NCBI GenBank assembly: GCA_025057155.1
Contig: JANWYD010000013.1
Span: forward strand, 1 to 64,000
Length of the DNA stretch: 64,000 nt
Source: Chloroflexaceae bacterium
Lineage (GTDB): Bacteria > Chloroflexota > Chloroflexia > Chloroflexales > Chloroflexaceae
Direction: 5' to 3'
Shown: piece after piece, positions 1 to 64,000 of the stretch
Layout of the letters: each line of letters starts with the position of its first letter
Numbering within the stretch: position 1 is the first letter of the stretch
Position numbers and translations under genes: made by a program
Notes under the pieces: generated by a model
What the model was told of the DNA's origin: nothing
The model's database searches: none
The model's input: the letters and a program-made list of their open reading frames with translations, nothing else

Positions 1-77
1 GCGGAGCGAGGGGTCTACCGCACCAGGAGGCGGAAGATGCTTCGCTTCGCTCAGCATGACAGGGCGAGCGAAATACC

Positions 78-269
78 GGAAAACTTACTTCACAGACTAA
101 TTAGTAGTCTGTGAACGAAGTTTCCTGGCATTTCCGCCCCCCTCCCAGCCTCCCCACGTTGGGGGGAGGAACCGGACTCCCTCCCCCAGCGGGGGAGGGT
201 TGGGGAGGGGGCGGAGTTGCCGAAAAACTTCGTTCACAGAGTAATTAGTAGTCTGTGAAGTAAGTTTCC
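78..269. repeat. Nested long inverted repeat ahead of murJ
   Basis: Two arms of about 45 bases (78-125 and 223-269) are near-perfect reverse complements. Each arm is itself a hairpin: the left one pairs CACAGACT with AGTCTGTG. The C-rich and G-rich centre can form two more hairpins (CCTCCCC...GGGGGAGG types). A second version lies at 61063-61222 upstream of eno, sharing about 75 nearly identical central bases. The element ends 12 bases before the likely ATG of murJ, so it forms the murJ leader. No coding potential is seen in it. Positions 1-77 hold nothing I can identify. Confidence 0.8.
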
Positions 270-281
270 TTGCCTTTCTGC

Positions 282-1823
282 ATGAATGACACCGTCCAGA
301 GCGGCGTGGCCGCGCGAGGCATTCTCTCGGCTGCGCTGCTTATCGCGGTCGGGAACATCCTCAGCCGACTGGTCGGCTTCATCCGCGAGCCAATCATCGC
401 CTACTTCTTTGGACGCGGCGTGGCAGTGGATGCGTTCCAGATCGCCTGGACGGTTCCCAGCACTGTCTACGACTTGCTGATTGCCGGGGCTGTGAGCGCC
501 GCCCTTGTGCCGGTGTTCTCGGAGTATGCCGAAGGTGATCGCGACGAGTTCTGGCGGGTCGTCTCGGGCGTGTTGACCCTGGCTCTCGCTGCGCTGACGG
601 CCGTCGTCGCCCTGGCCCTCTGGCAGGCGCCCCTGATCGTGGCGCTCCTCACTCGCCCCCAGGAGAGCGTCCTGCGCGACCTGGCCATTCCGATGGTGCG
701 CCTGCTGATGCCAGCGGTGCTGCTGATGGGCATCTCAGGGCTGGCAACAGCGGTGCTCCACGCCCGGCGACGCTTCCTGCTGCCGGCCTTCGTAATGGTC
801 GCTTTCAACCTCGGGATGGTCCTGGGGGTAGTCACGCTCCACGACCGGTTCGGCGTCAACAGCCTGGCCGTTGGCGCCTTCATTGGCGCGCTGGCCCAGG
901 TCGCGCTGCAACTCCCCGGCCTGCGCGGGGCGCGTTTGCGGCCAACCCTGGGGTTGGGACACCCCGCCGTGCGACGGATCGTGCGCCTGTATGCCCCCGT
1001 AGCGCTGGGGATCGGCTTTTCAATCATCGGCACGTTGATTGACCGGTGGCTGGCTTCGGGCTTCGAGGGCGCCCTGAGCGCGATGCGCTACGCTACCACG
1101 CTCATCCAGTTCCCCCTCGGCCTGGTGGCGTCGGCGGTCGCCCTGGCCGTGCTGCCGACCCTGTCGCGCCAGAGCGCTGTGGCCGCCGAGTCGGAGTTTC
1201 AAACTACGCTGGCAATGGGCTTGAAGGTCGTGCTGCTGTTGATCCTGCCGGCCACGACAGGGCTGGCAGTCCTGGCAACACCGATCACCAGTCTGGTCTT
1301 CGAACGGGGCGCCTTCGGTCCTGAGGACACGCACATCACTGCCCTGGCCCTCCTGCTCTACCTGCCCGGCTTACCTGCCGCCGCGCTGGACCAGGTGCTG
1401 ATCTTCGCCTTCTACGCCCGTAAGAACACCCTTACACCTAACCTGATCCAGGGGGCGGCCATTCTCTGCTATCTCTTAACCGCCCTGCCGCTGCTCTGGT
1501 TCACCCGGCTGGGCTTTCTGGCCCTGGTGATCGGCAATTCGGCCCAGTGGATCGGCCACGCTCTGATCACCTGCGCGCTCCTCAGCCGTGCAGCGCCCCT
1601 GCGCGACCAGCGCCTGGGCGAAGCGGCATTCAAAGGCGTGCTGGCCAGCGCCCTCATGGCCGCGACCGTTGCCGGGCTTGCCACAGCGCTCGGCGCTGCC
1701 CCTGCCGTGCTGGTCGTGACGCTCGCCGGGGGCGCGGGGATGCTGCTCTACCTGGCGGTAAGCGCCGGCCTGCGCGTCGAGGCCCTGGGGTTCTTCATCG
1801 CCGCCCTCCGGGCGCGCCTGTAG
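282..1823 (+). CDS. murJ: MurJ/MviN-type lipid II flippase
   Basis: Predicted polytopic inner-membrane protein of 513 residues, the usual length for MurJ of the MOP superfamily, which moves lipid II across the membrane for peptidoglycan synthesis. The N-terminus has the family pattern (GNILSRLVGFIREPIIAYFFG, then a segment reading VDAFQIAW and VPSTVYDLLIAGAVSAALVPVFSEY), followed by about 14 hydrophobic segments. A TTG at 270 is in frame, but the ATG at 282 is preferred; neither has a clear Shine-Dalgarno. The leader is the nested inverted repeat ending at 269. It is not in an operon: the next gene is on the other strand. It could also be a MurJ-like exporter of another lipid-linked sugar. 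Confidence 0.88.
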   Translation: MNDTVQSGVAARGILSAALLIAVGNILSRLVGFIREPIIAYFFGRGVAVDAFQIAWTVPSTVYDLLIAGAVSAALVPVFSEYAEGDRDEFWRVVSGVLTLALAALTAVVALALWQAPLIVALLTRPQESVLRDLAIPMVRLLMPAVLLMGISGLATAVLHARRRFLLPAFVMVAFNLGMVLGVVTLHDRFGVNSLAVGAFIGALAQVALQLPGLRGARLRPTLGLGHPAVRRIVRLYAPVALGIGFSIIGTLIDRWLASGFEGALSAMRYATTLIQFPLGLVASAVALAVLPTLSRQSAVAAESEFQTTLAMGLKVVLLLILPATTGLAVLATPITSLVFERGAFGPEDTHITALALLLYLPGLPAAALDQVLIFAFYARKNTLTPNLIQGAAILCYLLTALPLLWFTRLGFLALVIGNSAQWIGHALITCALLSRAAPLRDQRLGEAAFKGVLASALMAATVAGLATALGAAPAVLVVTLAGGAGMLLYLAVSAGLRVEALGFFIAALRARL

Positions 1824-1840
1824 CAGAAACCGGTTTCTGC
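1823..1840. repeat. 18-bp perfect palindrome after murJ
   Basis: GCAGAAACCGGTTTCTGC is a perfect palindrome starting at the last base of the murJ stop codon. It belongs to the GAAACC/GGTTTC intergenic hairpin family seen throughout the window. It may act as an RNA 3'-end hairpin; there is no T-run. Confidence 0.7.
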
Positions 1841-1883
1841 ACGGAGAGCTGCGCCCTTCCAGACCCGCCTGTCCGACAGGGGG

Positions 1884-1906
1884 ATGGGGAAACCAGGTTT
1901 CCCCAT
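1884..1906. repeat. GGGGAAACC-A-GGTTTCCCC hairpin
   Basis: Perfect inverted repeat with 11-base arms (ATGGGGAAACC and its complement) around a single A. It is one of the best copies of the family; others lie at 15758-15780, 35188-35204, 52211-52231 and 52358-52380. Confidence 0.8.
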
Positions 1907-1907
1907 T

Positions 1908-2081
1908 TCTCAGGGGTAAGGGTTTTCCGGCGCATCCTCGCGTCGCATTCGCCACCTGGGGAATTGGGCCGCCCCCCGCCCCCCGCCCCCGCGTGCGGGA
2001 GCGGGGGGCGGGGGGGTGAGGATCGTAAGCGCATTGGAATGCCGAAAACCCCTTCTCGCTCGAAAAACCTGCACCTGAGAG
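1908..2081. repeat. TIR-bounded intergenic repeat, copy A
   Basis: An element bounded by imperfect terminal inverted repeats (TCTCAGGGGTAAGGGTTTT on the left, AACCTGCACCTGAGA on the right). Sub-terminal blocks are CCGGCGCATCCTCGCGTCGC on the left and GCATTGGAATGCCGAAAACC on the right, around a C/G-rich hairpin centre. The same layout recurs at 32573-32883 (enlarged) and 54609-54779 (inverted). There is no transposase, so it is a MITE-like, non-autonomous repeat. Confidence 0.75.
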
Positions 2082-2111
2082 GTTTCCCCATCCCCCTGCC
2101 GCCCTGAGAAC

Positions 2112-3074
2112 CTACGCCGCCAGCCGATCCGCCAGGTCCTCCATCCGTCGCAGAAAACGCGCGATAAACTCCTTCGCGTCGAAGGACTCCACCAGGCGCG
2201 CATTTGGCGCGCGCCCGCTCTTGCCGCTAAAATCGCCCACCGTCTTGCCCAGAGTCAATTCGCTTGCCAGTTCCACCTCCACGTAGAGATCGCGCGTTTG
2301 CGCCAGTTCCGGCCACCACGCCAGCGATAGGGCCGCCGGGTCGTTGATCGAGCAGCCCGCCCAGCCAAACTCTTGCAGATGAAATTCGAGGTAGTAACGA
2401 GTCGCGTCGGCGATAAAGCGGGGGATCGGGCCGCCGCGCTCCAGCAGCCGGTCCACATCGGCCTGCGTCAACCGCACGTCGCGGGTGATGTCCCACGGCA
2501 TAATCGTCAGCGGCATGCCGCTGGAAAAAACGATCTGCGCTGCGTGGGGGTCAACGAAGACGTTGAACTCGGCCAGGGGCGTGATGTTGCCCTCGGCGCG
2601 AAAGGCCCCGCCCATGAAAATACACTCGCGGACCGCCCGGGCCATGCGCGGCTCTTTCCGCAGGGCCAGGGCCACATTCGTCAGCGGGCCGACCGCAACC
2701 AGGGTGACCTCACCCGGCGCGGCCATCACCTCACGGATCAGCACATCCACCGCATGCTCCGCCACCGGCTGCGCTGCGCTCTGCGACAGGCTGGCGTAGC
2801 CCAGACCCTTCGCTCCGTGGGTGTCGTGCGCCGTTACCGCCGGGCGCAGCAGGGGCCGGTCACAGCCCGCCGCCACCGCGAGGTCGGGCCGGCCCGCCAG
2901 TTCCGCTACCGCCAGCGCGTTGGTTACCGCTTCGGCCAGGGTGCAGTTGCCGTGCACGACCGAAAGGGCGACCAGGTCAATTTCGGGCGAGGCCAGTCCC
3001 AGGAGAATGGCCAGGGCATCGTCAATTCCCGGATCGGTGTCGAGCACCACGCGACGGGGAGGAGGAACGTTCAT
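2112..3074 (-). CDS. Inosine/uridine-preferring nucleoside hydrolase
   Basis: Hydrolyses the N-glycosidic bond of nucleosides in purine or pyrimidine salvage; cytoplasmic. The protein (320 residues from this start) opens with VVLDTDPGIDDALAI, the Asp-rich calcium-binding signature of the IunH/CU-NH family. Further family blocks are VAVGPLTNVALAL, FMGGAF, EFNVFVDPHAA and NDPAALSLAW, the last with a conserved calcium-ligand Asp. The frame is open up to 3110, giving 12 more residues, but the ATG at 3074 has GAGG 7-8 bases upstream and places the signature at the normal distance from the N-terminus. It is monocistronic, and substrate preference cannot be read from the sequence. Confidence 0.92.
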   Translation of the reverse strand: MNVPPPRRVVLDTDPGIDDALAILLGLASPEIDLVALSVVHGNCTLAEAVTNALAVAELAGRPDLAVAAGCDRPLLRPAVTAHDTHGAKGLGYASLSQSAAQPVAEHAVDVLIREVMAAPGEVTLVAVGPLTNVALALRKEPRMARAVRECIFMGGAFRAEGNITPLAEFNVFVDPHAAQIVFSSGMPLTIMPWDITRDVRLTQADVDRLLERGGPIPRFIADATRYYLEFHLQEFGWAGCSINDPAALSLAWWPELAQTRDLYVEVELASELTLGKTVGDFSGKSGRAPNARLVESFDAKEFIARFLRRMEDLADRLAA

Positions 3075-3365
3075 TAGGGCCTCGTCTTCTGCGATAGTTG
3101 CGGCGAGCATGGCTGGTTGGGAAGACTGGAGAAACCGGTTTTGCCCTCACTTTTGCCGGTTACGAAGAGACAGCCGCGCAGTCATCTGAGTTGCGCGCCG
3201 TGACAACCCGTTTCACCAGGCTCGTACCACCCGGTCAGTTTCATAGACAGGTATTTTTTTACTATACCACACTACGTGTACCTCAAGCCTCTTCATAACC
3301 TCCGCGCTCTCTGCGGTGAAAACCCATCCGAGCGTCGGCGCATGTCTCGCTGCGCACAGCTCGCG
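3075..3365. other. Intergenic stretch between divergent genes
   Basis: It contains one degenerate member of the GAAACC/GGTTT palindrome family (AAACCGGTTT at about 3131-3140) and an A/T-richer patch around 3250-3275. I see no gene or RNA here. Confidence 0.5.
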
Positions 3366-3394
3366 TTGACGCTCACGCCCCGCCGTGCCATAAT
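3366..3394 (+). promoter_or_regulatory. Sigma70-type promoter for exonuclease-kinase operon
   Basis: TTGACG at 3366-3371, a 17-base spacer, then CATAAT at 3389-3394, with TGC just before it (extended -10). Expected transcription start near 3401, about 30 bases before the ATG at 3430. Confidence 0.7.
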
Positions 3395-3429
3395 GAAGCG
3401 GGAAAAGAGCTTCGCGCCACGAGTCACCG

Positions 3430-3936
3430 ATGCGCGCCTATCTGGACATTGAGACGACCTTCACCGGCGCGATCAGCGTCATCGGCATCTATCGCCCCGA
3501 CCACGGCGCCATCCAGCTTGTCGGCAGCGGCGTTACCGATGTGAACCTCTACGGGGCCCTGGAAGGGATTGGCACGCTTGTCACCTTCAACGGCAGCGGC
3601 TTCGATCTTCCGGTCATCCGCAAGCGCCTCCTGGCCGATCTACGGGCCGAATATGACCACCGCGACCTGCTGTACATCTGCCGCCGGCGCGGGTTGCGCG
3701 GCGGGCTGAAGGTCGTGGAGCAACGCCTCGGCATTCGCCGAGATACCGCAGGGATCAGCGGCTGGGACGCCCCGCGCCTCTGGCAACGCTACGAGACTGA
3801 GGGCGACCAGGCCGCGCTGCACACGCTGCTGGCCTACAATTATGAAGATGTGGTCAATCTGGCGATCCTGGAGGCTCTCCTCGACGGCCATACGGTTGTC
3901 GCGCCGGTCCCTGCCATCCGCATTGTGATACAGTAA
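3430..3936 (+). CDS. YprB-type RNase H-like 3'-5' exonuclease domain protein
   Basis: A stand-alone 168-residue DnaQ/RNase H-fold domain of the YprB type, expected to be a metal-dependent 3'-5' exonuclease; the substrate is unknown. Seen directly: the Exo I motif YLDIETTF near residue 4 (Asp6, Glu8), the Exo II-like FNGSGFDLPVIRKRL, a conserved HRDLLYICRRRGLRGGLKVVE segment, and the Exo III-like YNYEDVVNLAIL near the C-terminus. Most relatives carry an extra TPR region, which is absent here. It follows a good promoter and sits 9 bases before the PASTA kinase, so the two are probably co-transcribed. The pairing does not by itself establish a functional link. Confidence 0.85.
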   Translation: MRAYLDIETTFTGAISVIGIYRPDHGAIQLVGSGVTDVNLYGALEGIGTLVTFNGSGFDLPVIRKRLLADLRAEYDHRDLLYICRRRGLRGGLKVVEQRLGIRRDTAGISGWDAPRLWQRYETEGDQAALHTLLAYNYEDVVNLAILEALLDGHTVVAPVPAIRIVIQ

Positions 3937-3945
3937 CGACAGTTC

Positions 3946-5766
3946 ATGCAGCAAACGATACTCGATAGCCGCTACGAACTGGAGCGCCTGATCGGCGAGG
4001 GGGGCATGGCTCGCGTTTACGCCGGTCGCGATCTTCGGCTCAACCGGCGCGTCGCTATTAAAATCCCCCATAGCCACTACCTCAGCGACCCCGACTTTCT
4101 CAGCCGCTTCCGCCACGAGGCCCAGGCGGCCGCCATGCTGACCCATCCGAACATCGTAGATGTCTACGATGTTGGTCAGGACGGCGATATTCATTACCTG
4201 GTGATGGAGTATGTCGAGGGCACGAATCTCAAGACAATCATCACCCATGAGGCCCCTCTGCCAATCGCCCGCGCCGTCGATCTCGCCGCGCAGATCGCCC
4301 ATGGCCTGCATGCCGCCCACCGCGCCGGTTTGATCCACCGCGACATCAAACCCCAGAACATTATCGTTACGCCCGATGGCCAGGCCCACATCACCGATTT
4401 TGGGGTCGCCAAAAGCCCCCTGTCCACCGCCCTTACCGAAACGGGAGTGGCCTTCGGCACGGTTGATTATCTCTCCCCCGAGCAGGCCCAGGGCCGGCCT
4501 GCCACGCCGCTCTCCGACGTATATGCCCTGGGAGTGGTCCTGTACGAGATGTTGACCGGTCGCCTGCCGTTCACCGGCGACAATGCCCTGGCCGTGGCGA
4601 TGAAGCACGTTACCGAGCCGCCGGCACCTCCACGACAGCTTGTTCCGGGCATTCCGCCCGGGCTGGAGGCCCTGGTGCTGCGGGCCATGGCCAAGGACCC
4701 GGCCCAGCGCCCCGCCAGCGCTCTGGAGTTCGCCGAGGCCCTCAGGGCCTATGATCGGGCCGCGCAGCAGGAGACGCTGGTCGCCCCCGGGCTGTCCCGT
4801 CCCGCCGCTCCTCTGCCTCGCGTTCAGAATCCCGGCAGTGGGCGCCCGGCGGCGCCTCCGGCCAGCGGCACAACGGGCCGTGTGCCCATTCCCCCGCCCC
4901 GCGGCGCTCCCGCGCGTGCTCCCAGCCAGGACGGGATCGGGTGTGGCGTTTTTGTAGTCGGTTTGCTGGTGCTCGCCGGAGTGCTGGGGCTGATCTTGCT
5001 CATCAGCACCGGCGCCGTCGGGCAACTCTTCGCGGGATGGGGCGGCGGCGGCAATGGCGGCAGCGTGATCGCGACGCCTACCCCCACTCCTGAAACCGGC
5101 ACCCCGACCCCTACCCCTCAGGTAACGGTCGTTGTGCCGGATCTGAGCAACTACAGCGGCGAAGCCGCCGATCAACTGCTGCGCCAGGCATCGTTGCAAC
5201 CGGTGCGCCGTGAAGCGCACAACGCCGAGGTGGCCATCGGCCTGGTGATCAGCCAGGATGTGCCCGCGGGCAGCCTGCTGCCTCCAGGAAGCCCGGTCAC
5301 CTACACGGTTAGTCTGGGGCCGCAACTGGTTGAATTGCCCAACGTGACCCGCATTCCAGCGGCGATCGCTCGCGACCGGCTGACCGCTCAGGGCTTGCGG
5401 GTTGAGGTGCGTGAGGAACCCAGCCGCGAGGTGGATGCCGGCTTTGTTATCAGCCAGTCCCCCAACGCCGGGCTGAGCGTGCCCGTGGGTAGTACAGTAA
5501 CCATTGTGGTGAGCCGGGGCGATGTGGTGCGTTTCCCCAATGTGATCGGATTGCAACGCGACCAGGCCGAGCAGATCCTCCGCGCGACCCCCGGCCTCAC
5601 CCTGATTTTTGTTGATGAACAGGGACCTGATCGGCTCCCCGGATACGAAAACTATGCCGACAACGAGGTCGTGAGCGCGCAGATCGAAAACGGGCCCGGA
5701 ATCCTGAATGGCGACTATATTCCGCGAGGCAGCAATATTATCCTGGGTGTGAAACGTCCGGGCTAA
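3946..5766 (+). CDS. PASTA-domain Ser/Thr protein kinase (PknB/Stk type)
   Basis: Membrane receptor-like Hanks kinase of 606 residues. The kinase domain (about 8-270) has glycine loop GEGGMARV at 17-24, catalytic Lys39 in VAIKI, Glu58, HRDIKPQN at 131-138 and DFG at 151-153, so it should be active. It is followed by a Pro-rich linker, one transmembrane helix (about 331-357), a TPTPTP linker, and three PASTA repeats (about 396-458, 460-526 and 527-604), which bind muropeptides or lipid II in characterised homologues. It probably couples cell-wall state to phosphorylation of cytoplasmic targets. There is no clear Shine-Dalgarno, so translation may depend on the exonuclease gene ending 9 bases earlier. 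No PP2C phosphatase gene is adjacent. Confidence 0.95.
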   Translation: MQQTILDSRYELERLIGEGGMARVYAGRDLRLNRRVAIKIPHSHYLSDPDFLSRFRHEAQAAAMLTHPNIVDVYDVGQDGDIHYLVMEYVEGTNLKTIITHEAPLPIARAVDLAAQIAHGLHAAHRAGLIHRDIKPQNIIVTPDGQAHITDFGVAKSPLSTALTETGVAFGTVDYLSPEQAQGRPATPLSDVYALGVVLYEMLTGRLPFTGDNALAVAMKHVTEPPAPPRQLVPGIPPGLEALVLRAMAKDPAQRPASALEFAEALRAYDRAAQQETLVAPGLSRPAAPLPRVQNPGSGRPAAPPASGTTGRVPIPPPRGAPARAPSQDGIGCGVFVVGLLVLAGVLGLILLISTGAVGQLFAGWGGGGNGGSVIATPTPTPETGTPTPTPQVTVVVPDLSNYSGEAADQLLRQASLQPVRREAHNAEVAIGLVISQDVPAGSLLPPGSPVTYTVSLGPQLVELPNVTRIPAAIARDRLTAQGLRVEVREEPSREVDAGFVISQSPNAGLSVPVGSTVTIVVSRGDVVRFPNVIGLQRDQAEQILRATPGLTLIFVDEQGPDRLPGYENYADNEVVSAQIENGPGILNGDYIPRGSNIILGVKRPG

Positions 5767-5843
5767 AACAAGCCCGGGCCGTGCACAGGAGAGCCACGAC
5801 CTGCCAACCTCTGCCTGCTCCGCGGAAACTGTCAGAAGACCTG

Positions 5844-6044
5844 CTACGCGGCATCGGTGGTCGTGCTATCCGTGGCGGCCGCGCGCCGCAGCCGCTCAGC
5901 CTCATCAAGCAGGCGCCGGCGTTCGGCCACCCCGAAGGCGCGATCAGCATGCTGGCGCCACTCGGGATTGAAGATATAGGCCCACTGCCCGGCCTCGGTG
6001 GTGATCCAGCGCGGCGCTTTGGTCGTCTCAATACGTGTGCTCAT
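5844..6044 (-). CDS. Small hypothetical protein (66 aa)
   Basis: Unrecognised 66-residue soluble protein. It is listed as real because the ATG at 6044 is preceded by a strong ribosome binding site (GGAGGGAGGAT about 8 bases upstream) and the composition looks protein-like, with aromatic N-terminal half (PRWITTEAGQWAYIFNPEW) and charged helical C-terminal half (ERRRLLDEAERLRRAAA). No domain is known to me. It faces the end of the PASTA kinase (convergent) and has its own transcription unit. Confidence 0.65.
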   Translation of the reverse strand: MSTRIETTKAPRWITTEAGQWAYIFNPEWRQHADRAFGVAERRRLLDEAERLRRAAATDSTTTDAA

Positions 6045-6168
6045 CGGGTATCCTCCCTCCTCTCAGATTATGCACGCCAGTCCGGGAACAAATACATGCA
6101 TAGCGCCAGCGTAGCGCGCTGACATGACTCCGGCCTGTTGGCCGGGTGGTATCACGGTAACAATTCAC

Positions 6169-6879
6169 TTATCCGGGAACCAGGGGCAGATCGGCGACCA
6201 GGCGACCCTCACGCAGTCGCAGCACCCGGTCGGCGACGCCGATGACTTCAGGACTGTGGGTGACCATCAGCATCGTCTTGCCCGCCTGTCGCGTAAGCTG
6301 GTCAAGGAGGGCCAGCACCTGCTGCCCGGTTTCGCTATCGAGGTTTCCTGTAGGCTCGTCAGCCAGCACAATCGCCGGATCGTGCACCAGCGCGCGGGCA
6401 ATCGCCACTCGCTGTTGTTCGCCGCCGCTGAGGCGGTCGGGATAACTGGCTCCGCGGTCGCGCAACCCCACCGCGTCGAGCATGGCATGCGCTCGCTCCA
6501 GCGCTGCCGGGCCAACCAGGCCGTTCAGTTCCAGGGGCAATAACACGTTCTCGAGAACCGTCAGCGTCGGCACCAGATTGAAGAACTGAAACACGAAGCC
6601 AATGCTGCGGCGCCGGAAGAGCGTCCGTTCGCGCTCGCTCAGTCGACTCAGCGCGCGACCTTCGACCCACACCTCGCCGCTCGTAGGCAGATCGATGCCG
6701 CTGACCAGGTTCAACAGGGTGCTCTTGCCGCTGCCGCTTTTGCCCAGCAAGACTACCAGTTCGCCGCGCGCGAAGGTCATCGTAACCTCGTGCAACACCA
6801 CCCGATCGCGCCCGGCCTCGGCATACGTTTTGGAGACTCGCTCCAGTCTGATCAACGGCGTTTCCGGCGAATCAAACAT
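6169..6879 (-). CDS. ABC transporter ATP-binding protein, LolD/MacB type
   Basis: ATPase subunit (236 residues) of the MacB/LolD/FtsE-like exporter family. Motifs in order: Walker [11 protein letters not shown]-loop region [16 protein letters not shown], signature [15 protein letters not shown], Walker [13 protein letters not shown], and the H-switch TMLMVTHS. The [10 protein letters not shown] segment is characteristic of this family, which works with FtsX/MacB-type permeases. No permease is adjacent, so the partner is encoded elsewhere. A TTG at 6885 is in frame, but the ATG at 6879 has AAGG six bases upstream and is preferred. The substrate (lipoprotein, peptide or drug) cannot be predicted. 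Confidence 0.9.
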
Positions 6880-7537
6880 TTGCAACCTTTTTGCAAAGCC
6901 TTTCTTTGCATTATACCCCGAATATGGTCAAAACGCCAGCATAGACCAATAGACTGCCCTCAGCGGCTCTTCCGTACGGCAGAGCGCCCCGGCGCCGGCA
7001 GCGGGCAAACCTGGTTTCGCCGACACACAATCTGGAAGGTCGGGTCTATGGCCCTCTCCGATGAGCCGGGGTATGGAGGCCATCCGGTTTGCTTATAGCG
7101 TTTCTCGAAAAGGTTGACCCGTAACGCTAGCAGCGCAGGCGCAGCGAGCTACACCGTTCAGTGTCCTCAGTGGATCAAGCATTTCGGTCAGTGCTCTAGA
7201 AAAAGAATGGCGACCGTGGTGGTCGCCACGCAGCTTCACAGTACGGGAGACGCGCAAGCGCAGGGCCTCGCGTTAGGCGAGGTGGGGGCCGTCAGGGGAA
7301 GAAGAGGAAGAGAGGGGGGTAAACACACGTGGAACGCATTGCGAGGAAACCCTCGCCGACCGGAACCCCTGCTGGCTGCGCGTTCTTCCGTTGAGCATAG
7401 CATACACGCTGCCCCTCCCACGCTACAATAGTTCCTTCTTCCCCCTTTGGCATAAGCCATGCCAGGTTACGGAAGTGGGAAGTGCGACCAGGTCGTGCTA
7501 CAATACACGCAGAACGAACTTGCGTCCACCTAAGCTC
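6880..7537. other. Long intergenic region before rarA
   Basis: It contains a copy of the TTTCTC(A/G)(A/G)AAAGGTTGAC motif at about 7098-7118, also found after lon and eno, and a small hairpin GCGACC...GGTCGC near 7210-7226. A possible -10 (TACAAT, 7499-7504) lies 34 bases before rarA without a convincing -35. No gene is supported. Confidence 0.5.
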
Positions 7538-9037
7538 ATGACGCCAAAACGCAGCCCTACCATCTTTGACGCCCAGCGCGACCGGACCCTCCGCGACCAG
7601 GCCCCTCTGGCGGCGCGGATGCGCCCGCGCACGCTCGACGAGTTCGTTGGCCAGGAACACCTGGTGGGCGAAGGACGCCTGCTCCGCCGGGCCATCGCCA
7701 ACGACCAGCTTTTCTCTATGATCCTCTGGGGGCCGCCCGGCAGCGGCAAGACCACCCTGGCGCGGATCATCGCCGAGAGCACCAACGCCCACTTCGAGCC
7801 GTTGAGCGCCGTTAGCGCCGGGGTCAACGACCTGCGCCGGGTAATCCAGGAGGCCCAGGACCGGCTGGGCATGTTCCAGCAGCGCACCGTACTGTTTATT
7901 GACGAGATCCACCGCTTCAACAAGGCCCAGCAAGACGCCGTGCTGCCCTATGTCGAAGATGGCACGATCATCCTGATTGGGGCCACCACGGAGAACCCTT
8001 CGTTCGAGATCAACAGCGCCCTGCTTTCGCGAGCGCGCGTCTTTACCCTGGAGGCCCTGAGCGACGAGCACCTCGCCCGGCTTATTGACCGGGCCATCGC
8101 CGACCGCGAGCGCGGTCTGGGTGAACTGAACGTGCTGCTGGCCGCCGATGCGCGCGGGTATCTGGTGAACATGGCCAACGGCGACGCCCGAACCGCCCTC
8201 AACGCCCTGGAAGCCGCCGCCCGTTCCAAGGCTCCGGCCCTGGGAGAAAAGCGCCTGATCACCCTCGATGACATTCGCGACGCGCTGCAAAGCCGCGCCA
8301 CACGCTACGACAAGAGCGGCGAATTGCACTTCAACGCCATCTCCGCCCTGCACAAAAGCGTCCGTGACGGCGACCCCGACGGCGCGCTCTACTGGCTGGG
8401 GCGCATGCTCGACGGCGGCGAGGATCCCCTCTATATCGCCCGGCGCATCGTGCGCATCGCCGTGGAGGACATTGGCATGGCCGATCCGGCGGCCCTGCCG
8501 CAGGCCATCGCCGCTCAACAGGCGGTGCATTTCCTTGGCCAACCCGAGGGCGAACTGGCCCTTGCTCAGGCGGTGGTCTATCTCTGCCAGGCCCCCAAGA
8601 GCAACGCGGTCTACCGCGCCTATGCCGCGGCGATGCGCGATGTGGCCGAGACGCGCAACGAACCGGTGCCGCTGCACCTGCGCAACGCCCCGACGGATCT
8701 GATGAAACGCCTGGGCTACGGCAAGGGCTACGAGTACGCCCACGATCTGCCCGCGGGCCGTAGCGACCAGGCCCACCTGCCCCCGAATCTGGAAGGACGG
8801 ATCTACTACGAGCCGACCAATCACGGGTTCGAGAGCCTGGTGCGCGAGCGCCTCGTCTGGCGCGAAGAACGCCGTCGCCAGCGCGAACACGAAGCCCCTT
8901 CAGCGCAGAACCATGACGCCACTGTTCCCACTCTCCCCGACCCCCAGGCGCTCTCCGGCGAAGAACCGCAGGAATGGCCGCCGGAACCTTCCCCATCAGC
9001 ACCGCGCCCGGCACGAACCGGCCGCCGCAAAGGATGA
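7538..9037 (+). CDS. rarA: Replication-associated recombination protein A (RarA/MgsA)
   Basis: AAA+ ATPase (499 residues) of the RarA/MgsA/WRNIP1 family, which acts at stalled replication forks and is related to clamp-loader subunits. Motifs: RPRTLDEFVGQEHL, Walker A GPPGSGKT at 65-72, Walker B FIDEIHRF with Asp122-Glu123, sensor 1 GATTENPSF near 149-156, then the RarA C-terminal block with EDIGMADP and FLGQPEGELALAQAVVYL. The frame is open back to 7391, but the ATG at 7538 gives the normal family N-terminus. The last 40 residues are Pro/Arg-rich and longer than in most homologues. Confidence 0.95.
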   Translation: MTPKRSPTIFDAQRDRTLRDQAPLAARMRPRTLDEFVGQEHLVGEGRLLRRAIANDQLFSMILWGPPGSGKTTLARIIAESTNAHFEPLSAVSAGVNDLRRVIQEAQDRLGMFQQRTVLFIDEIHRFNKAQQDAVLPYVEDGTIILIGATTENPSFEINSALLSRARVFTLEALSDEHLARLIDRAIADRERGLGELNVLLAADARGYLVNMANGDARTALNALEAAARSKAPALGEKRLITLDDIRDALQSRATRYDKSGELHFNAISALHKSVRDGDPDGALYWLGRMLDGGEDPLYIARRIVRIAVEDIGMADPAALPQAIAAQQAVHFLGQPEGELALAQAVVYLCQAPKSNAVYRAYAAAMRDVAETRNEPVPLHLRNAPTDLMKRLGYGKGYEYAHDLPAGRSDQAHLPPNLEGRIYYEPTNHGFESLVRERLVWREERRRQREHEAPSAQNHDATVPTLPDPQALSGEEPQEWPPEPSPSAPRPARTGRRKG

Positions 9038-9214
9038 GCGCAAGCGTGTATAATGCACGACATCCCTACAGCAAAGATTAGGGACATCAGGTTTCCTCCA
9101 GACCCTGCCCATGGCGGACGCCCAGTAGCGCAACCCTCAAGGTTGCGCGCAGAGTTTCGGAGGGTGGCGCCTCTCGGGAAACCTTCTTTCCGGCTGTAGT
9201 TCGAGGAGCGTACC

Positions 9215-10372
9215 GTGACAGGCCGCACACAGGTGGCAATCATTGGCGCCGGTGTCATCGGCGCCAGCATCGCCTATCATCTGACCCTTCGGGGTTGTAC
9301 CGACGTGCTGATACTTGAGAAGGAGGAAGCCGAGGTGAGCGGCAGCACCGCCCGCTCGGCAGCCGGCGTCCGGCACCAGTTCTCGAACGCCACCAATATC
9401 CTGCTCTCGCGCTACAGCATTCAGAAGCTGCGCACCTTCGACGAAGAAGTCGGCGGACACGCCGAGTTGCACCTGGTAGGCTATCTCTTTCTGGTTAACA
9501 ATGCCGCTACGTGGGAGCAGTACCAGCGCAACGTCGCCCTCCAGCGGCAACTCGATGTGCGCGTCGAGGTGTTGAGCCCCGAGGAAGCCGCGCGCTTCGT
9601 GCCCGGCATGCGCACCGACGACCTTATCGGCGCGACCTTCGGCCCCGATGACGGCTTCTGCGACCCCTATGGCATCGCCATGGGTTACCTGCGCGCCGCC
9701 CAGCGCATGGGCGCTCGCATCCTCCGCGGCGTCGCCGTCACCGGGTTCGAGATCCGCGGCGGCGCCGTGAGCGGCCTGCGTACCACCCACGGCGGGATTG
9801 CCTGCGATATTGCGGTCAACGCCGCCGGTCCATGGGCCGGAGAAGTTGCGGCCCTGGCCGGTCTTGACGTGCCCGTCCGTCCCTACCGGCGCAATATCTA
9901 TATGACCACTCCCTTCCCCCAGATCCCCGACCCCATCCCATTCACCGTAGATGTCGGCAGCGGCTTCTACATGCGCCACGAGGGCCCCGGCCTCCTGATG
10001 GGCCGCTCCAACCCCGATGAGCCGAGCAGCTTCAATACGACGGTAGACTGGGACTGGCTCGACCACGTGCTCGAAGCCGGCCTGTATCGCTTTCCGGTGC
10101 TGCAGCAGGCCGGCCTCGCCACCAGTCAGTGCTGGGCTGGTCTCTACGAGATCACGCCTGACCATAACCCTATCCTCGGGCGACATCCCGACCTGGCCAA
10201 TTATGTGGACGCCAGCGGCTTCAGCGGTCACGGGATCATGCATGCTCCCGCCACCGGTATGCTCATTGCCGAAGAGATCCTCGACGGTCGCGCCCATACC
10301 ATCAATATTGACGATCTGCGGATCAGCCGCTTTCAAACCGGGCAACAGCAGATTGAGCAGAATGTGATCTGA
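9215..10372 (+). CDS. FAD-dependent oxidoreductase, DAO/SoxB-like
   Basis: Cytoplasmic flavoprotein (385 residues) of the D-amino-acid oxidase/sarcosine oxidase beta family, expected to oxidise a secondary or N-methylated amine or imino acid. Seen: GAGVIG dinucleotide fold at residues 11-16, an acidic ribose-binding end (LILEK), the STARSAAGVRHQFS loop typical of SoxB-like proteins, VNAAGPWAG, and a C-terminal CWAGLYEITPDHNPILG...SGFSGHGIMHAPATG block that contacts FAD. The GTG start at 9215 has GGAG upstream. A -10-like TATAAT lies at 9049-9054 without a good -35. The other heterotetrameric sarcosine oxidase subunits are not adjacent, so it is probably a stand-alone oxidase or dehydrogenase. 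Confidence 0.88.
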   Translation: MTGRTQVAIIGAGVIGASIAYHLTLRGCTDVLILEKEEAEVSGSTARSAAGVRHQFSNATNILLSRYSIQKLRTFDEEVGGHAELHLVGYLFLVNNAATWEQYQRNVALQRQLDVRVEVLSPEEAARFVPGMRTDDLIGATFGPDDGFCDPYGIAMGYLRAAQRMGARILRGVAVTGFEIRGGAVSGLRTTHGGIACDIAVNAAGPWAGEVAALAGLDVPVRPYRRNIYMTTPFPQIPDPIPFTVDVGSGFYMRHEGPGLLMGRSNPDEPSSFNTTVDWDWLDHVLEAGLYRFPVLQQAGLATSQCWAGLYEITPDHNPILGRHPDLANYVDASGFSGHGIMHAPATGMLIAEEILDGRAHTINIDDLRISRFQTGQQQIEQNVI

Positions 10373-10389
10373 GATCTGGAAGGCGTGAC

Positions 10390-11268
10390 TTGAAACACCA
10401 ATTCTGGATTGATCGCCCCCGGCAGCGCGAGGCGCTCCGGCGGAGCCTGACCGGCGCCAGCGAGCCGAAGATCCTCGCTCTCCGCGCCGGGCCGGGAATG
10501 GGCAAGTCCTGGCTGTTGCGACAGTTCGCCGATGACGCGCTGCAACTCGGGGGTCGCGTCAGTCTGCTTGATTTCAGCGATGGGCGCGCCTACGATACCC
10601 TGGCGCTCGTGCGCCACATGCGCGACGCCCTCGGCGCGCCGGGCTTCGATGCTCTAACGCTGACCATCAATGAGGTGACCGCGCCGCGACTGACTGCAAA
10701 CCTCCGCGCCCGCCCGCGCGCGTCAGGCCAGTCATTGCTCACCGGCGCCAGTCATTCAGGGGTTAAAGACAATCTTTTTGTCGTTCAATCTGATGATCCG
10801 TGTCTGCTACCAGCGATTGACGATCGAGTCACCCGGGCCTTCTTCGCGTGTCTCGAGGATCTGGCCTTGCAGGCGCCGGTTCTGTTGCTCTTCGACAGCT
10901 ATGAACACGCCTCGCTTGATAACGAGCGCTGGCTGTCGGGGGTGGCCGATCGCTGGATCCGGCAGGAGTTGCTGCGCCGCATTCGCGATGGGCGGTTACG
11001 CAACACCGTAGTGGTGCTGGCAGGGCGTCTGCTACCTCCGTTTGACGCGAGCTGGACCTCGGCGCTGCGCACGCTCAGCCTTGAGGCGTTCTCGCCCGCT
11101 GAAGCAGCGTACTACCTGGGCGCCTGCCGCGGCGCCGAACGCCTGAGCGACGCCGAGGCGCAGGCCATCTATGCGCTGACCAGGGGGCGCCCTGACCTGG
11201 TGAGGTTAATCGGAGACGCTCTGGAGAGAGCAGATAATTCTTCGGACCAGGAACTCCCGGCCAGGTGA
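10390..11268 (+). CDS. P-loop ATPase (STAND/AAA-like), partner of downstream TPR protein
   Basis: A 292-residue ATPase with no recognised full-length family. Walker A is AGPGMGKSWLLRQF near residue 34 and Walker B is VLLLFDSYEHA near residue 168, followed by an Arg-rich sensor-like stretch and FSPAEAAYYL...ALTRGRPDLVRLIGDAL, which resembles the end of the NTPase module in STAND signalling ATPases. The start is TTG at 10390, 17 bases after the FAD oxidoreductase stop. The next gene, 49 bases on in another frame, begins with a winged-helix-like segment and TPRs, which are the parts that normally follow this module in one STAND protein. Regulatory ATPase function is an inference. Confidence 0.65.
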   Translation: MKHQFWIDRPRQREALRRSLTGASEPKILALRAGPGMGKSWLLRQFADDALQLGGRVSLLDFSDGRAYDTLALVRHMRDALGAPGFDALTLTINEVTAPRLTANLRARPRASGQSLLTGASHSGVKDNLFVVQSDDPCLLPAIDDRVTRAFFACLEDLALQAPVLLLFDSYEHASLDNERWLSGVADRWIRQELLRRIRDGRLRNTVVVLAGRLLPPFDASWTSALRTLSLEAFSPAEAAYYLGACRGAERLSDAEAQAIYALTRGRPDLVRLIGDALERADNSSDQELPAR

Positions 11269-11317
11269 AGCGCGGAAGCCGGGGCTCTCCATATCGCAAG
11301 CGCGCGCTTGCCGGTCT

Positions 11318-14300
11318 ATGTCGGGTAAGACTCATCTTGATCGCCCCCTCTCCGCCGATGCCAACGGCGACACCGCCGGTATGGCCGCACTGACCTGGGC
11401 GGTCGAACAACTCTTCCGCGCCGTCGGCCCCGAACGGGCCGAGGCCCTCCGCCGCGCGGCGCTGCCCCGCTGGTTTGACCGCGAGACGCTCCAGACCCTC
11501 TGCGAGCCGTCCATAGAGCCAGACGCCCTGTTTGAAGAGGCGCGCCGGTTGAGTTTTGTGCGTGACGTTGGAGATGGTCGCCTGGCCTATGCCGATCAGG
11601 TGCGCCAGACGCTCCTCGCCGCGTGGCGCCGCGAACGCCCCGATGACCTGGAGACGTTTCACCGGCGCCTCTACCACCACTTCGCCCAGCGTGCCGTCCC
11701 CCCCGACGCCGCGAGCGGAGCTATGCCGCTCCTGCCGGAGAGCACGGCCCTGAGCGCCGCGCCGCTCACTGTCCAGGCTGATGTGCTGCGCCGCGAGGCG
11801 TTGTACCACTTGCTGCACATCGATCCGGATCGGGGCCTCGATGAACTCCGCGCGACCTTTGCGTACTTTGAAACCATTCACCGTCTGGCTGAACTCGAGC
11901 GACTGGCGCACGTGGCCAGCGCGGCCATTGCCGACGCAGTGCTGGGTTCACGGCACCGTCGCTGGGCGCAGTATCTGGTCGCCCGCGCCCTGTTGGCCGC
12001 GCGTCGCCTCAATGAGGCGATTGCCCATCTCGAGGCGTTGCGCGCCTATGATGACCTGGAACCGGATCTGGCCGCTCAGGTGGGGCAGAGCCTGGGAGAA
12101 GCTCGCCTCGAACAGGGCCGCTACGCGCTGGCAATCGAAGCGCTTCGCCAGAGCCTCCCCCTGGCTGCCCGCACAGGCGAGCAGCCGGCGCTCGCTCGGA
12201 CGATGCTCCTTCTCGGCGATGCCTATCAGGGACTCGGCGCCAGCGCCTGGTATGTGCCCGAGCCTTCGCCCCATCTGGCCCTGCGGGCTGGATATACGCT
12301 GTGGATAGGACTGCTGTCGCTGCCGTTTCTGATCGCCGCCCTGACCCTGGGGCCGGGCAACCGGCTCCTGCCGCGCCCGGCGTACTGCGCCCATCATCAA
12401 AACTGGCCCTCAATCCGGCTGATCAACACCGCGCGCTTCTGGTACATCCAGGCCCGCGACACCTTTCGCTACCTCGAAGACGCCCGCAACGCCGTTTATG
12501 CCGAACAACGTCTTGCCAGCATCCTGTTGCTGTATGGCTACCACGACGAGGCGCGAGCCACGATTGAAGAATTGCTGCAACAACCGGTCGCGCGCGATCC
12601 TTACCTGCGCGCCTCACTACACCAGACCATGGCCGAATGTTCTCTCGCGGCCGGCAACGTCGAAGCCGCCCGCGCTACACTCGCCGCGATCCTGGTCTTG
12701 TTTCGCGATCTCGGCGATGTGCGACGCGAGACCAGCGTTCTTGCCGCCTGTGGCCACGCCGCCCGCCTGAGCGGAGACATCCAGGGCGCGCTTGGGTATT
12801 TCACCGCCGGCCTTGAGCGCGCCCGCACGCTGCCCGATCCCCACGCTCGTGAGCGCATCCTGCACCAGGTGCGGGTCTGGCGCTCGCACCCCGGCACTGA
12901 TGTTGACACTCGCCGCGCCCTCGCCGGCCTGCTTGCCGCCGAACCCGAAAAACGGTACATCGCTCACAGCCTGCCGCGCTCCATCGGGCTGTTGCCGGTT
13001 ACCGCCGTGCTGATAATCCCGCTGCTGGTGCTCTTGATCGGCGTTGTTGCCCCGGTGCCGCGGATCACGCCTCATCCCGACGGCTTGATCGCCATTGGCA
13101 GTTTCTTTCATCCCTGGCGCGCGCTCGGCGTCGTGGCTACGTTGCTGGCAATTACCCTGGCCGTGTATGCCGCCGTTGCTGCCATCATGCTCTTCTGGCT
13201 GCCGCTCAACCACATTGAACGCGCTCTGCCAGACATCATCAGCATACGCCCGGGCGCGATCGCTCGCCACGATGCCTGGGGCAATCTGCGCATTGAGCTG
13301 CCCTGGAGCGCCGCGCGCCGCTGGCTCACCTTTGACTGCCGGCTGTGGGATCGCCCGCTGGGACTGGTTTCACGCTCGGCGCTGGAGGCGGAACCGGATT
13401 GTTTCCTGCCGATTGAAGGCGTCACCGGGTGGTATACCGAACTCCAGCAGGAGATCGATCGCCATCTTGCCGAAGCGCGCCAACCGCCCGACCCGCCCAT
13501 CGAGCGTCAGGAGCTTGGCCACAGCCTGTTGCGAAGCCTTCCGGGCCTCTCGGTCGGCGTGGGGCTGGCATTGCTTCTGCTCGTCACCTGTCTGAACAAT
13601 GGCTGGTTGCGTCTCGACGTCGGCATTCCGCTGCCTATGCTCACGGCAGTGTGGTTCCTGGCCCTGAGCGGCGCGCTCATCCTCGCGCCTCTGGCTTTCT
13701 GGATCGCCAGCAGGCCGTTGCATGCGCCTCCATCGCTCCAGATGAGCCGGCACTGGCCGCTGGTGATTGGCGGCCTGGGGGGCGCCACGGTCCTGCTGGC
13801 GCTGGCCGGTGGCCGGTGGCTCATTCGGGTCGAGGCCCTGACTTACACCCTGGTGGTGTGGGGCGCCTACTTGCTGGCCGAGGCCCTGGCAGCGCGGATC
13901 CGCCCTGGCCAGCTCCTCCCCCGCGTGACTGCGATCACCATTGCCGTGGGTCTGGCCCTGGCCCTCGTCGCCGCGCCCGCGCTCGATCACGTCCGCTGGC
14001 TGGAACACTCCATCGCCCACCGGCAGGCCCTTCTCGGAAGCGAGGCCTCTGCTCGCTTCTGCGCCGCAGCGCCCGCCACTGCCGAACTCGCTGCCAGAGA
14101 TGAGCGCGTCTATCTTTTTCAGGGAGACTGCGCAGCGCGCCTCGGAGACTGGTCAACGGCGGCCCGCGCCTACGCCGGGGCTGCTCAGGTTGCCCCCTCG
14201 GGCTCCGGCCAGCGAGCCCTGGCGCTGTACAATCTCGGGGTCGCTGCCGGCTACCTCGGTGCTGACAGCGCCCTCGACCGGGCCGTTGACGGCTATGAAC

Positions 14301-14380
14301 AGATTTGCGCCACGCTTGCTCGGAGCGACCCGATCTGCGCCCGGTTGCAATCCATTGGCCCGCCGCGCCTGCGGCGCTGA
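11318..14380 (+). CDS. Large TPR-containing membrane protein
   Basis: A 1020-residue protein of unknown function. Visible order: a winged-helix-like start (AVEQLFRAVGPERAEALRRA, about 25-110), TPR-like helical repeats (about 190-545) interrupted by one hydrophobic stretch near 325-345, then a membrane region with two helices (about 550-635), a soluble insert, a cluster of further hydrophobic helices (about 735-890), and a C-terminal TPR-like tail (DERVYLFQGDCAARLGDWSTAARAY) that may lie on the other face. It may form a membrane-bound sensor with the ATPase just upstream. The frame is open upstream of this ATG to 11210, but the extra residues do not look conserved. The Shine-Dalgarno is weak. 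Confidence 0.7.
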   Translation: MSGKTHLDRPLSADANGDTAGMAALTWAVEQLFRAVGPERAEALRRAALPRWFDRETLQTLCEPSIEPDALFEEARRLSFVRDVGDGRLAYADQVRQTLLAAWRRERPDDLETFHRRLYHHFAQRAVPPDAASGAMPLLPESTALSAAPLTVQADVLRREALYHLLHIDPDRGLDELRATFAYFETIHRLAELERLAHVASAAIADAVLGSRHRRWAQYLVARALLAARRLNEAIAHLEALRAYDDLEPDLAAQVGQSLGEARLEQGRYALAIEALRQSLPLAARTGEQPALARTMLLLGDAYQGLGASAWYVPEPSPHLALRAGYTLWIGLLSLPFLIAALTLGPGNRLLPRPAYCAHHQNWPSIRLINTARFWYIQARDTFRYLEDARNAVYAEQRLASILLLYGYHDEARATIEELLQQPVARDPYLRASLHQTMAECSLAAGNVEAARATLAAILVLFRDLGDVRRETSVLAACGHAARLSGDIQGALGYFTAGLERARTLPDPHARERILHQVRVWRSHPGTDVDTRRALAGLLAAEPEKRYIAHSLPRSIGLLPVTAVLIIPLLVLLIGVVAPVPRITPHPDGLIAIGSFFHPWRALGVVATLLAITLAVYAAVAAIMLFWLPLNHIERALPDIISIRPGAIARHDAWGNLRIELPWSAARRWLTFDCRLWDRPLGLVSRSALEAEPDCFLPIEGVTGWYTELQQEIDRHLAEARQPPDPPIERQELGHSLLRSLPGLSVGVGLALLLLVTCLNNGWLRLDVGIPLPMLTAVWFLALSGALILAPLAFWIASRPLHAPPSLQMSRHWPLVIGGLGGATVLLALAGGRWLIRVEALTYTLVVWGAYLLAEALAARIRPGQLLPRVTAITIAVGLALALVAAPALDHVRWLEHSIAHRQALLGSEASARFCAAAPATAELAARDERVYLFQGDCAARLGDWSTAARAYAGAAQVAPSGSGQRALALYNLGVAAGYLGADSALDRAVDGYEQICATLARSDPICARLQSIGPPRLRR

Positions 14381-14543
14381 TGCCATTTCGGATTGTGGAT
14401 TCTGATGTAACATATTCGGGTCAGGCAAGCGGGCTTCTCGACCCGATGGGGCTATACATTACCGACAAATAGGAGCGGAACCAGCCCATACGGCCGTATT
14501 CAGCATCAGAACGAGCTTCTCCTGAGGAAATCCGGAGTACGCT

Positions 14544-15011
14544 ATGCCCGACGCCATCGCCGTGATCCACGGCCCCAATCTCAACATGCTCGGCCAGCGC
14601 GAACCGGACATTTACGGGCGCACCACCCTGGCCGAAATTGACGCCGCCCTGAGCGCCCGCGCGGCCAGCGCCGGCCTGCGCCTGATCAGCGTGCAGTCGA
14701 ACCACGAGGGAGTCTTGATTGACTTCTTGCAGCGGGAGGCATGGAACGCCGCCGGGGTGATCATCAACCCCGGGGCGCTGACCCACTACGGGCTGGCCCT
14801 GCGTGACGCCCTGGCCGCGCTCAGCGCGCCGATCATCGAGGTCCATCTCTCCAACGTCTACCGGCGCGAGCCGTTTCGCCACACCTCGGTGGTCGCTCCG
14901 GTCGCCACAGGGCAGATCACCGGCCTGGGGTGGCGCGGCTACCTGCTGGCGCTCGAGTGGCTGATCGCTGAACGGGAGGATCGCAAGAAGCCGGACTCTC
15001 CGGTTTCGTAG
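14544..15011 (+). CDS. aroQ: Type II 3-dehydroquinate dehydratase
   Basis: Third step of the shikimate pathway: dehydration of 3-dehydroquinate to 3-dehydroshikimate. At 155 residues it has normal length for the dodecameric type II enzyme. Seen: HGPNLNMLGQREPDIYG with the catalytic Tyr, the VQSNHEGVLIDFL block, INPGALTHYGLALRDAL, and VHLSNVYRREPFRHTSVVAPVATGQITGLG with the catalytic His region. The ATG at 14544 follows a CTGAGGAAATCCGGAG leader. The 160 bases upstream hold a hairpin (TCGGGTC...GACCCGA, 14416-14446). No other aro gene is nearby. Confidence 0.96.
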   Translation: MPDAIAVIHGPNLNMLGQREPDIYGRTTLAEIDAALSARAASAGLRLISVQSNHEGVLIDFLQREAWNAAGVIINPGALTHYGLALRDALAALSAPIIEVHLSNVYRREPFRHTSVVAPVATGQITGLGWRGYLLALEWLIAEREDRKKPDSPVS

Positions 15012-15186
15012 CCATTAAGCTCGGGCCGTCAGACTGCCGAACGAACGAGGCGCCAGAGACCCCCGATTTCCCCGGTTTCGCAGAAGACAAATCCAGACGG
15101 GCAGGTGTCCGGGGAAACTCGGTTTCTGCGCATTGTAGAGTAAATCCGGGAAGGCCGCGCCCTCCTGGACGCTCCTGTGAGGGGCC

Positions 15187-15417
15187 TGGGTTATGATCAT
15201 TAAGAATTAAATCCGGGATAGCTCGCGAAGGTAGGCTTCGCATCGGTAGCCCGCGGCTGATGAAGATTAAGAATTAAATCCGACATAGCCCGTCCAGGCG
15301 GGGTTTGCATCAATAGCCCGCGGCTTTAGCCGCCGGGCTACCGGGCGAATACCGGTGTATATTCTAAATCCTCATCAGCCGCCGGGCTACCGGGCGAATA
15401 CCGGCTTATCAATCCCC
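15187..15417. repeat. GATCATTAAGAA...CGGGCGAATACCGG repeat, tandem partial copies
   Basis: Two or three rearranged partial copies of a repeat whose full form (about 100 bases, inverted) lies at 25571-25670. Shared blocks are ATGATCATTAAGAA, ATCCG..ATAGC, GCGGGCTTCGCA-like, GGTAGCCCGCGGCT, CAGCCGCCGGGCTACCG and GGCGAATACCGG. GCCCGCGGCT and AGCCGCCGGGC form an internal hairpin. It is non-coding. Confidence 0.7.
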
Positions 15418-15436
15418 ATCACATCGGCAAGGAGAT

Positions 15437-15682
15437 TCACTCTTCCGGGGGAAGGGAAGTGGTGATATCGTACACCAGCACCTGCACATCCAGCCCTTCG
15501 CCGGCCAGCAGTTGCAGCGTGTATTCGTGGGTGGCTTCTTTGATGGCGCTCTCTTCACTGAGCGGCGCATAGGCGCGGATGGTCGCTTCTTCGCTCGACA
15601 CGCGCGTCACCCGCACCACCGCGCCCGGCGCAGCGGCATGGATCCGTCGGCTGATCTCACTAATGGCTTCATCAAGGTTCAT
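15437..15682 (-). CDS. Small hypothetical protein (81 aa)
   Basis: An 81-residue protein without recognised domain. The frame extends to 15976, but the upstream part is poor in protein-like features and crosses a palindromic repeat. The ATG at 15682 has GGAGGAGC directly upstream and gives a compact alpha/beta-looking sequence (MNLDEAISEISRRIHAAAPGA at the start, acidic end SLPPEE). It is likely cytoplasmic, between aroQ and the beta-helix genes, and monocistronic. Confidence 0.7.
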   Translation of the reverse strand: MNLDEAISEISRRIHAAAPGAVVRVTRVSSEEATIRAYAPLSEESAIKEATHEYTLQLLAGEGLDVQVLVYDITTSLPPEE

Positions 15683-15757
15683 GGAGCTCCTCCACCTGTG
15701 GCCTGACCGACGCTGATTACTATACCTGTTGATGAGCGTTTCAGCAACCCGCTGAAC

Positions 15758-15780
15758 ACGGTGAAACCAGGTTTCACCGT
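15758..15780. repeat. GGTGAAACC-A-GGTTTCACC hairpin
   Basis: Perfect inverted repeat with 11-base arms (ACGGTGAAACC and its complement) around a single A. Compared with 1884-1906, one position is T instead of G in one arm and A instead of C in the other, so pairing is kept. The rest of 15683-15972 shows no other feature. Confidence 0.8.
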
Positions 15781-15972
15781 ATCCCCGCCTGCCGGGGAAT
15801 GATCGCGACCCCGCCGCTTCGTGGGCAACCTGGAACTCCCTGCCACCCTGCCCGCGGACGTCCGCAGGTGAGGACAACAAATCTTTCTCCTGCGCTTGAT
15901 CGCCGCAGATGTGACCAGACAACGCATCAGGGGCGGCCTGGCCGCCCCTGATGCCTTCGCTGGCCGCGCATG

Positions 15973-18900
15973 TCATTGCGCCGCTCGCACCAGCGGCAGG
16001 TAGATCCGCGGGCGCACCTCCGGCACTGTAGACGCCTCTGGCACGACCAGCGTTACCTCGACCCGGTCGCGCGCCGCGCTGTCGAACCGCGAACGCGCCT
16101 CGACGAAGAAGCGGGTGATCGTCCCCGGCGCGACACTGGCCGGCACGGTCACCTGCATCCCGACCCGGAAGGTGCCCTCACGATCCACCGGAACGGTTGA
16201 CGGGGTGATCGTCAGGCTCCAGCCCGCGGGCAAGCCGATTGGCGCGAGGTCGAACACATCGGCGGCGCTCCCCCGGTTGGTCACCGCCAGCCCGCTCAGG
16301 GTTTGCGGGCGGCCGCCCGGCTGCACCAGCCGCACCTGCGACGCCGCCAGGCTCACCCCTGCCACCCGGCTCACCGTCAGGCTATCCTCGGCCTCATCGA
16401 AGATCGACGGGTCACCAACCAGTTCCACCCGCACCCGCGCGAAACCCGGGTCGCCAGCGCGCTTCCCGTCAGGGATGAAGACCCGCACCGTGACCTCGAT
16501 CTCCTGGCCCGGACCCAGGTTCACCAGATCAGGCGCGACAATCGCCGGCCAGCCGTTGGCCTCGGCCACCGTGAGCCGGAAGAGGCCCTGCTCCGAGCCG
16601 ATATTCCGCACCGTGTGCGTAAAGACCACCGTGCTGTTAGGCGGCCCCTGGCCGCTGCGATTCGGCTCGATGATCACCCCGCGCGCCGGACCGATGGCGG
16701 TGATGTCCTCCGTTTCGTCGAGCACCGGCGTGCCTGCTCCAACCGCGCGCACCCGCACCCGGGTGGTGTTCTGCTCACCCGGTGCGGCTGAAGCCGGTGC
16801 GTTCACCTGCACCGTAATCGTGGCCCTCTGGCCAGGGCCGAGCACCGGCGTAGGGCTGCCTGTCACCGTCGAACTCCACCCGGCTGCGCTGTCGCTGGTC
16901 TCGATAATAAAGGCCGTCGTGGTGGTGCCGGTGTTGGTCACCGTATGGGTGTAGGTTACCGACTCGCCGGGGTTGAGATTGCGGCGCTGCCCCGGCGACA
17001 GGTCGGCAGCGGTGATGCTGGCGACGCGCGCCACGTCGGTGGCGCTGGCGCTCGGTCCACCCTCGCGGCCCGTAGCCGTCACGGTTATCGTCGTTGACGC
17101 GCCGGCCCCCAGGCCCGCCGGAATGGCCGCCTGCACCGTGATCGTCCGCGTGCCGTTGCGCGGCACATTCAGCGCCGCCGTCGGCGAGACCGCGACCGTC
17201 CATCCCGGCTCGCTTGAACTCACGCTCAGGTCGAAGCTGTCGGCGGCGTTGCCGGTGTTGGTCAGGGTATGGGTAAAGGTCAACACCGCGCCGGGCGCGC
17301 CTTCGCCCTCACGATTGGGCGCCAGTTCCACCCCGCGAAAGCGTTGCACATTGACGGTGATAGTGGCCGTGGCGGTGAAATTGCCCACCGGCGGCGCCTG
17401 CGCGCTATTATCGGCAGTCGCCGAGATCTGGATCGGATACGCGCCCGCGTCCACGCCCTGCGGCACGCTTACCTGGACGGTAAAGGCACATGTGCCGCCT
17501 GCAGCAATAATTGTGTTGCAGGTGGTAGCAGTGGTTGACACCGTCCAGCCTGCCGGGCCAGTGAAGGTGGAGGGCACGATGATCGGCACGGGGGCGTTGC
17601 CGGTATTGGTTACGGTATTGACAAAGGTAACTGTGCCCGGAGCATTGCGCACATCCACCGGGTCGGGCGCGCCGGGTCCGGGGTCAATGCGCGCGGCCCC
17701 GCCGCCCGTCACCACGACCCGGGCATTGCGCGTCACCGCCGGCGGCGGGCTGGACCCGCCGGAGGCGGCGGCGGTCACGGTGAAGTCATAATTGCCCTGC
17801 AACGTGCCCGACGGCACGCGGATGGTCACGCGCACTGTCGAGGCAGCGCCCGCCGCCAGAGCGGTCAGGGGCGGCGTGGCGCTGACGCCCTGCACCTGTA
17901 GCGGCGATCCGCCCGGCAGGGTAGGCGTCACCATAAAGCTGTCAGGCGCGTTGCCGGTGTTGGTCAGGGTGTACTCAAAGATCGCGTCGGCCCCCGCGGG
18001 CACGGTGCGGATCAGCGGGTTGTCGGCGGGCAGGAAGGTGAAACTCCGGATGGTCGGGACGCTGATCACGTCGTCCACCGGATCGGTGCGGCGCTCGGTG
18101 CCGACAACACCTACGCGGAAGCGGACGCGCACCTCGCCGGGAGGCGGGGTCGGGCCAGGAGTGTTGACCACGATGGTAAGCGTGGCCGTGCCGCCAGCGG
18201 GCAGATTGGCGGGGCTTAACGTGACCGAGCCAATCGTCCAGCCCGCCGGCGGCGCGCCAACAAAGTTCAGCCCGACGACCTCAAAATTGCCGGGCAGATC
18301 GCCGATATTGCGCACCGTATGCGTGAACGTTACCGACGCGCCGGAGAGCGGCAGCGTCTGGGTCATCGGCGTGACCTCCGGGGTGGCGGGCTGCACGGTG
18401 GGCTGCACAGCAGTAACAGTGTCAGTTACTTCATTGGAGCTTGTGGCGCCAAAAATGGCCCGCACGGTGACGCTATGGGTGGTGTTGGGCGCCGTGCCCA
18501 GAGGCACGCCGACCGTCACGCCAAACTCTACCGAACTCTGCCCGCCGGGAGGCGCCGCCGGCACGGTCACCGTAGTCGGGCCGCTGGCCCACCCCAGGGA
18601 CGAGGTGATCTGAATGACATAGGTGCGCTCCACCGGGGCGTTGTGGGTCAGCGTATGCGTGAAGATCGTAGAACTGCCGATATTGACATTGCGGCTGCTC
18701 GGTGAGGCCGCGCCAAGGCTGAACGTGGGCGGAGTTGTACAAGGTCCCAGCGCGCCGCTATCCAGAGCCGTGGTGAAGGGCGAAGTGTTGCTGCCAGGGG
18801 TAGTAGCTGTGGCCGTCAGGTAGCGCAGACATCCGGGGATGGGGATGCTGAAATTGCCGCTGGCATCGGCCGTGCCGCTGGTCAGGAAGAGCGGCCCCTC

Positions 18901-21177
18901 GCGATCCTCGGCGACGGACGAGGTAAAGACCTCCACCGTGCAATTCGGGCAGGCCGTGCCGGTCAGAACCGGCGGGGAGCCGGCGGTCACCCCCGTGAGC
19001 GTCGGCGGCGCCTGGCCGCCGTTTCCGCCACCGGAGAGAGCGATCCCGTCGCCGCTGCTCTGGGTGGTAGTGGTTCGCGAGATCCTGACCGCGGTCGCGG
19101 CGTCCACCCGCACCCCATCGCCGGCGCCGAGAGCGCCGTTAAAGGCCATCTGATTGCTAACGATTTGATTGTTGGAAGCATCAACGCGAATGCCGTGGTA
19201 ACCGCTAAAAGGCGCGCTCATGCTGCCATTGAAGGCGATCAGGTTGTTCTGGACCGTATTGTTCAATCCAGACACCAGCCACAGACCCTCGCGCCGGTTG
19301 CCGATCCCTGTGCCCGAAGCCAGTGATCCGCTCGCCCGCGTGCCGATGCGATTGCCGACAATAGTATTGTTACTCGCCTCCTGACCGGCGGCGCTGCCGC
19401 CCAGCCTGATCCCGATCTCCAGCCCGGAGATCACGTTGTCCCGAATGGTATTACTGGCGCTCCGGCGCACCCGGATCCCTTCGCGGGAGATGGGAGTGCT
19501 GGCATTCAGCGCCCCGTTGCCGTCGCGGCGAACACCGATGAAGTTATTTTCGATGGTATGGCCGCCAGTGGCGCAGGGGCCGCTACAGTTGTTCAGCGAG
19601 CCTGAGGCTTCGGGGTCAATCAGGATTCCGGCCCCCACTCCGCCTGCCGCCGAACCGCTCCAGGCGATGATGTTGCGATCGGCAATGCCGGAGCCGCCAA
19701 TGCGGATGTTATTGCCATTTTCGATCCAGATATTGGGCGCGCGATTGGCCGTGTCGCTGGCTACGGGGGGATTGCTGAGGGTGGAGGATGAACCCTCAGG
19801 ATTGGCGCCGAAGACGTTCCCGCGCACCACGTGGCCCCCGGAGCGGAACCTGACGCCGTAGAGAGCGTTGGCCGAAATCACGTTCGCCGGCCCGATCGTC
19901 ACCACCGGATTATCGCCCACCGCAGCGGCATTGTAGCGCCCCACGAAGATCCCTTCGGCGCCGTTGCCGAGCGCCGCGCCGCTGGCATTGAGGCCGATGT
20001 AGTTGCCGGCAATGGTGACGTTGCCGTACTTCTGGGTGCTCTCGGCAATCTCGATCCCGCGGTTGGCATTGCCGGCGATCACGTTGCGCCCCCCGGCAGG
20101 ATCGAGAGGGTCGCCGATCACCGTATTGTAGGGGCCGTAGTTGGGGTTGGGGAGCGCACCGATCAGAATGCCGACCCGGTTGGGAATGGCCGTGCCGGCG
20201 CTGTTGACCCCGATCAGGTTGCGCACGATGGTCGTGTCGCGAGGCGTCAGCGCGCTGTTGAAGGTGGTTTCAAAGCTCGAAACGGTAATGCCCGCGATGA
20301 TCGGGTTGCCGGGCGCGGTGGAAGTGTGCCCGCCGACCAGGTTATCGGCGATGAGCGTGCCCCGCGCACCTACGGACACGCTGATGCCGGCCTCGGTCGT
20401 GCTGGTATTCACATTTGTGGGCTGAGCCGTGCCCGCGGCATTAGTGCCGATGTAGTTGCCAATAATCTGGTTGTTCTCGTTGAGAGCGATCTCGCCCGTG
20501 TTGGCAACGACCACATTCGCAACCCGGTTCGCAGCAATGATATTGCGCTCATTGGCGCCCGTGCCGCCGATGATGTTGTTGCTGGCGCCATTGGCCATAG
20601 CCACGCCGTAGCGCCCGTTGCCATTCGCCGTCACTCCATCGGCCTCGACGCCGAGATAGCAGTTGTAGACGCGGTTGTTGTCGCCACCGTTGAGGCTGCC
20701 GTCAATATAGATGCCTGAGCCACTGGTCGCAGCGCCTCCACCGGCGGGAAAGCCCACAAGTACCAGGCCGCGAATGGTATTGTTGTTCGAGACAATGTTC
20801 AGTCCATGCCCTGAGACGTTATTCGCTGCCAGCACCACGCCACTGATGGTCACACGGCTGCCGCCGCCGTCTATCGTCGTCCCGTTGTCGGTAAGGGGCG
20901 GCAGGGGCTGGGTCTGGGGCTGGATGGTGGTCACCCCCGACGCAAAGGTAATGGTGTTCGGACCGGGCGTGCTATTCGCCAGGCGGATCGCCTTGCGCAG
21001 AGTGCAATCCGTGGCGCCGCACGTAGGTCCGCCGTCATCGGTATCGGCGGAGGAGGTGACGACCAGACTACTCTGCGCGAGGACGGCCCGCGGGGCGGGC
21101 AACGCCGCCACCAGCAGAGCCAGGAGCAGGACGAAGCTACAACGGCGCGCGAGGTTTGGCACGGGCGTTCTCCTCAC
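15973..21177 (-). CDS. Giant secreted beta-helix protein with Ig-like repeats
   Basis: A 1734-residue exported protein. A signal peptide (FVLLLALLVAALPAPRAVLAQ, cleavage near 35) is followed by a CGATDCTLRKAI motif (about 53-64), the CSLREAI-type cap found before parallel beta-helices in Chloroflexota. The region to about residue 700 is right-handed beta-helix repeats rich in N-N-x-I-x-x-N-x-I (for example NTIRDNVISGLEIGI). Then come about eight Ig-like NEW3/DUF11-type domains with recurring VTNTGNA(A/P)DSF motifs. The protein ends RPRIYLPLVRAAQ. It is probably a cell-surface or matrix protein; the ligand is unknown. The start is GTG at 21177. It is a paralogue of the gene just upstream and on the same strand. 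Confidence 0.85.
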   Translation of the reverse strand: MRRTPVPNLARRCSFVLLLALLVAALPAPRAVLAQSSLVVTSSADTDDGGPTCGATDCTLRKAIRLANSTPGPNTITFASGVTTIQPQTQPLPPLTDNGTTIDGGGSRVTISGVVLAANNVSGHGLNIVSNNNTIRGLVLVGFPAGGGAATSGSGIYIDGSLNGGDNNRVYNCYLGVEADGVTANGNGRYGVAMANGASNNIIGGTGANERNIIAANRVANVVVANTGEIALNENNQIIGNYIGTNAAGTAQPTNVNTSTTEAGISVSVGARGTLIADNLVGGHTSTAPGNPIIAGITVSSFETTFNSALTPRDTTIVRNLIGVNSAGTAIPNRVGILIGALPNPNYGPYNTVIGDPLDPAGGRNVIAGNANRGIEIAESTQKYGNVTIAGNYIGLNASGAALGNGAEGIFVGRYNAAAVGDNPVVTIGPANVISANALYGVRFRSGGHVVRGNVFGANPEGSSSTLSNPPVASDTANRAPNIWIENGNNIRIGGSGIADRNIIAWSGSAAGGVGAGILIDPEASGSLNNCSGPCATGGHTIENNFIGVRRDGNGALNASTPISREGIRVRRSASNTIRDNVISGLEIGIRLGGSAAGQEASNNTIVGNRIGTRASGSLASGTGIGNRREGLWLVSGLNNTVQNNLIAFNGSMSAPFSGYHGIRVDASNNQIVSNQMAFNGALGAGDGVRVDAATAVRISRTTTTQSSGDGIALSGGGNGGQAPPTLTGVTAGSPPVLTGTACPNCTVEVFTSSVAEDREGPLFLTSGTADASGNFSIPIPGCLRYLTATATTPGSNTSPFTTALDSGALGPCTTPPTFSLGAASPSSRNVNIGSSTIFTHTLTHNAPVERTYVIQITSSLGWASGPTTVTVPAAPPGGQSSVEFGVTVGVPLGTAPNTTHSVTVRAIFGATSSNEVTDTVTAVQPTVQPATPEVTPMTQTLPLSGASVTFTHTVRNIGDLPGNFEVVGLNFVGAPPAGWTIGSVTLSPANLPAGGTATLTIVVNTPGPTPPPGEVRVRFRVGVVGTERRTDPVDDVISVPTIRSFTFLPADNPLIRTVPAGADAIFEYTLTNTGNAPDSFMVTPTLPGGSPLQVQGVSATPPLTALAAGAASTVRVTIRVPSGTLQGNYDFTVTAAASGGSSPPPAVTRNARVVVTGGGAARIDPGPGAPDPVDVRNAPGTVTFVNTVTNTGNAPVPIIVPSTFTGPAGWTVSTTATTCNTIIAAGGTCAFTVQVSVPQGVDAGAYPIQISATADNSAQAPPVGNFTATATITVNVQRFRGVELAPNREGEGAPGAVLTFTHTLTNTGNAADSFDLSVSSSEPGWTVAVSPTAALNVPRNGTRTITVQAAIPAGLGAGASTTITVTATGREGGPSASATDVARVASITAADLSPGQRRNLNPGESVTYTHTVTNTGTTTTAFIIETSDSAAGWSSTVTGSPTPVLGPGQRATITVQVNAPASAAPGEQNTTRVRVRAVGAGTPVLDETEDITAIGPARGVIIEPNRSGQGPPNSTVVFTHTVRNIGSEQGLFRLTVAEANGWPAIVAPDLVNLGPGQEIEVTVRVFIPDGKRAGDPGFARVRVELVGDPSIFDEAEDSLTVSRVAGVSLAASQVRLVQPGGRPQTLSGLAVTNRGSAADVFDLAPIGLPAGWSLTITPSTVPVDREGTFRVGMQVTVPASVAPGTITRFFVEARSRFDSAARDRVEVTLVVPEASTVPEVRPRIYLPLVRAAQ

Positions 21178-21262
21178 TGTGCTTGTTTACTGCCTGTCCG
21201 CATAGCTCCTGCGGGAGGGCGGAGAAACCAGCTTCCTCCACGCCCCGGCCTGAGGGGAGGGT

Positions 21263-21285
21263 CTGGGAGGGCTACGCCCTCCCAG
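21263..21285. repeat. GGGAGGGC-TAC-GCCCTCCC hairpin
   Basis: Ten-base perfect arms (CTGGGAGGGC and its complement) with a 3-base loop, between the two beta-helix genes. A sibling hairpin with a different loop is at 33864-33882. It may be an RNA processing or termination hairpin for the upstream paralogue; no T-run is seen. Confidence 0.65.
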
Positions 21286-21346
21286 AAAGAAATCTGGCTA
21301 ATCCAGGCAGAACCGGACAGGCTCATAGAAAGAGAAGCGTGGTTGT

Positions 21347-24300
21347 CTATCTCCGCACGAACGGCAACCACAGGAACCGCTCGCCTCTGGTGATCACAAT
21401 CCGGTCCACCAGCCTGGCCTCGGCCAGGGTCTCGCCGTCCTGCGAGTCTTTACGCAGGAAGACGTTGATCGTCTCGACCTCGCCGAGGGGCAGGCGAGCA
21501 TTGGTGCGCACAATCACCACGAACTGCGCGATCTGGAAGCGCCCGGCGCTGAAGTCCGTAGTTGTGTCCATCGAGAAGCAGCCCTGGCTGTCAATCACGA
21601 ACCCATTGGTGGCCGACTCGAAGCGCACGCTGCTCTGCTGGTTCGTCACCGCCGCCAGACAGAAGCGCGCCGGGCCGTTGCTCTTGTTCTCGACGGTATG
21701 GACGAAGCGCACCTCGCTGCCCGCAGCGGCCCGTTGCTCCTGGTCGGGGTAGATGATCGCTCGCGGCGCGACGTTCACCCGCGTAGTGGCGCTGAAGGGC
21801 ACGGTGATGAGCGGATAGCCGAACTCGGAGCTTGCGGGAATGGTGCCGGTGATAAACGTCGTCGCCTCCACCACCTGCCCGCCCACGCTCTGCTGGGCGC
21901 CGGGAGGCACGGTGACCTCGGCCAGCAACTCGCGCTGCGCGCCGGGGGGCAAGGTCAGCGTGTTCGCGTTCAGCGCCGTTCGCCAGATTCCGGGGCTGAT
22001 CGCCGGATCGCGGGTGAAGAAACTCAGCCCGATGGTGACGGTCACGTTGCCATCGTTACGCAGGACGTAGCTGTGGGGCACCCGCTCGGTGGGCCGGCCC
22101 GCGCCGATACTGCGGAGAGGCGTGACACGGATGATCGGGCGGCCCAGCACGGTGGTCTCCAGGGTGGCAGTGGCAGTGGCCACGCCCGGCGAACGCACCG
22201 TCACAGTGGTGACATCGCGCTTCGGCACGCGCACGCTCGGGTGGTTGCCCAGGGGCAGGGTCAGGGTGACCGTAATATTGCGCGTACCGCCAGCGGGCAG
22301 AGCGGGCACGAAGACCGTGCCGGGGGCCGGCGTGGCGTTGAGTTGCCAGCCGCTGAGGGTGCCGCTGGTCTCCAGCACCAGGTTATCGAAATCAACGCTG
22401 CCGGTGTTGCGCACGCGCAGGGTGTAGGTCACCGTCTCGCCGGGGCCGCGGCTGGTCGCCAGCGGTGAAATGGCCTCGAGGGCCAGGCCGGTGGTGACAT
22501 CGAAACGGGCATACTCCGAACTGTTGCCCCGGCCATCGGTGGCGATCAGCAGCAACCGGCGTGGGAGACGCCCGCCGCTCAGTTGCAGGAAGCCTCTGAA
22601 GAAGCCGTTGGCGGCGACGGCAAGGGTCTCCTGTTCGGGGCCGCCGAGGTCAGCCGCGGCGCGCAGCAGGTTGAAGCCCTGACCATCGGGCGCGGGCAGC
22701 GTGGGATCAGGCTCGAAGACCTGGATGCTACAGTTCACGCAGGCCGAGGGCGGGTTCGGCGGTTGATCGGCCGGCGCGGTAGAGGGCAACACAAAGCCCT
22801 CGATGCGCCCCGACTGGAACAGGCGCAACCGCTGCGGGCTGGCGAAGGACGGATCGACGATCGGCGGGTCAATGTCGTGGTTGGGGCGGTTCGGGTCGCC
22901 CGGATTGCTGCCAGGCGGGAAGTTGATGGTCGTGCCGACCAGTTCGATGGGGGCGCCGTTGCGAGTGAGGCGATTGTTGCGCAGCGTTACCCGCTGGACC
23001 GTGCCGTCGAGACGGATGGCCCGCCCGATATTGGCGCGCAGGGTGTTGTTCAGCACAATCACATTCGAGGTCGTCCCTGCGACAAGGATGCCGTGTTCGC
23101 CGTTGTCGCGCACGGTCGTATCGAGCAGGCTCACGTTGAAGCTATTGCCGTCAACCTGGATGCCATTCCCGGTATTAAAGGCTATCGAGCGGGCATTGCT
23201 GGTATCGGAGCGCAGGGTGGCGGTATACACATCGCTGAGCCGGATGCCGGCCCCGACGTTGAGCTGCACCGTATTGGTGATCAGGTCAATGTTACGCACT
23301 CCGCCGCTCACCACGATGCCCTCGCGGTTAGGGCGCGCGATCGGCGCGGGGCTGCACGGCGGGCTGGCGTTACTGGTCGGCAAACAGCCGATCCGGTTGC
23401 CGATCAGCGACACATTCTCGATATTGGTCGGGCTGGGCGTACCCACCGAGCCGCTGCCATCGCCACGCACCCAGATGCCGGGAATGCCCGAACTGGGCGT
23501 CGCCGCGCCCCCGACGGTGTTGCGCTCCAGCCGGGTTCCTCTGGCCCCGCCGGTCACCAGAATGCCCGCCAGGCCGCCATTCGGCTCGGCGACGGTAATC
23601 GGCCCGGGAGGAAAAGTCGGCGGAGGCGCGCGCCGCAGGCCTATCACGTTGCCGCGCACCAGCGTGTTCAGATTGGCCGGGCCCTGGACCAGCACGCCCT
23701 CCTGGGCATTGCCGGCGATGATGTTGCCCAGAAACGCCTCGGGGGTCGAGTCGATGCCCACAACCGTACCCTGCGTCCCTTCGAGCACGGCCACGCCGCG
23801 TCCGGCGTTAGGAATGGGCGCGGTGGCGCCGGCGTTCAGGCCGATGATCGAACGCTCGATGCGATTGCCCACCGGCGGCGTCGAGGTAGGCGCGGCGCCG
23901 CGCGTCAATTCGATACCGTTGCCCGCGTTGCCGGAGACCACCGTGCCCGGACCAATGATATTGTTCGCGGCCCCGTTTTCAATGCGGATGCCGCCGGCGC
24001 CATTGGGCAGCGCCGCGTCGCCGAGGTAATTTGTGCCGATGAACGCGCCCTGCACGCGGTTGCCGGCGGCATTCGCGGTCATCAGCACGCCGTACTGCGT
24101 ATTGCCGCTGATCACCAGCGGGGCGGTTATGGGGAGACCGATTAACTGGTTATTGCTGGTCCCCTGCTCAATCAGCACCCCGACGGGCTGGGTCCCCAGC
24201 GCGGCCTGACCCGCAAAATTCGTGCCAATGTAATTGGCGCGAATGAAATTGCCGCTGCCGCCGCTGATGCGAATCCCGGCCTGCCCGTTGGCCGAGATCA

Positions 24301-25162
24301 GATTGCGCCGGTTGTCGGGGGAAGTTCCTACGGTTGAACTGGCACCGATCACATTGCCGGTAGCGTCGGTCAGTTCGACGCCAGAACCGGTGTTGCCGAG
24401 GGGCGCGAAACCGCCTGAAGCATCGAGCGTCACGCCGATATAGTTGCCATAGACAAAGTTCCCGCTGGCGCCGGCGATGGAGACCCCGCTGACATTATTG
24501 CCGGCGAAGACATTCCGCTGGGGCGGATTAGTAATATCCTCACCCACATAATTCTGGCTGGCGCCATTGGTGATGCGCACCCCGTACCGGTTCGGCTGGG
24601 CCGTGGTTTGAGCGGGCAGCACGCCGAAGTAACATCCCTCAACGCGGTTCCCGGTAGCATTGGAGGTGGTAATCCACACCCCCGCGCCACCAGGCTCGAC
24701 CAGACTAGTGAAGCGAATAAAGATCAACCGGGAGATGGTGATGTTTTTACCTGTAATGCGCAGTCCGAAGCTGTAAGCATTCTGGCCGTCAATCACTACC
24801 AGCGGACGGCCAAAGCCGTCCACTGCGCCTTCAATCCTGTCATTTTCCCCTGCTAATGCCGGAAAAGGCGAGCCGACCGGAGAGATGGTCCGCTGCGTAG
24901 AAAAGAACCCGGTGTCAAAGCGGATCAAACTTTCCCCATTATCAGCATTCGCGGCGAGGATGGCCTGGCGCAAGGTGCAACCGCCGGGGCTGGGATTCGC
25001 GTCTGGCCCGCACGGGGTTGATTGATTATCAAGATCGTTGGTTACGGTATAGGTTCTGGCCGGATCAAAGCCCTGGGCCTCCGCGCGAGGGTGGGCGGCG
25101 AAGGGGACGACAACGAGAGCGAGGACCGACAGCAGGAGGGGCCAAAGCCTGCGCGGAGACAT
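21347..25162 (-). CDS. Secreted beta-helix protein, paralogue
   Basis: An exported protein of 1271 residues. The ATG at 25162 has AAGGAG eight bases upstream and starts a clear signal peptide (LWPLLLSVLALVVVPFAAHPRAEAQ); the longer frame to 25468 is rejected. CTLRQAI at about 62-68 is the same cap motif as in the downstream paralogue. Residues of about 80-830 form a long run of beta-helix repeats (N-x-V-x-G-x-x-I-G-type), then Ig-like domains (VTYTLRVRNTGSVDFDNL) and the C-terminus GERFLWLPFVRR. It is likely a surface adhesin or sheath-type protein. With 169 bases between them, the two genes may be one transcription unit. Confidence 0.85.
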   Translation of the reverse strand: MSPRRLWPLLLSVLALVVVPFAAHPRAEAQGFDPARTYTVTNDLDNQSTPCGPDANPSPGGCTLRQAILAANADNGESLIRFDTGFFSTQRTISPVGSPFPALAGENDRIEGAVDGFGRPLVVIDGQNAYSFGLRITGKNITISRLIFIRFTSLVEPGGAGVWITTSNATGNRVEGCYFGVLPAQTTAQPNRYGVRITNGASQNYVGEDITNPPQRNVFAGNNVSGVSIAGASGNFVYGNYIGVTLDASGGFAPLGNTGSGVELTDATGNVIGASSTVGTSPDNRRNLISANGQAGIRISGGSGNFIRANYIGTNFAGQAALGTQPVGVLIEQGTSNNQLIGLPITAPLVISGNTQYGVLMTANAAGNRVQGAFIGTNYLGDAALPNGAGGIRIENGAANNIIGPGTVVSGNAGNGIELTRGAAPTSTPPVGNRIERSIIGLNAGATAPIPNAGRGVAVLEGTQGTVVGIDSTPEAFLGNIIAGNAQEGVLVQGPANLNTLVRGNVIGLRRAPPPTFPPGPITVAEPNGGLAGILVTGGARGTRLERNTVGGAATPSSGIPGIWVRGDGSGSVGTPSPTNIENVSLIGNRIGCLPTSNASPPCSPAPIARPNREGIVVSGGVRNIDLITNTVQLNVGAGIRLSDVYTATLRSDTSNARSIAFNTGNGIQVDGNSFNVSLLDTTVRDNGEHGILVAGTTSNVIVLNNTLRANIGRAIRLDGTVQRVTLRNNRLTRNGAPIELVGTTINFPPGSNPGDPNRPNHDIDPPIVDPSFASPQRLRLFQSGRIEGFVLPSTAPADQPPNPPSACVNCSIQVFEPDPTLPAPDGQGFNLLRAAADLGGPEQETLAVAANGFFRGFLQLSGGRLPRRLLLIATDGRGNSSEYARFDVTTGLALEAISPLATSRGPGETVTYTLRVRNTGSVDFDNLVLETSGTLSGWQLNATPAPGTVFVPALPAGGTRNITVTLTLPLGNHPSVRVPKRDVTTVTVRSPGVATATATLETTVLGRPIIRVTPLRSIGAGRPTERVPHSYVLRNDGNVTVTIGLSFFTRDPAISPGIWRTALNANTLTLPPGAQRELLAEVTVPPGAQQSVGGQVVEATTFITGTIPASSEFGYPLITVPFSATTRVNVAPRAIIYPDQEQRAAAGSEVRFVHTVENKSNGPARFCLAAVTNQQSSVRFESATNGFVIDSQGCFSMDTTTDFSAGRFQIAQFVVIVRTNARLPLGEVETINVFLRKDSQDGETLAEARLVDRIVITRGERFLWLPFVRR

Positions 25163-25570
25163 CGCGAACTCCTTACGCCACGATCGGAGTGGCGGCTTTA
25201 GAATCGGACAAAAGACATTGGAAGTGTAGAATTGCGCACCGATAGTACGCAGGGCTATTCTAGCACGAACTGTAAAGCGATGTAAGGGGGTAAGGATAGG
25301 AATTGGGTACTGAGATGGAGGGGATGAGGCCGCCCGGACCCGCAACCGTGTGCTTCGGGCCGCCTCGCGAGCCGGATGGGCGCACAGCGACAAACGTTTC
25401 GGGCGGCGATCGCCCATTCCCGCCTTTGGGAGGAGGCGCCGGGCGCCCTCCCGCTGCAAGCTATGCATTACTCGCCCACCAGGCGCGCCGTATGGTTGGC
25501 GGGGTTGTCGGCGCCCTGACCTCCCTCAGGCGCCGCGTGCGAGTGTGGCACGCTGCTGGTGGGACGACGA
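25163..25570. other. Intergenic region upstream of the beta-helix genes
   Basis: This 5' region of the two surface protein genes has a slightly A/T-richer segment (about 25255-25310) that may hold their promoter, but I cannot define -35 and -10 boxes. Frames on the plus strand here lack ribosome binding sites and family features. Confidence 0.4.
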
Positions 25571-25670
25571 AGAATATAAACCGGTATTCGCCCGGTAGCC
25601 CGGCGGCTGAAGCCGCGGGCTACCGCTGCGAAGCCCGCCTGCGCGGGCCATGCCGGATTTCTTAATGATC
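25571..25670. repeat. GATCATTAAGAA...CGGGCGAATACCGG repeat, full inverted copy
   Basis: A full-length copy, inverted relative to 15187-15417. Read on the minus strand it runs from TAATGATCATTAAGAA through GGTAGCCCGCGGCTTCAGCC to GGGCGAATACCGGTTTA. The internal GCCCGCGGCTTCAGCCGCCGGGC hairpin has arms that pair completely. The remaining 140 bases before 25811 hold short CCAAAATCCA-type runs. Confidence 0.75.
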
Positions 25671-25810
25671 ATTAGCCGTTCCCCTCACCCAAGATTCGCT
25701 TCTGTAAAAGCCCCTATACCAACCTCGTTACACCGTGCAAACCCATCATCGCCCGATTCCATCAAGACTCCATATCCAGCAATCCAAAATCCAAAATCCA
25801 CAATCCAAAA

Positions 25811-26716
25811 TCACGAGGCGACCGGCGCAGGCCGGCGGGCCTCCTCCTGCGAGGCGATGAAGATGCCGGCCAGCAAGAGCACGAAGCCGGCCAGTTGCAG
25901 GGGCGCGAAGCGTTCGCCAAAGACCACGAAGGCCAGCAGCGCCGAGCCGACCGGTTCGCCGAGGATGGCAACGGCGATGAACGTGGCCGACAGAGAGGAA
26001 AGAGCGTAGTTAAAGGCGGTGTGGCCGAGCAACTGCGGGCCGATCGCCAGACCCAGCAGCAGCAGATAGACGTAGGGCGGAAAGCCAGCCAGGGGCTGCC
26101 GGGCAGCCAGCGCCCAGAACACCAGCACGACCGCAGCAGTAGAGTAGACCACGTAGATGTAGGCCAGCACGCTGAGGCGACGCCGCAGGTCGCGCCCGAT
26201 CAGCAGATAGCCGCTGACAGTGATCGCGCCCGCCAGCGCCAGGGCGTTGCCCAGGGCCGGCGCGGGCGCACTGCTGCTCATCTGGTCCGACAGACCGATG
26301 AACACCGTGCCGGTAAATGTGGCGGCGATGCCCAGCAGGGCGCGCCAGCCCAGCCGTTCGCGGAAGAACAGCAGGGAAGCCAGCCCGACCCACAACGGAT
26401 TGGTGGACACCAGGGCCACGCTGGAGGCCACCGAGGTGTAGGCCAGCGAACTGATCCAGCTCGCGAAATGCATGGCCAGAAACGTCCCCGAGGCCACGCC
26501 CAGCAGCAGATCGCGGCGGCGCAGCGCGCGCAACTCCGGGCCGGCGCGCAACCAGGCCAGCGGCGTGAGCAGCAGGGCCGCCAGCGCCAGGCGCCAGGCG
26601 GCGATGCTCAGCGAAGGCGCCCCCGCGGCCTGAGCGTAGCGGATCAGGATCGAGGCCGTTGAAACGATCAAAACGCCGGCAAAGAGCACGATGTACGGTA
26701 AGAGGGGACGATTCAT
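25811..26716 (-). CDS. EamA/DMT-family transporter
   Basis: Inner-membrane protein of about 301 residues with ten hydrophobic segments in two EamA repeats, the layout of drug/metabolite transporters (RhaT/YdcZ/RarD-like). Typical blocks: SIAAWRLALAALLLTP in repeat one, SWISSLAYTSVASSVALVSTNPLWVGL at the end of repeat one, and FNYALSSLSATFIAVAILGEPVGSALLAFVVFGE in repeat two. The longer frame to 27031 runs through low-complexity tandem repeats and is rejected; the ATG at 26716 gives the family N-terminus (a GTG at 26728 is an alternative). Substrate unknown. Confidence 0.88.
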   Translation of the reverse strand: MNRPLLPYIVLFAGVLIVSTASILIRYAQAAGAPSLSIAAWRLALAALLLTPLAWLRAGPELRALRRRDLLLGVASGTFLAMHFASWISSLAYTSVASSVALVSTNPLWVGLASLLFFRERLGWRALLGIAATFTGTVFIGLSDQMSSSAPAPALGNALALAGAITVSGYLLIGRDLRRRLSVLAYIYVVYSTAAVVLVFWALAARQPLAGFPPYVYLLLLGLAIGPQLLGHTAFNYALSSLSATFIAVAILGEPVGSALLAFVVFGERFAPLQLAGFVLLLAGIFIASQEEARRPAPVAS

Positions 26717-26784
26717 GGGGTTGCTCACATAAAGTTTCGGACAGGGCCGACAATCGGGTCTGCACTTCTGTCGTGCGGGGGCGC

Positions 26785-26824
26785 GGAGGTGTGGAGGTGT
26801 GGAGGTGTGGAGGTGTGGAGGTGT
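26785..26824. repeat. Tandem repeat, five exact GGAGGTGT units
   Basis: Five exact 8-base units. Complementary CCACACCTCCAC-type runs follow at about 26860-26900, so the two blocks could pair over a 35-base spacer. It lies in the gap between divergent EamA and his genes. Unit number is likely variable between strains. Confidence 0.85.
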
Positions 26825-26954
26825 GTAACGGCGTTCCAGTCGGGCATCCCCACCTGTGAACCACACCTCCACAGCTCTACATCTCCACACCTCCACACCA
26901 ACACGGAGGTCGGTCCAAAGCAGGATACTCGTTGCGAGCCGGCCTGTCAACGGC

Positions 26955-26983
26955 TTGTCCTGGGTGCGGCAATCGGATACAAT
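26955..26983 (+). promoter_or_regulatory. Candidate promoter for the his/pur gene run
   Basis: TTGTCC at 26955-26960, 17-base spacer, TACAAT at 26978-26983. The expected start is near 26990, giving a leader of about 85 bases before the GTG at 27076. I see no leader peptide or terminator hairpin in that leader. Confidence 0.6.
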
Positions 26984-27075
26984 AGCAGACGCGGAAGGCG
27001 TTTCGGCAGAGTCTGGACTCACGCTGTTCACTTACGTTCGCGCAGAAACCGCGCCAGGCAGGTACAGGGGGGCAG

Positions 27076-28521
27076 GTGAGCGCAACGATTGAGGCCGTGC
27101 GGGGGATGCGCGATGTGCTGCCGGCCGAGCAACGGCAGGTGGCGGCCGCCCGGCGCGCCCTTGAGGCGACCTTCGAAGCCTACGGCTACGAACCGATCGA
27201 TCTGCCGATCATCGAATCGCGGGAACTCTACCTGCGCAAGCTGGGAGAAGAACTGGCGGGCAAGGTCTACGAGTTCAACTTCGGCGGTCGGGATCTGGCA
27301 CTGCGCCCGGAGTGGACCGCTTCGGTGCTGCGGGCGTATGTGGCCCATCTCCGGGACCAGCCGCTGCCGCTGCGGCTCAGTTACAGCGGTCCGGTGTTTC
27401 GCTATGAGCGGCCCCAGCGCCATACCCATCGCCAGTTTACCCAGGTAGGGATCGAGATCGTTGGCGGGCCTTCCCCTCGCGCCGACGCCGAGGCCCTGGC
27501 CCTGGCCTGCGCCGGGCTCGACGCGGTAGGCGTGACGGGCTACCGGGTGCTCATGGGGCACGTGGGCGTGGCGCGCGAGCTGCTGGCGCAGTTCGATCTC
27601 ACCGAGCGCACCCGGGACACGCTGGTATGGAGCCTGGAGCGCATCCGCAAAGAAGGGGCGGCGGTGGTGCGGGAGCACCTCCACGAACGGGCGGGCGAAC
27701 CGCCAATTGACCTGCCGCCCGGTCTCGATGAAGAGCAGGCCCGCGCCTGGCTGCTGCGCACGCTGCAGGCGATGGAGATCGAGCTGAGCACCGGCACGCG
27801 GTCGCGAGAGCAGGTGGTGGCCCGGTTGCTGCGGAAGCTGCGCCGCCGCGATGAGCGCGCCGCCATCGAGCGCGCTCTGGATGTGCTGGAGCGCCTGGTG
27901 ACCGTTCACGGGCCAGCCTCAAGGGCGCTGCCCGCCCTGGCAGCCCTCCTGGAGGAGCAAGGATTGCAGGCCCGCGTCCTCGATGAGGTGCGGGCGATCC
28001 TGGCGCTGGTCGCGGCACACGGGATTGATCCAGATCAGATCGATCTCGATTTTGGACTGGGACGGGGTCTGCACTACTACACCGGCCTGATCTTCGAGAT
28101 TGCCGATGGCAACGGCACGCAACTCTGCGGCGGCGGGCGCTATGACGATCTGGTCGCGGCCCTGGGCGGCCCGAAGGATGTGCCGGCGGTGGGGTTCGCC
28201 TATGGGTTAGAGCGGGTGGTCGCGGCGGCAACCGCCCCGGCGCCGGCCGGCCGCCCGCTGGTCCTGGTAGCGCCAGTCGCCGATGACGATTATGCCTACG
28301 CCCAGGACGTCGCGCGGCGCCTGCGGGAACGTGGCCTGGCAGTCAGTGTGGACGTGCGCGGGCGCACCCTGGCGCGAAACCTCAGCGATGCAACGCGGCG
28401 CGGCGCGCGGTATGTCGTCATCATCGGCGTGGAGGAACGGACCAGCCGCAGCTTCGTCTGGCGCGACCTGGAGCGCCACGACGAGCGGCGCCTCAGTCTG
28501 GACGCGCTCGGGGATCTCTAG
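27076..28521 (+). CDS. hisZ: HisRS-like class II protein, probably HisZ
   Basis: A 481-residue paralogue of histidyl-tRNA synthetase. Class II core motifs are visible: RGMRDVLPAE, LRPEWTASVLRAYV (about 76-89), FRYERPQRHTHRQFTQVGIE (about 108-126), FGLGRGLHYYTGLIFEI (326-342), CGGGRYDDLV and VGFAYGLER. A C-terminal anticodon-binding-like domain follows (from about 390). True HisRS normally has RPEGT and PQ-x-GR-x-R-x-F; here the Gly is Trp and the GR pair is HT, which argues for the regulatory subunit HisZ of ATP phosphoribosyltransferase. hisG lies one gene downstream. However, that HisG is the long form, which does not need HisZ, so a divergent HisRS remains possible. The start is GTG. Confidence 0.6.
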   Translation: MSATIEAVRGMRDVLPAEQRQVAAARRALEATFEAYGYEPIDLPIIESRELYLRKLGEELAGKVYEFNFGGRDLALRPEWTASVLRAYVAHLRDQPLPLRLSYSGPVFRYERPQRHTHRQFTQVGIEIVGGPSPRADAEALALACAGLDAVGVTGYRVLMGHVGVARELLAQFDLTERTRDTLVWSLERIRKEGAAVVREHLHERAGEPPIDLPPGLDEEQARAWLLRTLQAMEIELSTGTRSREQVVARLLRKLRRRDERAAIERALDVLERLVTVHGPASRALPALAALLEEQGLQARVLDEVRAILALVAAHGIDPDQIDLDFGLGRGLHYYTGLIFEIADGNGTQLCGGGRYDDLVAALGGPKDVPAVGFAYGLERVVAAATAPAPAGRPLVLVAPVADDDYAYAQDVARRLRERGLAVSVDVRGRTLARNLSDATRRGARYVVIIGVEERTSRSFVWRDLERHDERRLSLDALGDL

Positions 28522-28555
28522 GGCCGAAGGATTGGCTGCGCCAATCCTTCGGCCC
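28521..28555. repeat. GGCCGAAGGATTGG hairpin after hisZ
   Basis: Perfect 15-base arms (GGGCCGAAGGATTGG and its complement) around loop CTGCG, beginning at the last base of the hisZ stop codon. A sibling at 50142-50178 has one base pair changed on both sides. It could terminate or stabilise the transcript; no T-run follows. Confidence 0.8.
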
Positions 28556-28573
28556 TCCAGTTGATTGGAACCT

Positions 28574-29407
28574 ATGAACAACACCCCATCCTGGGGGCGT
28601 TACAGCGAGTTGCGCCCCCACGAGCTCGCCGCCCTTCGCGCCCGCGCTCCGGCAGCCTACCTCCCCTGGGGCGGGCTGATCTGCCACGGCCCCCACCTCC
28701 CTCTGGGGCTGGACACGATCATTGCCGAGGCGATTGCCGAGCGGGCCGTCAGACGCACCGGCGGAGTGGTGCTGCCCGCGATCACCTGGCCCCTGGCAAT
28801 GCCCCACCCCGGCGAATCGCTGGGGCTGAGCGCCACGACGCTCAGGGCCATTCTCGCCGAGAGCCTGGCGGAACTGGCAAAGCACGGCTGGCGCGTGATC
28901 GTGGTGATCAGCGGATCTTATTCGCCAGGGCAGGAACTGCTGCTCATAGGCGCCGCCGAACAGGCGCTCGCCAACCATCGCCTGCTGGTGCTGGCCGTTC
29001 CGCCGCTGGCTCTGGTTGACGATGAGATGCTCGATCACGGGGCGCTCTGGGAAAGTTCGGTCCTGCTCGCCCTGCGTCCAGACTTGATCCACATGGAAGC
29101 CCTTGGGGCCGGCCCGCTGGACCGGCTTAACCATCCTGTAGTGGGCCGCGACCCGCGGGGAGCCGCCTCGGCCTCGCTCGGCAACAGCGTGTTGAACCTG
29201 GCTCTGGAACGTATCAGCAGCGCCGTCGAACACTTGCTGGCCAGCGGCGACCCGGCGCCGCTGCAGGCCCTCTACGCACGGCGCCGCGAATACTACCGGC
29301 GCCTGACAGCGCGCTACGGCGACGATCTGGAAGCTCTGACCGCGGCCTGGTGGCAGGAGGTGACCGGCAGGGGCCCGGCTGCGCCCCGCTCGCCAAAGAC
29401 CGGCTGA
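28574..29407 (+). CDS. Creatininase-family protein with degenerate metal site
   Basis: About 277 residues, matching the creatininase/amidohydrolase-like family in LPWGGLICHGPHLPLGLDT, TWPLAMPHPGESLGLS and HGALWESSVLLALRPDLIHME. Active members have G-x-x-E-x-HGPHLP and an NGHGGN metal motif. Here the Glu is replaced (GLICHG), and the NGHGGN position reads ISGSYSPGQ, so several metal ligands are gone. It is probably a non-enzymatic or altered member. It sits between hisZ and hisG, 18 bases after a strong hairpin, suggesting a role tied to nucleotide or histidine metabolism. A TTG at 28565 is in frame; the ATG at 28574 is preferred. Confidence 0.75.
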   Translation: MNNTPSWGRYSELRPHELAALRARAPAAYLPWGGLICHGPHLPLGLDTIIAEAIAERAVRRTGGVVLPAITWPLAMPHPGESLGLSATTLRAILAESLAELAKHGWRVIVVISGSYSPGQELLLIGAAEQALANHRLLVLAVPPLALVDDEMLDHGALWESSVLLALRPDLIHMEALGAGPLDRLNHPVVGRDPRGAASASLGNSVLNLALERISSAVEHLLASGDPAPLQALYARRREYYRRLTARYGDDLEALTAAWWQEVTGRGPAAPRSPKTG

Positions 29408-29488
29408 GGGGCCTGTCCCTGCCCGGGGCGTGTCCCTGACCCTGCGGGTGCGCGAACCATCTGGGTTGCGCGCACATCAAGAATCCGG

Positions 29489-30505
29489 ATGGCCATGCTA
29501 CGTTTTGCCCTCCCCTCAAAAGGCTCTGGCTACGAAAGCGCCCTGGCGCTGCTGGAGAGTTGCGGCCTGCGCGTGGTGCGGGCCAATCCGCGCCAGTACA
29601 CCGCCGTGCTGCGGGGTCTTCCCAACACCGAAGTGCTGCTGCATCGCCCGGCTGATATTGTCGAGAAAGTCGCCGAAGGTTCGATAGACATTGGCATCAC
29701 CGGCTACGACCTGGTGATAGAGCAGCGCGGCGACGACGAGGATCTGCTGGTGCTCTTCGACGACCTGGGCTTCTGGCGGGTGGAACTGGTCTTCGCCGTG
29801 CCACAGGGCTGGGTGGACGTGCACGGCTGGGATGATCTGGCCGACCTGGCGGCGGAACTGCGCGCCCAGGGACGCCGGCTGCGGATCGCGACCAAGTACC
29901 CCGCGATAGTGCGCCGCTTCTGCGCCAGTCAGGGGATCACCGCTTATGAGATTGTCATCTCCCAGGGCGCTACAGAGGCCGCTCCGGGTCTGGGCTATGC
30001 CGACATGATCGCCGACATCGCCGAGACCGGCGCCGCTATTCGCGACAACAAGCTAAAGATCGTCGGCGGGCCGATCCTCACTTCCCAGGCGGTGCTGGTG
30101 GGCAGCCGGCGCACCCTGCGCGGCGACGCCGAGAAACTGGGCCTGGTGCGCCAGTTGCTCGAACTGATCGAGGCGCGCCGGCGCGGGCGGTTATTCTATT
30201 CGCTCACCGCCAATCTTACGGGCGAGTCGGTTGAGGCCGTGGGACGTCGGGTTACCGCGCGGGTGGAACTGGCCGGCCTGCAGGGGCCAACGATTGCTCC
30301 GGTGTGGAGCAAATACGCCAGCGAGGGCAACGCGCCGCAGTGGTACGCCGTGAACGTTGTGGTGCCCCAGGAGGAACTGCTGCCCGCCGTGGATCACCTG
30401 CGCGCCATTGGTGCGGTGAGCATCAGCACGGTGCAGGTGCAACACGTCTTCAAGGCGCAGAGCGATGCCTATACGCGCCTGCTGGCAGCCCTGGAGGAGG
30501 AGTAA
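29489..30505 (+). CDS. hisG: ATP phosphoribosyltransferase, long form (HisG)
   Basis: First step of histidine biosynthesis: condensation of ATP and PRPP. At 338 residues this is a long-form HisG: N-terminal catalytic domains (LRFALPSKGSGYESALALLE, DIGITGYDLV, RIATKYPAIVRRF), the PRPP-binding segment EAAPGLGYADMIADIAETGAA, and a C-terminal ACT-like regulatory domain (about 260-338, YAVNVVVPQEELLPAVDHLRAIGA), which in the family binds histidine for feedback inhibition. It follows the creatininase-like gene by 81 bases and precedes purM. The Shine-Dalgarno is weak; an ATG at 29495 is an alternative start. Confidence 0.93.
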   Translation: MAMLRFALPSKGSGYESALALLESCGLRVVRANPRQYTAVLRGLPNTEVLLHRPADIVEKVAEGSIDIGITGYDLVIEQRGDDEDLLVLFDDLGFWRVELVFAVPQGWVDVHGWDDLADLAAELRAQGRRLRIATKYPAIVRRFCASQGITAYEIVISQGATEAAPGLGYADMIADIAETGAAIRDNKLKIVGGPILTSQAVLVGSRRTLRGDAEKLGLVRQLLELIEARRRGRLFYSLTANLTGESVEAVGRRVTARVELAGLQGPTIAPVWSKYASEGNAPQWYAVNVVVPQEELLPAVDHLRAIGAVSISTVQVQHVFKAQSDAYTRLLAALEEE

Positions 30506-30596
30506 GACGTGTTTTTTTGGTCGGGGAAACCTGGTTGTCCCATAGCGCAATCGTTTGCGTCCGCTCGCCGGGCGCGTTACGCTGATGGAGCGCCTC

Positions 30597-31607
30597 ATGT
30601 CTGACGCCTACGCGGCTGCGGGCGTAAACATCGCCGCGGCTACACGCGCCAAGGAACTGATGAGCGCAGCGGTGCGTTCGACCCACGGACCGGCGGTGCT
30701 GGCGGGGATGGGCGCCTTCGGGGGTTGCTTCGACCTCGGCGCCGCCGGGGCGGGCAACCAGCCGGTCCTGGTGGCCTCGACTGACGGCGTCGGCACCAAG
30801 ACGCTGGTGGCGGCGGCCCTCGGGCGCTACGACACGGTGGGCCAGGATCTAGTCAATCACTGCGTGAATGACATTCTGGTTCAGGGCGCCCGGCCGCTGT
30901 TCTTCCTCGACTACGTGGCGGCGGCGAAGCTGGAAGTGGAGCAGGTGGCGGCGATTGTTGGCGGGGTGGCAGCGGCCTGCCGCATGGCGGGGTGCGCTCT
31001 GCTGGGCGGCGAAACGGCCGAAATGCCCGATGTCTACGCCCCCGGGGCCTTCGACCTGGCCGGAACCATCGTCGGAGTAGTCGAACGCGAGGCCATGCTT
31101 CCGCGGCCGGATGTTGCGCCGGGCGACGCGGTGCTGGCCCTGCCCTCAAGCGGGCTGCACACTAACGGCTACTCGCTGGCGCGTCGGATCGCTGCGCGCA
31201 GCGGTTATGAGGCGCGCCCAGCGATGCTCGCGGGCCGCAGCGTGGGCGAGGCGCTGCTGGCCGTGCATCGCTGCTACCTGGCGGAAGTGGCGGCCCTGCG
31301 CGCCGCCGTGCCGCTCAAGGCCCTGGCGCACATTACCGGCGGAGGCGTGTTCGACAATCTGCCGCGGGCGCTGCCGGCAGGCTTAGGGGCGACCATCGAA
31401 CGAGGCGCCTGGGACATCCCGCCGATCTGCGCCTACCTGGTTGCCGAGGGAGGACTGTCGGAACACGAAGCCTACCATACCTTCAACATGGGCCTGGGGA
31501 TGCTGGCGATTGTGCCCTCCGAAGCCGTCGAGACCGCCCTGGCCGCCGTGCCCGAGGCCCGCCGCGTGGGGGCGATTACGGCGGAGCCGGGGGTGCGGCT
31601 GGTGTAG
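30597..31607 (+). CDS. purM: Phosphoribosylformylglycinamidine cyclo-ligase (AIR synthetase)
   Basis: Fifth step of de novo purine synthesis: ATP-dependent closure of FGAM to AIR. The 336-residue protein begins SDAYAAAGVNI, as PurM proteins do, and contains VASTDGVGTKTLVAAALGRYDTVG (ATP/substrate loop), GQDLVNHCVNDILVQGARPLFFLDY, GCALLGGETAEMPDVY and LPSSGLHTNGYSLARRI. In-frame starts at 30555 (TTG) and 30585 (ATG) exist, but the ATG at 30597 has GGAG at the right distance and the family N-terminus. An imperfect GGGGAAACC/GGTTGTCCC hairpin lies in the 91-base gap after hisG. Confidence 0.95.
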   Translation: MSDAYAAAGVNIAAATRAKELMSAAVRSTHGPAVLAGMGAFGGCFDLGAAGAGNQPVLVASTDGVGTKTLVAAALGRYDTVGQDLVNHCVNDILVQGARPLFFLDYVAAAKLEVEQVAAIVGGVAAACRMAGCALLGGETAEMPDVYAPGAFDLAGTIVGVVEREAMLPRPDVAPGDAVLALPSSGLHTNGYSLARRIAARSGYEARPAMLAGRSVGEALLAVHRCYLAEVAALRAAVPLKALAHITGGGVFDNLPRALPAGLGATIERGAWDIPPICAYLVAEGGLSEHEAYHTFNMGLGMLAIVPSEAVETALAAVPEARRVGAITAEPGVRLV

Positions 31608-31644
31608 GCCCGGGCTGCCAGTTGCAGGGGGTGCGGGGCAAGCC

Positions 31645-31671
31645 GTGGGGCAACCCGGAGGGTTGCCCCAC
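31645..31671 (+). terminator. Hairpin between purM and purC, terminator-like
   Basis: Eleven-base perfect arms (GTGGGGCAACC and its complement), loop CGGAG, then TTTTT eight bases further on (31679-31683). The distance to the T-run is long for a classical terminator, so it may be a partial terminator or an mRNA-stabilising hairpin. Confidence 0.45.
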
Positions 31672-31706
31672 AGGTCCATTTTTAGACATTCACAAAGGAA
31701 AAAACT

Positions 31707-32465
31707 ATGCAAACTGGACCAAAAATCACCGAGGGAAAAACCAAAATCATCTATGCCCATCCAGACGATCCCAACCTGATCATCATGCGTCACAAAGACG
31801 GCATTACCGCTGGCGACGGGGCGCGTCGCAACGAGATCCCGGGCAAGGGCGCCCTGGCGGGTCGCACCACGGCCAACGTCTTTGCCCTGCTCAACCGGGC
31901 CGGCCTCCCTACCCACTTCGTGAGCGCCCCCGAACCGGAGATAACCGTCGCCCGGCGCTGCACAATGCTGCCCCTCGAAGTCGTTATGCGCCGCCTGGCT
32001 ACCGGCTCGTACCTGCGGCGGCATCCCGAAACGCCCGAAGGCAAACGCTTCGATCCGCCACTGGTTGAGTTCTTTCTTAAAGATGACGCCGCCCACGACC
32101 CGCAGATCAGCGAGGCCGAGATTGTCGCCCGCAATCTCGCCACCGCTGAAGAGGTGCAGCAGATGATTGAAACGGGACGCCGGGTGTTCACCCTGCTTGA
32201 GGCGGCCTGGGCCGCGCAGGATGTTACCCTGGTGGACCTGAAGATCGAGTTCGGGCGCGCGCGGGGCGCCCTGCTGGTGGCCGATGTGATTGACAACGAC
32301 TCGTGGCGCATCTGGCCCGGGGGCGAGAAAGGGCGCATGCTCGACAAGCAGGTCTACCGCAATGCGGCCACGGTGGACGAAGCGGTGCTCGCCGACGTGC
32401 GGGCGCGCTATGAACAGGTGGCGGCGATGACGGACGCATTCGCTACATTCAGTCCATCTGCCTGA
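31707..32465 (+). CDS. purC: SAICAR synthetase
   Basis: Phosphoribosylaminoimidazole-succinocarboxamide synthase, which joins aspartate to CAIR using ATP in purine synthesis. The 252-residue protein has normal length with GKTKIIYAHPDDPNLIIMRHKDGITAGDGA (N-terminal phosphate loop and SAICAR synthetase core), LPLEVVMRRLATGSYLRR, and LVDLKIEFGRARGALLVADVIDNDSWRIWP. The ATG at 31707 follows AAAGGA about nine bases upstream. It is the last gene of the hisZ-to-purC run. Confidence 0.95.
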   Translation: MQTGPKITEGKTKIIYAHPDDPNLIIMRHKDGITAGDGARRNEIPGKGALAGRTTANVFALLNRAGLPTHFVSAPEPEITVARRCTMLPLEVVMRRLATGSYLRRHPETPEGKRFDPPLVEFFLKDDAAHDPQISEAEIVARNLATAEEVQQMIETGRRVFTLLEAAWAAQDVTLVDLKIEFGRARGALLVADVIDNDSWRIWPGGEKGRMLDKQVYRNAATVDEAVLADVRARYEQVAAMTDAFATFSPSA

Positions 32466-32572
32466 GGGGAGGATGAGGAAGGGCCTTGCCCTTTCCCATC
32501 CGTAGACAGACGGTTTCAGAGGGCTATGCTCACTTCACAGTCTTGTGCTGATTCGGCTCGCCTTCCACCGCC

Positions 32573-32883
32573 TCTCAGGTGTAAGGTTTTCCGGCGCATC
32601 CTCGCGTCGCATTCGCCATCCAGGGCATTGGGACGCCCAACTCCCCCCTTTCCCGCGAGGGGGAGAGGTACGAGTGCGAGATGGCGTTGCGCTACCTCGA
32701 ACACGCCCAACTCCCCCCTCTCCCGCGAGGGGGAGAGGGTGGCGGGGGGAGAGGGCCGTACGCACTGGAATGCCGAAAACCCCTGCTCCCTCAAAAACAT
32801 CTGAGAGGCAGGGGGGTGAAGACCGTAAGCGCACTGGAATGCCGAAAACCCCCCTTCTCCTTCGAAAAACCCTACACCTGAGA
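32573..32883. repeat. TIR-bounded intergenic repeat, copy B (enlarged)
   Basis: The same termini as copies A and C (TCTCAGGTGTAAGGTTTTCC left, CCTACACCTGAGA right). The inside is expanded: CGCCCAACTCCCCCCT occurs twice, as does GCACTGGAATGCCGAAAACC, so internal blocks have been duplicated. It fills most of the purC-MIP gap. Frames here are low-complexity and have no ribosome binding sites. Confidence 0.75.
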
Positions 32884-32931
32884 GGGGGGCAGAGCTCCCT
32901 GGAGCGCCCGCGAACCCTGTCTTAGGTGAAC

Positions 32932-35087
<2,156 letters not shown>

Positions 35088-35187
35088 ACGCTTGCTCCTT
35101 TCCACAATCCACGCGCCACGCACCGGGAAACCGGGGCTTTCCTGAGGGCTGCGCTCCCTTATACCCTCTCTGGCAGGCAGGAGCGCG

Positions 35188-35204
35188 GGGAAACCAGGTT
35201 TCCC
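35188..35204. repeat. GGGAAACC-A-GGTTTCCC hairpin
   Basis: Eight-base perfect arms around a single A. An outer pair of arms (CAGGCA at 35174 and TGCCTG at 35205) could extend the stem across a bulge. It lies between ACR3 and the truncated permease. Confidence 0.7.
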
Positions 35205-35219
35205 TGCCTGCTCCGCCGC

Positions 35220-35618
35220 TCAGATTACCAGGTTGAACAGATATCCAATAGCGATGATCCCGACCGCCGCCACGCTAACGAATACGGCGAGGAGTTGCGG
35301 CTTGAGCGCCCGGCGCAGGGAGATCAGCTCCAGCAGGCTGAGGGCCGCCACGGCCATCATGAAGGCCGGCGCCGCGCCCCTGGCGATAAGGGCCTGCACC
35401 ACCGGGAGCATCCCGGCGGCGCCGGAGTGCAACGGCACGCCCGGGGCCACCGCTACCGGCGCCGACCATCGGGCCTCCCGCCCAGGGATGCCCGCCAGAG
35501 CATCCTCGGGCACGCAGCTGTAGATCGCCGCTCCTGGCGCAATCCCGACGACTACGAAGAGCCAGAGCTTGCCCGCGATCTCGCGGGTGCTGCGCCAGGA
35601 CAGGGCGAAGTGTCCGGA
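35220..35618 (-). pseudogene. Truncated ArsP/YraQ-type permease (C-terminal remnant)
   Basis: 132 codons in one frame resemble the last part of DUF318 permeases (YraQ/ArsP, the latter exporting methylated arsenite): STREIAGKLWLFVVVGIAPGA, then VAPGVPLHSGAAGMLPVVQALI, AFMMAVAALSLLELISLRRAL and a final hydrophobic helix. An in-frame stop (35619-35621) and the 3' end of the Uma2 gene lie directly upstream, so the N-terminal half is gone. No start with a ribosome binding site is present. It is called a pseudogene, though a short membrane protein from an internal GTG (35513) cannot be excluded. Confidence 0.65.
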
Positions 35619-36259
35619 TCAGATTGGCCCGGTCGTTGACCTGTCTCTAGGGAGTAGGAATCAGGGGCGCCGGCAAACAGATCGGCGATCCGCAGCGTAA
35701 TCCCCGGCAGGCACTCAAAGTTCGCAACGTCCATCTCGCTGAAGTTCCGGGGGCCGTCATAGCGCCCCGGCGAGTGCAGGCGGTAGTGGTCGAGGCTGCG
35801 GGCGCGCGGATCGATGATCACGTATTCGGGAACGCCGGCCCGCGCATAGGCGCCCAGCTTCACCTGTGTATCGTAGACCACACTGTTGGGGGAGAGGATT
35901 TCGATGATCAGGTCGGGCACGCCCCGGATGCGCCGATCGCGGATGATGCCGGCATTGGCCCGGCGCACGAAGACGAAGTCGGGTTGCACGGGATCGCAGC
36001 CGGGCATCAACAGACCGATGGGGGCCGTAAACACGAACCCTAGACGATTATCTTCGACCGGGATGCCGAGATACCGATAGAGACGCTGCTGGATCCACTG
36101 GTGAAAGCTGCTTGGCGCGGCTGTCGTATACAGCACCCCGTTAATGATCTCGTAGATGTTCCCGTCGTCGGGCAGGGCCTCCCAGTCGGCATACGTCCAG
36201 CGGCCCTGCGTCGGGCCGGGGACGGTGGGCGCATCGGTGCTGATGACCAGGGTACGCAT
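35552..36259 (-). CDS. Uma2-family PD-(D/E)xK endonuclease-like protein
   Basis: A 235-residue Uma2 (DUF820) protein with a restriction-endonuclease fold, very common in Chloroflexota and cyanobacteria and of unclear function. Seen: YEIINGVLYTTAAPSSFHQWI, VQPDFVFVRRAN, DLIIEILSPNSVVYDTQVKLGAYARAGVPEYVIIDPR (nuclease core with Asp, Glu and Lys) and PGITLRIADLF. The ATG at 36259 has GGAGGAGC upstream; the longer frame to 36355 is rejected. The last 30 residues (after about SYSLETGQ) are translated from a different frame of the permease remnant, so the native C-terminus was probably replaced. Confidence 0.85.
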   Translation of the reverse strand: MRTLVISTDAPTVPGPTQGRWTYADWEALPDDGNIYEIINGVLYTTAAPSSFHQWIQQRLYRYLGIPVEDNRLGFVFTAPIGLLMPGCDPVQPDFVFVRRANAGIIRDRRIRGVPDLIIEILSPNSVVYDTQVKLGAYARAGVPEYVIIDPRARSLDHYRLHSPGRYDGPRNFSEMDVANFECLPGITLRIADLFAGAPDSYSLETGQRPGQSDPDTSPCPGAAPARSRASSGSS

Positions 36260-36333
36260 AGGGCGCTCCTCCAGGCAAGGGTTGGCGATGGGTGCATTGT
36301 ACCGCGTTATTTGCACCGTCTGGAATAATGTGA

Positions 36334-36352
36334 GGGGAGGCTGAGCCTCCCC
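36334..36352. repeat. GGGGAGGC-TGA-GCCTCCCC hairpin
   Basis: Eight-base perfect arms in the gap between the PstS-like gene and Uma2. It is followed at 36360-36378 by CACAGGTGTAGACTTTCC, a fragment resembling the end of the TIR-bounded repeat. Confidence 0.6.
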
Positions 36353-36390
36353 CATACCCTCACAGGTGTAGACTTTCCGAACGCCAGGGA

Positions 36391-37383
36391 TCAGCGCAAC
36401 GCGGCTACAAGCGTCTTCTGGGCGTCACCGGCGACCGTGTCGGAAACGGGGAAGTAGCCCACCTCGCGGATCACCTCGTGCGCGTGCTGCAAGTAGTAGC
36501 TGATAAAGGCCGCTGCTGCTAGATTCGTCTGGAGTGTTTGCCTGTCCGTATAGATGAACAGTGGCCGGGTCAGGGGATACGTGCCATTCGAAACCGTTTC
36601 CGGCGTGGGCGCCACCGGGCCGTTGCCTGCATCAATGGCCAGGGCGCGCAGCCGTTCCTGGTCGCGTATGTAGTAGGAATAGCCGAAGTAGCCAATCGCG
36701 TAGAGGTTATTCTCGATTCCCAGCATCAACTCGACGTCATCTTCACTGAGGACGACGCCGGGTATAGCCGGAAGGAGCAACTTATCTCCACCGAGCACCT
36801 TTTCGACGAAGAAATCGAAGGTGCCGCTATCAACACCGGGGCTGAAGATCTTGATCGGCTCGGCGGGATAGGCGGGGTTCACTTCGTTCCAGGCGCGGTA
36901 GCGGCCCGAAAAGATCTGCAGCAGATCGGCGAAGCTCAGCGACTCAACAAACGTATTCTGCCGGTTGACCACCACCGCCAGCGCATCCACGCCGACCTGA
37001 AACCCCACCGGTTCACGACCGACGGCGCGGCAGGCCTCCAGTTCCTTCTCATTGATGGGGCGACTGGCGTTGACGATCTCTATCGGATCGCCGCTGCAGA
37101 AGCTGCGAAAGCCGCCACCGGTGCCGGTGACTTTCACGTCGATCTGTGAACGCGACCCTTCTGCGTTGAAGTCTTCAACCATACGGGCCGTAAGCGGGTA
37201 GACCGTAGATGAGCCGGTGATCTCCAGTAAGCCGGTGACCAGGGCCGGATCGACCGGCGCCAGCGCGTCGCCAGACAGCAGCGTCACCGCCGGAGGCGTC
37301 GGCGTTACCTGCTGCTGGACGCAGCCGGCAACCAGGGCCAGCAGGACCGCCAACCCCAGCAGCGTTCGGGTTCGAAGTCCCAT
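36391..37383 (-). CDS. PstS-like phosphate-binding lipoprotein
   Basis: Substrate-binding lipoprotein of 330 residues: signal peptide with lipobox (LLALVAGC, Cys near 21) and the PBP-like fold of PstS/SphX. Seen: ITGSSTVYPLTARMVEDF (phosphate-binding Ser/Thr loop), TGTGGGFRSFCSGDPIEIVNASRPI, and SPGVDSGTFDFFVEKVLGG. The ATG at 37383 has AAGGAG upstream. No pstC, pstA or pstB is nearby. It sits 149 bases after arsJ on the same strand, so a role in sensing or discriminating phosphate and arsenate is plausible but not shown. Confidence 0.9.
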   Translation of the reverse strand: MGLRTRTLLGLAVLLALVAGCVQQQVTPTPPAVTLLSGDALAPVDPALVTGLLEITGSSTVYPLTARMVEDFNAEGSRSQIDVKVTGTGGGFRSFCSGDPIEIVNASRPINEKELEACRAVGREPVGFQVGVDALAVVVNRQNTFVESLSFADLLQIFSGRYRAWNEVNPAYPAEPIKIFSPGVDSGTFDFFVEKVLGGDKLLLPAIPGVVLSEDDVELMLGIENNLYAIGYFGYSYYIRDQERLRALAIDAGNGPVAPTPETVSNGTYPLTRPLFIYTDRQTLQTNLAAAAFISYYLQHAHEVIREVGYFPVSDTVAGDAQKTLVAALR

Positions 37384-37532
37384 AATGCTCTCCTTCTCCA
37401 GCTTATGGTCCAGACGGACATCCGCCGCGGTAGCATAACTGTTGGCGGTCGTGTACACCCTTGAGGGGCAGATGTACGGCCAATGCGCGGTCCGCCGCCG
37501 GCAGCAAGCTCAGGTGCGGCTAACCGGGCCGG

Positions 37533-38828
37533 TTACTCTCCCATATCGCTCAGCACAATCGGGCGCGTGCGCGGCGCCGTCTGCACTGGCAGCGTCAGGG
37601 AGATCGTCCCGGCAGTAAGCAGAAAGGCTGTCGAGGCCCACAGGCACAGCACCAGGCCGCCGCTTTCGCCGTAGCGCAGGCCGATCTGGTAAAGCAATCC
37701 GGAGAGCACCGTGCCCGCCAGACGGCCCATAGCGTTGGCCATGTAGTAGAAGCCTACATTCATCGCCACCTTGTCGCTGTCGGTGTAGGCCAGAATGAGG
37801 TAGCTGTGAACTGCGGAGTTCAGGGCGAAAACGATGCCAAAGGCCAGCAACCCGCCGACCACGGCCAGGGTTGGCGCGACGCCGTTCATCAGCGCCAGAG
37901 CGATCCCCGCCGGAAAGGCAGCCAGCCCGAAGGCCAGGGCCATCGCTGTGCGCCCATCGGGTTCGTGGGCGCCCTCGACGCGCCGGCGGATCAGACCGGG
38001 AGTTGACGCCTGCACGAAGCCGTAGCCAATGGTCCACGCAGCCATGAAACCGCCGGCCAGCCAGAAATCCCAGCCCAGCACGCTCACAAAGAAGACCGGC
38101 AGACCCACGACGAACCACACATCACGGGCGGCGAAGAGAAAGATGCGCGCAGCGGCCAGCAGGTTCACCGCCCGGTTGTGCGAGAACATCTGCGTGAACT
38201 TGGCCTTCTTGTTCGCCGTGCCGAGGTCGCCCTTGATGAGCGTCATCGCGCTGATCAGGGCGGTAAGGACCAGGGCGGCCAGGAGCATCAGCGCGTTCTG
38301 GAAGCCCGCCAGGGTCAGCAGGAGCGCGCCGACGAAGAAGCCCAGACCCTTGATGGCGTTCTTCGAGCCGGTCAAAATGCTCACCCAGCGGTACAATTGA
38401 CCCTGCGACTCGCCAGCGACGAGCTTGACCGCGCTCTTCGAGGACATCTTGGTCAGATCCTTGGCGATGCCCGACAGTGCCTGGGCCACCATCACGTAGG
38501 GCACCACCAGCAGCGAGGGCGGGGCGAAGGCCAGCAGGCTCAGGGCGATGAGTTGCGTGCCAAGACCCATAAAGAGCGTGGACTTCAACCCGAAGCGCGC
38601 CCCGAGGTAGCCGCCGAATAGATTAGTGATAATGCCGAAGATTTCGTAGAACAGGAACAACGAGGCCACCTGGAAGGGGGTATAGCCGAGCTGGTAGAAG
38701 TAAAACAGCACCAGCATGCGGATGGCCCCGTCGGTGAGCGTATCGGCCCAGTAGGCCAGGGTGACCAGCACATAATTGCGCCGATCAGCCGCGCGACTGG
38801 TGACAGGAAGCGTCTCGGTGCTTGCCAT
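37533..38828 (-). CDS. arsJ: ArsJ, MFS exporter of 1-arseno-3-phosphoglycerate
   Basis: Major facilitator protein of 431 residues with about 12 hydrophobic segments. The N-terminal blocks (RNYVLVTLAYWADTLTDGAI, then RMLVLFYFYQLGYTPFQVAS, then FLFYEIFGIITNLFGGYLGA) match ArsJ rather than other MFS clades. ArsJ exports 1-arseno-3-phosphoglycerate, the unstable product that GAPDH makes from glyceraldehyde-3-phosphate and arsenate, giving arsenate resistance. The GAPDH gene ends five bases before this start, which strongly supports the assignment. The ATG at 38828 is chosen over the longer frame to 38894, which would overlap GAPDH. Confidence 0.9.
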   Translation of the reverse strand: MASTETLPVTSRAADRRNYVLVTLAYWADTLTDGAIRMLVLFYFYQLGYTPFQVASLFLFYEIFGIITNLFGGYLGARFGLKSTLFMGLGTQLIALSLLAFAPPSLLVVPYVMVAQALSGIAKDLTKMSSKSAVKLVAGESQGQLYRWVSILTGSKNAIKGLGFFVGALLLTLAGFQNALMLLAALVLTALISAMTLIKGDLGTANKKAKFTQMFSHNRAVNLLAAARIFLFAARDVWFVVGLPVFFVSVLGWDFWLAGGFMAAWTIGYGFVQASTPGLIRRRVEGAHEPDGRTAMALAFGLAAFPAGIALALMNGVAPTLAVVGGLLAFGIVFALNSAVHSYLILAYTDSDKVAMNVGFYYMANAMGRLAGTVLSGLLYQIGLRYGESGGLVLCLWASTAFLLTAGTISLTLPVQTAPRTRPIVLSDMGE

Positions 38829-38833
38829 GGGCG

Positions 38834-39844
38834 TTACTCCAGGCTCAGGGCCACCTTGCGCGCCAGTTCGACGTAGCGGTTGGCGTAGCCCCATTCGTTG
38901 TCGTACCAGGCATAGATCTTGACCTGGGTTCCGTTCGTAACCATGGTACAGGAAGCATCAATGATCGCCGAGTGCGGATCGGTCACAAAATCTATCGAAA
39001 CCAGCGGGCGCGTTTCGTAGGCCATAATCCCCTTGAGCGGCCCCTCGGCGGCGGCGCGGAGCAGGTCGTTCACTTCGCTCACAGTAGTTGGGCGCTGCAC
39101 CTCGAACACGCAATCGGTCAGGGAGGCGTTGAGCAGCGGCACGCGCACGGCCTGGCCGTCGAGTTTGCCGAGCAGTTCGGGGAAGATCATCCCGATGGCC
39201 GTCGCCGAACCGGTGGTCGTGGGCACCAGCGAGAGACTGGAGGCCCGCGCCCGGCGCAGGTCCTTGTGGGGTTGATCGTGGACGCTCTGGGTGTTGGTCG
39301 AGCTGTGGATGGTGGTGATCATGCCGTGCTTGATGCCGATCCCCTCGTGGATCACCTTCACCACCGGGGCCAGACAGTTGGTGGTGCAGGAGGCGGCGGT
39401 GATAATATGGTGCCGAGCGGGGTCGTAGAGATGATCGTTGACGCCCATGACGATATTGAGGACCTCGCCCTTGACCGGGGCGGCGACGATGACCTTCTTG
39501 ACGCCGGCCTTGAAATAGGCCTCGAGTTGTTCGGGGGTGCGAAACTTGCCGGTGGCTTCCAGCACGATCTCCACCCCGGCATCGGCCCAGGGCACCGCGC
39601 CAGGGTCCTTGATCGAACTATGGCTGATCTCCGTGCCGTCAATAACCAGTTGCGACCCCTCGCCATTGACCTCGCGGTTCCATCGGCCATGGACCGAGTC
39701 GAAGCTCAGGAGATGGGCGCTTACCGCCGCATCACCGCCGATCTCGTTAATATGGGCAAACGTCAGTTCAGGCCACCCCCAGGCCGCCCGCAGCGCCAGC
39801 CGGCCGATACGTCCAAAACCATTGATGCCAACGCGCACGCTCAT
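38834..39844 (-). CDS. ArsJ-associated glyceraldehyde-3-phosphate dehydrogenase
   Basis: Type I GAPDH of 336 residues: Rossmann start [17 protein letters not shown], active-site [31 protein letters not shown], and C-terminal [50 protein letters not shown] and [11 protein letters not shown] are typical of the subfamily encoded beside arsJ. Its expected role is to form 1-arseno-3-phosphoglycerate for export; ordinary glycolytic activity is possible. The ATG at 39844 has GGAGGAATCTGC upstream. It is the first gene of the arsenic run, about 75 bases after a candidate promoter. Confidence 0.93.
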
Positions 39845-39916
39845 GCAGATTCCTCCGCCTCAGAATGGGAGTTATTCGCCGATAGAACCTCATTTCAATC
39901 ATTCCGGGTTGATATA

Positions 39917-39944
39917 ATCATAGCACAGTTCCGCCACCTTGCAA
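39917..39944 (-). promoter_or_regulatory. Candidate promoter of the GAPDH-arsJ operon
   Basis: On the minus strand: TTGCAA (39944-39939), 16-base spacer, TATGAT (39922-39917). Just downstream, TCAA and TTGA half-sites spaced by 10 bases (about 39896-39913) could be a weak ArsR-like operator, but no arsR gene is seen in the window. Confidence 0.5.
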
Positions 39945-40094
39945 GATGGATCTTTGCAGGAGGGTTGCTCCCTTCCGGGTGCGGAGAACGCTCGTTTCGC
40001 CCGCCGCCACTTGCAGAGTTGCGTCGCCGCGCCTTCTGACAGGCGCCGGCATGGGAACACCTGGTTTTCCTAAATTTTCGTACAGGAGTCGCCT

Positions 40095-40571
40095 ATGTCT
40101 ACCGAAGCCTCGCTGCGCTTTCCGAACCTAGAAGCGCGCAATTTGAACGGCAAACGCATCCACCTGCCAGCCGGATTCGGCGGCGCGCGCAATGTGGTGC
40201 TGATCGCCTTCCGCCGCTGGCACCAGTCCCTGGTTGATTCCTGGTTCCCATATCTTGATCAGCTTATGTCAATGCGACCGGACCTGCGGGCCTATGAACT
40301 GCCGCTGATCAGCAGTCTGTATTCCGTGGCGCGCCCGTTCATTGACGGAGGCATGGCCGCCGCCATCCCCGACCCCAGAGTGCGCGAACGCACCCTCACG
40401 GTCTATACCGACGTCGGACGAGTCACTGCGGCCCTCGGCATCCGCAACCAGACGACCATCACCGTGCTGCTGGTTGACCGGGACGGCCGCATCTTCTGGC
40501 GCGGCGAGGGCGCCTACGCGCCCCAGCGGGCCGTGGAGCTGGAGCGGGCGCTTGCCGCGGAGGGGAGGTAG
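40095..40571 (+). CDS. Thioredoxin-fold (redoxin/ATP10-like) protein without cysteines
   Basis: A 158-residue cytoplasmic protein with a redoxin-like layout: LRFPNLEARNLNGKRIHLP start, then ARNVVLIAFRRWHQSLVDSWFPYLDQL where a peroxiredoxin would carry its catalytic Cys, and a TVLLVDRDGRIFWRGEGAYAP strand pair typical of the fold. There is no cysteine in the whole protein, so it cannot be a thiol oxidoreductase; ATP10-like chaperones look similar. The ATG at 40095 follows AGGAG. It is divergent from the arsenic operon and has its own unit. Confidence 0.65.
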   Translation: MSTEASLRFPNLEARNLNGKRIHLPAGFGGARNVVLIAFRRWHQSLVDSWFPYLDQLMSMRPDLRAYELPLISSLYSVARPFIDGGMAAAIPDPRVRERTLTVYTDVGRVTAALGIRNQTTITVLLVDRDGRIFWRGEGAYAPQRAVELERALAAEGR

Positions 40572-40680
40572 GGGGATTTGGGATTGGGGATAGGGTATGC
40601 GGAGGCGCTGGACGCCGCGCCGCGGCCCCCCGGCGTCTTGCCGCAACTGTTGGAGCGTGAGCGGCGCGTTTCGAGACGGG

Positions 40681-42594
40681 TCACTCAACCCGCCAGACCT
40701 CGATGGACCCGCGGGGCGAACCCACGACCACCGACCGGCCATCGGCTGCTGCCGCCACGCACCCTCCAACGCTGCCCACGGCCTCGATCAACGCTAATCC
40801 GTCGTCCTCAAGGCGCCAGAGACTCAAACCCATCCAGGACGCTATCAGCCGGCGCTCATCGAGCACCACCGGCGCGCCGCTGCGACCGGTCATGGCGCCC
40901 TGACGGCCGGCGAGCCGTCCGTCGGCATGCCAGAGCCACAGGGCGCCGGTATTATCCACCGCCAGCAGGCGGTGGTCGGGCAGGCTGACCAGATCCATCA
41001 GCCAGGTGTTCGCACCCGTTTCGAGCGCCGGCAGTGGCGTTCCTTCGGGAACCATAAAACGCCAGAGCGTGCCTGCGCCGCTTGCCGCCACCAGGCTGCG
41101 TCCCTGGTCGGTGAATGCCACATCCGGTACGGTTGTGGCATTCAGCCCGTCAGCTTCAATGACCGTCAAGGTGGCCATGGGCGCGCCGTCGGGCAACGCC
41201 CACAGGCGCGCCGTGCCATCGGCGCCCGACGAGGCCAGGGTCGAGCCATCCGGGGCAAAGGTGACGCTCAGCGCCGGCCCTTCGTGAGCGGGCCACCGGC
41301 CGGCCGGCGCTCCGGCGGGCCACGTCCACAACCGGATCATACCGTCGTCGCCAGCGGAAGCCAGCAACTGGCCATCGGGCCTCAAGGCCAGCGCGTTGAT
41401 CTTCCCGGCGTGCGCCTCAACCTGGCCACGCCGTTCGCCGCTCTCCGTCCAGAACGTCAGCGTGCCGTCCACCCCGCCGGAGGCAATAATGCCTTGATCA
41501 ATGGCTACAGCAGTGACGGGGGGCATGCCATCGAGCGTGGCGCGCAGCGCACCCGCTGCGTCCCAGTGACGCAGGGCGCCGTCGTGCCCGGCGGTGAACA
41601 GGTCACCCTCCGGCGCAAGGGCCAGCGCGGTGACCGTCGCCCGATGGGCCGCGATCTCGTTCACCACCGCACCCTCAGGCCACGACCAGCGCACCACCGC
41701 GCCGTCGCTGGTCCCTGCCACCACTGCGCTCCCGTCAGCCACAAACAACACCCGTTTCACCGGTGCGAGCCAGCGCGTTTCCTCATCAATGGTCAACCGC
41801 TCTAGCATCGCGCCGGTGGCGGCATCAAACAGCCAGACCGAGCCCGGCTCGGCGGTCCAGCCTTCAGAGGCGGCGGCAACCAGCGCCCCGTCGGGACTAT
41901 AGGCGACATCGGCTACGACGCGCATACCCGCGTTGCCGTGGGCCAGCATTCGTCCTTCCGCCGCGCTCCACACTACGACGTTCCCGTTCTGATCTCCGGT
42001 AACGAGGGTCCTGCCATCGGGGGCGAAGGCAACACCGGTAAGCGGACCGGGCGGCGCCAGCAGGTCCCCGGTCTCCAGGCGCATCTCTCGTGTGGCGCTG
42101 CCGTTTTCGGGCTGGATCAACGCCAGTGTCCCGCTTTCCAGCGCCAGGGCGATCAGCGTCCCGTCGGGGGCGTACGCTACATCGGCAATCGGCGCGGAGT
42201 ATGGAAAGAGCTTGCGGAGGACTCCACCGTCGGTTGCCAGCATGGTCAGGGACGAATTGGAGGAAAGCGCCAGGGTCTTGCCATCGGGGCTGAGGGCCAG
42301 GGATGTGGGTGTTTCGTTTAGCTCCTTGCGCCAGAGGATCTGCGCCAGGTTCCGCGCGTCGTGCCGCTGGACGGATTGCGCGGTGGCGAGATAGAGCGTG
42401 GCGCCATCGGCGCTCAGGGCCATCGCTTCCGGCGCGCCGGCGCCCCAGGCGGCCACGCGCCGGAAATGTTGTGAGGCGGACGCGGTGGGAGTGATGTCGG
42501 GAAGCGCCACGGCAGTAGGTGACGCGCCGGGGGAATTGCAGGCGCCAAGCGCCAGGAGCATTCCAAGGAGCAGGCAGAGTCTGATGGCAGCCAT
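40681..42594 (-). CDS. WD40-repeat lipoprotein
   Basis: Exported lipoprotein (637 residues; lipobox LALGAC, Cys near 19) built of WD40-type blades. The motif pattern of LAxSPDGxxLA...GDxxGxVxxW is repeated about 12-14 times (for example VTALALAPEGDLFTAGHDGALRHW, INALALRPDGQLLASAGDDGMIRLW), enough for two propellers. It is probably a surface scaffold or binding protein facing outside the cytoplasmic membrane. No partner domain is present. It converges with the redoxin-like gene. Confidence 0.88.
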   Translation of the reverse strand: MAAIRLCLLLGMLLALGACNSPGASPTAVALPDITPTASASQHFRRVAAWGAGAPEAMALSADGATLYLATAQSVQRHDARNLAQILWRKELNETPTSLALSPDGKTLALSSNSSLTMLATDGGVLRKLFPYSAPIADVAYAPDGTLIALALESGTLALIQPENGSATREMRLETGDLLAPPGPLTGVAFAPDGRTLVTGDQNGNVVVWSAAEGRMLAHGNAGMRVVADVAYSPDGALVAAASEGWTAEPGSVWLFDAATGAMLERLTIDEETRWLAPVKRVLFVADGSAVVAGTSDGAVVRWSWPEGAVVNEIAAHRATVTALALAPEGDLFTAGHDGALRHWDAAGALRATLDGMPPVTAVAIDQGIIASGGVDGTLTFWTESGERRGQVEAHAGKINALALRPDGQLLASAGDDGMIRLWTWPAGAPAGRWPAHEGPALSVTFAPDGSTLASSGADGTARLWALPDGAPMATLTVIEADGLNATTVPDVAFTDQGRSLVAASGAGTLWRFMVPEGTPLPALETGANTWLMDLVSLPDHRLLAVDNTGALWLWHADGRLAGRQGAMTGRSGAPVVLDERRLIASWMGLSLWRLEDDGLALIEAVGSVGGCVAAAADGRSVVVGSPRGSIEVWRVE

Positions 42595-43163
42595 AGGAGC
42601 AGTTTCCGTGGCGCTAAAAGAATTATGCTAAGCTACAGACAGGTCCCGAGAGGCCAGGCGATACATCGCGCATTCATTTTATCATCTGCCCATTACAGCC
42701 TCCTGAACTTCAACACCACCAGGGAGCCAGCATTCCAGTCCAACGGTACTCAGCCATGGTAATCCCTATGTAAGAATGCGCCTGTACACTGGTCTTACGT
42801 CTGAAGGGTCCTTTCGCTCCACATAATTGAGATAGCCAGCCTCGCCATCCCATCCAACGACGGACCTGCCCGGACGACCGCAACTCCGGAACCAGGCAAC
42901 TCGGCCCCTGATCTTGCCGGGGTCGCGCCTTTCTGATGAGGATGAAGAATTGAATCTGGTACGCCACGCCGCGACAGCATCGCCCGCTGCGGGCTAACGC
43001 CCTCGCTCAGGACGCGGAAGCCCCGCAGGGACTTGCAGGAACTCAGCAGCGTTCGGCGATACCGGATGCCATTCTTAAAGATCATAAGAATGGTAGCAGG
43101 AGGCGAGGTTCGTCCCTCGAATTCAACCAGGCAGGACAAGGCGCAGCATCACGGAGCATCCTT
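42595..43163. other. Long intergenic region upstream of the STAS protein
   Basis: Divergent gap with no supported gene. The clearest structure is an inverted repeat at 43069-43093 (CCATTCTTA...TAAGAATGG, 7-base loop), about 70 bases before the STAS start. It is A/T-rich relative to the surroundings and could be an operator or an RNA hairpin. Confidence 0.55.
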
Positions 43164-44147
43164 TTGAACCAGATCAGAAGTCAGGCTATGTTCCGGGTCA
43201 CACAAAGGCAAATCAACTACGGAATCTTCGGCGTATTGACCGTTCTTGGTGGCATAGCCGTGGTCATTATGCCGTTTATCAACATCCCTGTAATCTCAAT
43301 CGTCCTGACCGTTATTGGGACTGGCATCTGCGGTACGCTCTGGTGGGCATACGCCCGTGGCTGGGAAGCGAGCCGCTACGCGCTCATCGTTTTGCTCACG
43401 TTGCTAGTAGGATTCGGCGAGCGAGCGGAAAATCTTCAATCAGGCTTTTTCCACATCATCTACACCATACCCGTCATTGCGCTGGTACTGACGAACCCGC
43501 TGTGGGTGCTCGGCAGCGCGCTCACCTTGCTGGCAATGTTTGCCGTCCGCGCGGGCGGCGGTGCGTACATCGAACCAATTCCCCTGATAACCTTCACCAT
43601 TATCATTGGCAGTATGGTCCTGAGCCGGCTGGCGATTGACAACGCGCAACACCTGGAGATTGCCCGCCGCGAAGCCGAGAGCGAGCGCGCCCGCGCCGAG
43701 GCCGAGCGCGCCCGCGCCGAGCAGCAGGCCGAAGAACTGGCCCGCCGCAACGCCGAACAGGAGCGCCTGCTCGAACTTATCGCCACGCTGGAGACGCCAA
43801 CCATCACCCTGGCCGATGGCATCCTGCTGGCGCCAATCGTCGGCGCGCTTGACAGTCAGCGCGCGCGCCAGCTCACCAGCCGGCTGCTGCACGAGACAAG
43901 CGCCCAGCGCGCCCATCACGTCATTATTGACATCAGAGGCGCCGTGGCGGTAGATACGCAGGTGGTCGAGGCGCTGTTGCAGACGGCGAGGGCCCTTGAG
44001 CTGCTTGGCTGCCAGGTAACGCTCACCGGCATTTCGCCCGGCGTGGCGCTGACCCTGACCCAGTTGGGGATGCCCCTGGATACGTTGCACACCCAGCGCT
44101 CTCCCCAGGAAGCTCTGGCCCGCGTATATGGCTCCTCTTCGCTCTGA
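43164..44147 (+). CDS. Membrane-anchored STAS-domain protein (RsbR-like)
   Basis: A 327-residue protein with a hydrophobic N-terminal half (about five helices, residues 18-155), an Ala/Glu/Arg coiled coil (RREAESERARAEAERARAEQ, about 165-205), and a C-terminal STAS domain (about 215-320: ILLAPIVGALDSQRARQL, VIIDIRGAVAVDTQVVEALL). The DIRGAVAVDT segment corresponds to the phosphorylatable Ser/Thr region in RsbR-type stressosome proteins. It probably senses a membrane signal and relays it to a partner-switching module. No rsbT/rsbW-like kinase is adjacent. The start is TTG at 43164 with GGAG seven bases upstream; an ATG at 43188 is an alternative. Confidence 0.85.
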   Translation: MNQIRSQAMFRVTQRQINYGIFGVLTVLGGIAVVIMPFINIPVISIVLTVIGTGICGTLWWAYARGWEASRYALIVLLTLLVGFGERAENLQSGFFHIIYTIPVIALVLTNPLWVLGSALTLLAMFAVRAGGGAYIEPIPLITFTIIIGSMVLSRLAIDNAQHLEIARREAESERARAEAERARAEQQAEELARRNAEQERLLELIATLETPTITLADGILLAPIVGALDSQRARQLTSRLLHETSAQRAHHVIIDIRGAVAVDTQVVEALLQTARALELLGCQVTLTGISPGVALTLTQLGMPLDTLHTQRSPQEALARVYGSSSL

Positions 44148-44493
44148 ACACGGCCTCGCTTTATGGATAGCGCTGAAAGGGTCAGGCGCTGCTCGCTGAT
44201 CTTCAAGCGCGCCGTCTTCGCGTGCACCCGGAGCCAATGCGAAGTCCAGGCGACAGACCCTAGACCCCGGGTTTTTTCGTTGGTTTTGGCGACTATGCCG
44301 CTGAAATTAATGAAAAAAGGCCTTATCGGGCGGCTACACCGCTCTGATCCCCCTACCAGAGGCGGATGTTGCCCAGGCCCTGCGCTTGCGCTGTCCGGCG
44401 AATCCTTTCGCCCGAGCCAACGGTATAATCTGTGGAGCGCGCAAAGGGTTTCCAGGCCGGCTGCGCCTTCCCGGACCCACAGCCACCGATGCT
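44148..44493. other. Intergenic region between convergent genes
   Basis: This gap holds a T-run (CCCGGGTTTTTTCG, near 44266-44280) without a convincing long stem before it. No gene or RNA is recognised. Confidence 0.45.
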
Positions 44494-45384
44494 TCACAGG
44501 CTCTCCAGGAAGGCCACCAGGTCACGGATGTCGGCATCGGTCAGGTTCAGGGGGGTGATCGCCGGGCTGGCCCCCGGCCCGCCGCCACGGGCGTAGTGGC
44601 GCACCACCTGCTCCAGGGTCGCCGCGCTGCCGTCGTGGAAGTACGGCGCCGTGTAACGCACGCCCCGCAGACCCGGCACCCGCGCCCGCCCGCTGTTGCG
44701 CGCCGGGTCAGCCGGCAGGCCGATGTTGTGGAAGCTGTCGCTATCGAAGCTCGGCGGCCGGTGGCAGACCGCGCAGCCTACTTCGATGAAGAGAGCCTGC
44801 CCGCGCCGGGCTGCCGCGCTCAGGGCCGCCCGCTCTCCGGCCAGGTAGCGGGCGTAGGCGCCCGGCGGCGGCTCGATCGCCCGCAGGGCGGCAGCCAGCG
44901 CCGCGCCGGTCTGGTCCCAGGTGATCGCCTCCGCGGCTCCGGGGAAAGCCGCGCGATAGGCGGCCAGCAGGTCGGCATCGGCGCGCAGTCGGGCCAGGAT
45001 CGCTGCGCTACGCGGCCCCATCTCGGCGGGATCGTCCAGGGGGCGCAGGGCCATCGCTTCCAGGCTGCGCATCTCCGGAGAGAACCAGCCGAAGACCTGG
45101 CGCTCGCCCAGGCCCCAGAGTGGCGGGGTGTTCAGGCCGCCCGGCGTGGCCACGGCCCGCCCGTCGGTGAAGCCGCGCTCCGGCTGGTGGCAGGAGAAGC
45201 AACTGCGCCGCCCGTCCGCCGACAGGCGCCGCTCGGCCAGCAAACGCTGGCCCAGGGCCACCCGCGCCGCCGTGACATCGGCGGGACGCGCTGCGCGATT
45301 CGTCACCAGATAGCCTATGACCAGAAGCGCTACCAGAGCGACCGCTCCTGCCCAGAGGCCGATGAACCGGTTCGTTCGTCTCAT
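44494..45384 (-). CDS. Diheme cytochrome c peroxidase/MauG-family protein
   Basis: Exported diheme protein of 296 residues with an N-terminal membrane anchor (FIGLWAGAVALVALLVIGYLV). Two heme c sites are CFSCH (about residue 62) and CAVCH (about 200), with family blocks RGFTDGRAVATPGGLNTPPLWGLG and LRGVRYTAPYFHDGSAATLEQVVRHY. CcpA-type enzymes reduce hydrogen peroxide; MauG-type relatives oxidise tyrosine or tryptophan in partner proteins. The ATG at 45384 gives the signal anchor; the frame continues to 45546 but the upstream part is antisense to the neighbour. The first 23 bases overlap the start of the divergent gene. Confidence 0.9.
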   Translation of the reverse strand: MRRTNRFIGLWAGAVALVALLVIGYLVTNRAARPADVTAARVALGQRLLAERRLSADGRRSCFSCHQPERGFTDGRAVATPGGLNTPPLWGLGERQVFGWFSPEMRSLEAMALRPLDDPAEMGPRSAAILARLRADADLLAAYRAAFPGAAEAITWDQTGAALAAALRAIEPPPGAYARYLAGERAALSAAARRGQALFIEVGCAVCHRPPSFDSDSFHNIGLPADPARNSGRARVPGLRGVRYTAPYFHDGSAATLEQVVRHYARGGGPGASPAITPLNLTDADIRDLVAFLESL

Positions 45385-47041
45385 CGTTATTGTGCTTGCG
45401 CTCGGCGCCCTTGGGGCCTGCGCGGCGCGCCCGGCCGCTCCAGCGCCGCCCGCTCCGGGCACACCGGTGGTGCTTGCCAGCGGATCGCCCCCGGAGCTTC
45501 CCGCGGTCGCCGAGCACAGGGCGCGCCTGGAGGCTGCGTTGAACACGCCACCCTACATTCTACTGGCGACCCATACCAGCGCAGACTGGCTCGCCGCGGC
45601 CCAGGCAGCCGCCGTCGCCGACCCTCGCGTGCAGGCCGCCACACACGCGCCCGACGGGCAGCCGATGCGCGCCGAGGTCATGGCCCTCGGCCCTGCCAAT
45701 GCCGGCGATGTTCCGCCGTCGCTCGAACGCGCCTGCGCCTCGCAGCGTTGCGCGCGCGTCCAGATCTACGTGTATCCCGCCAATACCACCGTTACCGCCC
45801 TGGTCGCCGCCGACGGCGCGGTGCTCGGCGTTGACGTTCTGGCCGACGCCCAGCCCGAAATCCCCGCGAATCTGGCCGATCTCGCCGTGCAGATCGCCCT
45901 TGCCGACCCGCAGGTCGCCGCCGCCTTCGACGGCCTGACCCCCGACGCGGCAATGGCGACGATGAGCGCCACCAAAACCGCCCTCGAAACCACCAGTTGC
46001 GAGCGCAGCCGGCATCTCTGCGTCGCGCCGGTCTTCCGCTGGGGCAATAGCGCCCTCTGGACGATTGTGGACCTGACCGAGTTTCGACTTGTCGGAGCGG
46101 CGTGGACCGACCAGGGCGCGAGCGGGCGACGGGTGTGGAGCGAGGCGACGCTGCAAGATGCCGCTCTGGCGCCCCTGTGCGAGACGCCAGCGGTCCTGGA
46201 ACGGGCTGGCTGGCGTCTGAGCTATTTGCTGACCAGTTCCGACGGCCTGGAACTGCGCGATCTGCGCTTCCAGGGCCGGCCGGTGCTCACATCGGCCAAA
46301 GTGGTGGACTGGCACGTGGGCTACCTCGGACGCGAGAACCAGCGAGTGGGCTTTTCCGATGCGATTGGCTGCCCGGTGTTCTCGGCAGCGGCGGTGATCC
46401 CCTACGCTCCGCCGGTGATCACCGAGGCGCCCGATGGCGGCTTTGTCCTGGAACTCACCTTCCGCAGCCCCAACTGGCCGCAACCCTGCAACTACCAGTA
46501 CATCACCCGCGCCCGCTTCGGCGCCGATGGAAGCATCCAGTTCATGGCGCTCAACGAAGGGCGCGGCTGCGGCATCGAGGGGATCTACCATCCCGTGCTG
46601 CGCCTGGAACTGCCTCCCGGCACTGCTCTAAGCGACCAGAGCGGCGCCCGGCTCACTCACGAGGGCCAGACCACCTGGCGACCCGATACGCCCCACGCCT
46701 TTGAAGCCCGCACACCAGACGGCGCGCTGGCCCTGAAGCCCCTCTGGGGAGAAGCGGAACGTGCGTATGTCTACCAGACACGGCCCGCTCAGGCCGAGGG
46801 CCAGGGCGACCTGCCAAGCATCGGCTCGTGCTGCGCCCTGGACGACAGACAGGGACCGGAGCAATTCGTCAATGGCGAGCCGCTGGATAGCGGCGCAGTG
46901 GTCTGGTTCGTGCCGCGCATCAGCAATGCCGAGCGGCAACGCTGCTGGGCTGATACGGTTCTGGAGGGCGGCATGCTTGTGCCACGGATCTGGCCCTGCG
47001 GCGCGGGGATGGAGCTGACGCCATTGCCCGAACGGGGATAA
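45362..47041 (+). CDS. Lipoprotein resembling copper amine oxidase
   Basis: A 559-residue lipoprotein (lipobox LGALGAC, Cys near 19). The middle and C-terminal part resembles the copper amine oxidase fold: SSDGLELRDLRFQGRPVLTSAKV, VIPYAPPVITEAPDGGF, and NYQYITRARFGADGSIQF, where Asn377-Tyr378-Gln-Tyr380 occupies the place of the topaquinone motif N-Y-(D/E)-Y. The His-x-His copper pair expected after it is not present, so it may be a degenerate or differently matured member. It overlaps head-to-head with the diheme peroxidase and is followed after 1 base by the next gene. AGAGG lies four to eight bases before the ATG. Function unproven. Confidence 0.6.
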   Translation: MNRFVRLIVIVLALGALGACAARPAAPAPPAPGTPVVLASGSPPELPAVAEHRARLEAALNTPPYILLATHTSADWLAAAQAAAVADPRVQAATHAPDGQPMRAEVMALGPANAGDVPPSLERACASQRCARVQIYVYPANTTVTALVAADGAVLGVDVLADAQPEIPANLADLAVQIALADPQVAAAFDGLTPDAAMATMSATKTALETTSCERSRHLCVAPVFRWGNSALWTIVDLTEFRLVGAAWTDQGASGRRVWSEATLQDAALAPLCETPAVLERAGWRLSYLLTSSDGLELRDLRFQGRPVLTSAKVVDWHVGYLGRENQRVGFSDAIGCPVFSAAAVIPYAPPVITEAPDGGFVLELTFRSPNWPQPCNYQYITRARFGADGSIQFMALNEGRGCGIEGIYHPVLRLELPPGTALSDQSGARLTHEGQTTWRPDTPHAFEARTPDGALALKPLWGEAERAYVYQTRPAQAEGQGDLPSIGSCCALDDRQGPEQFVNGEPLDSGAVVWFVPRISNAERQRCWADTVLEGGMLVPRIWPCGAGMELTPLPERG

Positions 47042-47042
47042 T

Positions 47043-48035
47043 ATGCCAGCCAGCAAACCATATCCAACCCCTGAACGCACCCGGCGCGCATTTGGCATCG
47101 GTCATGCCGGCATTGCCATCGGACTGTTCGCGGCAACGCTGGCGCTGCTGTGGATGCAGCAGACTACAGCGGCAAGCTGGAGGCCAGCCACGCTCGTGGC
47201 GACCGGCGGCTGCGCGCGGCAGCCCCCCTTCGTGCAAGAGGTTGCCGCCGGCCTGCCCGGCCCCCTGGCGCTGGCCACCGACCGGCCCATCCGCGGACTG
47301 GCGCTCGTCAGCCTCGACGGCAGCGGGCGCAGCTACCAGCACGAGAGCTGGGACGACGGCGGCTACATGGGCGCCATGGCCTTCGACGAGGCGGGCAACA
47401 TCTATCTCGCGCCGACGCCGCGCCAATCGCTGGCCGACAATCCCCCGGCGGGCGCGACGACCCTCTGGCGAGTGGATGGACGCACGGGAGTGATGCGGCC
47501 GTTTGTCACCCTGCCCGGATCGGCCAACGAGCGCAACCCCTTTGGCGTGCTGGGTCTGAGTTATGCCTGCGACCTGGGCCTGCTCTTTGCCGGCACGGTC
47601 ATCGGTTCCACACCGACCGTTGAGCGCGGCGGCGTTGTGGCTCTAACGACCGGCGGCCAGCTTCGCGCGAGGCCGCTCGATGGTCCGGACGTCATGGGTG
47701 TAACCGTGGTGCGGGCGGATACGCGCTACCTGCTGCTGGCTGGTCTGGCGCGCCGGCCCGCAATCGTCGCCGTGCCGCTCGACAGGCAGGGCCATGCCAC
47801 CGGCTCGCCCGTCGAGATGATCGATCTCACCGCCGGGGGCGCGTCGGCGAGCGAACGGGCGCGCAAGCTGCGCTTCGCCAATGGCGAGTTGAGCGTTGAC
47901 CTGGTACCATTCAACTACACGTTGCAGGTCAACGCTTCGGGAACCTCACCGCTCCGCCGGGCCGTCTGGCGTTATGACGCCCATACAAAGCAATGGACGG
48001 TGGCCCGGCGCGCGGAACAGCAGGCAGGGCCATGA
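47043..48035 (+). CDS. Exported hypothetical protein, beta-propeller-like
   Basis: A 330-residue protein with one N-terminal hydrophobic segment (GIAIGLFAATLALLWM, about 24-39), so anchored or secreted. The remainder has repeats reminiscent of SMP-30/NHL-type propellers (GYMGAMAFDEAGNIYLAPTP, GVLGLSYACDLGLLFAGTVIG, MGVTVVRADTRYLLLAGLARRP), but no family is recognised with confidence. It begins one base after the amine-oxidase-like lipoprotein and ends overlapping the hydrolase start by four bases (ATGA), so the three are translationally coupled. Confidence 0.7.
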   Translation: MPASKPYPTPERTRRAFGIGHAGIAIGLFAATLALLWMQQTTAASWRPATLVATGGCARQPPFVQEVAAGLPGPLALATDRPIRGLALVSLDGSGRSYQHESWDDGGYMGAMAFDEAGNIYLAPTPRQSLADNPPAGATTLWRVDGRTGVMRPFVTLPGSANERNPFGVLGLSYACDLGLLFAGTVIGSTPTVERGGVVALTTGGQLRARPLDGPDVMGVTVVRADTRYLLLAGLARRPAIVAVPLDRQGHATGSPVEMIDLTAGGASASERARKLRFANGELSVDLVPFNYTLQVNASGTSPLRRAVWRYDAHTKQWTVARRAEQQAGP

Positions 48036-50080
48036 TCCAGCGACGGTTGATCGCCTTGCTCCTGGGCCTCCTCGGCGCGATGGTCGCTCCGGGGAACCCG
48101 GTGGCGGCTCAAGCAAGCGGCGCGCGCTGCTTCGTCGAGACCGGCCACTGCATCGCCGGACGCATCGCAGAGTTCTGGGAGCGCCATGGCGGGCTGCCGA
48201 TCTTCGGGTTTCCGATCTCGCCACTGCTAAGCGGCGAGGGTGAAACGCGCATGCAGTGGTTCGAGCGGGCGCGGCTGGAATGGCGCCCCGATCAGGCGCC
48301 TCCCTTCGACGTGCGCCCGGGCCCCCTCGGCGCGGAAGCGCTCGCCGCCAGGGGCGGCGCGGCGCCCGGTCCGGGTTCGCCCGGAGCAGCGCCAGGCTGC
48401 CGGTTCTTCAGCGAAAGCGGCTACAGCGTCTGCGAGCCGATACTGTCGGCCTGGCGCGCGCAGGGCCTGGAGCTTGACGGACGACCTGGCTGGAGCGAGG
48501 CGGAGAACGCGGCCCTGTTCGGCCTGCCCCTGAGCGGCCCGCAGGAAGAGCGCCTCAGCGACGGGCGCATCTACACCGTCCAGTGGTTCGAGCGCGCGCG
48601 CTTCGAGATCCACGTCACCCCCCGCGGGCCGGAGGTGCGCCTGGGGTTGCTAGGTCGCGAGGCACGCCCGGCGACCGGCGGCCAGCCGCTGCCGCAGATC
48701 GCCTGGGGCCCCTGTCCCTTCACCGTGCCTGCGCGGGCGCGGGTGGATTGCGGAACGCTCATCGTCCCGCTGGAACGCGACCGGCCAGGGTCGCGCAGTG
48801 CGGCGCTGGCCTTCGCCATCTTCCGCGACCCGCGCCCGGCCCCTGACCCGATCGTCTACCTGTCCGGCGGGCCGGGCAGCCCGGCCCTGGCCGGCGCGCC
48901 GGCCCTCTGGCGGGCCTGGCAGCCCTTCGTTGCCGGGCGCGACCTGATCGTTGTGGATCAGCGGGGGACGGGGGCGAGCTGGCCCGATCTGCGCTGCCCC
49001 GAGGTGCGGGCCTTTGCCGCAGAGGCGCGGCGGCAGGGCCTGACGGGGCGCGCCTACGCTCAGGGGGAGGCGGCGGCGCTCCTGGCCTGCCGCGAGCGCA
49101 TTGCTGCTGGCGGCACACCGTTACGGGCCTTCACCACCGCCGCCGCCGCCGCCGACCTGCGCGACCTGCGCCTGGCCCTCGGCTACACGCAGTGGAATAT
49201 CTTCGGCATCTCCTACGGCACGCGCCTGGCCCTGGCCCTGCTGCGCGACGACCCCGCCGGAGCGCGCAGCGTGATCCTCGACTCGCCCTACCCGCCGCAG
49301 GAGAGCCTGTACGCCGGTATGCCGGCCAATCTGAACCGCGCCCTGGGAACGCTCTTTGCCGATTGCGCCGCGCAGCCGGGCTGCGCCGCGGCCTACCCCG
49401 ACCTGGAGGAGCGTTTCTGGCGGCTGGTGGCGGCGCTGAACGCTAATCCGCTGACTGCGAATTTCGGTGACGGGCCGGTTGCGCTGACGGGCAATCAACT
49501 GGTGCGGATCATGTTTCGCCAGTTGTACGCCTGGCAGAGCGTGCCGCGCCTCCCGGCGGCGATAGCGGCCCTGGAGCGAGGCGATGCCGAGCCGTTACGG
49601 GCGCTGGTGGCGCAGCGGCGAGGCGTGGGGGCCGGGCAGGCGCAGGCCCTCTACTACGCCATCCAGTGCGCCGAGGACCTGGGAACGCTCGAACCCGGCT
49701 GGCGCGAGAAGGCGCTGGCGGGGCATGAGCGACTGGCGGGATTCTATCAGGAACTCCTGGAGCTTTCGGGCGAAGCCGAGAACCTCTGCGCGCACTTCGA
49801 CAGCGCGCCGCCCGACCCGCGCTGGCGCGCGCCGGTCGTGTCGGACACGCCGGCGCTGCTGCTGGCGGGGGCTTATGACCCGATTACGCCGCCCGCTTGG
49901 CGCGAACGGGCCGCCGAGGGATTGCGGCGGTCCTATGGCTTTACCCTGCGCGACACAGGGCATGCCGTGGTGGGCCGCGGCGCCTGTCCCGCCGGGCTGA
50001 TCCGCGCCTTTCTCGACAACCCCGCGGCTTCGCCTGATGGTCGCTGCGTGGAGCAGATCGGCCTGCCGGCGTTTCGGTGA
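48032..50080 (+). CDS. Secreted alpha/beta hydrolase with N-terminal GLP/FERAR modules
   Basis: A 682-residue exported protein. A signal peptide (LIALLLGLLGAMVAPGNPVAAQ) precedes two copies of a module (about 33-110 and 122-205) with the pattern ETGHCI...FWERHGGLPIFGFPIS...QWFERARLE, common in Chloroflexota secreted proteins. The catalytic domain (about 220-680) is a TAP-like alpha/beta hydrolase: YLSGGPGSPAL, LIVVDQRGTGASWP, nucleophile elbow GISYGTRLAL, and late Asp and His in LLLAGAYDPITPP and TGHAVVGRGAC. Expected activity is tripeptidyl or proline aminopeptidase-like. The start overlaps the previous stop (ATGA). Confidence 0.88.
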   Translation: MIQRRLIALLLGLLGAMVAPGNPVAAQASGARCFVETGHCIAGRIAEFWERHGGLPIFGFPISPLLSGEGETRMQWFERARLEWRPDQAPPFDVRPGPLGAEALAARGGAAPGPGSPGAAPGCRFFSESGYSVCEPILSAWRAQGLELDGRPGWSEAENAALFGLPLSGPQEERLSDGRIYTVQWFERARFEIHVTPRGPEVRLGLLGREARPATGGQPLPQIAWGPCPFTVPARARVDCGTLIVPLERDRPGSRSAALAFAIFRDPRPAPDPIVYLSGGPGSPALAGAPALWRAWQPFVAGRDLIVVDQRGTGASWPDLRCPEVRAFAAEARRQGLTGRAYAQGEAAALLACRERIAAGGTPLRAFTTAAAAADLRDLRLALGYTQWNIFGISYGTRLALALLRDDPAGARSVILDSPYPPQESLYAGMPANLNRALGTLFADCAAQPGCAAAYPDLEERFWRLVAALNANPLTANFGDGPVALTGNQLVRIMFRQLYAWQSVPRLPAAIAALERGDAEPLRALVAQRRGVGAGQAQALYYAIQCAEDLGTLEPGWREKALAGHERLAGFYQELLELSGEAENLCAHFDSAPPDPRWRAPVVSDTPALLLAGAYDPITPPAWRERAAEGLRRSYGFTLRDTGHAVVGRGACPAGLIRAFLDNPAASPDGRCVEQIGLPAFR

Positions 50081-50141
50081 TGAGGGGGGTGATGCGCCCC
50101 TGCCGAGGATGAGGAATAGAGGGCTAAGACCTCCCTGGAGC

Positions 50142-50178
50142 AAGGCCGAAGCATTGGCTGCACCAATGCTTCGGCCTT
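50142..50178. repeat. GGCCGAAGCATTGG hairpin after the hydrolase
   Basis: Perfect 16-base arms (AAGGCCGAAGCATTGG and its complement) with loop CTGCA, 62 bases after the hydrolase stop. It is a sibling of 28521-28555, with the G:C pair inverted to C:G at one stem position. It lies between convergent genes. Confidence 0.8.
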
Positions 50179-50228
50179 ACAGCAGATCCCAGCCGAGGGG
50201 AGGATCTGAGAGAGCCGCCCATGCGCCC

Positions 50229-50753
50229 TCACAACGCCAGTTGCTTCACCATAGCAATCTCGTCACAGCGGTCCTGCTTGAAACAGGTGGCGCAGTCCTG
50301 CCAGATTTTGTGCGGCAGGCGCAGCCTGGGCACCTCGCGAAAGCCGAGGCGGCTGAAAAAGCCGACCTGCAGCGTGAGGGTGAAGAGCGTGGGAATGCCC
50401 AGCTCGCGGGCCTCATCGAAGAGCGGTTCGACCAGACGACGCCCCACTCCGCGTCCCTGGAAGTCGGGATGCACGGCCAGGCTTACGACCTCGGCCAGGT
50501 CAGCCCAGGTGACGTGCAACGCGGCACAACCCACCACCTCGCCATCGGCATCGGCCACGTTAAAGTTTCGCACCCGATTGTAGAGCTGATCCAGCGTTTT
50601 GGGCAGCATATCGCCGCGCGCCGCGTAGTAGTTGATCATCTCGTAGAGACGCGGCACGTCGCTCACGCGAGCGCGACGGATCCGCACTGCTGCATCGGGC
50701 CGAACGTTGAGCCGGGGCAAGACGACCGGCGGAGAGTAGAGTGGACTGGTCAT
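50229..50753 (-). CDS. GNAT acetyltransferase, probable N-acetylglutamate synthase (ArgA-like)
   Basis: A 174-residue GNAT protein. Acetyl-CoA loop: VHPDFQGRGVGRRLV; other blocks are IRRARVSDVPRLYEMINYYA, VVGCAALHVTWADLAEVVSLAV and GFFSRLGFREVPR. The C-terminus WQDCATCFKQDRCDEIAMVK is typical of the GNAT half of ArgA and of ArgH-ArgA fusions. It lies 41 bases after argH on the same strand, so it probably acetylates glutamate in the first step of arginine synthesis. The ATG at 50753 gives a normal N-terminus; the longer frame to 50846 would overlap argH. Confidence 0.85.
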   Translation of the reverse strand: MTSPLYSPPVVLPRLNVRPDAAVRIRRARVSDVPRLYEMINYYAARGDMLPKTLDQLYNRVRNFNVADADGEVVGCAALHVTWADLAEVVSLAVHPDFQGRGVGRRLVEPLFDEARELGIPTLFTLTLQVGFFSRLGFREVPRLRLPHKIWQDCATCFKQDRCDEIAMVKQLAL

Positions 50754-50794
50754 CGGCTTCCAGGTTTTATGGTGTAAGGAAAGGTTTGCCAGAA

Positions 50795-52192
50795 CTAAGG
50801 ATCGGCTTCTCCAGCACCCCCAAGCATCTCGCGCCAGCGAGCGCACTGCTCGCGCACCCGCTCAGGAGCGGTTCCTCCCAGGCTGGACTTGCCTGCCACG
50901 CTGCGAGTGAAGTCAAAGACCTCGTAGATCTTCGCGTCCAGATCGGGCTGCACGGCCTGGTACTCCGCCAGGGGCAGGCGGCGCAGCGGCACCTGCAACT
51001 CGAGCGCGCGCCGCACCAGACGGCCCACTTTGCCGTGGGCCTCGCGGAAGGGAACGCCGCGCCGCACCAGCTCATCGGCCAGATCGGTGGCCAGCATCGC
51101 ATCGTCGAGGGCGGCAGCCATACGCTCGGGCCGGACCGCCAGGGTCGCCACCGCGGCCGCCGCCACCTGCAAGCCCAGGTCGAGCGTGTCAAAACTGTCG
51201 AAGAAGGGTTCCTTGTCCTCCTGCATGTCCTTGTTATAGGTAAGAGGCAGACCCTTAAGCATGGTCAGCACGCTCACCAGGTTGCCCAGCAAGCGCCCGC
51301 TCTTGCCGCGCAGGAGTTCCATGCTATCAGGATTCTTCTTCTGCGGCATCAGACTTGAGCCGGTGCTGTAGGCGTCATCAAGTTCGACGAATCCAAACTC
51401 GGCGCTGCTGTAGATGATCAGGTCCTCAGCCATGCGGCTGAGGTGCACGCCGGTGAGAGCGAAGTCAAAGAGTATCTCAGCAACGAAATCACGGTCGGAA
51501 ACGGCATCAAGAGAGTTAGCTGAAACGGCGTCAAACTCATCGAGATCCTCGGTAAGGCGTTCGCGCTCAATACCCAGACCGTTGCCGGCGATAGCTCCGG
51601 AGCCCAGGGGCAGGGTGCGGGCGCGGGCAGTGGCGTCGGCCAGGCGTTGACGGTCGCGCTCGAACATCTCCACGTAGGCCAGGCACCAGTGACCAAAGGT
51701 GATCGGCTGGGCGCGCTGAAGGTGGGTATAGCCGGGCATCAGGGTGGCGGCGTGACGTTCGGCCTGTTGCAGCAGGGCGAGTTGCAGGCCCCGCAGGCCG
51801 CGCCGGATACGCTGCGCCGCCCCGATGACGAAGAGTCGGAAAGCCGTCGCCACCTGGTCGTTGCGCGAGCGCCCGGTGTGGAGCCGGAGGGCCGGCTCGC
51901 CGATGAGTTCGTAGAGACGGCGCTCAATGGCGGTATGGATGTCCTCGTCGCCCTCGCGAGGCTCGAAGCGGCCACTCTCGAACTCACGCTGCACCAGGTT
52001 CAGCCCCTGGACCAGGCGCTCATAATCGGACTCGCTGATCAGGCCGGTCTCACGGAGCGCGGTGGCCCAGGCCAGGCTGCCCGTGATGTCGGCCTCGGCC
52101 AGCCGTATGTCGAAGCGGAACGAATCGTTGAAACGGCGCATCATCTCCGCCGTCGGGGCCGCGAAGCGGCCACCCCAGAGTCGGTGTTCCAT
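50795..52192 (-). CDS. argH: Argininosuccinate lyase
   Basis: Last step of arginine synthesis: cleavage of argininosuccinate to arginine and fumarate; cytoplasmic tetramer. The 465-residue protein has normal length. Seen: MEHRLWGGRFAAPT start, DEDIHTAIERRL, GRSRNDQVATAFRLF, MPGYTHLQRAQPITFGHW, and the fumarase/aspartase signature GSSLMPQKKNPDSMELLRGK with the catalytic Ser loop. It is followed by the ArgA-like gene and preceded by argJ, with 211 bases of palindromic repeats between. Confidence 0.97.
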   Translation of the reverse strand: MEHRLWGGRFAAPTAEMMRRFNDSFRFDIRLAEADITGSLAWATALRETGLISESDYERLVQGLNLVQREFESGRFEPREGDEDIHTAIERRLYELIGEPALRLHTGRSRNDQVATAFRLFVIGAAQRIRRGLRGLQLALLQQAERHAATLMPGYTHLQRAQPITFGHWCLAYVEMFERDRQRLADATARARTLPLGSGAIAGNGLGIERERLTEDLDEFDAVSANSLDAVSDRDFVAEILFDFALTGVHLSRMAEDLIIYSSAEFGFVELDDAYSTGSSLMPQKKNPDSMELLRGKSGRLLGNLVSVLTMLKGLPLTYNKDMQEDKEPFFDSFDTLDLGLQVAAAAVATLAVRPERMAAALDDAMLATDLADELVRRGVPFREAHGKVGRLVRRALELQVPLRRLPLAEYQAVQPDLDAKIYEVFDFTRSVAGKSSLGGTAPERVREQCARWREMLGGAGEADP

Positions 52193-52210
52193 GGTTTCTG
52201 AGGTGAACTA

Positions 52211-52231
52211 TGGGGAAACCAGGTTTCCCCA
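52211..52231. repeat. TGGGGAAACC-A-GGTTTCCCCA hairpin
   Basis: Ten-base perfect arms around a single A, 19 bases upstream of the argH ATG. It is the first of three related palindromes in the argJ-argH gap; a poorer one (GGAAA...TTTCC) is at 52298-52312. Confidence 0.75.
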
Positions 52232-52357
52232 AGCCCCTGCTTATGGGGGGGTTTCGTCGATCCCAGGCCCCTGCGAGTAGTAGGGGCCAGAGGGTGCGGA
52301 AACCCGATTTCCCTACTCTCCTTCTGGCCCAGAGGCGCCAACGCCGGCTGGAGCGAT

Positions 52358-52380
52358 GTGGGGAAACCCGATTTCCTCAC
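52358..52380. repeat. GTGGGGAAA...TTTCCTCAC hairpin
   Basis: Nine-base arms with one G:T position and a 5-base loop (CCCGA), 23 bases downstream of the argJ stop. It may form the 3' end hairpin of argJ mRNA; it belongs to the same family as 52211-52231. Confidence 0.65.
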
Positions 52381-52403
52381 GCCTCTGCCGAATGCACTCA
52401 CCC

Positions 52404-53627
52404 TTACGTCCGATACTCCGCATTGATCGCCACATACTGCGGGCTGAGATCACAGGTCCAGACGGTTGCGACGCCCTCGCCCAGGCCCAGGTCGGCGTCA
52501 ATGCCGACCTCGGGAACATTGAGCAGGTCACTGGCGGCCCGTTCATCGAAGGGCAGAGGCAGGCCGTTCTCCAGAACGCGCATCCCGCCGAAGTGCAGGA
52601 CAACCCGCGCGGGGTCCACTTCAACGCCGCTGTAGCCAATGGCGCACAGCACGCGGCCCCAGTTGGGATCGGCGCCGTAGAGGGCGGTTTTGACGAGAAG
52701 CGAGCGTGCCACGGCCATGGCAGCCTGCTTCGCCTCGGCATGATTGCGCGCCCCGCGCACGGTGATGGTCACGAAGCGGGTGGCGCCCTCGCCATCGCGC
52801 ACGACGGCGTGAGCCAGTGAGCGACAGACGGCAGTCAGGCCCTCCAGGAAGGCGGCGAAGGCCGGGCCGGCGGGATCGGTGATTGGCGGCGCGGGGGCGG
52901 CGCCATTGGCCAGAACGAGGAGGGTATCGTTGGTGCTGGTATCGCCATCAATGCTGATGCTATTGAAACTGCCCTCGACGGCCTGGCGCAACGCCGCGTC
53001 GAGCAGCGCGGGCGGCACGGCGGCATCGGTGGCGACCACGCTGAGCAGGGTGGCCATGGTGGGATGGATCATCCCCGCACCCTTGGCCATGCCGCCGATG
53101 GTGAACGCCGAACCGTCCGGCAGGGTCACGCGGGCGGCGACGTGCTTGGGGCGCGTATCGGTGGTCATAATCGCCCGGGCGGCCGCCGGTCCATGGGCCG
53201 GGTCGAGGCGTCGGGCGGCGGCGCGGATGCCGGCGAGGACGCGCTCGACCGGCATGGGCACGCCAATGGTGCCTGTGGACATGACGAAGACCGTATCGGC
53301 GGGCAAGCCCAGCGCCGCCTCGGTGGCGCGAGCCATGGCCAGAGCGGCGGCCTCGCCGGCGGGGCCGGTGCAGGCATTGGCGTTCCCGGCGTTGATCACC
53401 ACCGCCCGCAGACCGGCGGGGTTGCGGCGCATCAGAGCCATATCGTAGAGCACCGGGGCCGCCTTGACCCGATTGGTCGTAAACACCGCCGCTGCCGTCG
53501 CCGGACGCTCACTGACCAGCAGAGCCAGGTCGTCGCGGTTGGCGTACTTGATGCCGCACGCAGCCGTCGCCGCCTGCCAGCCGATGGGGCTGGCGGCATG
53601 GCCGTGCTCAAGCCATTCGATGTTCAT
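52404..53627 (-). CDS. argJ: Glutamate N-acetyltransferase/ornithine acetyltransferase
   Basis: ArgJ recycles the acetyl group from N-acetylornithine to glutamate; bifunctional forms also use acetyl-CoA. The 407-residue protein has the autocleavage segment KGAGMIHPTMATLLSV (cut before the Thr of MATLL, giving alpha and beta chains), N-terminal VFTTNRVKAAPV, VINAGNANACTG and MSTGTIGVPMP, and C-terminal GADPNWGRVLCAIGYSG. The neighbouring ArgA-like protein could supply acetylglutamate, so this ArgJ may be monofunctional. Start ATG at 53627 with GGGGGAA upstream. Confidence 0.96.
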   Translation of the reverse strand: MNIEWLEHGHAASPIGWQAATAACGIKYANRDDLALLVSERPATAAAVFTTNRVKAAPVLYDMALMRRNPAGLRAVVINAGNANACTGPAGEAAALAMARATEAALGLPADTVFVMSTGTIGVPMPVERVLAGIRAAARRLDPAHGPAAARAIMTTDTRPKHVAARVTLPDGSAFTIGGMAKGAGMIHPTMATLLSVVATDAAVPPALLDAALRQAVEGSFNSISIDGDTSTNDTLLVLANGAAPAPPITDPAGPAFAAFLEGLTAVCRSLAHAVVRDGEGATRFVTITVRGARNHAEAKQAAMAVARSLLVKTALYGADPNWGRVLCAIGYSGVEVDPARVVLHFGGMRVLENGLPLPFDERAASDLLNVPEVGIDADLGLGEGVATVWTCDLSPQYVAINAEYRT

Positions 53628-53790
53628 GGTTGTTCCCCCGCGCCAGATACGGTTGTGCCGGACGCCAACGGGATGAACTACTATGAGGGCTGCGCCCTCG
53701 CGAATGCTTCCTTTACCAGAATACAGAAGAGCTTCCCCGGCGGGGCAGGTCCCTGCCGCCGGGTTCGGAAGGGATCTGCCGAGGGGAACC

Positions 53791-54504
53791 TTACTCTTCG
53801 GTTGGCACGGGCGAGGCCGGATGCCCGTCGCCGGTCAGTTCGGTATCCTCCCAGCGGAGCGACTCAATCGCGCCGATATCGTGGAGATGCGCAATGTCAT
53901 TGTAGCAATTGAGGCGCCAGAGGCCGCGCCCGCGTCGCTGCACCAGTTCCCAGTGGGTGATGCTGGTGTTGCGAGTGTGAAAATCGGCCGCCGGGACCAC
54001 CATCCCCGGCATGTGGAAGAAGTGAACAAAGGACGCATCAATCACCCCGCCGTGGCAAATGACCACAATAGTTTTGCCGGCGTGCTCGGAGGTGATGCGC
54101 GTAAGGGCCTGAGCGACGCGCAGGGTAAACATAGCCCAGCTCTCACCGCCCGGCGCGATCGGACGCAGCGGAGCATTGGCGAAATCCGGCATGCCGAAGG
54201 TAGTCCAGGCCTCCTGGTTGCTCATCCCGTCGGCCTCGCCGACGCGCAACTCCTGCACCTCATCGTCGAAGATGATCGGCAGGCCCAGGGCCGGACGGAC
54301 GATCTCGGCGGTCTGGCGGGCGCGGGGCAGAGTGCTGGAGATCAGCACATCGGCCTTCAGCTCGCCGCGGGCGAGGCGATCACGCAGGCGTTCGGCCTGC
54401 GCAATGCCACGGGGCGTCAGACCTCGATCACCGCGCATCCCGGCGACGATAGGCTGCACATTGGCCCACGCCTCGCCGTGACGAATGAGGTAGAGATGGG
54501 TCAT
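53791..54504 (-). CDS. Histidine phosphatase superfamily protein
   Basis: A 237-residue phosphoglycerate-mutase-like phosphatase. Catalytic LIRHGEAWAN (RHG, phosphohistidine) at about 6-15, STLPRARQTAEIV with second Arg, EVQELRVGEADGMSN, and VICHGGVIDASF with the second active His. Expected to remove phosphate from a small metabolite; the substrate is unknown. It lies between argG and argJ on the same strand, but nothing in the sequence ties it to arginine synthesis. Confidence 0.9.
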   Translation of the reverse strand: MTHLYLIRHGEAWANVQPIVAGMRGDRGLTPRGIAQAERLRDRLARGELKADVLISSTLPRARQTAEIVRPALGLPIIFDDEVQELRVGEADGMSNQEAWTTFGMPDFANAPLRPIAPGGESWAMFTLRVAQALTRITSEHAGKTIVVICHGGVIDASFVHFFHMPGMVVPAADFHTRNTSITHWELVQRRGRGLWRLNCYNDIAHLHDIGAIESLRWEDTELTGDGHPASPVPTEE

Positions 54505-54608
54505 GCCTCAGGCTCTCCAATCGTATCGCGGATAACGCCAGAGCGTATTTCTCGAAAAGGCGCGGCTCTTGCAAACCCACCTACCGGGCAAAGGCATGGG
54601 GAACCCTT

Positions 54609-54779
54609 CTCAGGTGCAGGGTTTCTCGCGGGAGAAGGGGTTTTCGGCGTTCCAATGCACTTACGACCCTCACCCCCCGACCCCCTCTCCTGCGAGCGGG
54701 AGAGGGGGGAACTGGGCGTCCCAATGCTCCGGATGGCGAATGCGACGTGAGGATGCGCTGGAACACCCTGCACCTGAGA
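54609..54779. repeat. TIR-bounded intergenic repeat, copy C (inverted)
   Basis: Read on the minus strand this matches copy A: termini TCTCAGGTGCAGGG and CCCTGCACCTGAGA, block CCAGCGCATCCTCACGTCGC and block GCATTGGAACGCCGAAAACC, around a CCCCTCTCC...GGAGAGGGG hairpin. Copies A and C are in opposite orientation. It lies between argG and the phosphatase. A TTTCTCGAAAAGG motif (54549-54561) lies just before it. Confidence 0.78.
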
Positions 54780-54819
54780 AAAGGGGAAGCCGACCTTCCC
54801 CATCCCTCTCCATGGCGCC

Positions 54820-56025
<1,206 letters not shown>

Positions 56026-56205
56026 CGCGCACCTCGCTGTTCACTCCGCGCGAAGCGCCGCGGTCGCGGCGCCCGCAAGACAGGGTTCAAGGTCAGATGT
56101 TTTAGCCTGAGCGTTGCTTCACCCGCTAATACAACCGGTCTGTAGAGCTTGTGGAGATGTAGCGTTGTGAAGGCGGGGCCGGCGGATTGGAAGGCATGCC
56201 TCCAC

Positions 56206-56242
56206 AAAAAGAGGCCAGCCTGCCCGCGGGCAAAGCTGGCCT
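56206..56242 (-). terminator. Intrinsic terminator (attenuator) in the argG leader
   Basis: On the minus strand: AGGCCAGC (56242-56235), a 15-base loop region that itself contains GCCCGCGGGC, the complementary GCTGGCCT (56219-56212), then C and TTTTT (56210-56206). It stands 28 bases after the stop of the arginine-rich reading frame and about 180 bases before argG. Upstream GCTGGTC and GCTGGC segments inside the leader frame could pair with the 5' arm as an antiterminator. Confidence 0.75.
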
Positions 56243-56269
56243 GCTGCCAGAAACGGCGGGCAAGCACGG

Positions 56270-56383
56270 CTAGCCGGGGCGCGGGGCCGGCTGGCGACGG
56301 AAACGGCGACGGTGGCCGCGGGGCGCGCCGCCCCACGCCGCCAGCGCCCGACCTCCAGACCAGCTCTGCGTCACCTGGGCCAT
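56270..56383 (-). CDS. Candidate arginine-rich leader peptide of argG
   Basis: A 37-codon reading frame, ATG at 56383 and TAG at 56272-56270. GGAG lies seven bases before the ATG. Eight of 37 residues are Arg, with the cluster RRRFRR at 25-30 near the end. The promoter is about 40 bases upstream and a terminator follows the stop, the classic order of promoter, leader peptide and attenuator. The peptide itself would have no function; ribosome stalling at Arg codons when arginyl-tRNA is scarce would favour read-through into argG. Arg codons (CGN) are frequent by chance in GC-rich DNA, so comparison with relatives is needed. Confidence 0.6.
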   Translation of the reverse strand: MAQVTQSWSGGRALAAWGGAPRGHRRRFRRQPAPRPG

Positions 56384-56420
56384 GCCTGCGCTCCGTCGTA
56401 TGCATCAGCTTCGCGGCGGC

Positions 56421-56449
56421 AGTATAGCATAGCGCCCCGGCAGCGTCAA
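56421..56449 (-). promoter_or_regulatory. Strong promoter of argG
   Basis: Minus strand TTGACG (56449-56444), 17-base spacer, TATACT (56426-56421) preceded by TGC (extended -10). Expected start near 56413. This is one of the best promoter matches in the window. Confidence 0.8.
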
Positions 56450-56480
56450 CGCGGGATGGTTCGAAACGCGGGCATTGCCC

Positions 56481-56509
56481 TTGCCGTGGCGCCAGACCTC
56501 TGATATACT
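56481..56509 (+). promoter_or_regulatory. Promoter of marR-lon, divergent from argG
   Basis: TTGCCG at 56481-56486, 17-base spacer, TATACT at 56504-56509. An imperfect palindrome just after the -10 (TTAAAGACGTTGATAA, about 56509-56524; outer TTA/TAA and central ACGT match) is a possible self-binding site of the MarR protein. It is 31 bases from the argG -35. Confidence 0.65.
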
Positions 56510-56555
56510 TAAAGACGTTGATAATCTCGATTCTATAGGAACGGCAGATGCAGAC

Positions 56556-57059
56556 ATGACCTCAGACATTCGCGAGCAGGTAATCCCTGGCGAGCGAGGG
56601 CCCCTGGAACAGATTGAACAGTCCATTATGCAGATTAGCTGGTTGGCCCAGCGCCAGTTTATGCAACTGCTCGACGATGAGCGCTTCCGTCTGACCCTGC
56701 CCCAGTTTTACACCCTGCTGCATCTGTACCAGCTTGCAGCCGAGTGTAAAATGTCAGATCTGGCCGAAGCGACCCAGCAGTCGGCCGCCTCGCTCACCGG
56801 CGTGGTTGATCGCCTGTCGGAGAAACAACTCGTAGAGCGCAAACGTCACGCCACTGACCGGCGTCAGGTTATGGTCGTGGTGACTGATCGCGGCCGGGCT
56901 CTGATTGCCGAGATCAAACAGGCGCGCCGGGAACAGATGCAGGCGGCGCTCGCCCATCTCGTTGAACAGGAGGTGGAGATGCTGATCCAGTTGCTCGATC
57001 GGGTGCTGCTGGGGATGACCCGCGTCCTGGAACACGGCGAGAGCGGGCGCTGGGCCTGA
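56556..57059 (+). CDS. MarR-family transcriptional regulator
   Basis: A winged-helix dimer-forming regulator of about 167 residues from the ATG at 56556. Seen: LTLPQFYTLLHLYQLAAECKMSDLAEATQQSAASLTGVVDRLSEKQLVERKRHATDRRQVMVVVTDRG, the helix-turn-helix and wing of MarR (the DRR wing motif is intact). The coiled ends form the dimer. The frame is open to 56475, but those codons would start before the -10 box of the promoter. It lies 64 bases before lon and may control it and itself. The Shine-Dalgarno is weak. Confidence 0.9.
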   Translation: MTSDIREQVIPGERGPLEQIEQSIMQISWLAQRQFMQLLDDERFRLTLPQFYTLLHLYQLAAECKMSDLAEATQQSAASLTGVVDRLSEKQLVERKRHATDRRQVMVVVTDRGRALIAEIKQARREQMQAALAHLVEQEVEMLIQLLDRVLLGMTRVLEHGESGRWA

Positions 57060-57123
57060 GAGAAGTCTTACGCGGCTCCGCCGCAAACGATATGCGACCC
57101 GTTCGCGTTAAGGTGAGGTTCCG

Positions 57124-59616
<2,493 letters not shown>

Positions 59617-59619
<3 letters not shown>

Positions 59620-59700
59620 AGGATTTCTCAGAACGGTTGACGCAACAGCGCGAAGGCGCAAGGTGTTTGTGGTCTTGCTGCCAGGCCCTTGCGCCGGGGC
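59617..59700. repeat. 3'-flanking repeat after lon
   Basis: It begins at the lon stop and reads TTTCTCAGAACGGTTGACGC followed by a GCGAAGGCGCAA...TTGTGGT..TTG..GCCAGGCC...TTGCGC pattern. It is closely similar to 62548-62635 after eno, including the GCGCTAGAG that contains the stop codon. GGCGCAAGG and CCCTTGCGCC can pair as a hairpin. Confidence 0.7.
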
Positions 59701-59875
59701 ATAAAGCCGCTCTGCCATCCTCCCCTCCGGCAGGAGACGCGGGGAACCTGGGGGTTCCCCGCGTCTCTCCAGACGCCACCAGCGGTCCGGCGCTCCCGCC
59801 TGGCAGAGAACCGGGAAAGCCTGGTTTCTTCGCCGCATGCATTGCGAAACTCTATCGCAGCAAGGAGACTGGAAG

Positions 59876-60793
59876 ATGTTCCGCACCATCCTGGCGCCGC
59901 TCGACGGGTCGAAGATCGCCGAGCAGGCGCTGCCGACCGCAGCGCGTATTGCCCGGACCAGCGGCGCGAGCCTGCACCTGGTGCACGTCCACGCTGATGA
60001 CGCCCGCGACCCGATCTTCGTCAACGGGCTGCCGGTGATTGACGAGCACCTCCACTCCCTTGCCGCCGAGCACGAACGGGTCTACCTGGAACGGGTCGCC
60101 GCAACTATCGCCAGCGACGACCTGGAACCGATGGCGGTGCGCCTCTCCGGGCCGGTGGTGCGCACCCTGCTGCGCTACGCTCGCGACGTCAACGCCGACC
60201 TGATTGTGCTTACCACCCATGGCCGCAGCGGGTTTGACCGGCTCTGGCTGGGGAGCGTGGCCGAGTCGCTGGCCCGGCAGGCTCATGCGCCTCTCCTTCT
60301 GCTGCGCCCTTCGAGCCGTGGCAACGGGTCCGCATTGCGCTTCGGGCAGGTGCTTGTGCCCCTCGACGGCTCGCCGCTGGCCGAGGAGGTCATCGCGCCC
60401 GCCGCCGCGCTCGCCGCGATTGACCACGGCGCGCTGACCCTGCTGCGGATCGTTGACACCCTTCCCCAACCGATCAGCCTGCCCCTGCCGGAACGCTACC
60501 GGCCCGATGAAGCGACCCTGGCCCGCGAGGAGGCCGCCGCCTCAACGTACCTTCAGGACGTCGCCGCGCGCCTGGCGCCCCCCGGTACGCGCACCATCGT
60601 GTCGCACGCCGAACAACCCGCTCGCGCGATCATCGAGACCGCGCACCAGCTTGCGGTTGACCTGGTAGCCCTGACCACCCACGGGCGCAGCGCGGTGCGG
60701 AGCGTGGCGATCAGCAGCGTCGCCGATAAGGTGTTGCGCGGCATTGATCGGCCCCTGCTGGTGCTGCGCCCTGGCCAGCAGCACGCAGACTAG
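59876..60793 (+). CDS. Universal stress protein with two UspA domains
   Basis: A 305-residue tandem UspA protein. Each half starts with a (I/V)LVPLDGS-like strand (TILAPLDGSKIAEQALP; QVLVPLDGSPLAEEVIAPA). ATP-binding loop in the first half: THGRSGFDRLWLGSVAESLARQA (G-x2-G-x9-G-S, intact). In the second half, THGRSAVRSVAISSVADKVL lacks the glycines, so only the first domain is expected to bind ATP. The ATG at 59876 has AAGGAG and GGAAG upstream; the longer frame to 59837 is rejected. It follows lon by 256 bases that hold repeats and an imperfect GAAA/TTTC palindrome (59808-59832). Confidence 0.92.
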   Translation: MFRTILAPLDGSKIAEQALPTAARIARTSGASLHLVHVHADDARDPIFVNGLPVIDEHLHSLAAEHERVYLERVAATIASDDLEPMAVRLSGPVVRTLLRYARDVNADLIVLTTHGRSGFDRLWLGSVAESLARQAHAPLLLLRPSSRGNGSALRFGQVLVPLDGSPLAEEVIAPAAALAAIDHGALTLLRIVDTLPQPISLPLPERYRPDEATLAREEAAASTYLQDVAARLAPPGTRTIVSHAEQPARAIIETAHQLAVDLVALTTHGRSAVRSVAISSVADKVLRGIDRPLLVLRPGQQHAD

Positions 60794-60813
60794 CCGATTG
60801 CGACCGGGCCGCT

Positions 60814-60858
60814 CGTGTTCCCCGATGGGCGGGAACACGGGAAAATCCGGTTTTCCCG
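60814..60858. repeat. Two adjacent hairpins after the UspA gene
   Basis: The first hairpin is CGTGTTCCC...GGGAACACG (60814-60839, 9-base arms). The second is CGGGAAAA-TCCGG-TTTTCCCG (60838-60858, 8-base arms). They share two bases, so they are mutually exclusive or stacked. The second belongs to the GGGAAA...TTTCCC family. A likely 3'-end structure for the UspA transcript. Confidence 0.7.
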
Positions 60859-60881
60859 ACCCTGGCCGCACGCTCCGCCGT

Positions 60882-60913
60882 TTGCGGCGCGGCATTCGCG
60901 TCTATGCTATACT
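60882..60913 (+). promoter_or_regulatory. Possible promoter for eno
   Basis: TATACT at 60908-60913 preceded by TGC (extended -10, identical in context to the argG -10). The nearest -35 match, TTGCGG at 60882-60887, has a 20-base spacer, which is longer than ideal. If used, eno has a leader of about 350 bases. Confidence 0.4.
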
Positions 60914-61062
60914 GGCGACGCACCAACTTGCCAGGGTACGCTCTGGCTCTGTACCGGCAATGCCGGCCTGAGTTGTCTGTAAACGAAGTTTTGCGCCACC
61001 TTGAACCAGGTACGCGGGCGTCAGCCCACCGGCAGGGGCGGTTCGCGAACCGCCTCTCCCGC
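60914..61062. other. Leader region of eno, first part
   Basis: It contains AGTTGTCTGTAAACGAAGTTTTG (about 60971-60993), a half-copy of the arm of the nested inverted repeat, and the perfect palindrome GGCGGTTCGCGAACCGCC (61037-61054). No coding frame is supported. Confidence 0.5.
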
Positions 61063-62547
<1,485 letters not shown>

Positions 62548-62550
<3 letters not shown>

Positions 62551-62635
62551 AGCGTTTCTCAGAAAGGTTGACGCAAAGGCGCAATGCATTCGTGGTATTG
62601 ACGCCAGACCTTTAGGCCATTGCGTCCCCGTAGTC
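62548..62635. repeat. 3'-flanking repeat after eno
   Basis: Sister of 59617-59700: the eno stop lies in GCTAGAGCG, followed by TTTCTCAGAAAGGTTGACGC and a GGCGCAATG...TTCGTGGTATTGACGCCAGACC...CCATTGCG pattern. GGCGCAATG and CATTGCG can pair. The rest of the gap to 62829 has a degenerate GGAAGGCTGAGCCTTTCG hairpin. Confidence 0.7.
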
Positions 62636-62829
62636 ACGGTTGACCGGGAAGTCTCCAAATGCTGTAAGAGGCGGCTGCCCCGCACGGACTTGAGGGCAAC
62701 CGTTCGGAGGGGCGGAAGGCTGAGCCTTTCGCCACTCTTCGTTGCCCTGTTCGCTCCGGACGAAACAGGGTTGGGGGGAGGTTTCGCCTTCCCCCAACCC
62801 TCCAGAAGGTGCAGTTGCCTTCCGCCTGC

Positions 62830-64000
62830 TCACTGCGCCCACAGGGGCCAGCGATCCTGCGCGGTATTGGTGGTGATCTGCCGGGTCACGCCGGTGACGA
62901 GCCCGAGCGTGTAGATGTCATAATCGCCGTCGGTGTCGCTGGCATAGGCCAGATTGAGCCCGTCAGCCGACCAGGTCGGGGCCTCGGTATTGCCCGGCCC
63001 CTGGATCAGGACCCGCGTGCGCCCGGTGTTCAGATCGTAGAGCGCCAGGTCCCAGTCGCCGTTCGGGTTCATCGAGTAGGCGATGGCGCGCCCGTCGGGC
63101 GCGATGCGGGCGAAGCGATCGTCGAAGCTGTTATTGGTGAGCTTCGTCACCCGATCCAGGCGCGCTCCAACGATGCTCTGGCTATCGTAGAAGTACACCA
63201 CATCGGCCTGGTACAATTCGAAATCGCCGTCGCAGTTGCTCGTCCAGTAGATGCGCCGTCCATCGGGCGACCAGGTGGGCGTCTCGTTGGTACAGCCCTG
63301 CGTGGTGAGGCGCACCGGGAAGTTGCCAGCGAAGGTCATCAGGTACAACTCCTGCCCCTCCTCGCGGTCGGAGACGAAGACGATCTTTGTTCCGTCGGGC
63401 GAGACGCTCGCGTTGTAGTCGCTCGCCGTTCCCCTGGGCAGGTAGCCTGGGAAGGGGCCATCGGGCGGCGGCTGCGTGCCATCGCTGTAGCTCAGGCGCG
63501 TCACGCCAGCGTTCCACGTGAAGTCGCCGCCAAAGAAGGCCGGCGGATCGAAGGTGTAGATCTGCCGGTAGTTCGGGTTACTGCGCCGCGAGTCGACCAG
63601 CAGGCGAATCTGGCCGGGGTCCCAGCTACGTCGCCACGAGAAGGCCACCGTCTCGGCGGCATTGCGGGTAATGCGGATGCCCTCGCCGAAGAAGTTTGGC
63701 AGATACAGCTCCCAGTGGCTGCCTGTGTCAATGTTCGAGGCGTAGACCAGGGGGGGATCGAGGAGCGGGGAAGTCCAGGGCGTGCCCAGGTGGGGGTAAC
63801 GCCACTGGAAGTAGTGCTGGCCCGCGTTGCCCATTTCCACCTTGTAGCCGGGCGGGTTATCCGGCACATATGTCAGCACCCGCCGCTCGAAGAGTTGCAC
63901 CAGGACATCGCGCTCGCTGAAGCCGATCACCGCCCGCGTCCAGTACGCGTCGGTAATCGGCAGGCCCATTGTGAACAACCAGTCAACCACCGGGCTGCGT
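62830..64000 (-). CDS. TolB-like beta-propeller protein with FERR module (partial)
   Basis: The 3' part of a gene that enters from beyond 64000; no start is in the window (the frame stays open to the edge). Residues visible: a GLP/FERR module (GLPITDAYWTRAVIGFSERDVLVQLFERRVLTYVPDNP, then VEMGNAGQHYFQWRYPHLG), followed by TolB/PD40 propeller repeats (SPDGTKIVFVSDREEGQELYLM, SPDGRRIYWTSNCDGDFELY, APDGRAIAYSMNPNGDWDLALYD, SADGLNLAYASDTDGDYDIYTL). It ends DRWPLWAQ. Probably secreted, binding protein or polymer; function unknown. Confidence 0.85.
   Translation of the reverse strand, partial: RSPVVDWLFTMGLPITDAYWTRAVIGFSERDVLVQLFERRVLTYVPDNPPGYKVEMGNAGQHYFQWRYPHLGTPWTSPLLDPPLVYASNIDTGSHWELYLPNFFGEGIRITRNAAETVAFSWRRSWDPGQIRLLVDSRRSNPNYRQIYTFDPPAFFGGDFTWNAGVTRLSYSDGTQPPPDGPFPGYLPRGTASDYNASVSPDGTKIVFVSDREEGQELYLMTFAGNFPVRLTTQGCTNETPTWSPDGRRIYWTSNCDGDFELYQADVVYFYDSQSIVGARLDRVTKLTNNSFDDRFARIAPDGRAIAYSMNPNGDWDLALYDLNTGRTRVLIQGPGNTEAPTWSADGLNLAYASDTDGDYDIYTLGLVTGVTRQITTNTAQDRWPLWAQ

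Follow-up and report, generated by a model that had tools for sequence, protein, structure and literature searches.

A candidate arginine-sensing leader-peptide attenuator upstream of argG in Chloroflexota

We suggest that the leader of argG in the window (the whole 64,000-nucleotide stretch of Chloroflexaceae DNA analyzed here, from contig JANWYD010000013.1) is very probably a ribosome-mediated transcription attenuator that senses the supply of arginyl-tRNA. It appears to work like an attenuator of the trp or his type, since the main features of this type that can be tested on sequence were found. Comparison with relatives shows a conserved leader with sensor codons matching the pathway, coevolution of the predicted 2:3 and 3:4 pairings and a putative terminator. 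An earlier note on this DNA had proposed an arginine-sensing leader-peptide transcription attenuator, and this proposal gains support from the conserved core of the leader, the drift of the rest, and the presence of a Lys sister leader before lysine genes. We also consider it likely that several Chloroflexota lineages share a modular attenuator chassis, with a single RNA layout on which Arg, Lys and Gln sensors have been exchanged, which replaces ArgR and the lysine riboswitch, and in which CGU was selected as the arginine-sensing codon. Its Arg sensors would then probably stand before argG, the argJ string and argC, its Lys sensors before homocitrate synthase, homoaconitase, lysW and lysX, and its Gln sensors before LysE-like transporters.

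Organization of the argG leader

The leader lies on the minus strand at window positions 56449-56204, flanked by argG and a divergent marR-like gene (Table 1). The parts described in the earlier note, from the promoter, GGAG and 37-codon ORF with its eight Arg codons and RRRFRR to the stop, hairpin and TTTTT, were all located at these minus-strand coordinates. The GC-rich hairpin starts about 27 nt 3' of the leader stop and the TTTTT tail lies at 56210-56206. Scanning for consensus sigma-70 promoters gave, on its own, approximately the background number of sites (2 found versus 1.3 expected); an extended -10 (TGnTATAHT) was found upstream of 55 of the 94 related leaders, as against 0.5 in base shuffles. 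The script identified an SD-like start in 51 of the 94 leaders, and the window has an ATG with GGAG. The consensus terminator scan missed the hairpin of the window, which was detected by alignment and folding, and the limits set on stem, loop and tail in the scan are the likely reason. An opposite-facing promoter-like site with an extended -10 (56481-56509, plus strand) adjoins the argG promoter and overlaps the start of the marR-like ORF at 56475.

The genes behind the leader are argG (start 56025), a gene of the histidine phosphatase superfamily, argJ and argH, in this order. The phosphatase gene, located between argG and argJ in the window, is the first labelled gene 3' of an Arg leader at 13 of the 94 loci. 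Several other sites in this genome and its genus match part of the terminator-argG gap (56096-56173), which is apparently an interspersed repeat that makes the gap longer here.

Table 1. Features of the putative attenuator and of the gene string behind it (window coordinates)
Feature	Position	Strand	Basis or remarks
Promoter TTGACG-17-TATACT, extended -10 (TG)	56421..56449	-	Consensus promoter scan
GGAG, ribosome-binding site of leader ORF	56391..56394	-	7 nt 5' of ATG 56383
Leader ORF MAQVTQSWSGGRALAAWGGAPRGHRRRFRRQPAPRPG	56270..56383	-	37 codons, 8 Arg including RRRFRR; C-terminus and Arg run kept, N-terminus variable
Leader stop codon TAG	56272-56270	-	
Sensor cluster RRRFRR (CGT CGC CGT TTC CGT CGC)	56294..56311	-	
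Strand 1 (AGCCGG)	56287..56292	-	Pairing possible with CCGGCT at stop codon
Strand 2, putative antiterminator 5' side, across and behind stop	56260..56283	-	Fold of half-made transcript and coevolution with strand 3
Strand 3 (GCAGGC, GCT, GCC, CGCG)	56225..56244	-	Terminator 5' arm and loop; common to antiterminator and terminator
Predicted intrinsic terminator (3:4), stem AGGCCAGC/GCTGGCCT, then C and TTTTT	56206..56242	-	
argG, argininosuccinate synthase	54820..56025	-	NF001770, E=1.4e-186
Histidine-phosphatase-superfamily gene, same gene string	53791..54504	-	PF00300, E=5e-40
argJ	52404..53627	-	NF003802, E=2.7e-148
argH	50795..52192	-	TIGR00838, E=2.6e-172

Conservation of the leader among relatives

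A DNA search of 61 genomes yielded matches in 23, some of them chance or repeat matches, and the matches in distant genera were mostly to query positions 147-257 (window 56314-56204), a segment running from the Arg cluster through the terminator. In an alignment of 18 leaders, Arg run, stop codon and hairpin are all kept, and the covariance model R1 built from these leaders matched 41 of the 82 genomes of the order, 36 via the Arg leader and 5 solely via the Lys sister. A further model, R2, matched 65 of 158 genomes in the class; all of these belong to this order, and some were matched only weakly, through their Arg leader. Recovery of the core, by DNA similarity as well as by covariance models, exceeds what chance would give. 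The peptides (e.g., MSQSRTKKLQTQRVRTSRTPLRHRFRRQPAMRPG and MSVIIQHCNTYSGLAVCHNRRHRRHSQPVTRSG) have little in common beyond the Arg run and the C-terminus. Across relatives, the Arg codons, the stop, the predicted antiterminator strands and the terminator are conserved and the rest drifts, a pattern in agreement with the earlier proposal.

The set of leaders used below was obtained from 119 rows, 102 of which were kept after the removal of repeats of the same place, weak opposite-strand matches and the second listings of L217 and L222. The short rows L207 and L217 were dropped (100 rows), as were five leaders that did not fit the stop pattern, including L213 and L214, in which a stop lies beside the pattern (95 rows), and L144, which received no terminator score from the script (94 leaders). 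In one genome, G062, an ORF separates two Arg leaders that lie about 1.8 kb from each other (L158:1037-1165 and 2808-2936).

The distribution of the Arg leader before argG is uneven. We found argG in 32 of the 40 genomes searched and read 30 argG loci. Among the loci read, argG lacked a visible Arg leader in four f1 genera, in 8 f3 genomes and in 16 f4 genomes. Several of the f4 genomes have argG behind a carB-like gene (by eye), and a tRNA gene precedes argG in G010, G018, G028 and G021, from three f1 genera; in G019, no leader was seen by eye before argG. An Rfam scan of 19 of the 30 argG loci plus L017 detected tRNAs only. G040 (f2) has an Arg leader, MKCVLRAPRRLCTEPNRSFG, before argG that the genome scans with R1, R2 and R3 missed, and in G059 (f3), the leader located before argG by R1 and R3 has an Arg frame cut short by an early TGA. 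The best argG match in one g9 genome was only 34% identical (G063:C344:21543-22661), and the Arg leader of this genome stands before the phosphatase-argJ string (L124).

Sensor codons and the downstream gene

The 94 loci were labelled by downstream gene with tblastn. Leaders were Arg-dominant at all 34 arginine loci (argG, 21; phosphatase-argJ string, 13) and Lys-dominant at 57 of the 58 lysine or LysE-like loci (homocitrate synthase, 36, including the single tie; homoaconitase, 13; lysW, 2; LysE-like, 7). The remaining two leaders were both Arg-dominant and had no labelled gene behind them. The association between codon type and downstream gene was strong (Fisher p 2e-24, with related sequences counted as independent). 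The 94 loci had been found with models that saw the sensor codons, and we therefore relied both on this gene-label test and on the codon-blind test presented below.

In the 37 Arg leaders, arginine accounts for 172 of the 370 in-frame codons at positions -16 to -7 before the stop, compared with 17 of 370 in each of the other frames of the same codon window and with a shuffle mean of 45.8; at least three Arg codons occur in these positions in all 37 leaders. Further upstream, 11.7% of the codons of this group encode arginine. The corresponding window in the 58 leaders of the Lys group contains 213 Lys codons out of 580. The Arg codon used is predominantly CGT, which makes up 72% of the leader Arg codons versus 13% in the genes behind, being higher in the leader at 33 of 34 loci, and which represents 12% of the Arg codons in seven window genes. 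The earlier note had cautioned that CGN codons are common in GC-rich DNA, so that the cluster alone proves nothing. This worry is largely answered, because the cluster is restricted to one frame and consists mostly of CGT, whereas base composition alone favors CGC. CGU is probably the codon by which arginine is sensed.

The same data bear on the possibility that the leader is a short gene, or a small RNA with its own terminator, lying by chance before argG, with an Arg run that is only an effect of GC content. The lack of conservation of the N-terminal half and the abundance of CGN codons in GC-rich DNA would be expected under this explanation, but Arg codons confined to one frame and mostly CGT instead of the common CGC would not, and neither would the AAG/AAA runs carried by the Lys sister. 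Furthermore, the terminator lies a median of 51 nt before the argG homology, and in the window no promoter was predicted by the consensus scan in the interval from terminator to argG. We consider a chance neighbor of this kind very improbable.

The Lys sister peptides, matched by R1, end like KQVKRSKKP..SG-stop. This leader sits before homocitrate synthase and homoaconitase genes (one representative of each was tested), and a single copy was found in the genome studied here (G000:C11:12742-12873). The Lys sister before lysine genes is an internal control for the putative sensing of arginine. A group of small f4 genomes (g21) has a LysE-like gene, in place of biosynthetic genes, immediately behind the Lys leader (L193, L198, L200, L205, L210, L211 and L221). 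Gln-rich leaders with the same RNA layout were also observed before LysE-like genes (L300-L305, L308, L311-L313, L316 and L335), 8 of these 12 loci lying outside the order; the label is based on a match of the L300 protein to PF01810 and on tblastn matches of the other eleven to the L300 protein. On this reading of the codons, the Gln type would be a third sensor type.

The conserved C-terminus raises the question of whether the leader acts as an arrest peptide, with the nascent chain in the exit tunnel detecting free arginine (or lysine) and the RNA fold being set by arrest close to the stop codon. Arg leaders have Q at -7 in 33 of 37 cases and P at -6 in 28 of 37, and Lys leaders have K at -7 in 47 of 58 and P at -6 in 51 of 58, as such a peptide might require. 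The glycine before the stop in 95 of 95 leaders is uninformative, because the stop pattern required it. However, the conserved C-terminal codons overlap RNA strands 1 and 2 and can be explained by pairing; the sensor residues switch among Arg, Lys and Gln with the downstream gene; and the strong synonymous bias toward CGT would be needless for a peptide sensor. An arrest peptide is therefore an unlikely explanation, and sensing of tRNA charging by the translating ribosome remains our preferred reading.

Terminator and antiterminator

Support for the predicted terminator is strong. The script found a terminator in 94 of the 95 leaders. Over 55 relatives (alignment A5, comprising 55 of the 57 representatives, with L151 and L212 omitted), covariation for 1:2 plus 3:4 amounted to 74 cells changed on both sides, versus 28 in shuffles (0 of 500 shuffles), and all 74 sit in the terminator helix. 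Pairing was also evaluated by a permutation in which strands were swapped between sequences within each group, for 57 representatives with less than 80% identity. None of 2000 permutations matched the self pairing for 2:3 inner (the post-stop GCYTG with CARGC), 2:3 outer (the pre-stop strand with the terminator loop) or 3:4, and the control pair was null (1081/2000). The 1:2 pairing was weak in this test (58/2000); over the 55 relatives aligned, 92.4% of its cells are paired. When all 94 leaders were used, the control pair leaned too (63/2000), indicating that relatedness inflates this version and that the set of 57 representatives is the fair one.

With fixed columns, 83.5% of the 2:3 cells were paired, and slid versions reached at most 49.2%. 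Covariation of 2:3 in fixed columns was weak (23 both-side cells versus 16.5 in shuffles, 80 of 500 of which reached 23), partly because the inner helix slides by one base between groups, as seen for L157. With the ribosome stalled and the transcript half made, the folds pair four or more bases of strand 3 with strand 2 in 93 of 94 leaders, a count made without a shuffled control. In the window, the segments CGCG, GGC, AGC, G and GCTTGC of strand 2 pair with strand 3 in this fold. The GCYTG motif starts 4 nt 3' of the stop in 69 of the 94 leaders.

The earlier note had suggested folding of the two states as a check. The predicted energy of the window leader is -26.0 kcal/mol for the antiterminator (half-made transcript, stalled ribosome) and -28.9 kcal/mol for the terminator (ribosome at the stop), but for the full stretch starting from the stalled state, the lowest-energy fold is neither clean state, so a kinetic argument is needed. 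The antiterminator originally proposed, GCTGGTC inside the frame, had to be abandoned: it can pair with the terminator arm here, but only one of the 37 Arg leaders, that of the window itself, carries the motif 5' of the sensor codons at -16 to -7. A conserved antiterminator formed by the stop-codon region (56283-56260) with the terminator 5' arm and loop is the better-supported prediction.

Searches with a codon-blind model

The covariance model R3 was built from 55 leaders with the sensor codons left out. It matched 69 of the 82 genomes of the order at E 0.05 and, at E 0.01, 55 of 400 genomes of the phylum, 31 in the order and 24 outside. We read 13 of these 24 genomes; the other 11 matched at E 0.0018-0.0071. 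The matches read stood before LysE-like genes (seven), argC (three) and a phosphoesterase-like gene (one, by eye), and the remaining two, G289 and a hairpin, were apparently chance matches. Beyond the order of the window, six of seven genomes were matched in that of G236, for example with MSGRRKTAYPNRKPRRPRKQPDLVSG before argC and MRMSFSTPKRKKMSQPATWSG before a lysW-like gene, and 8 of 47 in that of G310.

Thirty R3 loci were scored by script, 24 of them with the strand-2 motif. Among the loci that had not been used to build the model, at least three Arg codons were found in 5 of 6 leaders before argC and at least three Lys codons in 4 of 5 before lysW/hcs; 9 of 12 leaders at LysE-like R3 loci had at least three Gln codons, and one locus was unlabelled. 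For L301, L311 and L327, the frame taken by the script differs from that chosen by eye, and the counts are given as computed. Among the argC loci, L319 has no Arg run and L323 has no start codon visible in the Arg frame.

A weak R3 match (L314:2511-2607, minus strand, E 8e-6) lies before a gltX-like gene (by eye), with a candidate peptide, MNLIEQCVYLQGPDPRSD, containing Glu/Gln codons, read by eye. The R3 match L306:2541-2636 (minus strand, E 2e-6) has a Pro/Glu-rich peptide, MPMRLPSPPEPEKPDRRSG, also read by eye, and stands before the phosphoesterase-like gene.

Other regulators of arginine and lysine genes

We regard control by a T-box, another riboswitch or ArgR as extremely improbable for this leader. 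T-boxes are said in a passage of PMC1262725 to control arginine genes in other bacteria, and they are common here, with matches in 77 of the 82 genomes at E 0.001 (51 over the gathering score) and four matches elsewhere in the genome studied (best E 1.1e-18). Nevertheless, no Rfam family matched the window at the gathering score, and at a permissive threshold the leader gave nothing better than E 2; the T-box family (RF00230) had no match in the argG leader. The Trp, His, Leu and Thr leader families of Rfam had no matches in the window, nor in the leader at the permissive threshold. ArgR (PF01316) was found in none of the 82 genomes of the order, this genome included (positive in 9 of 14 controls), and the lysine riboswitch was also found in 0 of 82 (positive in 4 of 14 controls). 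T-boxes, other Rfam families and ArgR were accordingly rejected for the argG leader, for lack of a leader match and, for ArgR, of the protein. The attenuator is a candidate for the control of these genes in Chloroflexales, in which neither ArgR nor a lysine riboswitch was found in the 82 genomes.

Proposed mechanism

Under our preferred reading, RNA polymerase would transcribe the leader from its promoter with the ribosome following. With enough charged tRNA-Arg, the ribosome would reach the TAG stop, and its footprint would hide the stop region and the GCUUG of strand 2; from the size of its footprint, a ribosome at a stop would cover a GCYTG located 4 nt behind. With strand 2 masked, strand 3 would pair with strand 4, and the terminator would halt transcription ahead of argG. 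A shortage of arginine would stall the ribosome in the Arg run and leave strand 2 exposed. Free strand 2 and strand 3 would then form a single long, imperfect helix, in the window CGCG, GGC, AGC and GCUUGC with GCAGGC, GCU, GCC and CGCG, so that no terminator would form and argG and the genes behind it would be transcribed. The stalling, the ribosome footprint, the read-through and the co-transcription of the whole string are what we infer from these features.

Comparison with known systems

If true, arginine biosynthesis would be under the control of a classical attenuator here. The sisters with Arg, Lys and Gln codons, built on a single RNA layout, would amount to a natural codon-swap experiment, in which the sensors change with the pathway and the switch stays. 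In theory, a leader uses the codons read by whichever tRNA isoacceptor is the first to lose its charge, and the CGT excess in the leaders offers a test of this isoacceptor-charging theory.

The leader resembles the classical trp, his, leu, thr, ilv and phe attenuators in having a leader ORF with sensor codons, an antiterminator predicted to overlap an intrinsic terminator, and a biosynthetic operon behind. It differs from them in its Arg, Lys or Gln codons, in its occurrence in Chloroflexota, in the position of the antiterminator strand across and behind the stop, and in the use of one layout with different sensors. In Thermus thermophilus, a leader peptide with lysine codons before AAA-pathway lysine genes was reportedly described by Tsubouchi et al. 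in 2005. It resembles the Lys sister described here, albeit from a different phylum; the likeness concerns the sensor codons and the genes. The fungal arginine attenuator peptide is an upstream arrest peptide that answers arginine and acts on translation in eukaryotes; both are arginine-responsive upstream peptides, but the fungal one works by translational arrest.

In the literature searched, which did not extend to most subscription journals, we found no description of a leader-peptide attenuator of arginine biosynthesis, or of any such attenuator in Chloroflexota. The relevant part of a 2013 survey including five Chloroflexi genomes gives the attenuator specificities his, leu, thr and trp (in Rfam) plus ilv and phe (PMC3766115). 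The proposed system differs from the described cases that we found in sensing arginine in such a role, in its phylum, in having an antiterminator that spans the stop, and in exchanging sensors on a common RNA. A related case is the Salmonella speF leader orf34, in which, according to PMC6386406, ribosome pausing at consecutive Arg codons senses arginine, but this leader controls an ornithine decarboxylase via Rho, mRNA decay and RNA structure at the speF ribosome-binding site. The argG leader, unlike orf34, has a predicted intrinsic terminator and stands before an arginine biosynthetic operon.
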